Of a stretch of DNA of 64,000 nt, positions 1 through 64,000 are shown one piece after another. This DNA is from Muricea muricata. Taxonomy: Eukaryota > Cnidaria > Anthozoa > Malacalcyonacea > Plexauridae. The stretch is from positions 1,203,001 to 1,267,000 of the forward strand of contig OY979731.1 in the NCBI GenBank assembly GCA_963855995.1, in the 5' to 3' direction. Numbering within the stretch: the first letter of the stretch is position 1; each line of letters opens with the position of its first letter. The notes below the pieces were generated by a model. It was not told where the DNA came from. It saw nothing but the letters and a program-made list of their open reading frames with translations, and made no database searches. The position numbers and the translations under genes are program-made.

Positions 1-77
1 ACCTGAAAAAATAAATATTAGTTAAATCATTCAAAACTTAATTTCTAAACCAGTGCCTATTGCATTTTTTCGTATAG

Positions 78-462
78 ACGCCACCGAGCTTGCCAGTAGG
101 AAACAGAGAGGTCAAGAAAACTAAGAAAAGAAAGGGAAAGAAAAAAGACAATGTAATTCAGTTAATTCTGAAACAATTTGTGTTTCATTTGTAGCCAAAC
201 TTTGTGCCAAACAAAAGCTATATTTTTGAATTTTTAGATCAATTTGGAGGCATTATCATCAACTGTATACCTCAATACTCTCTCCCACGCGATGAAAGAT
301 CTCACAAAAGGAAAAACAGAGGTTCGAGAGACCAACAAAAACCATTTTAAAGACGAAAGACGTGTGGTTTTCAAAGAAACGCCGAAGAATACCAGGAAAA
401 CGAAGCCCAAAAATAGCGGAGATGACAGGAAAGTCTATTTTAACAATAGTGGCTTTTTATGA
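78..462 (+). CDS. 3' end of an unrecognised gene (two last coding exons)
   Basis: Two exons read as one phase-0 frame. Exon 78-151 follows an AG acceptor (cgtatag) and ends at a GTAATT donor. Exon 241-462 follows a second acceptor (gaatttttag) and ends at TGA 460-462. The joined C-terminus is about 98 residues, very rich in Lys/Arg (KKTKKRKGKKKD early, RKTKPKNSGDDRK near the end) and finishes in a short hydrophobic tail, NNSGFL. The basic composition would fit a nucleolar or RNA-binding protein, but I do not recognise the family. The gene's 5' part lies outside the window. An AATAAA at about 756 could serve as its polyadenylation signal. Confidence 0.6.
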
Positions 463-2825
463 ATGGCTATTTTAATTATTTATTCTTGTAAATTCTCATG
501 AAACATTGGCAGAAATGTGTTCTGGCAAACAACATTGTACAGTAAATTTTAACTCGTGAACAAAATTTGTACATGAATCCACGTTTTTCGTGGAAAAAGG
601 AGGTGGGATGTTCTATTTTTATAATCAGCAAATGACAGAACTCGATGCCGTGGAAACTGATCTGAAATTTGGCCAAAGATCTTGGTCAAAACTAGGGTCT
701 TGTTGTTGTCCTGTTCAAACTGTTGCAACAATGTCATACAACTTTGTTAGTCCCCAATAAATAGATTGTAAAAACGCGCTGCAACGCTTTAATCGAGGCT
801 TTTAATGTTAACACGTTTAATTACAGTAAAACGCCTCGTATAAGAACCTAAAATTTGCAAGTTAGCCTAAACAGGTTCTTACATAATTGTAGCCATATTG
901 TTCCCATTAAGAGGCAGTGTTTGTATCTTTTACATGCTAATTTGTGAAATTTCAGTCAGTTGCACCAGGCTAAATACATGCAGTCTCTTTTTAATGGAGT
1001 CAGATTTGCATGCTCTGACTGAGAGAAACCTATGGCGAGGACAACTAATTTTAAGCCTGCCTAACAGCTTCTTAAAATGTGGGTTTTTATAAGCGGGGTT
1101 TTACTGTAGTGACTCTTAAAATAATTTAATGTAAATATTACAATAAAGAAATACCTATTCTAGCTTTCTTTGGCTCTGATTCTTACGATAAGGATTTTCG
1201 GATTTCATGTGGGATTAAAATTGAAGGGTTTTGGATTAGGGTTACATCATGTTTTTGAGTTGACGCTATATAAATATGATAATATATTCCACTACAATTT
1301 TCACGGTAAACAATGCTTGGAGGTGTGGTGATTTATTCAGCTTTTAACCAATCATTGTTCTCTATTTTTCATCGCCACTTGAGTCACGTGCAAATGTTGG
1401 CGCACTTTGATTGGTTGATATTGGCCTACCTGCTCAAGAAGTGCTCATGTATCATGGATGACAACTCGTGAGCGAAAGTACCTTGTTTACATTTTAAAAT
1501 TTGATAATTTGCACGTTTTTAAGAAGGGTTTTGTTTTTATTTAATACCGAGACGAAGCTTCTAGTGTTCATCTGTCGCCTGCTGCAAAATAAAGAACAAT
1601 AAACGAATTTTAGTTGGATTTCTTCGCTTGTAAACTTGGATTGTTGGGAGCCAACAGCTGGAAGCGTATAAAATTACATCGAACATTGGATTGAACCTTT
1701 GTAGCATAAACTTGTTTCCTTGTGGTTTGGGCTGACTGTAATTTGGTTTTGGACAAGATACAAGTTTTTCTTAAGCTCAGGTAATGCTGTTATATGCATT
1801 GGGTTTCATTTTATGGAATGAATAATGCAAAACAAGCCCAAATGTTGTGCTAAAAGAGTAGGTATTAATACGTTTATACATTTACCATATAAACAGGGTA
1901 TTGCTGCATTTAGTTTCAATTTTAAACTTATATTGCACAGTTTGGTTTTAAATATATCCTTTTCACAAGTATAAACAATGCATTTTTTTTCAATTTGAGA
2001 GCGTGCGCGGCGACTAAATTAGTTTCGAGGTTTGGGGTCTATGTCATTTTTTGTACTTTTTGCAATGTCCTTGGAAACGCGACTAAATGGCATTATTTTT
2101 TTGCAGGATTTGCTAAAGTTTACGAACTTTTCAAGAACGCCGCGGTTTTGGCTAATTGCTTCCGTTTGTAACCTGATTTTATTTGAGTTTCGGGGTTTGT
2201 TTTGGTAACAGGAAAGCACATTTTTATGACACCTCTCGTATCCGCCATGCTTTTGAACGGCTCTCGTGAATCTCCAGCATCAAGTAAGGCTCGAAAACAG
2301 CGCAATTTGGCCTTTATATAAAACGGGATATATCACTGAGCATTGTAAACAGAGTATTTTGGAAGTGTTTGATAATACATATTAGGTACCTTGCTATATA
2401 CATATCGTATACATACTGATCAAAACTCCAATACAAGTGTGTATATATTATACAATTAAAAACTTATTTTGGAAAGAGATTTTATAACTATTCATATCAA
2501 CAACATATATTGGATTCGAGGATCGCTTGTCAAGACACAATATTCATGCATATACTTTAAACATAGTTATAAACAGCAATTCAAAAGAAGTCAGGTTTTT
2601 GACAGAAGTGCTTAAAGAAAGATTGTGGGACAGCTGTGGGCTATTTTGTATATTGCTAACTGCATAATATACTGGTCATTAAGCCATTCTCCTTTGTCTT
2701 GGACGTCGTTAAAGTCTAGCTATTTGAAAGGACGATTCTAAAAGAGTTCTTTAGCAACTTGTTCAAAGTTCGATTAACTTGGTTCTCGTGGCTGCTACCA
2801 TTGGGGGGTGAAAGAAAATGGTGAT
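463..2825. other. Intergenic region and 5' flank of the FAM13-like gene
   Basis: No coding region is supported here. The stretch holds an inverted-repeat element (820-1110), then AT-rich DNA leading to the first coding exon at 2826. A GT donor after gctcag at about 1780 could end a 5'-UTR exon of the FAM13-like gene, but nothing else supports it. The short ORFs here have no splice context or protein character. Confidence 0.4.
820..1110. mobile_element. MITE-like element with terminal inverted repeats
   Basis: The left end reads TTACAGTAAAACGCCTCGTA. The right end, on the other strand, reads ACTACAGTAAAACCCCGCTT. Both continue into related sequence (TATAAGAACC against TATAAAAACC). The element is about 290 bp, has no coding capacity and lies between two genes. 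The ends look like those of a non-autonomous DNA transposon; the superfamily is not assigned. Confidence 0.55.
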
Positions 2826-5800
2826 ATGAAATACTTGAGAAGTACGAGCGTTCCTTTGGATAAATTTCACAAATCGGTAAGTTTTTTTGTGGAAAAAGTT
2901 TTCGACATTTGTAGGACGTATTATATAACTTCCCCGTCAAGTTCGGAGTCTAGCCGGACGCTGAATGTACTTGAAATAAGCAGTATTTGAAAATCCATAG
3001 GAGACCTCAACCTTACTTGGAAAATGGCTATTTTGTGTGACTGTATTTGATGTGATTTTAAATTGAGCCCTACAAATTTGGCCCCGAGGTAACCACATAA
3101 TTGTTTCTATGTATGAATGCAACAGCTGGTCTGATGACTAGAAATATCACACTGCCACAGATTAAGGATACATAGATGTGCAACTCAGGGTATTTCTTGT
3201 CTTGTGTGGATGACTTGGGCTCGTCCTACATACCCTCATTTCTTGCAAATACATGTGCAAGATTTTATAAGGAGTAGATAGAGAAATTTCAACAAAATAA
3301 ACAGCAATTTTTAGAAAACTTTCCACAAGATTGCCTTGGTTTGCAGAACTTTATGAAAAGAAGTTGCCCAGTATATTTTAAGCAACAAATGAAGTTATGT
3401 TTTTGTCCTGGTTGCTTACGAAATGCCAAACACTTTTCTGTAATACATTTATCCTTAATCCATGACACTACTTTATCTCCCATTGAGTATTTGCCTTCTT
3501 TTAGTGGTTGATACATTTATTTTGAGAATATGTCCCTGTAAATGTATCAACTTATCTAATGTTCTGGTTTCTTTTGCTCATAAAAAATGTAAAAATAGTG
3601 TTTCGATTAAAAAAATGTTCAAAAGATGGTAAATTTGGAAAATGTTTTTACATGTGGGTCCGATTTGTTAGGAGCAGAACAGAATCGCACAGATCAGACT
3701 CTTTTTTTTGTTGCAAACTGTTTTTAATATATTTTTGTATTAAAAGTTGTTAGAAATAATGATATGGAAATTGCATCAAATTTATTATGAAATTGATGTA
3801 ATTTTGATTTTCAAATCTAAAATGTCCTTCAAATTTTCAAGAAGGAAATATGGTAACGAATATATTTTCTCACTATGAGCCCTAGATCAGCTTGAGATGT
3901 GTTGAACTCATTTTAACTCTCAGCTGCAAATACTCAGACTAATAGCCTTCATAAGTATAAGTACTTAGACCAATATATGACAATTTTTCATTTTCTCAGG
4001 ATTACCCAAGTAGCTCCACAAGAAGCGGTCTTGAAGAGCAAATGGCAAAAATGAAGAAAATGATAAAATCTCCAATGAGTAAGCGAAAACATGAAGGTGA
4101 GACAGTCAGTATAAATTTTTGTATCATGTTCAGGCAGTGTTTGCTGGTTGTCATATTGACCTAAATCTGAAATGCTGTACGTCTCATCCCGTCATGATCC
4201 AGTGATGAGAATGCTCCATTGTCTTTTCATTGTTTTGAAAATCTCACTGTTCTCCATGTCATCCAGTCATGATCCAGTGATCAGAATGTTCCATTGTCTT
4301 TTCATTGTTTTGAGAATCTCACTGTTCTCCATGTCATCCAGTCATGATCCAGTGATCAGAATGTTCCATTGTCTTTTCATTGTTTTGAAAATCACACTGT
4401 TCTCCATGTCATCCAGTCATGATCCAGTGATCAGAACGTTCCATTGTCTTTTCATTGTTTTGAAAATCTCACTGTTCTCCAATCTCCATGTCATCCAGTT
4501 ATGATCCAGTGGTCAGAATGTTCCATTGTCTTTTCATTCCCATTGTCAGAGTTTTTCTTGTCATTCTCAAGTGTTTCCTTACCTGTGTTTTCTTACTATT
4601 CCTAGGCAGTACGAGTTTTAATCAACTAAAGACATTTGGAGTATCTCTCGATGAACTGGTTCGCAGAAACTCAGAAAGCAATGGGATACCATATGTGCTG
4701 GAAAGGATCACTGATTACATTGTGTGTTATGGTAAGCTAGTATTATTGAATCAAAAAATACATTCTATTAGAAACAACTTTGTTTATATCAGATCCAGTG
4801 AAGACCGTCTCTTATTGATCCAGTGTTACTACAGAAGGAAACCTAAACTAAACTAACTTTATTTATACTGGATAGCTCTATCAGTTCTAAACTGTTCTTC
4901 CTAGAGGTCCAGTAAGGATCATCTCTTATTGACCCAGTGTTACTGCAGTAGGAAACCTAAACTAAACTAACTTTATTTATACTGGATAGCTCTATCAGTT
5001 CTAAACTGTTCTTCCTGGAGGTCCAGTAAGGATCATCTCTTATTGATCCAGTGTTACTGCAGGAGGAAACCTACACTAAGTGTTAAATACATGCAGTAAT
5101 GAGTATATAAATTCCAAACTTTGACAGGTATGAGACAAGAGGGCATATTTCGTGTGAATGGAAATGCAAAAGTTATAGAAAAGTTAAAGTTGGAATTTGA
5201 TACACGTAAGTATGCAATTGCTACACTGTTCTGGGCATCGTTAGAGCTTGGGTTGGGATTAGAGTTGAGATTAGTATTAAGAGTAGGATTAAGAGTAGGA
5301 GTAAGGTTGGTTTTAGAATGTAAACAACCTCTAAGTAAATGTACTGCAGGTAAAATAAGGCTTCAAATAACATTTATAATAACACATCGCTCGTCATTCA
5401 GCCGCAACTTTGCTACTTCTTTGATTCTAAATAAATTCATTGCCAATTGGTGATTGGCTGTTATTTCTGACTCTGGTAATCAATTCAATAAGTTTGTCAA
5501 CAACAAATATATATGATGTCCCATGTATTACTGATCCAAAAATAAGGATGGACTTTGATCTTCAAAATGTTCTTCATTCAACAGGCAGAGATGCTGATTT
5601 AGAACACTCAGACGTGATGTCTGTCGCTGGATTGATGAAGTTATTCCTGGTAGGAAACTATGGTTTTTACTCTGATCTCAGTAATAAAGACATGTGTTTG
5701 TTTAAGCAATTATGAACAGTTGGGCTGTCCTTTTAGCCTTGTTCATCTGGATGATGTGATATAGTCTAGATCTACCTTTTCTTTGTTGTGGACTATATTC

Positions 5801-8800
5801 AAATTAGTCATATTAATTGTAGATCGGCATACATACTCTATCACATTGATCACTTTGATATATTCACGACTAAATGGAAACTAGAGTTTGGATGTGTGAA
5901 TTTGCCAGGCAATAGTTTGGGACATTAGATTTGTATTAATTTGATCCTGCAGAGAACATTAAAAAGTTCAGTAATCAGAATCTGATTAATATAAATCTAG
6001 TTTAAAGTTAGTTCTGAAATGGATCATGACATTTGAAAAATATGGTTTGAAAGATGTGAGTAGTGTAAATATAAGCATTTTTGTGCACAAGTATAACATT
6101 TTGACAATACTTTGAGAAAATGGGGTGTTCTTTTTTCTTCACTTTTCCCCTTCAGAAATTACTCAACGTGGAGTGAAGTGACACAGAGTTGTATTTTTTT
6201 GCCTTCTTAGAGAGAGCTTCCTGAACCATTGATTCCCAACAATTTCAAAACCTCTTTTATGCAAGTTTACAAAGGTAAAACTATTCATGACATCAAGTTT
6301 TGCTTGCTGCTCTGGTTATCTATGATGAATAAATGCAACCTTTAGCCAGACTGAATTCATTTGAAGCCTGTCATACATGCGAGAGCTATGAGCTGAGCAA
6401 AAACTGCTTGTGACCGTTATTTTAGAGTGGCACACTGTATAACGAGTCAGTTAACTCGCATCTCATGTATTTTCTACAGTACAGTATTCTGTAATTCTAT
6501 GATATACAAAGATTGTGGATAAGTAAAAAAAATGTGATCTTTAAATCTGGCAATTCGACCGGATTTTGAGAAAGATCCGGCTTAATACCGAATTTGGAAA
6601 ACTCCTGAGATCCAGCTGGAATTCAGGTCAGATTTGAAATCTGGTGTACCCCAGTCCTACATGTTGCGTCTACCTGTACACGAGAGCTATCCGCTGAGCA
6701 AAGTTACTCGTGGCTCTTAGCTTAGTCCATAGCTCAGCATGTGCGAGTGGATTTCGTTGAGTTTTATGCCTCGAGCAAGCTTTTCTCGCGTTTCAAACGT
6801 GTTTGATATGAGAGAAAAGGTTGGACGAGGCATAGAACTCAGTAAAATCCACCCACATACTTTAGCTATCGGCTGAGCTAACAGCAAAGAGAGTAACTTT
6901 TAGCTTAGATACTCCCTTAATTTAAACCATTGGTTTGAGGGATTTTTTTCAATCTTTCAAAAGGGTGAAGAATTTTTCAATCTAATAGACTACTTTTTAA
7001 TCTAATAGATTGAGGGATACTCTTTCAGTGTTCCAATCGATTGAAATATGTCACTGAATTCGATTACTTTTCAATAGAAAACGTATGATCACTAAAAACA
7101 ATCCCAAAAAGATTGAAAATTTAATCTGTTAGATTGAATTTTCAATCGTTTGAATTAAGAGAGTAAATCTCGTGTGTTGCAGGCTGTAGAAACAACGAGA
7201 TTAGCGAGGAAAACTTGATTGTTACACCTTATTGCCGTGAAACCACAAATAAACTGTTTGGTAACCACATTACCAGTTCATGTTTACACTGAGATTTTTC
7301 TTTCTTGACAGAATATCATGATGTTAAAGATGAATGTTGCGTTCGTATGAGGTGCTGTATTTTTGCTCATTCTTTGGCTTACAGAAGAGAAATATAAAAC
7401 ATTTTCTGTGTTCACGTATACACTTATATCAAAATTCGTGAGTGAAAATTGGAAAAACGAGAAGTTGTGTTGAAACACGAGCTTTTCCAATTTCTAGGAG
7501 TATTGATATAACTGTATATAAATATGGAATAAATGTTTTATATTATTTATAATGTAGAACAAAAAATATAAAATACTCTAACGGAACAGCGATGGGAAAT
7601 GGTGAATTTAGCTAATGACCGTTGAGGATTTGCAAATGCTATATTTTGGAATGTATTTCTAAAATGATTAATAATTCATGAAGAAAACACAAAACAAATG
7701 CATATTAAATCGCCCTGATTTACATAAACTTTGAGTTTGATTTTCTAATCAAATATCATTTATTTCTTTGAGATCATGAAAGAATACGAACGTTTTCATC
7801 CACACATTTTATAAGTGCAATAAAGCATTCGCATCGGATCTGTATCAGATCTGCAAGCGCTCGCCGTTGGCTCGTGTCTGTAAATCGTCTGCTTATGCTT
7901 TATCTGTTACATATAGAAACACTACGTATGTCTGTGTATAGAAATTATTCATGAGAACTTGACGATTTTAAGACAAAAACATTTGAGACATCTGTCCTGA
8001 TCGTACCTGAATTTCTTTTGTGCTTTAGGGATCTTGCTGCAAAATTGCCCGAACCCAGGAAGGGACTATTGAAGTTTATTTGTCGTTTTCTTGTTGATAT
8101 TTCACTGCACGAAGGTGAGGGTTGTGTAGGACTTTGTTTTTGATTCTTTTTTGCTCTGTTATCGGCTCAATGATTTTAAGCTGAATTACGAAGGACGCAG
8201 CTCAACCTGATCCAGTCGAAGGCTTTCTAAGCACGCCTCTGACAGCCACCTTATGACTCATGTCTGATCGTGGAGCACAGCTACGATGGAAAGATCAGTT
8301 AGGAGCTAATCTCAACCCAGCCTGTCAACATTCCTGTGGGAGGAAACCAGAGTACCCGGAGAAAACCCATAACTTTCGGCAGAGCGTTGACTAACTCTTT
8401 TCACATAAGTGTCACGAGTCAGAAGCGAGGATCAAACCCACGATCTCAGAGGTGAAAGGCTAATTAACTCGGAGGTATTTTGAAGAATTGATTTATTTTA
8501 TCGTTTCAGTATGGAACAAAATGACTCCAAACTCTTTGGCCATTGTCTTTTCACCTAACATGTTCAGATGCAGCGAGGGGATTGAAGGCTTCCGTGAGCA
8601 AGCCATTACGAACAGCATTGTGTGCATGTTCATTGAACGATACGATGATATTTTTAAGGCAAGTAGAATGTGTAAAGCGTTTGGCTGTGCTTGATATACT
8701 GTACAAACTCTCGCTTGTCAACTCTCATGCAACTCTTGCGCTCGTTTGACCAGGACATGAGAGTTGAGAAAACTCTCTCACAAACTCTCGCTTGTCAACT

Positions 8801-11800
8801 CTTCATTCCGTCCAAATCAGGACATGGGAGTTGAGAAAACTCTCATACAAACTCTCGCTTGTCAACTCTCATCAACTCTCATGCAACTCTTGTTCTCGTT
8901 CGACCAGGACATAAGAGTTGAGAAAACTCTCATACAAACTCTCGCTTGTCAACTCTCATCAACTCTGATGCAACTCTTGTTCTCGTTTGACCAGGACATG
9001 AGAGTTGAGAAAACTCCAGACTTATACAAACTCTCGCTTCTCAACTCTCATCATCTTTTTTGACCAAGACATTAAGTGCAACCATTATATTTTATTTTTT
9101 ATCCATAGGGTGAAAACGAAGAATCACCATCCCTCAGTAATTTTATTCAAGTGCAAGAAGCCAAGTAAGAATAATGCTTTATGATTTAATGCTCTTTGTG
9201 GCACACTCTCTTTGCTATTTGTTATTCGTCTGAACAATCATTAATTGTGGGACTTTGATGCCGGAAAAATGCAGTAGTTTTATCCATGTTTAAAGAATAT
9301 CAACGAATCATTTCTTTCCAACAGGGACAATAGTTTTACAGGACCTCCCGCCATACCAATCCCGTACGAACAACATAAAAAATTAAAGAAACCCAAAGAC
9401 AAGGTATGGTATGCTTAAATCTATGATTCATGATAGATTGACAGATGGATACTTGGACAGAAGACAATTTATTATGCTGAAAATTAAGGGGGTTACAAAT
9501 ATTTTTGAGGGGTAAACATTTTGGGGGGTTTTTTGGGGGGATTAATGTCCATGTAATATCAAGGGGGGCATGCATAAGTAATATCTGGGGGAGGGGGTAA
9601 CATGTATAACTAATATCTAGGGGAGGTGACATGTATAGCTAATATCTAGGGTGGGGGTTGCACTTCCTCCCCCCAGAAAACCCATGTATGGTTCTATAGT
9701 TTAACTAGCTGACAAGTTTTGATAATAATGTGTTGTATTCTCTAGCCATCGTCTCCCTTCCAGGAGTCACCTGAAGCGATTGCTCCTTACGCTGAGTACC
9801 GTATTGGCGAGGATAATCATTTAGTTATTGGCGAAGAACCCAAACCAAAAATTGAAAATCACATTTATGCTTCTGTCAGCAAGGCTCAGAGAGACGCCAT
9901 TCTAACCTCAACTATGTATGTTAAACTTTTGATCATTTTTTAATTTCATGAGACCAAGCGCCTTTTACCTCTGAGATCGTGGGTTTGATCCTCACTTCAG
10001 ACTCATGACACTTATGTGAAAAGATTTAGTCAACGCTCTGTCGAAAGTCGTGGGTTTTCTCCAGGTACTCTGGTTTCCTCCCACAGAATGTTGACAGGCT
10101 GGGTTGAGATTAGCTCCTAACTGATCCTTTCATCGTAGCTGTGCTCCGTGACCAGACATGAGTCACAAGCCCGTTTTCCACTTGGCGAATTTGTTCGCGC
10201 GAACAGAGAAAAAAGTAGGTACGATTTCTACTAGTTCGCGACGACTTTTTTCGCCAACCAATTTTGACCAATCATGTTGCTGCATTCTTGTTTTCGCCTC
10301 GCATCACGCGAACAAAGTCGCAAAGTGGAAAATAGGCCATAAGGCTGGATCAGGTTGAGTTGCATCTTTCGTAACTCAGCTCTCATTGAGGATAATTAGC
10401 ACACTTCCACCCACTATTAGGCTTCGTTACCAAACAATAGAACTCATTATTTATGTTATTGCCCAGATTTGTGCAAAAGTCCGTGCCTATCTCATCACGT
10501 GCCTATCTCATCACGTGCCTATTTCATCACGTGCCTATCTCATCACGTGCCTATTTCATCACGTGCCTATCTCATCACGTGCCTATTGCATTTTTGCGTA
10601 AACAACCAATCGCCCTATCATTATGCAGTTTACTGGCTGCCACCAGCCAATTCAGCATTCTTATTATTGGGCAGAAAATGCAATTGACTAGCTGGCATAA
10701 TGGTAATGAGATGCGTAATGCGATATGCGCGGACACTCAAACTTCAATTGAGTGGCCCTGTCTATTCCCTGTACTGTGATTTTGCTCCCAGCTGCAGCCA
10801 GGGAAGCATCATTAGCACACATCATTTCCTTTTACAAATTTTACCACAAACACCTTACCGAATCACAAATTGATGCTGAGCGTTTAAATTGTTCTTCATA
10901 GTTGGGATCCGTCGTCCGAAGAGGCCGAGCCGTACATTCGTTCCAATTCTCCTTGCTGGCACAAACCGAACGGGTAAGGTCATATTGGTTTATCGTTTTT
11001 AAGCCCGGCTTTCACATATAGCAAAGTCATTCTCGACGATGTGATATAGTCTGGATCTATATTTTCTTTTGTGGGCTGTATTCAAATTAATTGCATTAAA
11101 TGGGGATCGGCGTACAGACTCTATCACATCGGTCACTTTGATATATTTATGACATTCACAGCTAAATTGAAAATGGACTTTACCATGTAAGATGTGTTTT
11201 GTAGCTCTATATAAATACTTAGTCAAAAGATGAGGTGGGCAAAATTCATCGATTTTCGTTAACATTTTGCCGTCTTTAAATTTTAATGAGTGTTTTTTTA
11301 GTGAGAGATTTTGTACATGAATGTTGAGAAAATCTTATACAAACTCTCGCTTCTCAGCTCTCGTCAACTCTCATACAAATTCTCGCTTCTCAACTTTCAT
11401 GCAACTCTTGTTCTTGTTTGCCCAGGACATGAGAGTGAAGAAAACTCTCATAGCAACTCTCGGTTGTCAACTCTCATCAACTCTCATGCACGATTTGTAT
11501 CTTTTCATCTAGGGAGCCGTCGAGTCCTAGACTGGGTTCTTCTCCAAAATCCAGAAAAGAGTAAGTAATTTAATGGACGTAGTCATTGAATTATCTCGCT
11601 TAATTCCGTCCAAATCTTCTAATCCGTTTAGTTAAATTGTTAGTCTCATTTAGTTTTTTTAGTCTGGTCTAGAGTACTTAAGTTTAATTTAACTCAGTTC
11701 AGTTGAATCACAATGGACGCAGCTTAATTTGATCCAGTCGAAGGCTTTCTAAGGACGCCTCTGACAGCCACCTTATGACTCATGTCTGATCACGGAACAC

Positions 11801-14800
11801 AGCTACGATGGAAGGATCAGTTAGGAGCTAATCTCAACCCCGCCTGTCAACATTCCCTGTGAGAGGAAACCAGAGTACCTGGAGAAAACCCACGACTTTC
11901 AACAGAGCGTTGACTAACTCTTCACATAAGTGTCATGAGTCTGAAGTGAGGATTAAACCCACGATCTCAGAGATAAAAGGCGCTTGCTCTGACGTTTGAC
12001 GCTCTCAACGTTTTACTTTTTAAAAGGTACATGGAAAGAACAATTCAAGAAACCATCAAAGAGCATTTATTTGGACAGAATCTTACGTCTACAAGCGAGG
12101 TAATCTATCTGACAAGGTTCCATTAAGACTTACAAGACTGCCAGCTTCTCGATAAAAATAAAAATCAGCCACAGAACCGGAAAATAATCGAATCACACAA
12201 CACATGTTAGTTTTAAATACTTAAACATACATACGACCTTCTGACGGATTCTCAAGGATTTCGGTTAATTTTAGGCACTTGCGGTGTCCCAAAATTTGGC
12301 AATATTTCAAGGCTGTGTTTCAAGGCTTGATACAGTGTTTCACATGTTATTTGCTTTGCACAAACTTATGTAACAGTTTGGGTGATTCTGCCGAAACCAC
12401 AAAATACATAATTTATCTTTGCGCTACATATTGGGAGTATTATGACTATTAATTGTGTTTTTATCGCCTTTCGCGTTCCTTATCTTCAGCAAACAATGTT
12501 ATATCTTTCGCTGTCGCTCAAAATTCGTGTATAATTAAACAGTTTGGTTCGGCGCGATAAGTTCCTGCGAAAAATATGAAGTGAAACTTCAAAATGCTTA
12601 AACCATCTTGTTATTTTGTGTGCTGTTGCTGTTGAAGTCACGCTGGAATTTTGTGCCAAGTAGTATACTCTCCTTATAAGTTGTTATATTTTAGACCAAA
12701 ATTTCTTCGCGAAGGGCTTCGTTGTTCAAAGCTGGTTTTGCGCTAATCCCAGTGTAACGTTTAACGCACTGTTTTGGATTCTGTATTTGTCGTGTATTTC
12801 AAATCATGTTGCTTGCACGAAGGCTATCCATTGTGTTTAGAAAGTTTGAAAAAATCACTATGTGGTGGATAGCAATATTTGCCTTTCGTACAACCGCTAT
12901 GCACAGAAGCCAAAATTGCTTTTGGTCCGGACAAGATTCCTCAAGAAATATTTTCAGTTTTATACCCAAGCTACGTGTTGGCGTGTTTCTGTTCGATTTT
13001 TCGTTACTTCAGTGTTAAGTCATTAAGCTTGACGGCTTTTGAACAAGTGTCGCCTCGTGATGCAAACACTTCACCTATCAACTCGCATCAAGCCTGTTGA
13101 CAACTTGCGGCAGACTTGTTATCATCAAGCCAGAGCAAGCGATGTGAACGCATCCTGATGTCGTCTTGATGACTGTAAGGTAACAAGCCTGCAGCAGACT
13201 TGCTGCAACTTGTGCATTCCTGACTGTGGTCAAAGCTACATCATCTGCGGCAACTTACTTGAAGTAATTGTTTCTAATTTCTTTTCTCTTTCCAAATATA
13301 GGAATCAGACAAGTGGGATTCGCCAGGCGAAGAAGGTACGCATCAAGTGATCTCCTTGCATTTTCAATAATTAAAAAATCGTCTCAAAAATATATAATCT
13401 ATATAAAAAGCAATGTTTCCTAGTTTGTTTCGCACAAATCGTTGATTTAAGGAACTGTGAAATGTGAAAAGAAACTTTTAAAAGAAATCTCTAGGCGGAG
13501 GATTCTTTCGCTACTCGCTATCTATCGAGCGATAGAAGCGAGTAAACTAACCAATCAAATGACAGCATTTGCGTTAGTATGCTAATATGATTCTACAGTT
13601 TGTACTCGTCTATATTGAGAACGGTAAGATGAGGGAACTTTTGCTGGGATCATTCATGACTCAAATACTCATTCACACCGTTCGAAAGAGGAATATCGCT
13701 TCTTAAACGATAGCGCCTTTAATGCTGATGATATTTTTATGGAAATCTATTTGTAGCTCCTCCAATTCCTCCTATGATTCGAGAACTGCTCTCACCTGAT
13801 GATAACAGCGCCAGATCTCAGAAAAGAAAGAAAAGACGAGGATCAAAGTCTTCACAAGAGAATGCGAAGATTCTACCCGATAGCCAAGGTAATATTACTG
13901 GATATCACAGTTTTAAACTGTTCTTCCTAGAGGTCCAGTATGGATTATCTCTTATTAATCCTGTGTTACTACAGGAGGAAACCTAAACTAAACTAACTTT
14001 ATTTGTACTGGATAGCTTTATCAGTTCTAAACTGTTCTTCCTAGAGGTCCAGTAAGAATCATCTCTTATTGATCCAGTCTTTCTACTGGAGGAAACCTAA
14101 ACTGAACTAACTTTTTATCAATTTACGCTACAGAGTCAAGAGATAAGACGGATGGTGTAAAAGAAGTAGAGACTCGCCATAAACACAAATCTGACCTAGA
14201 ATTAGACACGAGTGTCACCAGGTCGCCAAAACGGCAACATCGTTCAAAATCAACTGAGATGGACAGTAGACAGCCACTCATGATCAACGTGGTGAGTTGT
14301 TTGAAAGCTGTATTAGTATGCACTTATAACCAGTCAACTCTCATGCAACTCTTGTTCTCGTTTGACCAGGACATGAGAGTTGAGAAAACTCTCATACAAA
14401 CTCTCGCTTGTCAACTCTGATCAACTCTTATGCAACTTTTGTTCTCGTTTGACCAGGACATCAGAGTTGAGAGAACTCTCATACAAACTCTCGCTTGTCA
14501 ACTCTCATCAACTCTCATGCAACTCTTGTTCTCGTTTGACCAGGACATGAAAAACTCACATGCAAACTCATTCTCTGTTCCAGATTGATTTTGATTCACC
14601 TGAAAAATTTGACACAACGAAAGAGCATTTATCTTTGAACAACAATGTCCAGGTACCTACTGTATTCTTCATCAGTTGGTTTGTTCAATTGCCCAGTTAA
14701 TTAATCTATTTTCCTTTCTCTGTACTGTATTATACGGTAGTCAATCCAGCTCGACAATTTAGTCATGCTATGAAAATTTCAACCATTATCATCACTCATT

Positions 14801-17800
14801 TCATTAGAAATTGATGCGGTCTATAAACAGAGAAAGAATTGCATTTGCATGACCAAATGTTTCGCCGGCTTCGTCATTGACTGTACATGTTGTAATTATA
14901 TGTACAATGTTTTATCTTTTATAGCCGAGTGACGCAGGAGAGGTTGATTTATCTCTGACGGAGCATTCTCAAGTTCTCTCTTGCGTACGTAGCCTTCAAT
15001 ATCGTAGTTGCACTTCGAAATTGTACATGGCAAACTGGGAAACAATCTTGCGGAGACATGTATTCTGTCCCTGTTTGCCATCTACGGGAATCATTGTTTA
15101 AAGCGTTGACCCGATGTAGGCTTCACCCAAACACGAGTCTTTACTATTGATATGCATAATACTGGACCACGTATTCAATGACATCCAGTCAAGCGAACGG
15201 AAATGACGAATTTGGAGCACCAAGATTGCGATCAATAAGCTTTTTCAATCCATGTTTTCAATATGTAAATAAACTTCCTTATTTTAAGGAAATGTACGGA
15301 AATTTAAAACTCTGCCTAAAAGCTTACTCTTACACCCGCAAAGAACACTGGACCTGAAGTACCAACATAGCGGCGATGAACTTCAAGATTTTACTATGAA
15401 TACGTGTCCTGTTTTATACAGATCAATGGCCTTTACCAGAAGTTATCGTTCCAGTGTTTCTATAGCGTTCCTCGTTTGCCTAGCGTTACTTAAAAAATTA
15501 TTTTTGTCCCATTGTTAGTTGACATTACATCGGGCGCCTCCACCGCGTTCACGAAGGCCGCCATCTCTGAAAAAAAGGTGATTGTATGCTTGCAATAATA
15601 TGAAACGATCACGACTTGCTCTGAGCCTTAACAGCGACGGTACAATGGCTACGGGTAATCAAGACATCTCCAGACTTTTCCATCTTCGACCATGTTGTAG
15701 CAAGGATGTTGTCAAGTCTTTCTGTTTGTTTCAAGTTGTTGGAACAAGTTTGAAACAAGCTGTTAACAACTTGTAACAAGCTTGATGCGACTCCGAAAAT
15801 AAACATGTTGAATTTCTAGCTTTCAGCTAAGTTTCAGTCATCATCAGGTGATATGATATATATACAAGTTAGAGATTATATATGGAATTAGTTGAATATT
15901 ATCAAGTCTTTAAAGGCCTTAGTTCCGTGATTAAGTCTGTGCTTATAGCGTCGAATGACAAGTAATAATAAGGACCAGCGTTCAGATCTATCTATAATCT
16001 TGGAGTTATTAAATATCAATTCTCGTAATATGCATGTTTAAGACAAGTTCGTTTAGTCATCAGGATAAAGTTCTTAAAACGATTTGATGTACTGGAAAAG
16101 TACATCAAATACAGTACTTAGAATTCCCGTAATGTACTGGATCTTCTTAACATCTTCCCATGTAGATAGAAATATTTTTAGCCCATTTTATCTGCCCCAA
16201 TTCTTCTTCAATTCTTTCTGCCCAAGCGTAGTTCTGTAATTCATATAAACAACTTAATTTTTCGCTTGCGATGCAAATGTTTCTTTACTTTCAATTCTAG
16301 GAAAGTGGGTAAAGTCGATATCAAGCCCTCAGATCCTGACGTAAAAACAGATCTCAAGGTAAAATTATTTTGTCTAAATTTTTTATATCTTCTTGTTCTG
16401 TTACTCTGAGTTTATATCCACACCGGGCAAGCTGAAAAAATGCCTGACCACGGTGGGAATCGAACCTACGACCTTTGGAATGCTAGCCCAATGTTCTGCC
16501 AAATGAGCTACGCGGTCAGGTCGGTTCGAGCATGTGATATTTCCAAACTGAGTGCTATTTTTAATGTAAGCATGATTTTTGTGTCTTGTTAATTTACGAT
16601 CCAAGAAACTAGACTTAGTTTTGAAATATCACATAATCGAACCGACCCAGAGCATTGAGCTAGCATTCCAAAGGTTCGATTCCCACCGTGGTCAGACAAA
16701 TTTTTCAGCCCGCCTAACTACATAAGACCAAAAGTCACAATAAGTATTTTCTGTCGAGATTTCTTGTTAAATTTGTCGAAATATATTGAATGCTATCTTA
16801 TTCTGTTCTTTCAGCAATTACCTCGAAAACCCCCTAGTCCCCCTCCGAGACCCAATTTATCCCCAAGTAACTCCATCTCACCCGCAGCGGCATCGAAGAT
16901 CGAGGTAAGACGTTTTTCGTAGCAATGTCTAGGTTTTGTGTTCCTGCCACTCGCCTCAGCCAGGGAGGATGTAATGGAAGAAGCATACATTTGCCCCAAG
17001 AAGTTCCCTAAAGATCGACGTGTGTCCCACTGTAAATCTATCCTAAAGTTTGTTCCAGTACAGTGATTGACCATAGGCTGTGTTTGTTTGTATAGAGGCG
17101 GAAACGTTCAGCTCCAGAATTACCGAAAGGTGCTACGTTTGAAAGAGATGTGGAGGTAATTAGAAAACTCTCATACAAACTCTCGCTTCTTAACTCTCAT
17201 GCAACTCTTGTTCTCGTTTGACCAGGACACGAGAGTTGAGAAAACTCTCATACAAACTCTCGCTTGTCAACTCTCGTCAACTCTCATGCAACTCTTGTTC
17301 TCGTTTGACCAGGACACGAGAGTTGAGAAAACTCTCATACAAACTCTTACTTATCAACTCTCGTCAACTCTCATGCAACTCTTGTTCTCGTTTGACCAGG
17401 ACATGAGAGTTGAGAAAACTCCCATACAAACTCTCGCTTGTCAACTCTCAACTCCCACACTTACTTAACCAGTACCTTAAATCTGAACATGGTTTTCATG
17501 TTTTTTTAGCTTGATAGTGAAGGAGGTAGCTTGCCGTCAGATTCACCAACTGGAGATTCTCCTGTTTCGACTCTTAACTTGAAACGAAGTGTAAGTGTAT
17601 GATACCTGCTGGCAGTGGTGTAAAAGTACCCCTCATGGTATATGGTACATGAGAGGTGTCCGACTGGGCAGGCGCGACATACAGGGCAGGTAGCGGCAGA
17701 GAGATGACGGTAGGTTTCATTTCTGTGCTTGGAGGAAGACGGAAGAGAGAAATGCATAAATTTGAGTTTCTTGTCAGCTGTCATTGCTTGCCGACCGTTT

Positions 17801-20800
17801 CTTGAAGGAGACTAAATGTTCCCGCTCCTGTCTTCAAATTGATGTTTCACACAATAAATTCTCAACTCACACTTAATTTTTCCTCCGCAGGAATGTATTC
17901 CAATTGTTCCTCCACTGGAGTTATACAAACTGGGCGAACGAGCAGAAGGTAAATTTTAAAACAGGAGTCGGCTGTTCAAAAGCGGGTTAGCTTAACTCTG
18001 AGCTAAACTAGAAATCAGAAGATACTGTAGTTCTCAGTGGCTTGTTTGTAAGCTTGGAAATATTCCTTCAGAAATCTCTTCCGGATCAATAATAGTTTGA
18101 AATAAACAGATGTGTAGAAATACAGAAACTGAAACACTGAGTTAAACGAGGCTTGCGCTAACGCAGCTGTGACCACCTGGATCCAGATTTCAGAAACTAA
18201 AATCAAAATATGCCTAGAGTTACAGATCTCGTCCTTCTTTGCATGACCAGGTCTTAAATTCACTGAATTTCTCTTTTGTCTAGATGACCCAATGGTTTCG
18301 CCTCGTGAAAGATACGATGGGTATGTTGGCTGGACTTTGTCCAATGCTCGCTTTGCGGAAACGCTTTGATTATAGTAATTCTTCAACTTCCCTTAACAAA
18401 GCAAGGTTTATACCATCGATCCTGAAGGGTAGATATGTGTTAATCTCGAGTGGAAATCATACGAGCATTCCACCATGCATACCGGCATCGCAAAGGCCTG
18501 GGTTCGATTTCTGCCGGAAGACCTATAGTTGATGATGAGTTTGTCTCAACTGTTCCGGGCTTGAGTTCAACGTGTGTATCATTTCCACTCGAGATTAACA
18601 CATATTTACCCTTGAAGTAGCACAAAGTTTTAATTGATTTACTAATAGATCATAGATGCGTTATTTCGATGAGTTTAAATTTTGAGGTAGAATTACGGCC
18701 AAGTATTACACCACCAGGAACATCCTATAGTTGAGTGGACCATTCCCCTTTAGACAAACGTTTGAATTGGGAATATACATTAGCACGGCAGGAAAGAACA
18801 TCCTAAAAGTAGTAAAATGGCTAAGTTTGGTTGCAAAACATTGTAAAATGTGGAAAGTATAGTCCTGTGAAGTTTGCAAATTTTGTATACTTTTGTATTA
18901 TGCGCGAAAAAGTGTAATCACATTTCGAAATCTGATTACACTTTCCCGCACCTAATACAAAAGTATACAAAATCCGCAAAGTTCACACGACTATATTTTC
19001 CACATTTTACGATATTTTGCAACCAAACTTCACAATTTCACTAAATTTAGGAAGCTCTTTTCAGCTGTGCTAATGCATATTTCTAATTCAAAAGTTTGTC
19101 TCAAAGGGGAATTATTGCCCAATACTTAGACCCCCTTTGTAAACTAATTCATCAACACCGATTGTCTTATTCTATCCGATGATTCATTTTTAGCGGTGGA
19201 ACCTTTGACGATGCCATGGTTTCTCCACGCTCTAGAAGAGAAATTAGAGGGTTTGTATTCTTATCAGTGAATGTTCAATGTGTTTGATGAAACGATGTAA
19301 TCCTAGTATGCAATTCTACGTAGTTAAAAACACACAAATCGCTTGCAACAGACTTGTTATCAACAAGCCGATATCCGGATGCATTCGCATTGTTTGAGTT
19401 GTTGCAAGTTGTGAACAGAATTCTTACAAGTTGATTGTCGAAACAAGTTGTAACAAGTCTGCAAATGACAAATTGCGAAAAGCCTGATTTTAACAGACTT
19501 GTTGCAACTTGATGAAATGAACAAGTTTGTAGTAACTTGTTGAAAACAGTTGCAACAAGCTGGTTAACTAACAACTTGCAACAAGTCTGTGACGATTTTT
19601 GGCCATGTACATAAATTGTGCTTTCAATTTATCCCAGGTTTTCATCAGAATGTCCCCCATCCCCTCCTGCCAAACAGGAAAATCACTTTTGGATGGACAA
19701 AAAGTAAGTATGCACTGATCTTTGCAAGGTTTGGGTTTGACCAGGAGGTTTATAGCGTCTTTAACCTCTGAGATCGTGGGCTTGATCCTCACTTCAGACT
19801 CATGACACTTGTGTGAAAGGAGTTAGTCAACGCTCTGTCGAAAGTCGTGGGTTTTCTCCAGGTACTCTGGTTTCCTCCCACAAGAAATGTTGACAGGCTG
19901 GGTTGAGATTAGCTCCTGACTGATCCTTCCATCGTAGCTATTATTCCGTGATCATGAGTCATAAGGTGGTTGTCAGAGGCGTGCTTAGAAAGCCTTCGAC
20001 TGGATCAGGTTGAGCTGTGTCCTTCGCAATTCTGCTTCGCCGCTTATCTGTTGAAACAACTAGTTCGAAAAGATTACTGCAGTGTATTGATCTTTTTTTC
20101 AGTTATGATTATTCTAGACCAAGTACCTCGCCTAAAGCTTCACCCAAAGGAGAATCCTCGCTGAAAGAATTAACCAAACGGGCTAAATGTAAGTCATCTC
20201 TTCTAGTACGATAAACAAAGAATCTCAACTGTTCTTCCTAGAGATCCACTAAGGATTATCTCTTATTGATACAGCGTTACTACTGGAGGAAACCTAAACT
20301 AAACTAACTTTATTCATACTGGATAACTCCATCAGTTCTAAACTGTTCTTCCTAGTGGTCCACTAAGGATCATCTCTTATTGATCCAGTGTTACCACAGG
20401 AGGAAACCTAAACTAAACTAACTTTATTCATACTGGATAGCTCCATCAGTTCTAAACTGTTCTTCCTAGAGGTCCACTAAGGATTATCTCTTATTGATAC
20501 AGCGTTACTACAGGAGGAAACTTGAACTAAACTAACTTTATTTATACTGGATAGTTCTATCAGTTCTAAACTGTTCTTCCTAGAGGTCCAGTAGGGATCA
20601 CCTCTTATTGATCCAGTGTTACTACAGGAGGAAACCTAAACTAAATTAACTTTATTTATATTGATAAGATCTATCAGTTCTAAATTGTTCTTCCTAGTGA
20701 TCCAACACAATATTTTAACTAGGCTGTATTAATTTTGTTATTTATATTTCTGTAGCGCTGAAAAAGAAAGTCAGAGACTTTGAAGAGAAATTTGAGGACG

Positions 20801-23800
20801 AAAATGGGCACAAGCCCGCGTCAAGCCAGGACAAAGCTCCGATAAAGAAATATTTATCAGAATTAAACAGAACACAACGACAAATACAAGGTACAAATGA
20901 CGTGGAAACAAAACAAGCCATTCAATGTTTTTACATTCCAATTCTACAGCATCATTAATAAATTTTCATCCACTGTTCTTTCAGAAATGAAAGAAAAGAA
21001 GTTGAAAGGTTAGTTTTTATTCGAGAGTAAATCAAGTATGATTTTGTAGCACTTCACGAATCACACCTCTCGATGTTGAGTAATTTCCAAAGGATTGAAG
21101 TGTCTGGCATTCATCAATTAGTCTTAATTTATAGTTGCTTGTACTTTATATGTTTTCTGCGTTTTTTTATATGTTTTTCCTTGTGGCTTAAAGTTTTAAT
21201 GGCAACAAAAAATTTTCTTGGCTCGTTTGAAAGAGCTTTCAACTGACAGCTTTTTTCATGTCTTGCTTGAGTCTTGAGATATTTCTGCTGAAATATGCGA
21301 GCGATCCGGCATCTTGTATTTTCAAGCAGCTTGGTTTCAAGCATGTTCATTTGTTTAGCCTAGCTGTTCTGACCGTGAGTAAAAGGCCTGGAACTAGCTA
21401 CCAAATAGAAATCCATTTTGCTGTTGTTAATCACTTTCGTCTTTTGTTTTCCTTTGTGAAGCTTGTTGAAACTTAGTGGTTGTCTTTAATAAAGAAAATT
21501 ATAAGTCAACCAGAAATTTACAAACAAAGTGAATTATATTTCGTGGGAAATTTGCTAATTTGGTTCGAAAAATAGACTTCTATTTGACAACTGGTGCCAG
21601 TACTTTTCCGTGTTTTTCGATCAACTTGGTGACAAGAGGTGATCAGAACGGGCGAGAAACTCGTTTTTACTTGCTATTTGATATCATGCATCGACTAAAA
21701 GCGTTTGGTCGACTATTGTTTGTTACTTGGTTTATTACGAGTAATTTCTAAGGCTTATCCCGCTCGTAACGTCATGTAATGAGCTCAAAAATTTGTCCAA
21801 AATAGCGGATAGCTCACATGGTTTCTGCTCAAATATCTGAAGAATCATCCTAGATATGAAAGATGTAAAGGTCTTTACTGTTCTTTTAAACGGATAGAAA
21901 TTAATTTCCTTAAAAGCTTAGCAATGTTGTGTTTGTTTATCGGGCAATTTTCCTTACAGCAGACCAAGCTCCAGTTGAATTGACAGTCCAAAGTCCTCCT
22001 GTTGCAACCAAAGGTAAGATAAGCTTTCAGAAATGTTTCTCGATGCCAGTTTCTTAAAGTCGATGTAACGATGCCTAATTGCCTATGCCTGATTTTAACA
22101 GATTTGTTGTAACTTGATGAGATTGACAAGTTTGTTGCAACTTGTTGGCCAGTTGTAACAAGCCAGTAGAATTGACAACTTGCAACAAGTCTGTGGCGTT
22201 TTTGGTTGTGTTTGCCTAACTCAGAATGCTGTTCTTCTCAGGTACAGAGTCTCTGTTGACGACCGTCCCGGGAACCGTAGAGCAATCTTTGGAAATATCT
22301 TTGAAAAAATTGAAGGAGAAACGCGAAGCCACCGGTCGGCCAGAAGATGTTGATGTAAGACGTTAACTGACTGCTTATATGTATCAGTCTAGCTGTGCCA
22401 ATGCCCCCCCCCCCCCTGGGCCAACTGTGGACCATTAGACAATTTGGGAATCTGATAGACTAATTTCCCACCTTACTTTAGGTCAAAAGGTTGTCTAGAA
22501 TATCCCTATGCTAGGGACAAAGAAAACACTTTTAATCCCAATCGTCTCGGATATCAATTGTAAAATTGAAAAAATCGAACAAAGAAACAATGTCCGTGCT
22601 TACTAACATGTTGTTCAAATATGACAGAAGAAAACATGACGGCCCATTTGTTTTTTTTCTGTGCTAAAGGCTAAATAAATATACTTTCCATTTAATAGTA
22701 CATATTGAACTTTTTCATGATCTCACAGTTAGTAATAAGTTCCCAAAAAGGTTGTGGTCCATTTTCTTGCTACATTAGCAAAATAGTCCATGTCCCCACC
22801 CCTGGGCAGTAGTATTTGCTACCGCCCTACACATGGGAACTGCCTACGAGTCTAACGCTCTAAGGTGCTCCGGGGGCACAGTTGGAATTGACAGTTACAT
22901 TACCATATACAACTCATGTTTTGTTTCTCTCAGGAAATGAACCGAGATCAGCTTCAAGACGAGAAGCTCTCTGTTCAAAAAGCATTACTACAACACGAGA
23001 ATGCCTACGGACGCCCGGTATGTCCTATCTTAAACGATTTTCAGCTAAATATTCACCAATTGACTACAAAAGAGTTCGCGAGCTAAAGCTGTAATGTCGA
23101 TGACGCGACACCCGTGATACGGCCTGTTGTGCTTTACTTTGGAGCCCTGTAACATTACCTTAACCACTTCTTTCAGACAACGAAGCGAGATAAAGATATC
23201 ATGAAACCGCTGTATGATCGATACAGGACAATCAAAAGAAGAATCACTAACTACGGCTTGGTATGTCGACCGTTACACCAGCTACGTCCCCATACACTGT
23301 CAAAAACGCGCAGATTGCAACAAGTCTTTTGTAACAAGTCTGCAAACGACAAGTTGCAACAAGCCTGATTTTAACAGATTTGATCAAATTGACAAGTTTG
23401 TAGCAACTTGATGAAAAACGTGCCTTGAGCTGGTAAAATAAACAACTTGCATAAAGTCTGTGGCGTTTTGTGTATATTCTGTTGATTTAGCCATATGTGA
23501 ATGCAAGGTTGTGCCGTATGCTAATTTGGCAATTGTAAACTCTACGTATTTATTTTAACATTAATAAAGACGTTTTGCGACAACTTATATAAGGCAATGT
23601 GATGTCAAAACCATAGCAATTTACATATCAAGCATCGTCGAATATCTCACGATTGAAGCAAGTGGACAAAATTTAGCAAACTATTTTACTTGGTAGTATT
23701 AAATGCTCTTTTGAATACGGTCATAAGAAAGCAGGAGTTATAACTGGTGCCATATAAGCACTCGCTGTAAGACATTAGTAGTTTTCCTGTCTGTTCCCTG

Positions 23801-25931
23801 TTGTTTATTGTAATGTCTGGTTTATATAGAAAGAATTATCCGAGTCGCCACAAATTTCAAAATCAAAAGATAAAATGGACAGAAGGTAAAATTCCTTTGT
23901 ACATTCTAAATGGTAGTTCATATTGAATACGAAATACGGAATAATTTATGTGTAGTGTTGTGGCAAACACTCTTGTCTTCCAAGCTGGGAGGCCTGGGTT
24001 TAATCCTTCGTCAGAGCTCTACTCGAGCTCTTAAAATAGTCAAGGAGAAAGGGCTCCCTTCAGATTCAAGTCAGTAAATAGTAGGTCTTTCTCGTCTTCC
24101 CGTTTAAAGACGTTAAACCCTAGGCACCTCGGATCCCCCATCATTTGGGCAATGTTTTTAAGGGTTTAACATACAATGTGAATATATCCGAACCGTTTTG
24201 TTTCTGAAACGTTTTCAGGAAAGCATCGCCAGAACGCCCAAGTGAGCTTGAAATGACAGCAATCTCGCAAATTGACACACTAGATAGTTCAACAGCTGAA
24301 ACTGTGGAAAGACTGGCGGTATCGCTGCCTGCAAGAACAAGCAAGGTTTGTGTCTACCTTTAGAGTTTGTGTAAGAGTTTTTCTCATATATTTATTCTAA
24401 CATTATAATTTCTTATTTAGAGCTTATTGGACGCTGACATGTCCCCAATCTCCCCCCTGACGATTTGTGTTGACGAGCCGGGAAACAATACGACTGATGC
24501 AGACGATCCGGGGGGAGGGGATGACCTTACAGATGGTGGAGGACAACTTTTAACTGCAAAGGATCCTGATGCCATACTACACCAAGCTTCAACGTAAGTT
24601 TTGCATTCTTTGATAGTTAATGAGAGTTGAGAAGCGAGTTTGTATAAGAGTTTTCTTAACTCTCATGTCCTGATGAAACGAGAACAAGAGTTGCATGAGA
24701 GTTGATTAGAGTTGAGAAGCGAGAGTTTGTATGAGAGTTTTCTCAACTCTCATGTCCTAGTCAAACGAGAACAAGAGTTACATGAGAGTTGATGAGAGTT
24801 GACAAGCGAGAGTTTGTATGAGAGTTTTCTTAACTCTCGTGCCCTGGTCAAACGAGAACAAGCGCTCGACTTGATTACGTCTCCCCCTGCGTCTAACGGT
24901 TTCTCTATTTCAGGGACGAACTACGGGAACAACAAGCGTCAGCTTTAAGAAGGAAGAAAAAATTGAGGAAAAAACTCAAATCTTTTGAAGACAACTTTAC
25001 GAAAAAGACTGGCAGGTACTGTATGTCTCGAGAATATTAGAAGTACTTTCGCTGGGGAGAGGGGTGGGTGCTTGTGCTTGGGGAGTTGGTAGAATACAAG
25101 TACTTTCTGGGGAGTTTGTTGATGCAGATAATTTTGGGTGGGTGGGTGGATATGTGTTTAGGTAGCTGCAGGAGTACAATGGAAGCCAAGAGCTAAATAT
25201 ATTTTATAAATATGGATATATTTTTTACTTCTCAGAAAAGTTCAAAAAGAAGACAGAGGTTCTCACGAGGGCGATTATGAAGAATACAAGGTAAGCTTTA
25301 TTTTTTGGCACCAGATTTAGTTTGATTTCTATGTAGTTGAACTCACTGGTTGAAGTCAATGATTACATGTTTATAATGTTTTCATAGCAGACACCCTCTC
25401 TTTCCCCTATTGGTCTGGCTACGCTCAGACAATATTAATATGTTAATTTACCTAAAACGGACTTAACTTTGAACCAATCAATAAAAATCTGGCAGCTTGT
25501 ATCAAATCTGTCAGCGAGTTGTGTTCGCACTGCTTGTTCCAAGTTGTCAACAAGTTCGGTTTTAAGGAGCTTGACGGGAATAACAGACTTGTTACAAACT
25601 TATCCTAACAACTCTGACACAGTTCTGCTGTAACAAGATTGTCACAAAGTTGACAACACAAGGCTGTAACAATATTGTTATATCATGGCTGTATCAGTCT
25701 TGTTGCAACAACCTTCTAACACGTCTGACAGTCCCATCAAGCTTGTTACAAGTTGTTAACAGCTTGTTCCAAACTTGTTTAAACAACTTAAAACAAGCAG
25801 TGCGACCTCAGACGTGTGTGTTTTTACGCGTGTACATTTTATTTTTCTTTTTTGTTTCACAGACCATCAAAGCTCGTCTAAGACTGTTGGATGCGCTCAT
25901 TACAAAACAACAGGGAAACAATACGATATGA
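2826..25931 (+). CDS. FAM13-like: FAM13-like RhoGAP-domain protein (42 coding exons, 1144 aa)
   Basis: Probable Rho-family GTPase-activating protein of the FAM13A/B type, acting in the cytoplasm. Coding exons: 2826-2876, 4000-4096, 4606-4731, 5128-5205, 5585-5649, 6211-6274, 7312-7351, 8029-8114, 8510-8658, 9109-9164, 9325-9403, 9746-9915, 10902-10973, 11513-11560, 12027-12099, 13302-13335, 13757-13888, 14134-14291, 14584-14652, 14925-14984, 15519-15577, 16301-16358, 16815-16904, 17096-17155, 17510-17590, 17891-17948, 18284-18320, 19194-19250, 19638-19703, 20103-20188, 20756-20890, 20985-21008, 21960-22013, 22242-22354, 22934-23017, 23177-23260, 23830-23885, 24219-24345, 24421-24593, 24914-25015, 25236-25290, 25863-25931. 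All junction phases agree and the total is 3435 nt. RhoGAP spans about residues 58-252 and shows EGIFRVNG (arginine finger about R100), LRELPEPLIP and NKMTPNSLAIVF. The middle is Pro/Ser-rich (PPSPPPRPNLSP). The C-terminus (about 787-1144) has charged helices typical of FAM13, such as KPLYDRYRTIKRRI and KKLKSFEDNFTKKTGR. The start is the first ATG in frame with exon 2; a 5'-UTR exon may exist. The intron after 8658 uses a GC donor. Family identity is from recognition, not a search. Confidence 0.88.
4177..4546 (+). repeat. 75-bp intronic minisatellite (about 4.5 copies)
   Basis: Units of 75 bp contain CATCCAGTCATGATCCAGTG and TTCCATTGTCTTTTCATTG. Because 75 is a multiple of three, the array stays open as a repetitive 25-residue ORF, but it lies wholly between two FAM13-like exons and shows no coding evidence of its own. 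It ends 60 bp before the acceptor of exon 4606-4731. The last copies are more diverged. Confidence 0.85.
4795..5075 (+). repeat. 114-bp tandem repeat family, array 1
   Basis: About two and a half units of roughly 114 bp, recognised by GGAAACCTAAACTAAACTAA, then ACTGGATAGCTCTATCAG, CTGTTCTTCCTAGAGGTCC and TCTTATTGATCCAGTGTTAC. It lies in the FAM13-like intron between exons 4606-4731 and 5128-5205. The same unit recurs at many other loci in this window. Confidence 0.85.
6727..6878. repeat. Imperfect palindrome (about 75-bp arms)
   Basis: The left arm contains GAGTTTTATGCCTCG and the right arm CGAGGCATAGAACTC. The outer parts also pair (GTGGATTTCGTTGAG with CTCAGTAAAATCCAC, and CATAGCTCAG with CTGAGCTAACAG). 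The centre is near 6797. It lies inside a FAM13-like intron and could form a long hairpin; a decayed foldback element is the likely origin. Confidence 0.6.
6908..7167. mobile_element. MITE-like inverted-repeat element
   Basis: The left end is GATACTCCCTTAATTTAAAC and the right end, reversed, is GATTTACTCTCTTAATTCAA. Inside are several copies of the self-complementary motif TCAATC/GATTGA. The element is about 260 bp, non-coding, and lies just upstream of the 40-nt microexon at 7312. Confidence 0.55.
8184..8471 (-). mobile_element. tRNA-related SINE, family 1, copy 1
   Basis: About 285 bp. Read on the minus strand it begins near CTCTGAGATCGTGGGTTTGA, and GGTTTGATCC resembles an RNA polymerase III B box. 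It continues through GAGTTAGTCAACGCTCTG, GGGTTTTCTCCGGGTACTCT and TGTTGACAGGCTGGGTTGAG, ending near CTGGATCAGGTTGAGCTGCG. It lies in the FAM13-like intron before exon 8510-8658. Calling it a SINE rests on the B-box-like head and the copy number within this window. Confidence 0.6.
8704..9060 (+). repeat. 87-bp intronic tandem repeat family, array 1
   Basis: About four units of roughly 87 bp built from CTCATACAAACTCTCGCTTG, TCAACTCTCATGCAACTC, TTGTTCTCGTTTGACCAGG and ACATGAGAGTTGAGAAAAC. The core AACTCTCA is itself repeated in both orientations, so single strands could fold. The array starts 45 bp after the GC donor of exon 8510-8658 and ends 48 bp before the next acceptor. Confidence 0.88.
9945..10380 (+). 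mobile_element. tRNA-related SINE, family 1, copy 2, split by a nested element
   Basis: Plus-orientation copy. It begins near AAGCGCCTTTTACCTCTGAG with GGGTTTGATCCTCAC as the B-box-like part and runs to CAGACATGAGTCAC. It is then interrupted by a separate inverted-repeat element (10168-10338) and resumes at ATAAGGCTGGATCAGG. The uninterrupted copy at 19762-20034 shows the same two halves joined. Confidence 0.6.
10168..10338. mobile_element. MITE nested in a SINE
   Basis: Terminal inverted repeats of about 35 bp: the left end reads GCCCGTTTTCCACTTGGCGA and the right end, reversed, GGCCTATTTTCCACTTTGCG. Both continue to TTTGTTCGCG. The element is about 170 bp and non-coding. Because it interrupts a SINE that is intact elsewhere in the window, it inserted after that SINE copy. 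Confidence 0.7.
10483..10586 (+). repeat. 16-bp tandem repeat carrying six CACGTG E-boxes
   Basis: The unit CTCATCACGTGCCTAT, with C/T variation at the first base, is repeated about six and a half times. Each full unit contains the palindrome CACGTG, at 10496, 10512, 10528, 10544, 10560 and 10576. CACGTG is the core site for bHLH and bHLH-zip factors such as USF, MYC and MITF/TFE. The array lies in the FAM13-like intron between exons 9746-9915 and 10902-10973. Any regulatory role is inference. Confidence 0.85.
11330..11503 (+). repeat. 87-bp intronic tandem repeat family, array 2
   Basis: About two units with the same modules as at 8704 (ACAAACTCTCGCTTCTCA, CATGCAACTCTTGTTC, ACATGAGAGTGAAGAAAACT). 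The array runs almost into the acceptor of exon 11513-11560, leaving about 10-20 bp, so the repeat supplies most of that intron's polypyrimidine and branch-point neighbourhood. Confidence 0.8.
11713..11983 (-). mobile_element. tRNA-related SINE, family 1, copy 3
   Basis: Minus-orientation copy in the intron before exon 12027-12099. It contains GATCCAGTCGAAGGCTTTCT, AACATTCCCTGTGAGAGGA and CCCACGATCTCAGAG, and its head end keeps AAGGCGCTTGCTCTGAC. It matches the copies at 8184 and 19762 along its length with scattered substitutions. Confidence 0.6.
13030..13215 (+). repeat. CAACTTGTTGC-rich interspersed repeat
   Basis: A stretch of short imperfect palindromes built on CAACTTG, TGTTGC and GCAACAAG with the marker CAAGCCTGTTGACAACTTGC. 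It lies in the intron before exon 13302-13335. Related stretches occur at about 15705-15785, 19330-19600, 22085-22205, 23300-23465 and 25500-25805. The family looks like non-coding decayed DNA-transposon or satellite material. Confidence 0.5.
13906..14117 (+). repeat. 114-bp tandem repeat family, array 2
   Basis: Nearly two units with the hallmarks CTGTTCTTCCTAGAGGTCCA, GGAGGAAACCTAAACTAAAC and TTTATTTGTACTGGATAG. It fills most of the intron between FAM13-like exons 13757-13888 and 14134-14291, stopping 16 bp before the acceptor. Confidence 0.85.
14333..14560 (+). repeat. 87-bp intronic tandem repeat family, array 3
   Basis: About two and a half units with CTCGTTTGACCAGGACATGA and ACTCTCATACAAACTCTCGC. 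It takes up most of the 292-bp intron between exons 14134-14291 and 14584-14652. Confidence 0.85.
15840..16300. other. Intron segment without recognisable features
   Basis: The rest of the FAM13-like intron between exons 15519-15577 and 16301-16358. A short motif at about 15820-15850 (AAGTTTCAGTCATCATCAGG) recalls retroelement tails seen in invertebrates, but no reverse-transcriptase ORF is near. I see nothing else here. Confidence 0.4.
16399..16530 (-). mobile_element. tRNA-Ala-like SINE (family 2), copy 1
   Basis: On the minus strand, 16519-16444 is a 76-nt tRNA-like sequence. CTGACCG pairs with TGGTCAG as a 7-bp acceptor stem. There is an A-box region TAGCTCATTTGGCAGAACAT, an anticodon stem TTGGG/TCCAA around the loop CTAGCAT (anticodon AGC, alanine), and a T arm with GTAGGTTCGATTCCCAC. 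A non-tRNA tail follows, GCTTGCCCGGTGTGGATATA to CTCAGAGTAACA, also present in the copy at 45165. I therefore call a SINE rather than a working tRNA gene. Confidence 0.75.
16630..16712 (+). mobile_element. tRNA-Ala-like SINE (family 2), 5'-deleted inverted copy
   Basis: The plus strand carries AGCATTGAGCTAGCATTCCA, AAGGTTCGATTCCCACCGTG and GTCAGACAAATTTTTCAG, that is, the anticodon arm, T arm and tail start of the family. The upstream flank ATCGAACCGACCC mirrors the flank of the minus-strand copy at 16520-16530, so the two copies form an inverted pair about 110 bp apart. Confidence 0.6.
17165..17455 (+). repeat. 87-bp intronic tandem repeat family, array 4
   Basis: About three and a half closely matching units (CTCGTTTGACCAGGACACGA, AACTCTCATACAAACTCTCG). 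The array starts 10 bp after the donor of exon 17096-17155 and fills most of the intron up to exon 17510-17590. Confidence 0.88.
18425..18614. mobile_element. Inverted-repeat element enclosing a tRNA-like B box
   Basis: Terminal inverted repeats of about 38 bp: AAGGGTAGATATGTGTTAAT / CTCGAGTGGAAATCATAC on the left, with their complement at 18577-18614 (CATTTCCACTCGAGATTAAC). Between the arms lie CCTGGGTTCGATTTCTGCC, which matches the B-box pattern GGTTCRANNC, and CATTCCACCATGCATACC. A non-autonomous element of mixed appearance in the intron before exon 19194-19250. Confidence 0.6.
18697..19128. mobile_element. Foldback element with arms of about 200 bp
   Basis: The two halves are near reverse complements. 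Left TTTGTATACTTTTGTATTA pairs with right TAATACAAAAGTATACAAA. Left AAGTGTAATCACATTTCG sits next to the centre at about 18925, and outer blocks ATTCCCCTTTAGACAAACG and TCTCAAAGGGGAAT also pair. No coding capacity. A fragment of the same family (GCGCCTAATACAAAAGTAT) is at about 26711-26730. Confidence 0.75.
19330..19600 (+). repeat. CAACTTGTTGC-rich interspersed repeat, longer copy
   Basis: Many short units such as AACAAGTTGTAACAAGTCTG and GCAACTTGATGAAATGAAC, ending AACTTGCAACAAGTCTGTGA. It sits directly before the acceptor of exon 19638-19703. The copies at 22085-22205 and 23300-23465 share the order of blocks: AAGCCTGATTTTAACAGA, then TTGCAACTTGATGA, then AACAACTTGCAACAAGTCTG. Confidence 0.55.
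19762..20034 (+). mobile_element. tRNA-related SINE, family 1, copy 4 (uninterrupted)
   Basis: Plus-orientation copy from AACCTCTGAGATCGTGGGCT through GTTAGTCAACGCTCTGTCGA, GGAGATTAGCTCCTGACTGA-like and ATCATGAGTCATAAGGTGG to CTGGATCAGGTTGAGCTGTG. It gives the unbroken order of the family and so shows that the copy at 9945 is split by an insertion. Confidence 0.6.
20230..20705 (+). repeat. 114-bp tandem repeat family, array 3
   Basis: About four units, with CTGTTCTTCCTAGAGGTCC and GGAGGAAACCTAAACTAAAC repeated and slowly diverging (CACTAAGGATTATCTC against CAGTAGGGATCACCTC). It lies in the FAM13-like intron between exons 20103-20188 and 20756-20890 and fills almost all of it. Confidence 0.88.
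23950..24035 (+). mobile_element. Possible tRNA-like SINE fragment
   Basis: TAGTGTTGTGGCAAACACTC resembles an A box and GGCCTGGGTTTAATCCTTCG matches a B box at about the spacing expected in a tRNA. CTTGTCTTCCAAGCTGGGAG in between could be an anticodon arm. It lies in the intron after exon 23830-23885. Only one copy is seen in the window, so the call is tentative. Confidence 0.35.
24615..24868 (-). repeat. 87-bp intronic tandem repeat family, array 5 (inverted)
   Basis: About three units in reverse orientation to the other four arrays (GAGTTTGTATGAGAGTTTTC, CTCATGTCCTAGTCAAACGA, ACAAGAGTTACATGAGAG). It starts about 20 bp after the donor of exon 24421-24593 and stops about 45 bp before the next acceptor. 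Confidence 0.87.
25500..25805 (+). repeat. CAACTTGTTGC-rich interspersed repeat, last FAM13-like intron
   Basis: Blocks such as CAAGTTGTCAACAAGTTCGG, TAACAAGATTGTCACAAAGT and CAAGTTGTTAACAGCTTG. It ends about 55 bp before the final coding exon of the FAM13-like gene. Confidence 0.5.
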
Positions 25932-26869
25932 TTCATCAAATCACCCTTATACAGTATACACACACACGCTTGTAAGCAAGACATTGTAAATACAAAGAAT
26001 CTACATGTGGCATTTGATAAGGGGGTTTTTCTCGAAGGACCTCTTTCGACCAAGAGTTGAGGCACAGTATAAGGAATGTGGAGAGTAGGGCCACCTAAGT
26101 GAATTTTGTGTCCGCGCATATCGCATTACGCATGTCATCATCCCAGCCTGTCAATTGCATTTTCTGGCCAGTAAGAACGTTCAAATCATACAAACAGGGC
26201 GAAAAGTTGCATTGCTGAGTGGCCTTATTGTCCATTCGCTTTACTCTGGCCAGCTCAAGGTTTAAAATTTAACCGTCCACATGTAGAAAAATTTTGGTTA
26301 GGATTTGAAATTCCCACAGCTGAGGTAAAAATTTTGAGCCACGTTTAAATTAAATTTTACTGTAGTGAATATAACAGTGACTTTAAACCAGCATGGCAAA
26401 GAAATCAAAATTGTGTTATGCACAGTTGTCAAAGTATTAATGTGTGGTTTTTCGAGTTGACCGTTATCTCTGAAACGCACAAACATATCAGGTGCCAGTT
26501 GTTTCAAAGCTAGGTTAGCGTTAACCCTAGGTTTAAGTATAACTCGTTGTTTTAGTTTCTGTATTTCTACATGTCCGTTTTTTTTCAAAACTTTAGGTAA
26601 AAAAACTGCTGGGAATTTGCTTCGACTCTGAAGTTGCGGCTTTTGAACAAATTTGACCGAAAATGCTGTAATTATGTTTCATGTTCGGCTCAAAAGTGGT
26701 TATTTTTCCGCGCCTAATACAAAAGTATGGATATGGACGATGAATAGAAATGCCAGTGACAGACACCCCCCCCCCCTTGCCGTCCACTAAGTACAAAGAG
26801 TGTAAAGTTTGCACTTCGTAGAAGCCGTCCTCGGCTGATTGTACAAAAAGTGGATGGTGGAAGGAAAAG

Positions 26870-27075
26870 TAGATTTTTTTCAACTGCCGCAGAAAGGCAC
26901 AAAAAGCAACGACAACAGGGATATTGAACTTGCAAGAGATAAAAAGTGACCTTACCTTGAACATGTTGGACTTAATTCGGGATTTTACGAGTTAGAGAAC
27001 ATGTTTAGAAAGTTTCAAAACATCACCAGCTATCTAGTGGATAGCGCTATTTACTTTTCGTACAACCGTTCTAAG
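26870..27075. mobile_element. GGATAG-type MITE copy (partial)
   Basis: TTCAACTGCCGCAGAAAGGC, GGGATATTGAACTTGCAAGA and TAGTGGATAGCGCTATTTAC, then TTTCGTACAACCG at the right end, match the fuller copy at 44574-44795 in reverse orientation. Another fragment (12810-12898) keeps only the terminal part. Confidence 0.55.
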
Positions 27076-27359
27076 ATGACAGTTCAACAGGCATTGGACT
27101 GCCGACTGGCTAAAATCTTGTGAGTTGTCGTGCCCCCTCTTGGATGAAACATAGGAAATGTTTGAGACAAGTTAAATTTGAACTTATAATTCAACACTTA
27201 AAAACATTTCCTGAACCCTTAGATTTTCTTATACTGTACATACGAATGTACATAGCTCAGTTGATCATTGCTAGAGAAAGCTGTTTCTATATTATAAAGG
27301 TTGCAGATTCAATATAGTTGAAAGGTTCTCTATCATAATTGTGTGACTGTTCAACTTCA

Positions 27360-28050
27360 GATAAAAACGACGGGTGTTCGTCACGTGAGCTTCGCGGCGC
27401 GTAGCGTTTCCACTTTCAAGGAAATTTCCTTATTTATGGAAATTTTCGCCTTAAACTGTCTTTTAAACTAATTTAAGGGCAGGGGGCTGTCAAATTGACT
27501 CACCAGATTGCCCCACACCCCCTTCAAGGCCAAAACTAAATAAATCATAACGTTAAATTAAATAAAACATGATATTAAGGAAATTTCGAAGAAAGGTAAA
27601 ATCGAAGAAATTTTGAAAAGCCATTGTGGAAACACTAGCGGCGCGAAATTTAAAGTTTCTTTGTAGAATTTCAACTTTGAAATGTTTGTTCGTCGATTTC
27701 AATGGTAAAATCTTTTAATTTTTGTAAAAATTCTCGCGTATTTCGTCAATATTGTTGTCCTTTTTCGACTTGGACAATTTTAATCGCCTGTGAATCACAG
27801 AAAACGCGAAAAAAGCGAACCAAACTTGGTCGAACAGATTGCACGGCGTTCCTCGTTGTCGAAGATATTGGGATTACATTCTTTGGTTTTCAAGCTTCAA
27901 CTCTATCATTCATGGCTTGTGAGTGTTTGGACCTCTGCTGACAAAAGAAAAGATGGTTTTACTTCGAAATTCAGGTATTGTAGCATAACAATATACTTGT
28001 GTTGTCGCGAAGATTGCATGCGAACTGTCCACACGAAAAGGCAATAATAA
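27360..28050 (+). repeat. Block A, copy 1 (duplicated non-coding segment)
   Basis: Shares collinear words with 37825-38280: GTATTTCGTCAATA, AATCACAGAAAACGCG against AATCGCAGAAAACGTG, and AAAAGCGAACCAAACTTGGT against AAAAGCGAGCCAGACTTAGT, with AAAAGATGGTTTTACTTCG near the end. Both copies are in the same orientation. The short ORFs inside are not conserved between the copies, so I read it as non-coding or decayed. Confidence 0.65.
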
Positions 28051-28289
28051 TTCTCAACAGTTCCGTGTGTCTCAAGAGCTTTGTGTCCCTGTCCAAAGGT
28101 TGATGACCTGGCTGAGACTATTAGCTGAGATTATTGACAACACGTTTTATACAGTCTATCCTGGTTGTGACCTCATCAAAATAGACTTAATTATAAAACT
28201 AGATGGCCGATTACTAGTGTTATTTGTCCTTCAATATTTTAGCAACTAGAAACGTTACCAACAAGATGCGATTTCAAATGTTGTCATCC

Positions 28290-28500
28290 ATAAGTTAATC
28301 CAGTCTTGAGATTTATTCAAACTTCATACGGTTTTAAAGATTTGATCAAAATCCAAAAAATAACAGCAGTTTAATACACAAAATTATTTCATAAGTACTT
28401 ACTTTGTTTCAACTGATCAATGCCATACATAATATGCCATATTGAATAATTTCAAAAAATTAAAAGCTCTAACATATATAATAATTTTATTTACAACAGT
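28290..28500. repeat. Block B, copy 1 (overlaps the NTase-TPR 3' UTR)
   Basis: Matches 36395-36605 in order and orientation: AAGATTTGATCAAAA, then AGCTCTAACATATATAATAA against ATCTCTAACATATTTAACAA, then TTTTATTTACAACAG against TTTTATTTACAATAGG. On the minus strand this block contains AATAAA at about 28487-28492, about 210 bp past the stop codon of the gene, so it probably includes that gene's polyadenylation signal. Confidence 0.6.
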
Positions 28501-28702
28501 TTTTCTGCATGAATTTAAAAGATAAACCGACAAACATTACGGCAAGTGAGTCTGTACTGACCCACGTAGTCAATTACACATCCAAGTAAACTAAACTGTC
28601 ATTAATGCAGTCAAGATGGCAAACAAATACAAAGAAAAAGAAGCATAGTTAAATATTTGCCACCTTACTATCATTCAATATTGCTGCTTCTCCATACTGA
28701 AA

Positions 28703-31700
28703 CTATTTTTTCAACACCTTAATCATGCCTAACTCTCCTGGCAGGACGGAATCATCTTCGCCGGGAGGCAGACTCTTGGCCATCTCTCTAGCTTCTTCGT
28801 AATACAACCTTGATTTCTGAAACCGCTCCTTCTCACCATGGTTCATACTGAATAACAGTAATACGAGTACCACTCTTCCACATTTATAATTGAACCTTTC
28901 TGCAATCTCTCTTGCTACGTCTAAGCATGCCAACATACCATCTCGTCCTTTATCATCTTTTACAAGGCCTCTATGCATGAAACTCTGTTGATATAAACTT
29001 TCAACAAAAGCAGGGCATGTATCTTTTGTTATCACAACTCCCTCCTGCGTCTCACAGGCCTTTTCTTTGTTGCTTTGTGCTTTGTAGTTCGATATATACA
29101 ACTGTCCCACAGTATTAACAATATTTCCATAGAGATCTTTATTACGTTTGTCAGATGCATTCATGTCGAGAGCTTCTAAATAAACCTGAAAAGCTAAAAG
29201 AAACTCACCACGTTTGTCATGAGTTGTTCCAATGTTATATAGCACAATAGCTCGAGTGAGGTAATCTTCTTCACTATGATCATCTAAAATTTTTTTTGCT
29301 TCTTGAAAACATCCTAGAGATGCATCTAAATTTCCAGCCTGATCTAGAGCCTTTCCAAGACTATTCAGTGCATTAGCGACATGTTGCTGTCCAGGATACA
29401 ATTTTCTTGCTTGTTCCAAAGCACTTCCAAAGCTCTCCACAGCACTATCTATTTGATTTCTTTCCAAGAAGAGTTCTCCTAACTCCGTTAAGGTATCTAT
29501 TTTAACTATACAAGTAAAAAAACAACAAGTTTAATTATTCTCTCGGCAATTTGTTCTTTGAGGTAAAAGGGATACAAATCACGTTTGGTCCAATTAAGAA
29601 TGTTGACTTCATAAAAATACAGACTTTTTTACATAACTCTCAGCACATGGATACAACACTTCGTTTAAAACAAAACTATTACGCCTTTCGCCATATACGA
29701 TTAGACGTATATGCATTATCATGTATATATATATATATGATACGCCTGGCATCACAGTAAGGGTAGAATATTTTGCATTTTAAAAAGGATTTTGCTGAGA
29801 CATTCTTGCTACTTTCTGCTCCACATTAAAGAAAAGCTATGTACAGGCATTCCATGAATTTCTGTATCATACTAATTTTCAAGTCTTAGACACATCCTAC
29901 AATGACGTAACTTTAGATCTCCCTATAAGGCAAGATATACTTAGTAAGATTCTTTAAGGGGCTGTTTACATGAGCCCGGTTCGCCGGCATGAGACGGCCA
30001 GGCTGAAGGGTTTGCAATGAGCGTTAACTTTGTCGCCAATAGTGACTTAGCAAATTACATACTATGCAGTTGCGTTGAATGAGGATTCAATGCTAGCCAG
30101 GCTGATGATGGACAACTTTCATCCTGGTTGACCCGGCGCTCCGCTGAGTCAAGTCATAGTGAAAGCCCACTTGAAGCCGGGCGCCTCGTTTGAAAGGGAC
30201 AGTCCGGTAACAGGGCTAATGTAAATAGCTATCTGGATACGGTTGTATAAAACTCTTAACTATGCATTTTGATCACCCGTTTTGTATTCAAGTAGCAGTT
30301 GACTATCAAGTGCGGAATTCTGATTGGTTTACAATCTTACCTGGATGCGCGGTGTTGCCATATAAAGTCGTCGCCAATTTCAAACTTCGCTCCAGCATCG
30401 ACGAAGCCTCGTGATAACGGCCACACTTTCTATAGACATAGGCAGCCTCTTTATAAATTTTAGGCAATTCAGAACTAAGATTATGCTCACCAAACAACTT
30501 ATGAACAAGGCGCAACACTCTTCTTATGTGCTTCAAAGCCCGATCAGTTTCATTGAGTTTACTACAAGTCACTGCCATGAGAATGTTTAGATTGACCGTA
30601 TGTATGTCATTGCAACGCGTCATTCGTTCCTGCATTTTTTCAACATTTTCAAAATATTCAATGGCCGATTGCATCTCGTCACGTTTATAGGAAAGGTGGC
30701 CACGCTCCAGCATCAACTGACTCCAAATCACTGTCTCAAAATCTTTGCCGTAGCTTTCCTCATGCAACTTTATTGCTTCCTCCAACTTAATTTTGGCTTT
30801 TTCAAGTTGGAAAATTTGCAGTAGGCAGAATACAAGATTACGATAAAAAGTAAGAGTGTGAAATGGATCCTGGGAACATTTCAACGCTTCTTCAAAGGTA
30901 AGAGTGTGAAATGGATCCTGGGAACATTTCAACGCTTCTTCAAAGCATTCAATGGCCTTTTTCCATTCTTTCTTTCTTAAGTGATCATCTCCTCGAGCAC
31001 CAGCACATTGGGCGTATTCTGGCGAATCCTCGGGTATAGATTCTCGGATTTTTGACGCTTTGGAGAAATTTTGTACTCGGCAATAGAATCTCTCCAATAT
31101 TAGGGGGCGAGAAACAGGTTGGTACTTGAGTATAGTGGCTTCTACTTTGCCCTGTTGATTGTACTTTAAAACAAACTTATGACAACGTTGGTGCAAGTCG
31201 GTGCTAGTAGTCAGAAGACGAACCAGAGTATCTTCGTCAAATTCGCGGAAAATAGGGTGTTCGGTGGATTGTTCAGCAGGGTCTGGACTTTGAGGGAGAG
31301 GAGAAAACAGTTCTTTCTGTCCATTGTTTGCAAAGTATGTTTTGAGTCTTATTTCGTTTGCAATCGATAAACATACTTTGAACTCGGTGCTGTCCGATTC
31401 AGTAATAATATTTTGATTCCTCAATTCGGAAATTACTTCCCACGGCGAGGGATATTTGATATTAAACACTAATCCTAGATCTGAAAGAAGTGATGAGATA
31501 AGACGGTAGAAGTGTTTCTTGGTGTCGAAAAGACCACCTATAGGTGAATCGAAGTAGGAACTGGCAGGATCATAGGTTATATTGTCCTGCATCATTTGTA
31601 GAATTCCTCGGGTAACGCCTGCAGACGAACTTGCAGACGACTTTTTATTCAATTTCTCAGCCACGCGCTTATTGTAGTCAACCAATAAAGCTTCTTCCCC

Positions 31701-34700
31701 GTAAAGCAGTGTTACCCTGGTCATAATATCAGCTAAAAGATAAAAATAATTATATCATGCACTACAAAAAGAGGTATATCAACTTGATTAAGCTACAATG
31801 TGCTCACTTTATCATCTTAATCACTCCAGGATGTTAATTACAGTAAAAAAATACCACATTAAGTGTAACGCAGTTTTCTAGCCAATTACTTTGAGAATGC
31901 AATAATTTCCCAATTTGTGTCAGCTATTTTTATATATTTGATTAAATCTTTCACAGGAAGTGAATCGAGTAATACCAGGTATCCCAAAAAAAGTACGCAC
32001 TTCGCTTTGATTCATAATAACTTCTAAACAAGTGGAGCTATTCGACTGAAATAACTTGTATTGGATACTGGGAAGACTAACTTAGAATTGATATATTATT
32101 TTTCTCGAAAATTCATGAAGATATTAATGTTTAAAATCAGTAGAAGATTTCTGGACGTGTCTAAAACGTGTAAAAAACATCGTATCAAATATTAAACAAA
32201 CTTTACTCCACTAAAACACGCATGCATTAATAGCAATAATTAAATGAGTGCACTTGACAATTGTTTATTATGAAACAAGAAATTATTACTAAAAAAATAA
32301 AAACAAGATTGATACTTTCGGAATAGCGTCTCGTTTTGCATGAATGCATACCTATAGCCCTTGAGCCATTATGGCATTGCGTCAAGAAGTCACGGATTTC
32401 GTTCTATATTACGGATGCCGTCACAACTGAGTTGTGAAGTTCGCTTCTGAAATATGCATTTGCTGATTGTGTGATATGTTCCAAATATCTTACTAAAGGT
32501 ACATATATTAAAAGTAAATGCAATCAATGACCACCCTGTATAAAATGGAAATAATAATACATAAATATTGATGCAACTCTCGTGAGAACAGCTCATACAA
32601 CTCTCAAGATACATTTTTGGAGCAAAACATAACAAAAATAATAACGAACATTTACAAACTTGAGTCCCTTACAAACCTTTGCAACAATTTATTGAAATAT
32701 AAGTTAGCCTTAAGCTGAGCAAACCACGATTTTAATAATTGATAAGCCAATTTTCGCTAAATTAAGACAGAATAAAAAAATACAACTGTAACATAATGAT
32801 CAAAATCTAAGTTAGACATTCCTCGATCTAATGCAGCAAGTGATTTTAGTGTAATAGCTTCACTAGTTTGGAAGTTATTATGAATCAAACCGGTGTAACT
32901 ATTTTTTCAATATTCGTTTAGACTCGTTTGGATTAACATATGGTCACTGTATTTTGCACAATGCCTTTATTTATATACAACATGGAAGTTTGAACAGTTC
33001 ACCATGTTTCCTATTTGATGTTAAGCCGGTCTATTAGTAAATTGGTGATTAGTATCTCTAAACATTTCTGCAGAATTTCACACACAAAAATATTTATATA
33101 AACGAAGAAAATCAGCAAAATGTAAAGCTTAAAACCCTGATTTTACTCTGAACCAACGGCAGCCTTTCTTTGCTTTTCCCATTGCATTGATTTGTTTAAC
33201 ATTCAAAAATAAAATTGTCGATTTTAAAGGCGTTATACACTATTTTCACTAAGTCCCATTATGCTGTGCGCGCGCTTTGTGTGGGGTAACAAATTCTGCC
33301 AACATCGTAGCAAAATGTCGTCGCTTTAAAACTGTAAAAAGCTTGAGGCTTTAGAAAGCTGAAAGAGTTGAAAGAGCTTGTTATAGCGCCAAAGCGACGA
33401 CATTTTATTTTGAGTTTACTGAGATTTGCTGCCCAAACAATGCACGCGCGCAGCATTATAGGATTTAGTGAAAATAGTCGAAATGTATTATATTTCTTGT
33501 ACGTTTGCATGGTGAATATCAAATTAAAAGTTTACAGTCGCAAACTTTTGATCCGTAAGCTCGGATCTTAAATCTTAATCAGTGCAAATAATAATGCGAC
33601 TAATTTAAATTCACACGTCCCTTAAACACACGTCCTTTTTCTCTCGAAATCATACGTATAAATTGCTTAAATTTAAAAAGAGGAGACACTGGTAGCTCTG
33701 GTAGCTATAGAAACAATAAGTCTGGAAAGCAGCCGTAACAACATGAGTAAAACTAAACCATAGTATGCATGGGTTCAAAAAGTATAAATCTACCTCGAAA
33801 TCTTCTGCCCTCTCCTCCATGCTCTATTAAGTAATGCTTGTACTGATTATCCCTGTTGATCTTACCTAAATGATAGCCTTCTTTAACAGCAGTTTCCTCA
33901 TCTTGCAATGCGGCCATGTGTTCTGGTGTTCTGATCAATTCCAAGGCAGGTTTATCTTCCGTCGCCATTCTACCAAGCGCTGTTTTTGAAGCCCATGGCA
34001 TTGCTCCATCAAACGAAATACCTCGAGGTGTAAACGAGTCATAGAACCAATTATTATCGGGGTCTGCGGACTGAAAATCATTGAGCTCTCTAATAGCCAA
34101 AGCTGGTAAAATGGTTTCTCCAAGGTTGATTACCTTCAGGTGAAGGAAGTGGCTCAATATACGAAAATACTCGATCTCCTTCCCTATGGTTTCGTCTTCA
34201 AATAAAATTGCAAATTCCAAATCTGAGAAAGGTGTTGCTTCCATACGTGCGACTGAACCAAGAGCAATGATAGCATATTTACATGGTGGTTGACCCAGCT
34301 TGGCCTCGCATTCGTTAACGAACATTGATACAAGTCCAACGTACATTTCTTGAATATCGCGGCAAACCTCGTACGTCTTCTCTGCATAGATCTAAAAATA
34401 ATAACATTCCAAAATCAAATCAGTTTCTATTGCGATTTTCTCTTTTGAAGGGTGAAAACACATAGTAGTGCTGAATGGATGTACAACTTCTACAGAAAAA
34501 CCTTAGCCCCTGGTCAAACTATGATGGTTTTCGTAACAACAGTATATGATATCACTAATCAGGCATTTGAAACGAGATGTCATAAGCAAAAATAAAACAT
34601 CTGCTTGCAAACAGCGGTCCATTATACGATTTGCATAAAATGACGCGCCAGACTCGACAGTTGATTTTGACAGCTTTGTATATACAAGACTATAAAGTAG

Positions 34701-35591
34701 GTTATGACTGTACTTCTTTGTATATTCGAGAACTATTTATGCGGAGAAATCTCGTTGTATAAACATCATTTGTACAAAAGAGCGTAAGAACTATGCAGTT
34801 AAATACGTAAGATCAAAATTTAAAACTATTTCAATTGTACAAAAGATGTGATCAAATTAGCAGTACGACATATTAATTATTAATACCTCGTCGTCTCGTT
34901 TCGTTTCACTATTCTGATCCAATCTCTTCTTAAGGCTTTCCCTTTCTCGGGCAACCCACTCCTTGTGAGAATCAATTTCGTTTCGAATCTCTTCAACACT
35001 CGTTCCACCGTCATCATCTTTTGCAAATGTCGCTAAAAATTCGCGATACGTTTCAACAATTCTTCTCAGTATTTGATCTTCGTCTATTTCATGGCGTACA
35101 TGTCTTGACCTGACGAGGGCAGCGTTGAAAAGTGCGTCGGCCTTCGTGAAATCATTGGCATTCATAGTTGTCTTTGCCTTATCCAAGTACCATTCCCCAA
35201 GTTTAACGAGTGCAAGGACTTGTTTTGATAGATCTTCGCCTGCTTCTTTGAGTGTCTCGACTATTGTCGATACATCATCCAGATGTATGTTGTCTGCAAT
35301 GTATCCAGCTTCTCGGAAATATCCGTTAGAATTCCATCCCATCTCTTCGTATTTCTTTCTTAACTTCAGTGCGACAACTAACCACATCCAATTTCTATAT
35401 GAACCACCAACCTTGGCAATACGTTTTGCTTCGTGTAAATGTTGTAAAGCTTCGTCATCTTCTCCTAATGTTTCACAGGCCAAACTTAGTTTATAAAGAT
35501 TGGCTGCATGATAAGGGGATGACGTTTTGGTGAGTGGAATCTCTTTAAAAAAGTTCACAGCTTCGGTGTAATCTTTCTTGCACTGTTCCAT
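28703..35591 (-). CDS. DUF294/GlnD-like nucleotidyltransferase fused to TPR array (1165 aa, 4 exons)
   Basis: Coding exons, in transcript order: 35591-34887, 34391-33794, 31732-30341, 29505-28703; phases agree and total 3498 nt. The start ATG (35591) has an in-frame TAA four codons upstream. Residues 1-235 are helical and TPR-like (KLSLACETLGEDDEALQHL). Residues about 236-434 form a nucleotidyltransferase domain with ALGSVARMEATPFSDLEFAI: G280-S281 and the metal-binding pair D292-x-E294, the pattern of DUF294/protein-PII uridylyltransferase N-terminal domains. Residues about 435-590 (FDTKKHFYRL, WEVISELRNQNIITES, ANEIRLKTYF) resemble the substrate-binding partner domain of DUF294 proteins. 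Residues about 660-1165 are TPRs of kinesin-light-chain spacing (KKAIECFEEALKC, EASSMLERSLKLATTLYG, AIVLYNIGTTHDKRGEF). No signal peptide or membrane helix. A perfect 48-bp in-frame duplication breaks one TPR. The substrate is unknown; transfer of a nucleotide to a protein or small molecule is an inference from the fold. Confidence 0.85.
30850..30945 (-). repeat. Perfect 48-bp in-frame tandem duplication in the NTase-TPR gene
   Basis: Positions 30850-30897 and 30898-30945 are identical. In the protein (about residues 697-728) the 16-residue segment FEEALKCSQDPFHTLT occurs twice in a row. It follows WKKAIEC at the start of helix B of a TPR, so the extra copy disrupts the normal 34-residue period. 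With no substitution between copies, it is very recent, a gene-conversion product, or an assembly artefact. Confidence 0.95.
31733..33793 (-). other. Large intron of the NTase-TPR gene
   Basis: The intron between exons 34391-33794 and 31732-30341. It is AT-rich and contains the inverted-repeat element at 33237-33482. ORFs of 60-90 codons here lie inside that element or have no splice support. Nothing else is recognised. Confidence 0.6.
33237..33482. mobile_element. MITE-like element in the NTase-TPR intron
   Basis: The left terminus is CACTATTTTCACTAAGTCCC, followed by ATTATGCTGTGCGCGCG. The right terminus is its near complement, CGCGCGCAGCATTATAGGAT then TTAGTGAAAATAGTCG. Inner blocks AAAATGTCGTCGCTTTAAAA and AAAGCGACGACATTTTATTT also pair. 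About 245 bp, non-coding. Confidence 0.7.
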
Positions 35592-35659
35592 TTTATATTT
35601 TTATGTTCGATATTCAAATATCGTGATCATATAACTCAATGGTATCAACTGGAGAACAG

Positions 35660-35825
35660 TGACTACAATTATTACAATTATTTATATATGTATGCACATA
35701 CACACACATAAATATACATACACGCATATATACACATATGTACATGCGCGTATAATAATATACATATACACTCCCAAGCATACACACAATATATATACAC
35801 ATCCGTATACATAAACACACATTCA
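35660..35825. repeat. Alternating purine-pyrimidine (TA/CA) tract in the NTase-TPR promoter
   Basis: Irregular CACACA/TATATA sequence (for example CACACACATAAATATACATA and TATATACACATATGTACATG), beginning about 70 bp upstream of the start codon on the minus strand. Tracts of this type can adopt unusual DNA structure and are often polymorphic. Short ORFs across it are low-complexity artefacts. Confidence 0.6.
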
Positions 35826-36088
35826 CCTAATTCAGATAAGGTTGACATCAACAATAGTCAAATGGCAAATGTGCAATATGCATGAGCATAAAAAAATGAT
35901 GGTAGCTAATAATATAGTTTTAAATAAGATCAACACATCAGCAGCCTTGCTGGATTATAAATGTAGTATCTATATATAATGATATCTTTTACATTCGCAT
36001 GTAAATAATCATCATTCATTTGGCATTCGATCGATCATATTGCACATTCGACTATTGTCATTGTCAACCTTAATTGAATTAGCTGTGT
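35820..36088. mobile_element. Inverted-repeat element in the NTase-TPR 5' flank
   Basis: The left arm contains TAATTCAGATAAGGTTGACA, TCAACAATAGTCAAATG and TGTGCAATATG. The right arm contains the complements CATATTGCACATTCGACTA, TTGTCATTGTCAACCTTAA and TTGAATTAG. Arms are about 65 bp and the element about 270 bp. It lies about 230 bp upstream of the start codon, so it is a probable promoter-proximal insertion. Confidence 0.65.
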
Positions 36089-36394
36089 TCTAATACACTG
36101 CAAATGTATGTGAGTATCTTCCCATTTTATATCAAGTTCCAAAAGATGTCCATGCATAAACTGCACGTTTAAATGGCGAGAGGGACGTTATTTCCCTAAC
36201 GTTTTCAGGTAATGAGCCCCAGTCTTTTGCGCATGCAACATCTGAATTTAAATGTATCTTTTAGTTGGCTAGAGCAGTTCAGGTTATGTAGCATTTGAAA
36301 TATACTTAAAAAGCGCAAAAAACGTCCGCTGCTATGAAATGATAGTAGATTTAATTCATTACGCATCTCTTGAGAAGACTTGATCAAAACTTGA

Positions 36395-36605
36395 TCCAGT
36401 CCTAAGACTTGCTCAATACTCCATCTAGTCCTAAGATTTGATCAAAACCATATCCAGTGCATGAGTTGTAAAAAAAAGCAGTTCAAAAATTTTTTTAAAC
36501 CGGTATTTACTTATTTTTTAAACTTACAATTTCAAACATAATCTGTTATAAATTAATTTCAAAATATTAATATCTCTAACATATTTAACAATTTTATTTA
36601 CAATA
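36395..36605. repeat. Block B, copy 2 (remnant resembling the NTase-TPR 3' UTR)
   Basis: Collinear with 28290-28500, including the minus-strand AATAAA context (TTTTATTTACAATAGG on the plus strand). Here there is no coding sequence on its 5' side: similarity to the gene stops at about 36610. It lies upstream of the intact gene in the same orientation, as expected for the 3' end of a second, mostly lost, tandem copy. Confidence 0.5.
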
Positions 36606-36609
36606 GGTT

Positions 36610-37820
36610 TTTTGGCATAGCGTTTACTTTAGTTATGCCTTTGGTTAAATATTGTGCCCTAATCTAATAAGTTAGTATTATATCATAGTTATTGTTACTT
36701 CTAATAGCATCTGTCTTTGAATGCGGTTATTAGCGTGCTTTGGATTACACAGGAAAAAAAATGAGTCTGCAGAACAAATGTTGATATCAACATTCTTTTA
36801 AATCAATAATCACCAATATTAAAATATATTGTTGAGCTTGAATCAGGAGTGACAATGCTGAACAATAAATACTGTTGACAACATTGAGTAATGTTGGCTG
36901 CATAACATTGTTGAATTTCTAAAGGGTAATTTCAGTGTGTATGATTCTACGCATTTACCCTTTAAAAATTATCCAACATCGAGTGAAGAAATCAAATCAC
37001 AAAATCATATTTTTTTCCACACTGTCCAATGCTGTTTTTATCAACATTGCAACAATTTTTTTCTGCGTAAAATGATTAATGTTATTGTGTACAGTGTACA
37101 AACGAACGTTTAGCTACTAAAATGTCTCTACACCATAAAATGGTTTAATATCTATATAAATTTGATGGACTCATCAAGGCAAAAAAAAGGAGCAACAAGA
37201 TTGCTAAAACGTGAAACAAAAACTGGTCTCAGTGGATGTTAATAAGTGATTATGAATGTTGCCTTATGTTTGTTTGTAAAACTATGCATTTTTTCTAGAA
37301 CATTCATTAAAACCTGTTTTTGTCCCAGCTATTTTGTTGATCATAATGCTTTACTTTTAAAGATTCTGTAAAGCCAGCGATGTAAACATTTCTGCACCAT
37401 TTTAAAAATTTGATGTACTTGTAACTGGATATTCAAGTTATTGATTTTGTTTTGAGTAGTATAAACATTAATGTCAAAAAGGACTTTTAAAACTGTAATT
37501 TTGCAGATGTACCAGTATACCGATATTTACTCTCTTACAAAGCTATAATCTCCCACTTTAGGGTGTTAATAGCCTGTAACGTTTAAACGAGTGTGCTAAA
37601 AAATGGCGGAGAAAAAATAAAAAGGGGCACGGGGAGAGCCTTGATGATCACCATCTATTTTGAATCCTAAATGAATGCCACTAATGATATCTATTCAAAA
37701 TATTTTTTCTCTCTTTAAGAGCGATCTAGTTGTGCATATTATGTACTAAATAAATTAGTTGTTCTTTTGAAAGCAGCGGATGAAGGGAAGTCTCATGGAC
37801 TTTACCACCGGTTGCAATTG
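36610..37820. other. Intergenic stretch, no gene seen
   Basis: AT-rich sequence between block B copy 2 and block A copy 2. At about 36920-37020 GAATTTCTAAAGGGTAAT and ATTTACCCTTTAAAAATTAT form an inverted pair near ATCCAACATCGAGTGAA. Related words occur at about 6155-6180 and 49725-49775, so this is probably another decayed short element. No coding support. Confidence 0.4.
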
Positions 37821-37824
37821 TTGA

Positions 37825-38280
37825 TCTTTAGATAAAAACGATGGTTTCTTTTTGCGTCGCTTCCGTGCGTGGAAATACTGGGACCAAACAAGGACTCGCG
37901 GGGTCATCACGCAAAGCTTCGTGGTGCGAAATTCTTATCTCCTTTGTTAAGTTTCAACTTTTAAATTTTCGTTCGTCATTTTCAAGGTTTAAAGTCTCTT
38001 CATTTTTGGTAAAATTCTCGTGTATTTCGTCAATACTGTTCTCCTTTTTCGATCGAGACTTCTTTAATTGACTTTGAATCGCAGAAAACGTGAAAAAAGC
38101 GAGCCAGACTTAGTCGAAGTGGTATGGCGAACTTCATTGTTGAATGAAGCTTGTTGTGAATTAGCTTTCTTTGGTTTCTCAAGCTCAATTCTGTCATACA
38201 TGGTTTATTGGAGTTTGTGCCTCTGCAGAAAAAGAAAAGGTGGTTTTACTATTTACAAATTCAAGTATTATATCAAATAA
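37825..38280 (+). repeat. Block A, copy 2
   Basis: Diverged copy of 27360-28050 in the same orientation (GTATTTCGTCAATACTGTTC, AATCGCAGAAAACGTG, AAAAGCGAGCCAGACTTAGT, AAAAGGTGGTTTTACT). See block A copy 1. Confidence 0.65.
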
Positions 38281-38435
38281 TAGTTCAATATAAAGTAACA
38301 TATGTTGTCATAGTTCCAAGACCATTGACATATTAACATGTACATTAAAACTAATTTAATGAGGCAAAAATCTCAAAAGAGATCGGTATTTGTGATTTAT
38401 ATTGCGGTAAACAATGCAGAAGATAACTACATTGT

Positions 38436-38562
38436 CAAAAGTTCATTTCAGAATTCGCAAGCCGGTTTGTAAACAAAGTCTGTGATTGGTCTCGGAACTC
38501 AAAGAAGCCAATCAAATGCTTTGTTTACAAACCGTCTTGCGAGTTCTAAAATGAACTTTTGA
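38436..38562. mobile_element. Short MITE with arms of about 45 bp
   Basis: The left arm reads CAAAAGTTCATTTCAGAATT then CGCAAGCCGGTTTGTAAACA. The right arm is the near-perfect complement (TGTTTACAAACCGTCTTGCG, AGTTCTAAAATGAACTTTTG). The centre holds TGATTGG and CCAATCA. About 127 bp in total; it would fold almost entirely into a hairpin. Confidence 0.75.
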
Positions 38563-39322
38563 ACTTCGCAACGAAAGTTGCAACGAAAAAATCTGTGGCA
38601 ACGAAGTTTGGAATATTGCAGTGAAAAGTTGGCTGAAATCGACTGTAAATCAGAATTTTCTGGTCAAGGAATTGTTTCGTGAGGACGGCAGCGAGAGGTC
38701 AATGGAGAGAAATTCTGTAAAGCTTGGTTTTAACCAGCGATTTAAACCATAGACAATCAAAAGAATGGACTGGAAACGCAAGTTAAAGCGTCAATTATTG
38801 TTGCTGACGCGACATCCGTGATACGGCCTGATATGCTATACTTTGGAACCCTGTAACTTCACTTTAAATATACTTCAGGACTTTCTATTTACATATTTTA
38901 AACAAGAACGGCAATGTCTATGGAACTATTGACTTTTAAAATTCTTTATGAATATAACAATGCTAAAACCCAACGCTGAATGTTGGCGTTCTTTTTGACT
39001 ACAGAAATGTTGCCATTGTTGTTGTTGAAAAAGGTTCACGGAAACATTAAATGGTGATTTTCCGCCTTGTTTATCTCTCTGAATAGTTCAGAATTTACTT
39101 CAGTTTGTTCTACCATAGAAGGTGTTTAAAATACGCAACACTTAATATTCTAGAATATTTACTTTGTTTTCAGAATAGATTTTACATCCTTGGGGATTCA
39201 AAACAGCGTTTACTCGTATTCCGGCGTAACAACTAAATGTTTAAAACAACTTAAACATTTTAAACGAATTTAATAGTTCAAATTGACTTTATATCAATAT
39301 CAATACTCTCGTCAATACTGAC

Positions 39323-41624
<2,302 letters not shown>

Positions 41625-44094
41625 CTAAAAACAACAGTAAAGCTGCGTTGAATTATATGCGTCGTCATTTTCACTGTGTTGTACTCTTCTATGCATAACA
41701 GTGAACTATTTTTAAACTAAACTAACTAGAATTTATACAGGATAAGTCTGTTTTGTTGCAAAGCATGATAAATCTAATGGATTAATTTTCAATTTTAAAT
41801 TATCACTTAGTGTTAAGAGGTCTCTATTTTCAAAGACTGAAGCAAGGGTAGCTTACATCTTACTGGATAGTTTTACTTAAATTGTAATCCAGCTCAAAAC
41901 GAAATACTTTTAAACCGTCTTTCATGCAAGAAACACTTGATTACTTTCAAAAGATTCATCCTCAAAGCATATTTAACTTCAAAACAATCTTTGAGAAATT
42001 CCCCGTGATTCCGATTTATTTATATGATTTCTGTCTCTCACAGTATCGAATTCCGCATTTTTTACAGTGTTGTGTTGAGCGAAATCTTTCTTCTTTCAGA
42101 AAACAAAGAAAACATTGGCGAGTAATAAATCCCCCAGCTGAAGGGCCACTTAAACTGTTGACATATTAATGTGGGAAATTGAACGTGCATTAAAGGTAAA
42201 TGTCAGTATTGATTGTTTTCAACAATTTTTTGGAATCGTGAACGGCTTTCTAGGATAACTAACACGCTTGCGAAAAGTAATCTCTGGTCCTTACTAGCGA
42301 CACAAGCACACAAGCTAAAACAAAAGGCAAAATAAAAAAATAAATTGAAGTTTGCGACATAAGCATAAGACTACAAGCATAAGCTATAAGGTAGAACAAA
42401 AGAAAATTCAACAGGGGAGGGGGGGAGAAGCTGAGAGGTGAATTGTAATATATAGACAAGCGTGAAGCAGCTCAGAGGTGAATTGTGAGGCCATAGATCG
42501 GAGGGGGGAGTAACCGCTCGTTAAAAACAGTCGGCAGGGTTAAGAAAATTGTGCTATCGCGTTTGAGAGTGCTAGTTTTATTGATTTCTCTAACATATCA
42601 AAACAAATCAATATTCATGCACATGCTCATGCATCCATCTATAACTATGTTTCTGTAAGTTTTTAGCAAAAATAACTGTTTGTTTACTTAAGAGAACGGG
42701 AAAATTCCTTCTGTAAGACATTGGCTTGTTTCTTTTTTCAGTTTTATTGCTATGCGTCGAAGTAATCTACATAATATCTCTGGTGAATAACCTATGCGCA
42801 TTTAGATTACTGTTCAATTGCACGAAAGTCTCAAATGAAACACTCAAATAAGCACTTAAAAATAATGTAGTCTCCTAATAAACTCACGTTTCTAAAAGCT
42901 TCGTAAGAATACGGAAACAGCGCTAACATGAAGGCAGTATTCCGCTCAGTAGGCGGTACAGGCATGTGACATGATTATATAATTCATTTTAGAGAGAAAA
43001 AACCGTTTGCCGGTTGCCACGTAATGTTTTAATATAACTATGTGTAATGAACACAACAACATAGCATCATTCACGATCCAAAGCGATAAGCAGAATTTGA
43101 CGTTTATAGCGCAAGCAGTTATAGTTGGTTATCACCACTGTCTTTCTATATCTCGTTTTCTATATCGTTTTAGGCAGTGAGACTCTATTCTAAATTTTTG
43201 TATGCTTTACACTGCACTTACGTTAGTTTGAGATATTTAAATACAATAATAATAAGTATGCATATGCATGGCAGTATCAAAAATAAAGATGATTCAGACA
43301 GTGTACACAAATGACACAATGTTAATTTTAAAATCAGTTGAACCATGAGCGAAGTTGACCAAACCGCGACTGTTTTATTTCAATCGCGTGCAAAGGAAAC
43401 TATTGTGAAATACTTTAATTTCTTTGTTGTGTTCAATTTAAGACAGTGCTGTTTGAATAGGGGTCCTAGCAATATCATAAATAGCCAGTCAAACGTTACA
43501 TAGTTATGAGTTCATATTCATTTTTGCCATCCAAGCGAGAAAAATAGTAAAAAGTAAAACAACAGGATTTATTTTATGAAAAATATATATCTTGGCTTCA
43601 TTGACTTAGGTGAAAAAATATTTGTGGTATTATTCAGAGTTCTACGCCGCGGGTAAGCTAGAGAATATTTTTTAGCTCGCCCGATGTTTCGTTTTGTTCA
43701 GTTTGAAAATCTTCGTGGTTGTAAAAAGCCTCTTGATACAGCCGGGGTGACATAAAAGATTTCCGGCTGTTATACAGATAAGGACAATTTTTATGTCGTG
43801 GAAGTTTCATTAAGTCTCATTACCACACCACAGGGAGGAGTTTTGGAGGCTTTTTTAACTATTAAAATGTTTGATCTTCATTTGTATACCTTATAAGCAT
43901 GAATGCTTGCAGAGCAATGAATATATTAATTTCTACTTGTTGATATATTGACAGTGTTCACACAGTTTATGCATCAGCAATGCAAAATGATACAAGTTTA
44001 TTAGCATAAAAATGGCTGAAATGCAGGGTATATTGGTTTTGGAGGAAACAGGACGTAGTTGAGATTTCTAGACCTCTGGGAAAAATAGTTTAGA

Positions 44095-44545
44095 ATGGAT
44101 AGAGATATTCAGAATAGATAAAGTTAGTCTAGTTTAGCTTTCTAGGAGCACGGGAACTATAAGAGATGATCCTTACTGGACATCTAGGAAGAACAGTTTA
44201 GAACTGATAGAGCTATCCAGTATAAATAAAGTTAGTTTAGTTTAGGTTTCCTCCTGTAGTAACACTGGATCAATAAGAGATGATCCTTACTGGACCTCTA
44301 GGAAGAACAGTTTAGAATTGATAGAGCTATCCAGTATAAATAAAGTTAGTTTAGTTTAGGTTTCCTCCTGTAGTAACACTGGGTCAATAAGAGATGATCC
44401 TTACTGGATCTCTAGGAAGAACAGTTTAGAACTGATAGAGCCATCCAGTATAAATAAAGTTAGTTTAGTTTAGGTTTCCTCCTGTAGTAACACTGGATCA
44501 ATAAGAGATGATCTTACTGGACCTCTAGGAGGAACAGTTTAATTC
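44095..44545 (-). repeat. 114-bp tandem repeat family, array 5 (inverted)
   Basis: About four units in reverse orientation (GTTTAGTTTAGGTTTCCTCC, GTAGTAACACTGGATCAATA, GGACCTCTAGGAAGAACAG). Units here match each other more closely than those at other loci, which suggests recent expansion or homogenisation. Confidence 0.88.
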
Positions 44546-44573
44546 ATGCAGTATAAATCAAATTCTTCAGTGG

Positions 44574-44795
44574 GTTGTACGAAAGGTAAACAGCGCTATC
44601 CACCGGATAGTGATTTTTTTAAACTTTTTAAACATGTTCAGTAAATGGTGAAACCCATGATTAAAGTCCAGCATTTCCGAGGTAAAGTCACTTTTTATCT
44701 CTTGCGAGTTCAATATCTCTGGTGTCATTGCTTTTTATGACTTTCTGCGGCAGTTGAAAAATCACTATCCAGTTGAAGGACAGTTTGTACGAAAA
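44574..44795. mobile_element. GGATAG-type MITE, complete copy
   Basis: The left end is GTTGTACGAAAGGTAAACAG, then CGCTATCCACCGGATAGTGA. The right end is AAAAATCACTATCCAGTTGA, then AGGACAGTTTGTACGAAAAG. The outer GTACGAAA occurs at both ends. The inner part contains GCGGCAGTTGAAAAATC and CTTGCGAGTTCAATATC, shared with copies at 26870 and 50930. It directly adjoins the 114-bp array on its left. Confidence 0.65.
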
Positions 44796-45164
44796 GTGGT
44801 CCCATGGCTATGGTTCCCACATTTATTCACAGCTGCCCTGCCCACCCTCTTTAGAGTAAAGAACGACTTTGAACGTATTTCACACAAGCTTTTATCAAAA
44901 CGATCAGGTCTGTAGATAATATGTATCCTCTCTATTAAAAGCGCAGCTGAAAGGTCTTGCGAAATCAATTAAAGCAATCTTTGTCGACTGATTACATGAC
45001 TATTACATGCATATAAAGGTTTAATTTTGTCCCAAAGCCGGAAAACCTTTGGCTTTGTAATAGAACATGCAATGGTCTTTATACATTAAAGTAATCAAAA
45101 GTAACTTTTTTCTCAATAAAGAGGAATGCAAGAAACCATTTGGAACAAAAATGCAACAAATTCC

Positions 45165-45295
45165 AACCGACTTGACCACTTAGCTCAGTTGGCAGATGAG
45201 CATTGGGCTAGCATTCCAAAGGTCGTAGGTTCCATTCCCACCGGGTCAGGCATATTTTTCAGCTTTCCCGGTGTGGATATAAACTCAGAGTAACA
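45165..45295 (+). mobile_element. tRNA-Ala-like SINE (family 2), copy 3
   Basis: The plus strand reads CTTGACCACTTAGCTCAGTT, GGCAGATGAGCATTGGGCTA, GCATTCCAAAGGTCGTAGGT and TCCATTCCCACCGGGTCAGG, then the tail GCATATTTTTCAGCTTTCCC and GTGTGGATATAAACTCAGAG. The anticodon loop CTAGCAT (AGC) is kept. The T-arm end has lost bases compared with the 16444-16519 copy. Confidence 0.7.
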
Positions 45296-47566
45296 GCACA
45301 AACATCACTTTCACTTGAGTACAAACTCGATCATAATCACGATTACACTTTTGGATGGAAATCTTATACCAACATATCTTGAAGATAATGGCTACTTCAT
45401 TAAGTCGCATTGATATGCCATATGTCAACTTAGTTAAACCATCCATCATCCAGCTAGATGTTTTGCCAGATAAGATTCACATGCAGCATTTCAATAATTT
45501 GGACTCATTTCGTTCACACACAGCATAAACCATGTATGTAAAAGACCATGTTCAGCCGACAATTTAAAAAAGTAAAGTAAAAAGCAAATTCCGAAAAAAA
45601 GACATCGTGAGAATGCAAGATGTGCTTCAAAACAAGACGCAGGTTCAAACTGTAAATTTTCGACTTTACTTCAAAGTCATCATCAGACAGAATGAAATGC
45701 AATACTTTAAGTGCTAGCGCTCCAGATTTAATCATGTTTGTGACTTTAGAACCATATTTGCATTTGTAGAGAAAATAACCCAAAAATTTTCTAAAGTAGA
45801 GTAAGCTGCGCGCATGTTGTAATATGCTTATAATAAGATGCGATGTTTCAAATCCCCGTAATTAGCTGTGAGCCATGTCGAGTGTCTAATTCCCCAAGTA
45901 TTCAAATATTGTGGTGTGTGACTTGATATACCGCGGTCATTATATTGTTTTTGCACCGTATAATATCCCACACACAGCTTTGAAATCAATCCAAGGTTTG
46001 TCATAATACATCTTATCCTGCATGAAAAGACGTAAAACATCCAACTTAGCTTTGAGTATAATCCATTGTGAGTTTTTTTTACATGTTTGTGTAGTCTTGT
46101 CCTTGACACTCTAGTGCAAGTATACCATGTAGTGACATATGGAAATACGTTTTAAAGATAAGTAACTTTGTGATGTTTGTGTCTCATCACTTAGTTACAG
46201 ATTTAGAAATACAAGCATTTTGGGAGGTCAAAAGTTCAAAATATATAAGCTAAGGGGATGGTATCTCTAGGTGTTCAATTGAGGTCTTATATAGCTATAC
46301 TGGACCTCTAGGAAAAAAGTTTAGAAGTCTTAGGGGGGGGGGGGGGTATAATGTATTTTCCGTGTCGTACATTGTCTCAGAGAGCCATCTATTTGATCAT
46401 TTTCTATGTATTGTAATTCTCAGTAGCCATCAATCATCAAATCCTCATCTATAAATGCAAGCACATGGCGAAATAGCGCTTCAATAGAGTCATTATAAAA
46501 AACATTACGTCAAATAGGGCCCTTTACTGTCTCGTTTTGTAATACAAATGCCGACAAGAATCGAGTGTAAAAAACAAATCGATTTAAATCTATATTCAAG
46601 CTGTTAATACTATACCAATATGCGATTGGTTTTAACGTACTTTTAAAGAAGCTCGGACTTACTGGGCGTTGAGACTTTTTAACTATATCTACGATAAGAA
46701 TCGCCGACGATTAATTTATAAAACGTATAATTTACAGAATAGCCATATCAATATAATAACTCATTGTGGTTGGCGTTTGAACTACCTGAAAAAAGATACC
46801 TTAGTACGGATAGAAGGTTAATAACTTCCTGACGGAAGGTCGACTTGTTTTTTAACGCCTTTGTACACAGCTTATTTTGGTAGGGCATGTATACGTAAAA
46901 ACATTATGTACAGCAAATAAACGTTCGCGAATGTTTTAATTGTGACATCTTCATATTTGCGGTATACACACTATAAATTTATAGCTATGAATTGGTAAAT
47001 AAGTACGTCAATTTGCATCCATAAATACAGCAAAGCGATTTAGACACATGCTGAGCGTTCTTTGTAGTTCGCTTGGAGTTTACAACTTTGTTTACCTGTA
47101 GAGAATGCTAAGGAAAGTGCTGGTCTGTGCCGGTTTCTTGTGTCACGGCATAATTTTGTTCGAATCAAGAATTATGTAAAAATGCTTTCTTTAGGATTCC
47201 TTTGACAACGAAAACGGAAAATGGCAAACTATGATACATGCGTTTAAAGTATTGTCTTTTAGCGTAATTATTGTTTCAAATACACACAGACTGAAGAATC
47301 ACAATAAGAATCATTTCTTGTAAAAAATGTTTAAAGTGCTCATAGAATTGGATCTTTTGAAATGAATTGATATAAATCCAGCACACATCGTCATCGTCAT
47401 TCAAAAAAAAACACCCTGATATTTCAAGAATTTAAATTGCTATTAAAAACTGTGTAAAAAACCCGGCTGCCTAAGCGTTTGCTTTGAATAAGATTGTTAT
47501 GAATTCTACATTAAAACTAGGCGGAGAACTGTATGATATAACCTAGGTAGACGTTAAATAATTTAC

Positions 47567-50500
47567 AAAGAGTTTAATAACAAAAATATGATGAAACTTT
47601 ATAAATGCGCATTCGAAGTCAGACGACAAGAAATTATCGATATTTAAGAACATATTCGTTTGTAGTTCACATAGTTGTTCCTGTGTGTAAGCAGGGGTTT
47701 TTAAGCGAAATGAATGGTAGATCCTCGTTAAATCGCTTTTAATATCGAATACAATATTCGACAAGTGCCATATTACAAAGGAAAAATCATATTGAAAGTA
47801 CAAAATCATTGATCCGAAAGAGTTGCCAAAACAACACATCATATATGGATCGACATGCGATTAAATCGCGCTTTAACGCGCAATTCATTTCAACGTATAC
47901 GATGACAATGAGTTCTAACTAAGCCTTATCGCTTAAAAGTCTGTCCGCCTATTAGCTTTAATCCTCGAGAAAATGCAAAATTGCAAATGAAAAATATTCC
48001 GTAATTAAAATAAGCTTTCAAGAATGGCTGGAAATGCTTGTGAAAGATAGATTTTAAATACAGCCTTACCACAAAACCTTCGTTCTCATGTATTTCATTC
48101 TGAAGACTGGATTATATATACATAGTATATATATGTATAAATATGTTGATATTTGCTATATATATTATATATACATTAATATGTACTTACATTGGATTGT
48201 CTGGTGTCCATTGAATCGACGGCAAAAAGTTCACCGCTTGGGAAGATATTATTAGACTCCAAATGAGACAAATATGCTTGCAGATCCTCGCCCTCATTTC
48301 CAAATGTTACAAGATTGTCAAATTGTTTCAAAGATAACTTCTTTCCAACAATGCCACACGTATATCTCGTGTTATCGCGATGCTTGGATGACCTCACTGT
48401 CTTCGACTCAAGCACTTCCTACGAAATGAATGCATTAGAAATTACAAAGAGATTTGATGGTGGATTCTTGTCAAAAACCGACAGGAAGGAGATATATTCA
48501 CGCAGTTATAAGGAACATTAATGGCAGCGCGTCGATGCCAAGTCGAATTTTAAACGTGCATACAGGTGTAGTGAGCTCTGACTCATCCAATGAGGAACAG
48601 ATGTCGCTATGACGTGTTCGAAAAGGCACTTCAACGACTTGAATATTGGCTTTTGTCAATGTTTTTGAAGCGAAGCGCTTTTACGGTATATGGTTTCTAT
48701 CTGCTGAGGATCATCTAGTGAAGTCAGGGCTTCGTATTATATGGTTAGTTTAACATGAACCCCTCAGTAAAACCGTATAATGTTTCAAAAAAAAACACGT
48801 TGTTTTGTTCTTAAGGTACTTCAGAAGAAGATAAAACACTTTTGAGAGCTTGTTACACTTGTCGATGGGAATTTTTTATCATCTCTTGTGGAGCGGATTG
48901 GTGGCAGCTTGTTGCGTGCCAATATAGGATAAGGTTCCAACAGTATTTCGCGTTTCAAGTGTCGGTATTGCAGTCAAAAACACACAAAAATATATAAGTT
49001 CTTTCACTACCTGAAAAGATACAAATGGATATTTGACATTTTGAGCGAAAGCTTTACACCAAACTTCCAACCACTATAGACCAACTTCCTGATGAAGGTC
49101 CTTCTCGTTTTAGCGTCGTGAAAGTGAAATAATAAGAAATATTTTCGTATGCTTAGGATATAACATTGTTTTATCTAATTTAAAAGTAAAACTCTGTCTT
49201 CAGGCATAACCACAGTCATATGGCAGTATAAACGTATATCTCTGTACAAATTCCACGTTTAGAAGACGACATGTCTAGTATAGTTCAATTGTGCTTGAGC
49301 CACTTAAAACCAGAAAAAAAATGCATTGTTACTCAAAATTTTAATAGTATATTGTGAAACACATAAGTTTACCAGTTGCGCTTTGTATCATAGAAACGTG
49401 ACCCCTGATAATGCTTCGATAATTTCATCGTGGTCTGTCAATCGGTCAGTTACTTGAGAAAGATTTTAAGAGAAAAGCAATCGATTCGAAAAGCATCTTT
49501 TTTAAACGGTTAATCGTACATATACATATATATCGAAATTAAAACCGGGTACGTTTGAAATTCATCAACTACAGTTCCTCTGGCAGGAATCAAACCTACG
49601 TCTAATTTGCGATGTCGGTGCAATGTTCCGACCACTGAAATATGGACGTGGCAGACAACAGCGATTTTTGTGCATTAAGGGGGTAATGTCTGCGATTATG
49701 GGATGGTAAAGCAGTTGTGATTTTGTGGAACTTTACTCGATGTTGAATAATTTCTAGTCGAAAGGGTAATATTTACTGGACTAATATTTTAAGCCCCCCC
49801 CCCCCTGTGCCCGCGAAACCGCTTGCTACGAAGTCGAAGGCTATAATTTGAGAGGAACTTAAGCAAATATCGATGCCTCGTCAAGCACTCGGACATTTTT
49901 CATCATATATTTAGCAATATGTAATATTATTTTGGCTAGTGTATTTAGATCATATCACATTCCCGCTGCGTCCCACAGCTAAACTCGAAAAAATGGATCA
50001 AACTTAATCATGTTTAAGGTTAGGCTATTATAGAAATTAAAAGTGTCCGATTCCTTGCATAAGCGGAACATATGATTACGTGCAGACAATAAATCTTTAA
50101 TTATTCACTTGGAACGGCTTTGAAAGGCTTCGAAATTTACTTTACATATATTGTATTTTCACTAACATAATATGAGGGAATTGATTTTTAACATTTTGTT
50201 AGATTTGTATTTTAGAAGAAAAAAAAAACTGGCGGGTTTTGCGTATCAACTTTTGCTTTGGTTTTGTTCAGCGCTAATGCATGTCGAAAACTCGACCCTG
50301 AATTTCAAGATTTGTAAAACATGATATAGTAACTGAATATATATAAACCAGACTGTTTTAAATCAGAAAATACTAAAAAAATAAGATGGAAGAGTCTCCC
50401 TATACACCTTCTTTGACATTGTTACTGAATGCTGCTTCATCTCTTGTATCGCATGGTAACATCAACATTTGTTCATGAAAGACTGCCAAGAGGGCAAGAG

Positions 50501-52755
50501 GCAACTTTATATCATTTGATTACCTATGAACTGTTACAGGCAATTTGCCAAGATTTTACAATTACGTATATACGTATATAGTTAGGGCGGTTTAATGGCG
50601 CTATCAATACCCTGTTATTAAACTCTTTAAGCAACATTTCAAGTTTAAGGCACTTTACACCGAATATATTTTGGACATTGAAACTGCAACAAGAAAAACT
50701 GGTGTGTGTGTGTGTGACATACAATTAACTCAGTACTGACAACTGATAAGTTGAAGACTTGACATGCTAGCTGGATACTTATTATTCTTCACTCGTGTGT
50801 GATAGTCGATTGAAGCACTTGCACGCGGTCTGTTGTTGTGGAAGCCATATATGCATGGCGAGGTCTTGAGAAGTAGAAAGCAGTTATAGTGTATGGCCAC
50901 AATTGCTGGACTAATATAATTCACAGGGGCGGTTGTACGATAGGTGGATAACCCTATCCACCGGATAGTGATTTTTTCAACTGCCGCAGAAAAGCATGTA
51001 AAAAGCAAGACACCAGGGATATTGAACTCAAAAGAGATAAAAAGCGACTTTAACTTGAAATTATTGAACTTTAATATCAGTTTCACCAGTTGCGCAGTTT
51101 TGAATAAAACATCACTATATTTGGTGGGTAGCACCATTCATTTTTGGCCCCAGAGCTTCTTCATATAAGGCTGGGGAAAAACAGGAACTTTGTTTAAGAA
51201 CGGAACAACGTTAACGAGCAAGCTCAACACTTAGTTGCCAAGTGATCATTATAAGAAGAAACAAAAAGTTGATGAATGTAACAGGATATAACACCACGTC
51301 ACTGCAGGCTCCGTTGTTTTAAAGACAAATAATGATAAAACAAATATATCAGTATTGGACCTGTATTAGTATGCATCACTATACTTGGTGACAATGTGAT
51401 TAAAACAATTTATTCTCTAGTGAAGCAATTATAATGTCTATGCATGAGTAACATTTTTTTTACTATAGCATTAATTATTGTTTGCGGGGAGGTTATGTTC
51501 CCCCCAATCCCCCCGTCCCTCATTTTGTCTCCCGCTCTGGATCTTTAGAACTATGTGTCGTGAGGATTGAGGTCGTGGGTACAAAACAATAGTTCAAACT
51601 GGAGCAAATTAGACTTGTGTTGTACCACCCATTCTGTAGTTAGGTAGTCAATGCTTGCGGGGAAATTCATGCACACATACATAAAAAGCGGACAAATTAT
51701 TTTCTGAACTGTTTTTATATCCTAACTCAGAAAGAAATAGACTATATGGACGCTCTAATTCCTAGGGTAAACACATATGTAGATTTTAAATTAGTTGTTA
51801 CAATACTGTGCAACCTTCTCCATCCTGTTGAGGTTCGCTCCTCATTTTTTTGATAGATGACACTAGAAGTCACTTTTCTATATACCGCTATCATGATAAG
51901 CATTGGCTGTCGTAGTTATTACATGCGTATGCTTCATCACAACCTTTGTCAAAACCCGATTCTTGCATACGTGTTAAATCAAGATTTATACCAGCACGTC
52001 TATAACCTTTGTGCAGTACTGCATGCATCCACCACATTTCAGACTCTGTTATCATGAAATTTGGAAAACACGCCTTATTATCACTTGCTAAAACCCATGG
52101 TACCGTTAAAAGAGTACGTATCTGCTCACAATAGGAATTCTAATGGCATGCAATAAGCGAGTACAAAGAGACAAGAGGTATAGATATACTTTAAAAAGTA
52201 CTGTGTTGTAGCACCGTTGTATGACTTGGATAAAACATAGTTTAAATAAAGGGTCTATTAACATTTGAACAATAAAATAACAAAACAGATCTAGTATAAT
52301 TTTATCTAATACAACCGACTAGTTTGATTGTGTTTAATGCTATGACTTTTAAGTTCTCTCCTCAACAAAGACCTAACAGCATGGCTTCATGTTAAAAACA
52401 CGTTCTTATAACACTTCTCCTAAAGTTACTGCGTCAAAAACCGCCCTAAAAACTAAAGCTTAAAACCCATGAACAGCTTGAAAACTTTGCGGTTAAAATA
52501 GAAGACATCTTATAACATATACACGTACCCAAACTCCTATGTACATTAATTGCTTGACTTGATTCGACAGCGCGACATTTTCGTTTAGGATTCCCCCCTT
52601 AAGGTTATTATATACGTTAACAAATTATGCTCAAATGTACCTTCGAGATGCTGATATCCGATTCAAACTTGATGTCTGATTTGAAACGTCTGGTAAAACC
52701 TTCAAAGTCAAGAAACGCTTCCTTATAACCTGTCTTATTTAACTGTGAGTTTGAG
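47567..52755 (-). CDS. Unrecognised minus-strand gene (three phase-matched exons)
   Basis: Exons in transcript order: 52755-52641, 48418-48191 and 47680-47567, each with AG acceptor and GT donor (gtacat, gtaagt, gtaaat). They join in phase 0 to a continuous frame of about 152 residues, including GYKEAFLDFEGFTRRFKSDI, TCGIVGKKLSLKQFDNLVTF, AYLSHLESNNIFPSGELFA and EQLCELQTNMFLNIDNFLSS. In each exon the other frames are closed by stops. I do not recognise the family. The last exon could also be terminal, since its frame runs on to a TAG at 47543. The first exon needs a phase-2 predecessor. Whether it is separate from the ephrin gene is unclear; the content gives no sign of an ephrin N-terminus. 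Confidence 0.45.
48105..48180. repeat. TA-rich low-complexity tract
   Basis: Mostly TATATA-type sequence (for example TATATATATGTATAAATATG) directly after the donor of exon 48418-48191 on the minus strand. No coding meaning. Confidence 0.7.
49560..49640 (-). mobile_element. Possible tRNA-like SINE fragment
   Basis: On the minus strand, TATTTCAGTGGTCGGAACAT resembles an A-box region and GACGTAGGTTTGATTCCTGC carries a B-box match. Spacing is near that of a tRNA, but I could not draw a convincing anticodon arm. Only one copy is seen. Confidence 0.35.
50408..50482 (-). CDS. Candidate 75-bp exon, phase incompatible with its neighbours
   Basis: It follows a good acceptor (ctcttggcag) and ends at a GTGTAT donor. 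Only one frame is open: FHEQMLMLPCDTRDEAAFSN then NVKE, starting and ending in phase 1. It lies between exons 52755-52641 and 48418-48191, which join in phase 0, so it cannot be a simple cassette between them. It may belong to another transcript, or further small exons may be missing. Confidence 0.35.
50930..51130. mobile_element. GGATAG-type MITE copy
   Basis: GCGGTTGTACGATAGGTGGA, TAACCCTATCCACCGGATAG and TGATTTTTTCAACTGCCGCA on the left match the 44574 and 26870 copies. The right end (CATCACTATATTTGGTGGGT) is diverged. ORFs of 74-135 codons on both strands here are by-products. Confidence 0.55.
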
Positions 52756-54150
52756 CTGAAATAAAAATGTTTATGTCTTTCCTAATGGAAAAAACAGGAG
52801 GAGTCTTCGTATCACAGCAAGCGTTGAACGACGTGGTTTCCACTCAGCTTCAAGTTAATGTTATTTATAATTCTATCCCCGTCGTGATTCAGCTATAACT
52901 GAGGTCTCTGCTGCGAGCTGTGTTCTTAAAATATGTGCTTTCTAGCAGTTTCTCGAAACCCCCATGGCAGGCGTATCTAGGGAATGTGACCATGCAACAT
53001 TGCGAAAAATCGTCATTGTTGAAAATTCATTCGATTGTAAAAACCTCTGTCCAAAATCACTTCCACTCACCACTATTATAGCCATACAAACTGCGTTGTG
53101 TCGATTTTCTCATAGCTGGTGGTACATGCAGACTAAATCCACAAGTCATGAAAATTTTATTGGGGTATATGGTTCTCAGGCAGGGAGTCTAAGTGCCAAT
53201 TCACACGGTCGATTTTTTGCGGGCGATGTTGTTTTTTTGCACTTATACCAAAATTTAAATATTCAAGTTGCCAAAATTGCTGACGTGCTTGGCTAAAAAT
53301 GTGACAATGACGCAGTATTGCATGTATAGATCATGCTATAAATTTGAAGATTTTTCAAAAACAATTGGAAATCTAGCTAACTCATCTCGCATAGTCGAGA
53401 GAGACAAATTGAAACTTTCTGGTTTCTTATAGTACTTCATAATTTACAACATATTTTTTCTGCTAGCTTCTCGAAGAAGAGCCTTCGAATTTTATGTATA
53501 TCGTTTCACGTAGTTAATGATCCGGCCATGTTTTTGTGTGCTTTTAACTGCACTACCTACACTGGCAACGTTAGGTCGAGATCTTGCTTGATTGAGATTA
53601 GTTCTAACTCATTTTCTACATGTGCAAATTAATATAGTCCTATATATATCTCTTAATTGCATATGTGCAAATTAGTTTATTGATGTAAATTAAGTATAAT
53701 ATATATTTGTATATTCTTTAGATCTATCTAGACCTATCCACATATAAACTATTCTTGAAAGTTATCACCAAATACGAACTTGTGCCTCTAAATGGAGTAC
53801 TTCTTTATGCAATAAAGTGTCATGTATGAGAAAGCTTAAGAGACAATGTTTACATTAAAAATAATGAAAGAGTATAATGTAATATGGGCGGAGTCCTATA
53901 AAAGAGGTTCAGATTGAACTTCCTCTTCCACTACCGCGACCTTTCCCAGTTTTTAAACAATTCAATTTGACTCGTAATTCGGGTAGGTCCGACCCATCTG
54001 ATTGGCTGGAAGATAAATTAAGGTATAGCGGTAGAGGTATTGGTAGCTAAATCTGAGTCTCTCTAATCACTTTTGCATGCTAGCACAATATACCAACTCA
54101 ATGCAGATATCTTTATTATACAAAGTTCACTAGCCCAGTATAAATGCTTT
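52756..54150. other. Non-coding stretch
   Basis: Upstream side of the unrecognised minus-strand gene. A 110-codon plus-strand ORF (52964-53296) has no splice context or recognisable motif and I do not call it. At about 53530-53580 there is a single copy of the TAACTGCACTACCTACACTG unit that is tandemly repeated at 56390. Nothing else is seen. Confidence 0.4.
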
Positions 54151-54164
54151 ATATAAAGTTTATT

Positions 54165-54320
54165 TTTCAGAGCCATCCTCAGAGGTATGAAAAACTAGAT
54201 TCATATTAATCTGGCACTGCAGAGAACAACGAAAATATCATTGTCTCGATCGGAGTTTGAACTCGCATCTTCGCGGGTTTCTAGAGCGCCGCTCTACCAA
54301 TTGAGTCATGCCTTGTCATG
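54165..54320 (-). mobile_element. tRNA-like SINE (family 3), copy 1
   Basis: On the minus strand: GGCATGACTCAATTGGTAGA, GCGGCGCTCTAGAAACCCGC and GATGCGAGTTCAAACTCCGA. The A-box-like and B-box-like parts are at tRNA spacing. The tail TTCGTTGTTCTCTGCAGTGC-like continues to CAGATTAATATGAATCTAG and CTCTGAGGATGGCTCTG. A diverged copy on the opposite strand follows at 54360. Confidence 0.55.
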
Positions 54321-54359
54321 CCTGTATTATACAAAGTAGTCGTACACTTAAATTGGATA

Positions 54360-54490
54360 AAACTCGCAACCAACCCCAGTTCAATTTGGGGAGCGGACTA
54401 GAAACTCGAAGATCCGAAGATCAAAATCTCGGTTGAAACAACGAATTTTTCGTTGTTCTCTGCAGTGTCAGCTTAATATGAAACTATAGT
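54360..54490 (+). mobile_element. tRNA-like SINE (family 3), copy 2 (inverted)
   Basis: GGAGCGGACTAGAAACTCGA, AGATCAAAATCTCGGTTGAA, TCGTTGTTCTCTGCAGTGTC and AGCTTAATATGAAACTA are the degenerate plus-strand equivalent of 54165-54320. The two copies are head to head, about 40 bp apart. Confidence 0.5.
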
Positions 54491-54739
54491 TATCTTATAG
54501 AACATCCCAATGCTCAATACAAGTGTACACCTCTGTAAACCATCTAATTTTTTCTGTAGTTTAGGCACAACATTCATATACTGGAAAATTTCAGGCTACG
54601 AGCAGGCTGTTCGTGTATACAATTAGCATAGACATAGTATATTCAAAGTTGCCAGCTAGCTTATCATGCCCACAACGCGATAACGCGAAACTTAACACTA
54701 TCAACACAACGTCGTGCGGCCTTAAACAATAAATACGCT

Positions 54740-56385
54740 CACCTCTTTCTTCCGTTCTACTTGAAGAAAAGAAGTTTTTTTGGCAAGTTTCTTATGGAAG
54801 CTACTTTGTCTCTTTTAACAACAATTTAACCCGAATAGTTCACAAATTACATCATACCAGACATAGCTGGAAAGCTTCACCAAATATCACTATGTAATTA
54901 TAATTCTTTCCAGTACTTTCGAAATCTTAGAAAGTTTATCAGACTAAAATTGATTCATATATAAACTTACGTATAATGTATATTAAGATTAAAAACAAAT
55001 GTTTTCAATCAAACTTGCTTACTGACTATAAAGATACGTATATATGACTGCATGTTTTGCGCTTTCCTTAACATGTAGAACAACTGACCAATACAAAGGT
55101 TTTATATAGGAACGATTTTAAAAATTTTAAGTCTAGTCTTTATGTATTGGCTTGATATCTGACACTGTATACTATAGCTGCAGTGTAATTGAGAAATCTT
55201 ACAATAACAATAGTACTAATAATGAACTCTTCATTAAATAAGGGCAAAGCACAGAAAATGTCGGCGAACTCTTGAACTAGTGGCCCTCTACGAGTAGATT
55301 GCAATGACTAGTAATTTGGTTGAAAACATTTGATAGAACGTAAATGCATTATTTTCTATAGCCATTGACTGATTCTCAGATTCGAGCTATTTAAAACTAT
55401 GTCCTTATGAGAAAACCCCGTGTGGGGAAAATCAACAACATTCCTGAAGGAGAGAGGCAAAATTCAAAAGCATTCTTCGATCACAACTGATCAGACTCGT
55501 ATCGCAACTGAGGCGAATAATTAAGAGCCACGGTACGCCGTTGATGCACAATGACCCACTGGGACGCCCTGTGGCCTGAGTGACCGCAATACACACACTG
55601 TCAGCTTCCCAGACAATACACTATGTCATGTTAATGTTTATATATTTCCCTGCGGTGATTTTTGTCCTGTTTTCGATGTCTTTAACTTGTGCTCCATCAC
55701 TGTCAAATGACGTTAGCTGGAGACCGCGTGCATGGTATGGGAACATGGGGGTAGCTTACATGGTTTGAGTTTCAATCCCGAATGACTCTTGAAATTGAAT
55801 CCATGTAGGCGAGAGACTGAGTTGAAGATTGAGACATTGTGGCAAGTTAAAACCTCATTTCTGCATGATTGGAACTCGTTTCAGATTCATATACCGAGGA
55901 TTTTTCTACCATTTTTAGTACTTATGCATTGAGGTACGTGAACCAAACTCCCCATTTCGCAAACAGTCCTAATTTAGCGCACGATAAACGCCACTTTCAT
56001 TCCGAGTCCTATTCCTGTTTGACATCTGGATCCACGTTTACACGATTCTGGGACGACATTTCACTTCAGATCGAGTGTTCAATCCACAATGAGAAATGGA
56101 ATGAACTCTATCTGAAATGAGTTGTAACTAAATCCAGATAGATTCATGTAAGCAAAAATTATTCAATCCCTTATAGTTGAATAAAAACGGAATGAGTTTT
56201 GTCCAGATTAAAACTCGTTTTAGATTCATGTAACCCCCCCCCCCCATTAGAACGATGCATGCAGTTCAGCATAGATGCATATGAACCCAACACGAAACAT
56301 TTAATATATGAAACAATAACTACTAAAGCTCCCTACCAGCTTTTCGATGAAGGGCTCAAACGTCGATTTTCGCTTTATTGTTTCA
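54740..56385. other. Non-coding stretch with decayed repeats
   Basis: No supported gene. Between about 55740 and 56235 several related words recur (AACTCGTTTCAGATTCATAT, ACTCGTTTTAGATTCATGTA, GGTAGCTTACATGGTTTGAG), which suggests a decayed or nested short element ending at a C run (56226). A splice-like micro-segment near 54740 was noted but not supported. Confidence 0.35.
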
Positions 56386-56389
56386 GATA

Positions 56390-56695
56390 GTACAAGAACC
56401 TATACCTTTCGTGTACTATTAACTGCACTACCTACACTGGCAACGTTAGTGAAGTTAGTATTCAGGTAGTGAAAGAACCTATACCTTTCGTGTACTATTA
56501 ACTGCACTACCTTCACTGACAACGTTAGTGAAGTTAGTATTCAGGTAGTGAAAGAACCTATACCTTTCGTGTACTATTAACTGCACTACCTACACTGGCA
56601 ACGTTAGTGAAGTTAGTATTCAGGTAGTGAAAGAACCTATATCTTTCGTGTACTATTAACTGCACTACCTTCACTGACAACGTTAGTTCAAGATT
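56390..56695 (+). repeat. 79-bp tandem repeat (four copies)
   Basis: Units of about 79 bp: GTGAAAGAACCTATACCTTT, CGTGTACTATTAACTGCACT, ACCTACACTGGCAACGTTAG and TGAAGTTAGTATTCAGGTA. Copies alternate between ACCTACACTGGC and ACCTTCACTGAC, so the array probably grew by doubling a two-unit block. Single diverged relatives occur at about 48950-49015, 53530-53580 and 62345-62500. Confidence 0.88.
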
Positions 56696-57184
56696 GTACC
56701 TGAAGTAGTACTCTTGTAAGTTAAAAATTTCTTCAAATTAACGTTCCCTGTCTTTCAAAGGCCACAGAATGAGGACAAACGGAATAACTCTTTAACGACC
56801 ACAACAAAATACTTATCTATAACCACAAAATCGTGTGATATTTTAACCGCAGTCCACTACTAAAGACTTCGTCCGGATCTTGTTGACTTTAGACGCGCTT
56901 CGGCTTTATAAGATTCTACCAAACGTTGTTTTATTTGCACAAGAGTGAATGCACACTCCTTATGGCATTAAGTTGTATTGTGTTAGTTCCTGGCTAGTTT
57001 TGGTCACAATAGACTTCACAAAGTATATAATCCAGTCGCTTGAGAGAATTTACAGAAGATGGACGGAAATCTGAGTCATTTTCTGAATTTCCGTTGGGCT
57101 TTTATGATGTCTGAGTTGGTTTAATTAGGGCTTGGTTTGGGGTCGATTAGTGCATAAAACTCCATATTCAGAGCATTTTATTCT

Positions 57185-57430
57185 GTTGATCCAGTGTTAC
57201 TACACGAGGAAACCTAAACTAAACAAGCTTGATTTATACTCGATAGCTTTATCAGTTCTAACTCCAGTAAGGATCATCTCTTATTGATCTCGTGTTACTA
57301 CAGGACGAAACCTAAACTAATCTTTATTCACACTGGATAGTTCTATCAGTTCTATAGAGAAGGAAACCTAAACTAAACAGACTTTATTTATACTGAAAAG
57401 CTCTATTAGGTTTAAACTTCTCCTCCTAGA
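57185..57430 (+). repeat. 114-bp tandem repeat family, array 6
   Basis: About two decayed units (GATCCAGTGTTACTACACGA, GGAAACCTAAACTAAACA, CTCTATTAGGTTTAAACTTC). A short reverse-oriented fragment lies at 57712-57800 (ATCAATAAGAGATGATCCTC, GGACCTCTGGGAAGAACAG). Confidence 0.75.
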
Positions 57431-57799
57431 TGTCCATCGCCCATCGGGAATCATGCCCGAAGCCATAGCGAAGGTGTTTGACAAATCTTTTGTTTTGGTT
57501 TCGATTCTATGTTAAACGAGAAGGAAAAGAGATGTAGGCTGATTATCAATATTCATTATCACATTGTGTACAAATTTTATTACTTGTTGTTGTGATAGCG
57601 GTAGGAAATAGGTCAAAGCCTTTGAGGTGGCACCTTAATTATGACTACTGGCAATGACTCAATCTTTTGTATCCGTTTTTGTAGTTTCGCCCAAATCTAT
57701 GAACCAAACGCCGTAACACTGCATCAATAAGAGATGATCCTCACTGGACCTCTGGGAAGAACAGTTAGGAACTGTAGAGCCATCCAGTACAAATAAGGT

Positions 57800-60160
57800 A
57801 GTCTTCAATCTTACAATAGCCTTTATTGGACCAAGAAATCAAGCGACATAAAGAGCCGGTATTTTACTTCCTACGTTATTTGAACTTATTGAGATTTTAT
57901 GAATAGCATTCCCAAGTGTTTTTCCCCATTTCCTAAAAATGAAGTTGTTTCCTCTTTCGCAAGGAAGTGGGAGTTTAAAAGTGGACGCACCCGCTTGCGA
58001 GTTTTATGTTAATTTTATTGTTGTAAGCGCATACGTGATTTATGTTTCCTCAGTATAAGAGGACCGACATTGGCTGCCTTTAAAAAGGCATATCTTTACG
58101 AGACGATAAGTCAAATAGGACAATAAATCATTGGCTCGCTGGCAGAGCCGCAATTGACAATGTTTTGTAAGTCCTTATATGAATTTAGCTGGGATACTCA
58201 GTATTATAACAAACCTCGGGAATTCTAAACTACTTTTAATGCATGTTGGGTACATGTGTAATTGATGTGTATGTGAGAATTTTTACATGATAAATGCATG
58301 ATCATACAACCAAAGGACTAAAGCAATAATGAAAATATCAGACATGACACTCAGATACTGTACATGTAAATGATGCGACAGATAGTGACAAAAGTTTGGT
58401 TCTCTAGTCATGGCCACAGTCACTGAATCGCATATATGCCCATGTATAGCAACCGAATTTATTTGTTCAATCTACCTATTTGGCCACCGCATGTAGCATG
58501 TGCGTTTAACGTCAAAAATATAAAACAAGTTTGTACATTGAATAATAAAGCAACTGATTTTTTTTAACTGAGACGAAAACTAATAATGCTTTCGAACCTT
58601 CTGCCATATGTATTTTTAGGTATATGAAAAGGACAATTATAAATAAAACTAAATATTTATTCGATAAAAGCACAATAGATCATCACGAAACTGATATATC
58701 TTTGTCTGTGCTTCTGCAGTACTTTCCAGGAAACTTTTTGCAACACGAAAAATCAGCCTGCTTTCTGAAAAGGACACTGCATAGCAAAAGAACCTTCGCA
58801 GTAATATACCATATATCAATCATTAAATCATCTAGAGTTTAATTAACTATAATTAGTTGATTGCTAGCATATGTGATGTGGCTTGCTGTGAAAGTGAAAA
58901 GGTCATTTCCCATTTACAATAACATTTGATTGATTTCATCTCATACATGGGTGGTACAACATAAACGCAGCATATGGTAATAAATAGCCTGCGCTAATGA
59001 TAATACTTAGCCTTTGCTAACATAACATTGCGTGTGCTATTGCGTCGGATATGCAGGGCAAGCTTGTGGGTGGTGTTGCCTGATGATGGTAACACAACTG
59101 ATGTAGGTTATTTGTGATTGTGACCTTGTGATCTACAGCTAGGCTCTTTATTTACGCGTTTTTCTCCAAAGCAAAACTGGTGCTCTGATTAATATGTCTA
59201 GTTCCATGTAAAATCGCAAAGGATTGATGCGGTTAATGCCAAATAATGGAAAGTTCGAACAAGCCCTATAATATCAGTGGTCCGTACTCTCATTGCTTTG
59301 CGTTGCCCACTCTTGTATATCTTAGAAGGCAGAGCCAGGGCCATGAACTGAAGCATTATTTGGGAGGAGGTGTACATTCATATATTCGTGTTCTGCTCTA
59401 CCAACTCCTTTAAAATCAACCCTAAACCTCGGCCCAAACAACAACTGATTTCAGAAGAATTCATCGGTCAGAAACCCTGAACTCTGTAGCTATGCCCTTT
59501 GTACTTACTATTTTAACTTCATTTCAATACAAGTATTGAACCAAAAATTGTACAATTTTACGTACAATGTTATAGTACACTAGCTACCTCATCAGAGCGC
59601 AGCATCGGAACTGCTGGGCGGTACAGAGCGCCTTTTCACCCAAATGCCACTATTAGATCTAAAATTGTATTTAAATACACGTGCGAATAGTCTAACAGAA
59701 AAATCTAAACTAGCAATATTGACCATTGTTCATTTCCAACGAGGTGCCAAAAAAAAACAGACAGGTCACTCGCCTGTAAAATATAAAGGCCGCTATGCCT
59801 ACGATGTTATTACGTGATCTTTTGTCACCAACCTGTTAGCTTGAAGTTCTCACGGGATTTATGCAAATGAGTTTCCAATCCACTATTTAGCGTGTATTGC
59901 GCGATTTCTATGCTTGTGTAGTTCCCAGTAGTTCGGAATCTTCCAATAGATGTACTATGGACGTTGTTTGTTGATCTTCAATGCTGTTGCTTGCTGCCAA
60001 CTGGAAATAAAATCAAATTTGGTCGGCATGTTGCTGTTGACATAGGCACATAAACGGAAAATTAACAGACACATAATGCAAGGTTATAATAACTTGGCAT
60101 TGCTCTGCTCAGTGGGGGTTTAAGTTTTTATGGTACTTATTAAGTATAGCCTGGTCTTCA
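57800..60160. other. Stretch with nothing recognisable
   Basis: About 2.4 kb of AT-rich sequence. A 72-codon ORF (58624-58842) has no splice or start context worth calling. I see no tRNA, repeat array or clear inverted repeat. Confidence 0.4.
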
Positions 60161-60164
60161 TACA

Positions 60165-60340
60165 ACCCATTTCAGCCTTAGAATACTACCGACACTAGAC
60201 CACCATGTTTGAGACATCTTTTCAGGTAGTTCAGGCACAAACCACGACAGCTTATTGTAGAATACTACCTACACTAGACCACCACGTTTGAGATATCTTT
60301 TTCAGTCAGTTCAGACACAAACCATGACAGCTTAGGGTTA
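60165..60340 (+). repeat. Two-copy tandem repeat of about 85 bp
   Basis: AGAATACTACCGACACTAGA, CCACCATGTTTGAGACATCT and CAGGCACAAACCACGACAGC occur twice with a few differences (GAATACTACCTACACTAGAC, CAGACACAAACCATGACAGC). Non-coding. Confidence 0.7.
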
Positions 60341-60602
60341 AACCTATAGCCAGGGTGATTACCAAAGTCATATGTCTTGCAATTTGTCGTATTAACATTG
60401 TACCGTGTTTTCTTTGTAAAGTTTTCGACATGTAAATAAAGTACTTCTTTCGAGTGCTAGTTGAAGTGTTGAGTGATTTCTTGAAATAAAAACATTGCTA
60501 TTTTTGTTTCAAGTGTCACATTTCATATTTTTCTCCGTCCCTAAATCTTTTACATAAGTGTTTCTCTAACTTGCTTTATTTGTAATCTATTGCGCTGATA
60601 CG

Positions 60603-60785
60603 TTTTAGACTGTTCTTCGTAGAAGTCCAACATTAACAAAACTAACTTTATTTATAATAGTCAGCTCTATCACTTCTAAACTTTTTTTCCTAGATGCCCA
60701 ATAAGGATCACGTACCTCTTATTGAATAGTTTACAGAGAGAAACCTAAATTAACTTCGTTTATACTAGATTGCTCTATCACATCT
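60603..60785 (+). repeat. 114-bp tandem repeat family, array 7 (decayed)
   Basis: Weak units recognised by CTATCACTTCTAAACTTTTT, CCTAGATGCCCAATAAGGAT and AGAGAAACCTAAATTAAC. This is the most diverged array of the family in the window. Confidence 0.6.
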
Positions 60786-61329
60786 GTTTTACCGAAATGA
60801 AAGCCAAACACACTAACCACTGCGCCAAATTACCATGCAAGGTAATTGAACAAACTTGACAAAGAACATACTGTTACACCAATTGGTAATCAAAACACAC
60901 GCCTAACTTATCAATTGTACAATTAATCAGAAATTTATTAATCTCTGCATCTGTATACGAAGCAATAGATTGTTACCGCAGGGGGGACAGCCACAGTGCA
61001 GACATTATTGAATGAGATTTTAAAGCAATACACAATATACACTTGTGTTTTGTTTTGAAATAATTGTTAATTTCTTCTGTCAAGTTGGAAATAATCATTT
61101 GACTGATGGATTTGCTTCTGAACGCATGTTGTAAAAGTGATTAATTTGTCGGCTTATATAAAGCATTGTTTCAAGTGAACTGATATATCAATATCATTCT
61201 AGATTGTTTTTGTAAGGTTGTATTGATAGCATGCGTGGGAAATATTTCAATGAAGCTTGAACTATTATGTTTTATTCTATGCAGTGGAATGAATAATTAA
61301 TAATGTAACTAGCCTGTTAAGGGAAACTT

Positions 61330-61712
61330 ATCAGGATGAACAGTTTAGAACTGATAGAGCTTTAGTTTAGCTTTCCTCCTGTATTAACACTGAATCAACA
61401 AGAGATTATTTTTACTGGACCTCTAGGAAGAACAATTTAGAACTTATTGAGCTATCTAGTATAAATAAAGTTTGTTTAGTTTAGGTTTTTTCCTGTAGTA
61501 ACAATGGATCAAAAGAGATGATCCTTACTGGACCTCAAGGAAGAACAGTTTAGAACTGATAAAGCTATCCAGTATAAAGTTAGTTTAGTTTAGGTTTCCT
61601 CCTGTAGTAACAATGGATCAATAAGAGATGAACCTTATTGGACCACAAGGAAGAACAGTTTAGAACTGATAGAGCTAGCCAGTATAAATAAAGTTAGTTT
61701 AGTTTCACCATA
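61330..61712 (-). repeat. 114-bp tandem repeat family, array 8 (inverted)
   Basis: About three and a half units in reverse orientation (GAACAGTTTAGAACTGATAG, GTTTAGGTTTCCTCCTGTAG, AACAATGGATCAATAAGAGA). Some units carry internal deletions. Confidence 0.82.
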
Positions 61713-62127
61713 GGTTTCACAATACATTTTGACCTTTTAATCTCACAGGGAGTGGAGTGGTGTGGTGGTCGAGCAATGTTTTGCAAGCCAATGCTGCGAG
61801 GTATTAAAGAGATCTAGGTTGGCGTGCACACAGGAGGTAGGACAGTCCAATAAAGATTAGTGATTTGATAATATCCAGTGTGTAGACATGCTAGCTATAA
61901 ATAACTAAACTCACCGAGGGCAAGCAAGTATTTAATAATGTCAATCTTCTATGTTCAAATATTGAATCGAGTTCTCAAAAGGTGTTTGCAATTGAATTCA
62001 GACGTTGTTTACTTTTTAGCTTGCATTAATTAGTTCACCATACTAGGATATATACAAAGCCTTAATAGATTCTATAGCCCAACTTGAAAGACGTTTATAA
62101 GAATCAGATAGTTAATTTTTACAATTT

Positions 62128-62268
62128 GAACCCAGCCTGTCAACATTCCCTGTGCGAGGAAACCAGAGTACCTGGAGAAAACCCACGACTTTCAGCAGAG
62201 CGTTGACATAAGTCCATGAGTCTGAAGTGAGGACCAAACCCACGATCTCAGAGGCGCTTGCTCTGATG
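62128..62268 (-). mobile_element. tRNA-related SINE, family 1, truncated copy 5
   Basis: AACCCAGCCTGTCAACATTC, GGAGAAAACCCACGACTTTC and CAAACCCACGATCTCAGAGG match the family on the minus strand. The tail half is missing. Confidence 0.55.
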
Positions 62269-62876
62269 ATTGCTGAACAGAAGCCGATGAACAAGTCGTT
62301 AAATTGCAATCGTATCAATAAAACCATACCTTAACTTTACCAGTGTCGGAAATTCAGTCAAAAGCACGCACAAAAACATAGGATGTTTCACTACCAGAAA
62401 CGATATGAAGAGAATTCGACGTCTTAAGCTGAAACGCTCTTGGACGAAAGGAATTCTGTTCTATCATTTCACGGGTAGTATAGGTTCTATGTTTTTGTGT
62501 GCCTTTATACTGTATCAGTTTAAAATGGAAACTGTATTTCTAACCAAAACTCTACGTGCTTAATCAAATAACTACAGCTGCTGCTGTGTACAGCTTATTT
62601 TGCATTTCTCGCCAAATAAACCAACAAATGTGTCACCATTTCTTAAACCTACGACAATCTACCGATCAGTTGCTTTTACGAGTGCAATAATGCCAAGAAA
62701 ATTGTTCAAGTGTAGCATATAAGCCCACAGAGGGCGGGTAGGTGTGGTCGAACTAAATTCATTATACCTGTCTTTATTATCAGAATCCTATCAATGTTAA
62801 TAATTCTTTGACAAAACGTTCAACAAAATGTCAAATGCTTTGGTAACAAAATCGTCATAGCAAGCGCTTTAATTTT

Positions 62877-63018
62877 CCTCTGAGATCGTGGGTTTGATCC
62901 TCACTTCAGACTCGTGACACTTATGTGAAAAGAGTTAGTCAACGCTCTGTCGAAAGTCGTGGGTTTTCTCCAGGTCCTCTGGTTTCCTCCCACAGGGAAT
63001 GTTGACAGGCTGGGTTAA
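62877..63018 (+). mobile_element. tRNA-related SINE, family 1, truncated copy 6
   Basis: TCCTCTGAGATCGTGGGTTT, GATCCTCACTTCAGACTCGT, GTCAACGCTCTGTCGAAAGT and TGTTGACAGGCTGGGTT on the plus strand. It ends at almost the same internal point as the copy at 62128, so both may come from one truncated source. Confidence 0.55.
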
Positions 63019-64000
63019 AATTATAAAACTTTTCACCATCGAAACTTCTCAATTTGTTTGTGAAATGTGTTCAACCGTTCGTCTAGTTCAGATGGCGAAT
63101 TGAAAAATATAATAAGCACAAACTTACAATGTACAATCCAGAATATTCTCATTTTTGACTAAATTTTTTTGAAAGTATAAGATGTTAAACCTTACGTGTC
63201 CACAGATGATTATACTTTTAATGTTCATTGTTGCAATATGATACTTTAAAGCAAAACTTAAACTGAAACAATAACAGTATAAACCACGATCTAAGCTTTA
63301 TACGTTTTCAAGCGCAGGAAATCGGACAACGTGCTCGACTCTGTGTGTGATAAGTCTATTCAGGAAACTGTGCTATAAGCATCTGCTGTGTACACGAGAT
63401 CTCCACTAAGAAATTAACCTTACATCCGGAAACTTTTATAAATAAGCACTTCATAACATAAGCCGTTCATGTATACATCGTTCATGAAAGCTACAACAAC
63501 AACATGCATGCCGTGAAAAACATAAACTGTAAGCTAGAAACATCCAGTCGTGCATACACGCAACAACAATAAGTTATGTATTTCGAAAGAAAAGAACAAG
63601 TTTTTAGCATGTATTTTGTTTTTATATGTTTCGTCACACTCACAGCATGTCTATGGGAAGATTGGCACAGCACATGGCTTCATTAACAAATTGTATTTGC
63701 TCTCGCAGTGTTTCATTCCGTTCAAATTTGTTAAATTTTCTTTTATGGCCGCGAGTTTCGTTTTATTTGATACAGCCTCTTTTTACAGCTAGGATTGCAC
63801 GAGCACATTTTTGCGAAGAGTTTTATCAGCGATTTCATGTGCATGACAGGCATTTGCTGAAAACTAATCTGCCAGTTTTTCTGAGGCGAAGAAAGAATGC
63901 CAGTTTTTTTACATACAGTAAACTTTTAGATATACATGTTTTTAATGATGTCGCTTCTGACAGCATACCGTCATATTCAATTTCTAACCTTTGAAACAAT
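63019..64000. other. Right edge, no supported gene
   Basis: ORFs of 60-122 codons at 63491-63994 overlap on both strands and show no family motif, splice logic or signal sequence that I can defend. AT-rich non-coding sequence is the simplest reading. Confidence 0.35.

Follow-up and report, generated by a model that had tools for sequence, protein, structure and literature searches.

A DUF294 nucleotidyltransferase-TPR gene of the anthozoan Muricea muricata is one of a multigene family with full-length relatives among chlamydial effector candidates

An architecture that joins a nucleotidyltransferase (NTase) to TPRs is already published in bacteria, as the NEX2 family of Neochlamydia. NEX2 comprises 50 proteins with TPRs, most with DUF294 and a majority with an F-box, and ten members also carry OTU (PMC4209131). 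Two members only are predicted to be secreted, those that were tested had a working type III secretion signal, and NEX2 is described there as a putative nucleotidyltransferase (PMC4209131). The same source assigns a TPR-CHAT architecture to PEX2 of Protochlamydia (PMC4209131). In bacteria an NTase can adjoin a HEPN-clan fold, with TPRs joining them on occasion, and DrrA has been filed with GlnD, GlnE and DUF294_C (PMC3710099). Published signatures are G-x11-D/E-x-D/E for AMPylases (PMC8097203) and GS-x10-D-x-D for MntA, which modifies a protein and whose modification is abolished when both Asp are changed to Glu (PMC7641770). A review of metazoan AMPylation names four AMPylase families: FicD, SelO, GS-ATase and DrrA (PMC8097203). 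My literature search found no description of an animal DUF294-TPR family, although passing mentions or other names could escape such a search. Animal proteins in public databases bear labels such as Protein-PII uridylyltransferase.

The gene described here lies in a 64,000-nucleotide stretch of M. muricata contig OY979731.1 (positions 1,203,001 to 1,267,000), the whole of which is called the window. On the minus strand it runs from an ATG at 35591 to a stop ending at 28703, in a frame open without internal stops; its four exons (Table 1) give a CDS of 3426 nt and an intact protein of 1141 aa, and 3/3 introns are GT-AG. The start and the end given in an earlier note on this DNA agree with this model to the base, and that note likewise counted four coding exons. 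Exon 1 can be aligned over its full length with the paralog L021 (67.5% identity). The junction of exons 2 and 3 reads EGYHL/AD, and because the single-exon paralog L023 reads through the same EGYHLAD unspliced, the NTase and TPR exons are parts of one gene, so the fusion that the earlier note described stands. An alternative donor at 33796 is likewise in frame; comparison with the paralogs favours 33866. By these sequence signs the gene is real and intact, and not a pseudogene.

Table 1. Features of the DUF294-TPR gene (positions are those of the window).
Feature	Position	Strand	Content
Exon 1	34887..35591	-	Residues 1-235; weak TPR, then helical linker
Exon 2	33866..34391	-	DUF294 NTase domain; residues 236-410 plus the first base of codon 411; PF03445 E 7.8e-11
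Catalytic loop, G280-S281 to D292-x-E294	34215..34259	-	Inside exon 2
Exon 3	30341..31732	-	DUF294_C-like partner (about 411-640) and first part of TPR array (about 641-875)
48-bp in-frame tandem duplication	30849..30944	-	Inside TPR array; absent from L021 and L011
Exon 4	28703..29505	-	C-terminal TPR array (about 876-1141) and stop codon; TPR_12 E 8.9e-17

A Pfam scan, run on each exon separately, bears out the assignment to a nucleotidyltransferase family: PF03445 (DUF294) matches exon 2 with 42.4 bits against a cut-off of 21, and NTP_transf_2 matches too, weakly. TPR_12 is found in exon 3 (E 4.2e-21) as well as in exon 4. The TPR-like N-terminus that had been noticed earlier is present as a weak match (E 0.0023, below its cut-off). 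DUF294_C (PF10335) gave no match in exon 3 at E <= 1; the partner region is homologous by profile, and the model scores 25.1 bits in one paralog (L018) and 26.3 in a Neochlamydia sequence (L036) against a cut-off of 22.5. The DUF294-like partner is seen by way of the paralogs. The domain order is thus a weak TPR N-terminus, the DUF294 NTase, the DUF294_C-like partner and the TPR array. SidM_N (PF20879) scores 15.3 bits in the window protein against a cut-off of 27, and stays below 27 in every row with bits listed (top 25.6, L025). No HD, ACT, GlnE, CBS, CHAT or F-box was found in the window exons when these were scanned apart with Pfam (at E <= 1 for HD, ACT and GlnE). An AlphaFold2 model of exon 2 alone (pLDDT 47.1, pTM 0.41) was too poor for use.

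The motif of the window NTase is spaced G280-S281-x10-D292-x-E294, and the catalytic pattern reported earlier is intact at the same residues. G280, D292 and E294 fit both published AMPylase signatures, with Glu in the last place. In an alignment of 35 rows (25 from this genome and 10 from Neochlamydia, the broken Neochlamydia pair L045/L046 being excluded), G280, S281, R284, E286, T288, S291, D292 and E294 are identical throughout, as are D353, G359, K371, G375 and I388 of the NTase and Y486, R487, R539, Y543 and Q549 of the partner; D363, a candidate third acid on grounds of conservation, is kept in 34/35. Of the own-genome rows other than that of the window, 12 were assembled from the separate pieces of four-exon copies, and four more from fragments of L020, L027, L028 and L031. 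The PF03445 score and the identity of this core in 35/35 rows rule out a chance NTase motif.

Constraint differs along the protein. Against L021, dN/dS is 0.49 for the N-terminus, 0.18 for the NTase, 0.42 for the partner and 0.85 and 0.69 for the TPR parts; against L011, where comparable, it is 0.20 for the NTase, 0.40 for the partner and 0.69 for the TPRs (part limits good to one residue). The NTase is the most constrained among the parts compared. Its nonsynonymous and synonymous counts differ from those of the TPRs with Fisher P 2e-6 (L021) and 4e-4 (L011), and from those of the partner with P 0.01 and 0.04 only. Because dS is alike in TPR and partner, misalignment is not the main cause of the high TPR values. 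Windows with dN/dS near or above 1 are few, and dS is close to saturation against the more distant paralogs. A stop lies in exon 4 of L021, whose tail may therefore be under relaxed constraint; the high TPR dN/dS, a pairwise value rather than a positive-selection statistic, can likewise be relaxed constraint. The sensor-effector layout suggested by the earlier note fits a constrained enzyme beside fast TPRs.

The gene had been presented as a single one. Instead, this 453-Mb genome has at least 25 DUF294 loci, which rules out a lone gene; the PF03445 search gave 25 matches among 26 scored candidates, 25/25 above the cut-off, and the count is a lower bound. Bacterial contamination is also ruled out, by the three introns of the window copy and by the size of the contigs that carry the copies (11.6-124 Mb). 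A single GFP-family match in this genome, interrupted by stops or introns, has an exon nearest in the PDB to red fluorescent proteins and GFP-like chromoproteins, which come from anthozoans; this agrees with a cnidarian source without proving it. The loci are partly in tandem clusters: four on contig C13, three on C3 near 40.8 Mb, two on C16 near 2.5 Mb, two on C15 near 10.85 Mb and four on C7. That of the window, also on C16, is solitary. One clade (100/100) unites 13 genes that have the four-exon layout or parts of it; the window gene is among them and is placed with L011 and L021. In L022, L023, L025, L026, L029, L030 and L032 the NTase and partner share a single open frame, and all seven match the window TPR part in that same frame, the TPR matches of L022 falling below Pfam cut-offs and L026 being truncated by the end of its locus. 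A single in-frame stop interrupts each of L018 and L031, and a frame break L020; a break inside the NTase of L027 and L028 I take for an intron.

The earlier note had read the few exons as a sign of a retro-copied or transferred ancestor. Since the single-exon genes L023, L025 and L026 are sister to the four-exon clade (node 96/85), the introns were probably gained within the 13-gene clade, on the evidence of a tree that carries a long-branch warning. The note's argument from exon number is thereby reversed, although an ancestor poor in introns, whether transferred or retro-copied, is plausible.

The nearest full-length relatives found, by sequence, are effector candidates of Chlamydia-like bacteria. 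A tblastn search of plasmids with the single-exon L023 matched Neochlamydia sp. S13 plasmid pS13 (E 6e-44, 93% of the query), whereas the other four records matched the TPR part only (E 9e-6 to 4e-3). On pS13 the animal module profile matches at 12 places, of which nine cover positions 1-391 of its 391 and one covers positions 2-391 (E 1e-61 to 1e-73 for these ten); the remaining two look like one broken copy. By BLASTP, L023 is collinear with a pS13 protein over residues 37-861 of 885 (25% identity, E 1e-53), an alignment that takes in the N-terminal helical part; the pS13 protein has an F-box. Judged by architecture and genus, the pS13 genes probably belong to NEX2. The enzyme-plus-TPR architecture of the window protein is the one already published for NEX2. 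In the tree, for which Chlamydiae were sampled through the one record pS13, the ten Neochlamydia rows form one group (94/94) among deep lineages of this genome; a branch with support of only 60/26 has all 25 own rows to one side, in a tree whose root is unplaced and to which the long-branch warning applies.

Among 72,556 plasmid records, six matched the Neochlamydia module by tblastn, and only Neochlamydia did so over most of the query, the other five being Vibrio/Photobacterium plasmids that matched residues 7-78 of 386 only. In another phylum (that of G001), 19/296 genomes gave 22 matches, none reaching outside positions 9-86 of the 391-position profile. Phages gave no match by paralog or by module, and viral contigs no confirmed relative. 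A pattern scan of genome contigs, which needed peptide patterns that Neochlamydia does not fit and so is uninformative on Chlamydiae, confirmed 1/63 pattern matches, a short motif match (L033) in a genome with no match to the profile A2. PADLOC returned generic TPRs (top E 5.8e-8) and weak NTase matches (top E 1.2e-4, PDC-M70A).

The earlier note had typed the enzyme as DUF294/GlnD. The DUF294 part of that description holds, but the solved structure nearest in sequence is that of DrrA, a Rab1 AMPylase, rather than GlnD. Searched against all PDB sequences, 3/3 profiles match DrrA best (E 3.9e-4, 5.8e-5 and 4.4e-5), with modest E-values of about 4e-5 to 1e-3. With two of the three profiles the partner domain also aligns to a second DrrA stretch, in collinear order but below significance. 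In the module alignment A3 (10 Neochlamydia and 5 animal rows), DUF294 is matched at E <= 0.01 by 15/15 rows, SidM_N by 13/15 and DUF294_C by 11/15. PDB matches to MntA-type and aminoglycoside NTases are weak (E 0.49 and 0.057). Overall, the earlier interpretation is partly supported.

The account that I hold best, if only tentatively and at somewhat less than an even chance, is that the window gene encodes a putative protein-NMP transferase, probably an AMP transferase, aimed by a diversifying TPR array and probably engaged in intracellular host-microbe conflict. Such an enzyme would be intracellular; its DUF294 domain and DUF294_C-like (HEPN-clan) partner would move a nucleoside monophosphate, most likely AMP from ATP, onto a hydroxyl of a target protein picked by the long TPR array, and its role would be to recognise or counter intracellular microbes. 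A multigene family whose TPR arrays are fast while the enzyme is fixed fits such a role, and a conserved NMP-transferase with a fast binding array in many copies most resembles a system with changing targets. AMP as the group, a protein as the target and the immune role are what I infer from the motif kept in 35/35 rows, the signature spacing, DrrA as best match, the contrast in constraint and the L023-Neochlamydia alignment. Against AMPylation count the Glu for Asp, the SidM_N scores below cut-off and the modest DrrA E-values. The substitution of Glu bears equally on the idea that the enzyme domain is catalytically weak or dead and that TPR binding by a scaffold is the function: the motif is D-x-E for D-x-D, and MntA is killed by changing both Asp to Glu (PMC7641770). 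Yet a motif without a single exception in the alignment, in the most constrained part of the protein, makes a scaffold rather improbable. Nor need the substrate of an active enzyme be a protein. NTases of this fold are varied, and one whose substrate is RNA, a nucleotide or a small molecule, as in RNA tailing or second-messenger synthesis, and whose TPRs are a scaffold, would agree with the weak NTP_transf_2 match and the aminoglycoside nucleotidyltransferase found in the PDB; I regard this as unlikely but a serious contender, the best profile match being a protein AMPylase and MntA, with the same spacing, modifying a protein.

A regulated metabolic modifier of the GlnD/GlnE kind, with a housekeeping target, would account for the filing of DUF294_C with GlnD and GlnE (PMC3710099) and for matches of the DUF294 model in 4/14 bacterial control genomes. 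However, at E <= 10 none of the chains returned by three profile searches of the PDB bears the name GlnD or GlnE, and the HD, ACT and GlnE domains are those that the exon scans lacked. GlnD has HD and ACT domains beside its NTase. A clustered multigene family with fast TPRs is moreover unlike a housekeeping enzyme, and this kind of modifier seems quite improbable. A decaying duplicate without present function might be suspected from the stops or frame breaks of several relatives and from the 48-bp TPR duplication of this copy, but it is very improbable in view of the intact 1141-aa frame, good splice sites and an NTase dN/dS of 0.18-0.20.

An animal multigene family with DrrA as its nearest solved relative and effector candidates of chlamydiae as its full-length relatives would tie a repertoire found in animals to a class of bacterial effectors; NEX2 would thereby gain a tractable counterpart in an animal. 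A bolder proposal, which I consider doubtful, is that one protein-modifying family might serve both sides of the conflict after gene exchange, supplying secreted effectors to Chlamydia-like bacteria and, in an animal, a diversified intracellular system for recognition and AMPylation. The animal genes would then encode AMPylases of the DNA-polymerase-beta fold in which the TPR part resembles a repertoire.

Among known systems, Neochlamydia NEX2 shares with the window protein a mid-protein DUF294 followed by C-terminal TPRs and is likewise multigene, one of its copies being broken. In most NEX2 proteins an F-box stands at the N-terminus, whereas the window exons have none; NEX2 is bacterial and its tested members carry a type III signal, whereas the window gene is animal. 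The N-terminal AMPylase of Legionella DrrA/SidM has the same G-x11-D-x-D/E spacing and the same order of NTase and helical domain, but the second acidic residue is Glu in the window protein, unlike DrrA, which in place of TPRs has a Rab1 exchange factor and a domain that binds PI4P (PMC8097203). GlnD/GlnE and CBS-type DUF294 proteins have the DUF294-type NTase in common with the window protein, which is without HD, ACT and CBS. MntA of the HEPN/MNT pairs is alike in its GS-x10-D-x-D spacing, although it is half of a two-gene pair, and aminoglycoside NTases place a HEPN-like C-domain beside the NTase, as the window protein does with its HEPN-clan partner. Finally, the anthozoan TPR-CHAT and GT1-TPR families are, as here, expanded and tandem coral families of enzyme plus TPR (PMC12314368), but with another enzyme domain, and the window exons lack CHAT. 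With TPR-CHAT in corals and in Protochlamydia PEX2, two enzyme-TPR layouts are present on both sides; this parallel between animals and chlamydiae is suggestive only. I further infer gene exchange between an animal lineage and Chlamydiae or their hosts.

Stops or frame breaks were found in related DUF294-family copies elsewhere in the genome, namely L021 (in exon 4), L018, L031, L020 and L017, and these lesions are a sign of gene birth and death in the DUF294-TPR family. The window gene itself carries a 48-bp tandem duplication in exon 3 that is absent from both paralogs with which it was compared, L021 and L011. The latter lies about 0.2 Mb from L049 (G000:C1, near 100.07 Mb), the sole GFP-family match found in this genome.

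Elsewhere in the window, the two look-alike open frames are perhaps copies of one dispersed repeat.

Features of the window, by position
Feature	Position	Strand	Remarks
tRNA-Ala (AGC) gene	16444-16518		predicted
Open frame, one of two look-alikes	26593-26991	minus	translation similar by eye to that of 50730-51137
Tandem duplication, 48 bp	30849-30944		in frame; exon 3, TPR part of window gene
Long simple-repeat stretch	40726-41348		single-residue runs when translated, in several frames
tRNA-Ala (AGC) gene	45172-45251		predicted
Open frame, one of two look-alikes	50730-51137	minus	translation similar by eye to that of 26593-26991

On the Neochlamydia sp. S13 plasmid pS13, two of the matches to the module of nucleotidyltransferase and partner domain (L045 and L046) look like one chlamydial copy, divided over two frames.
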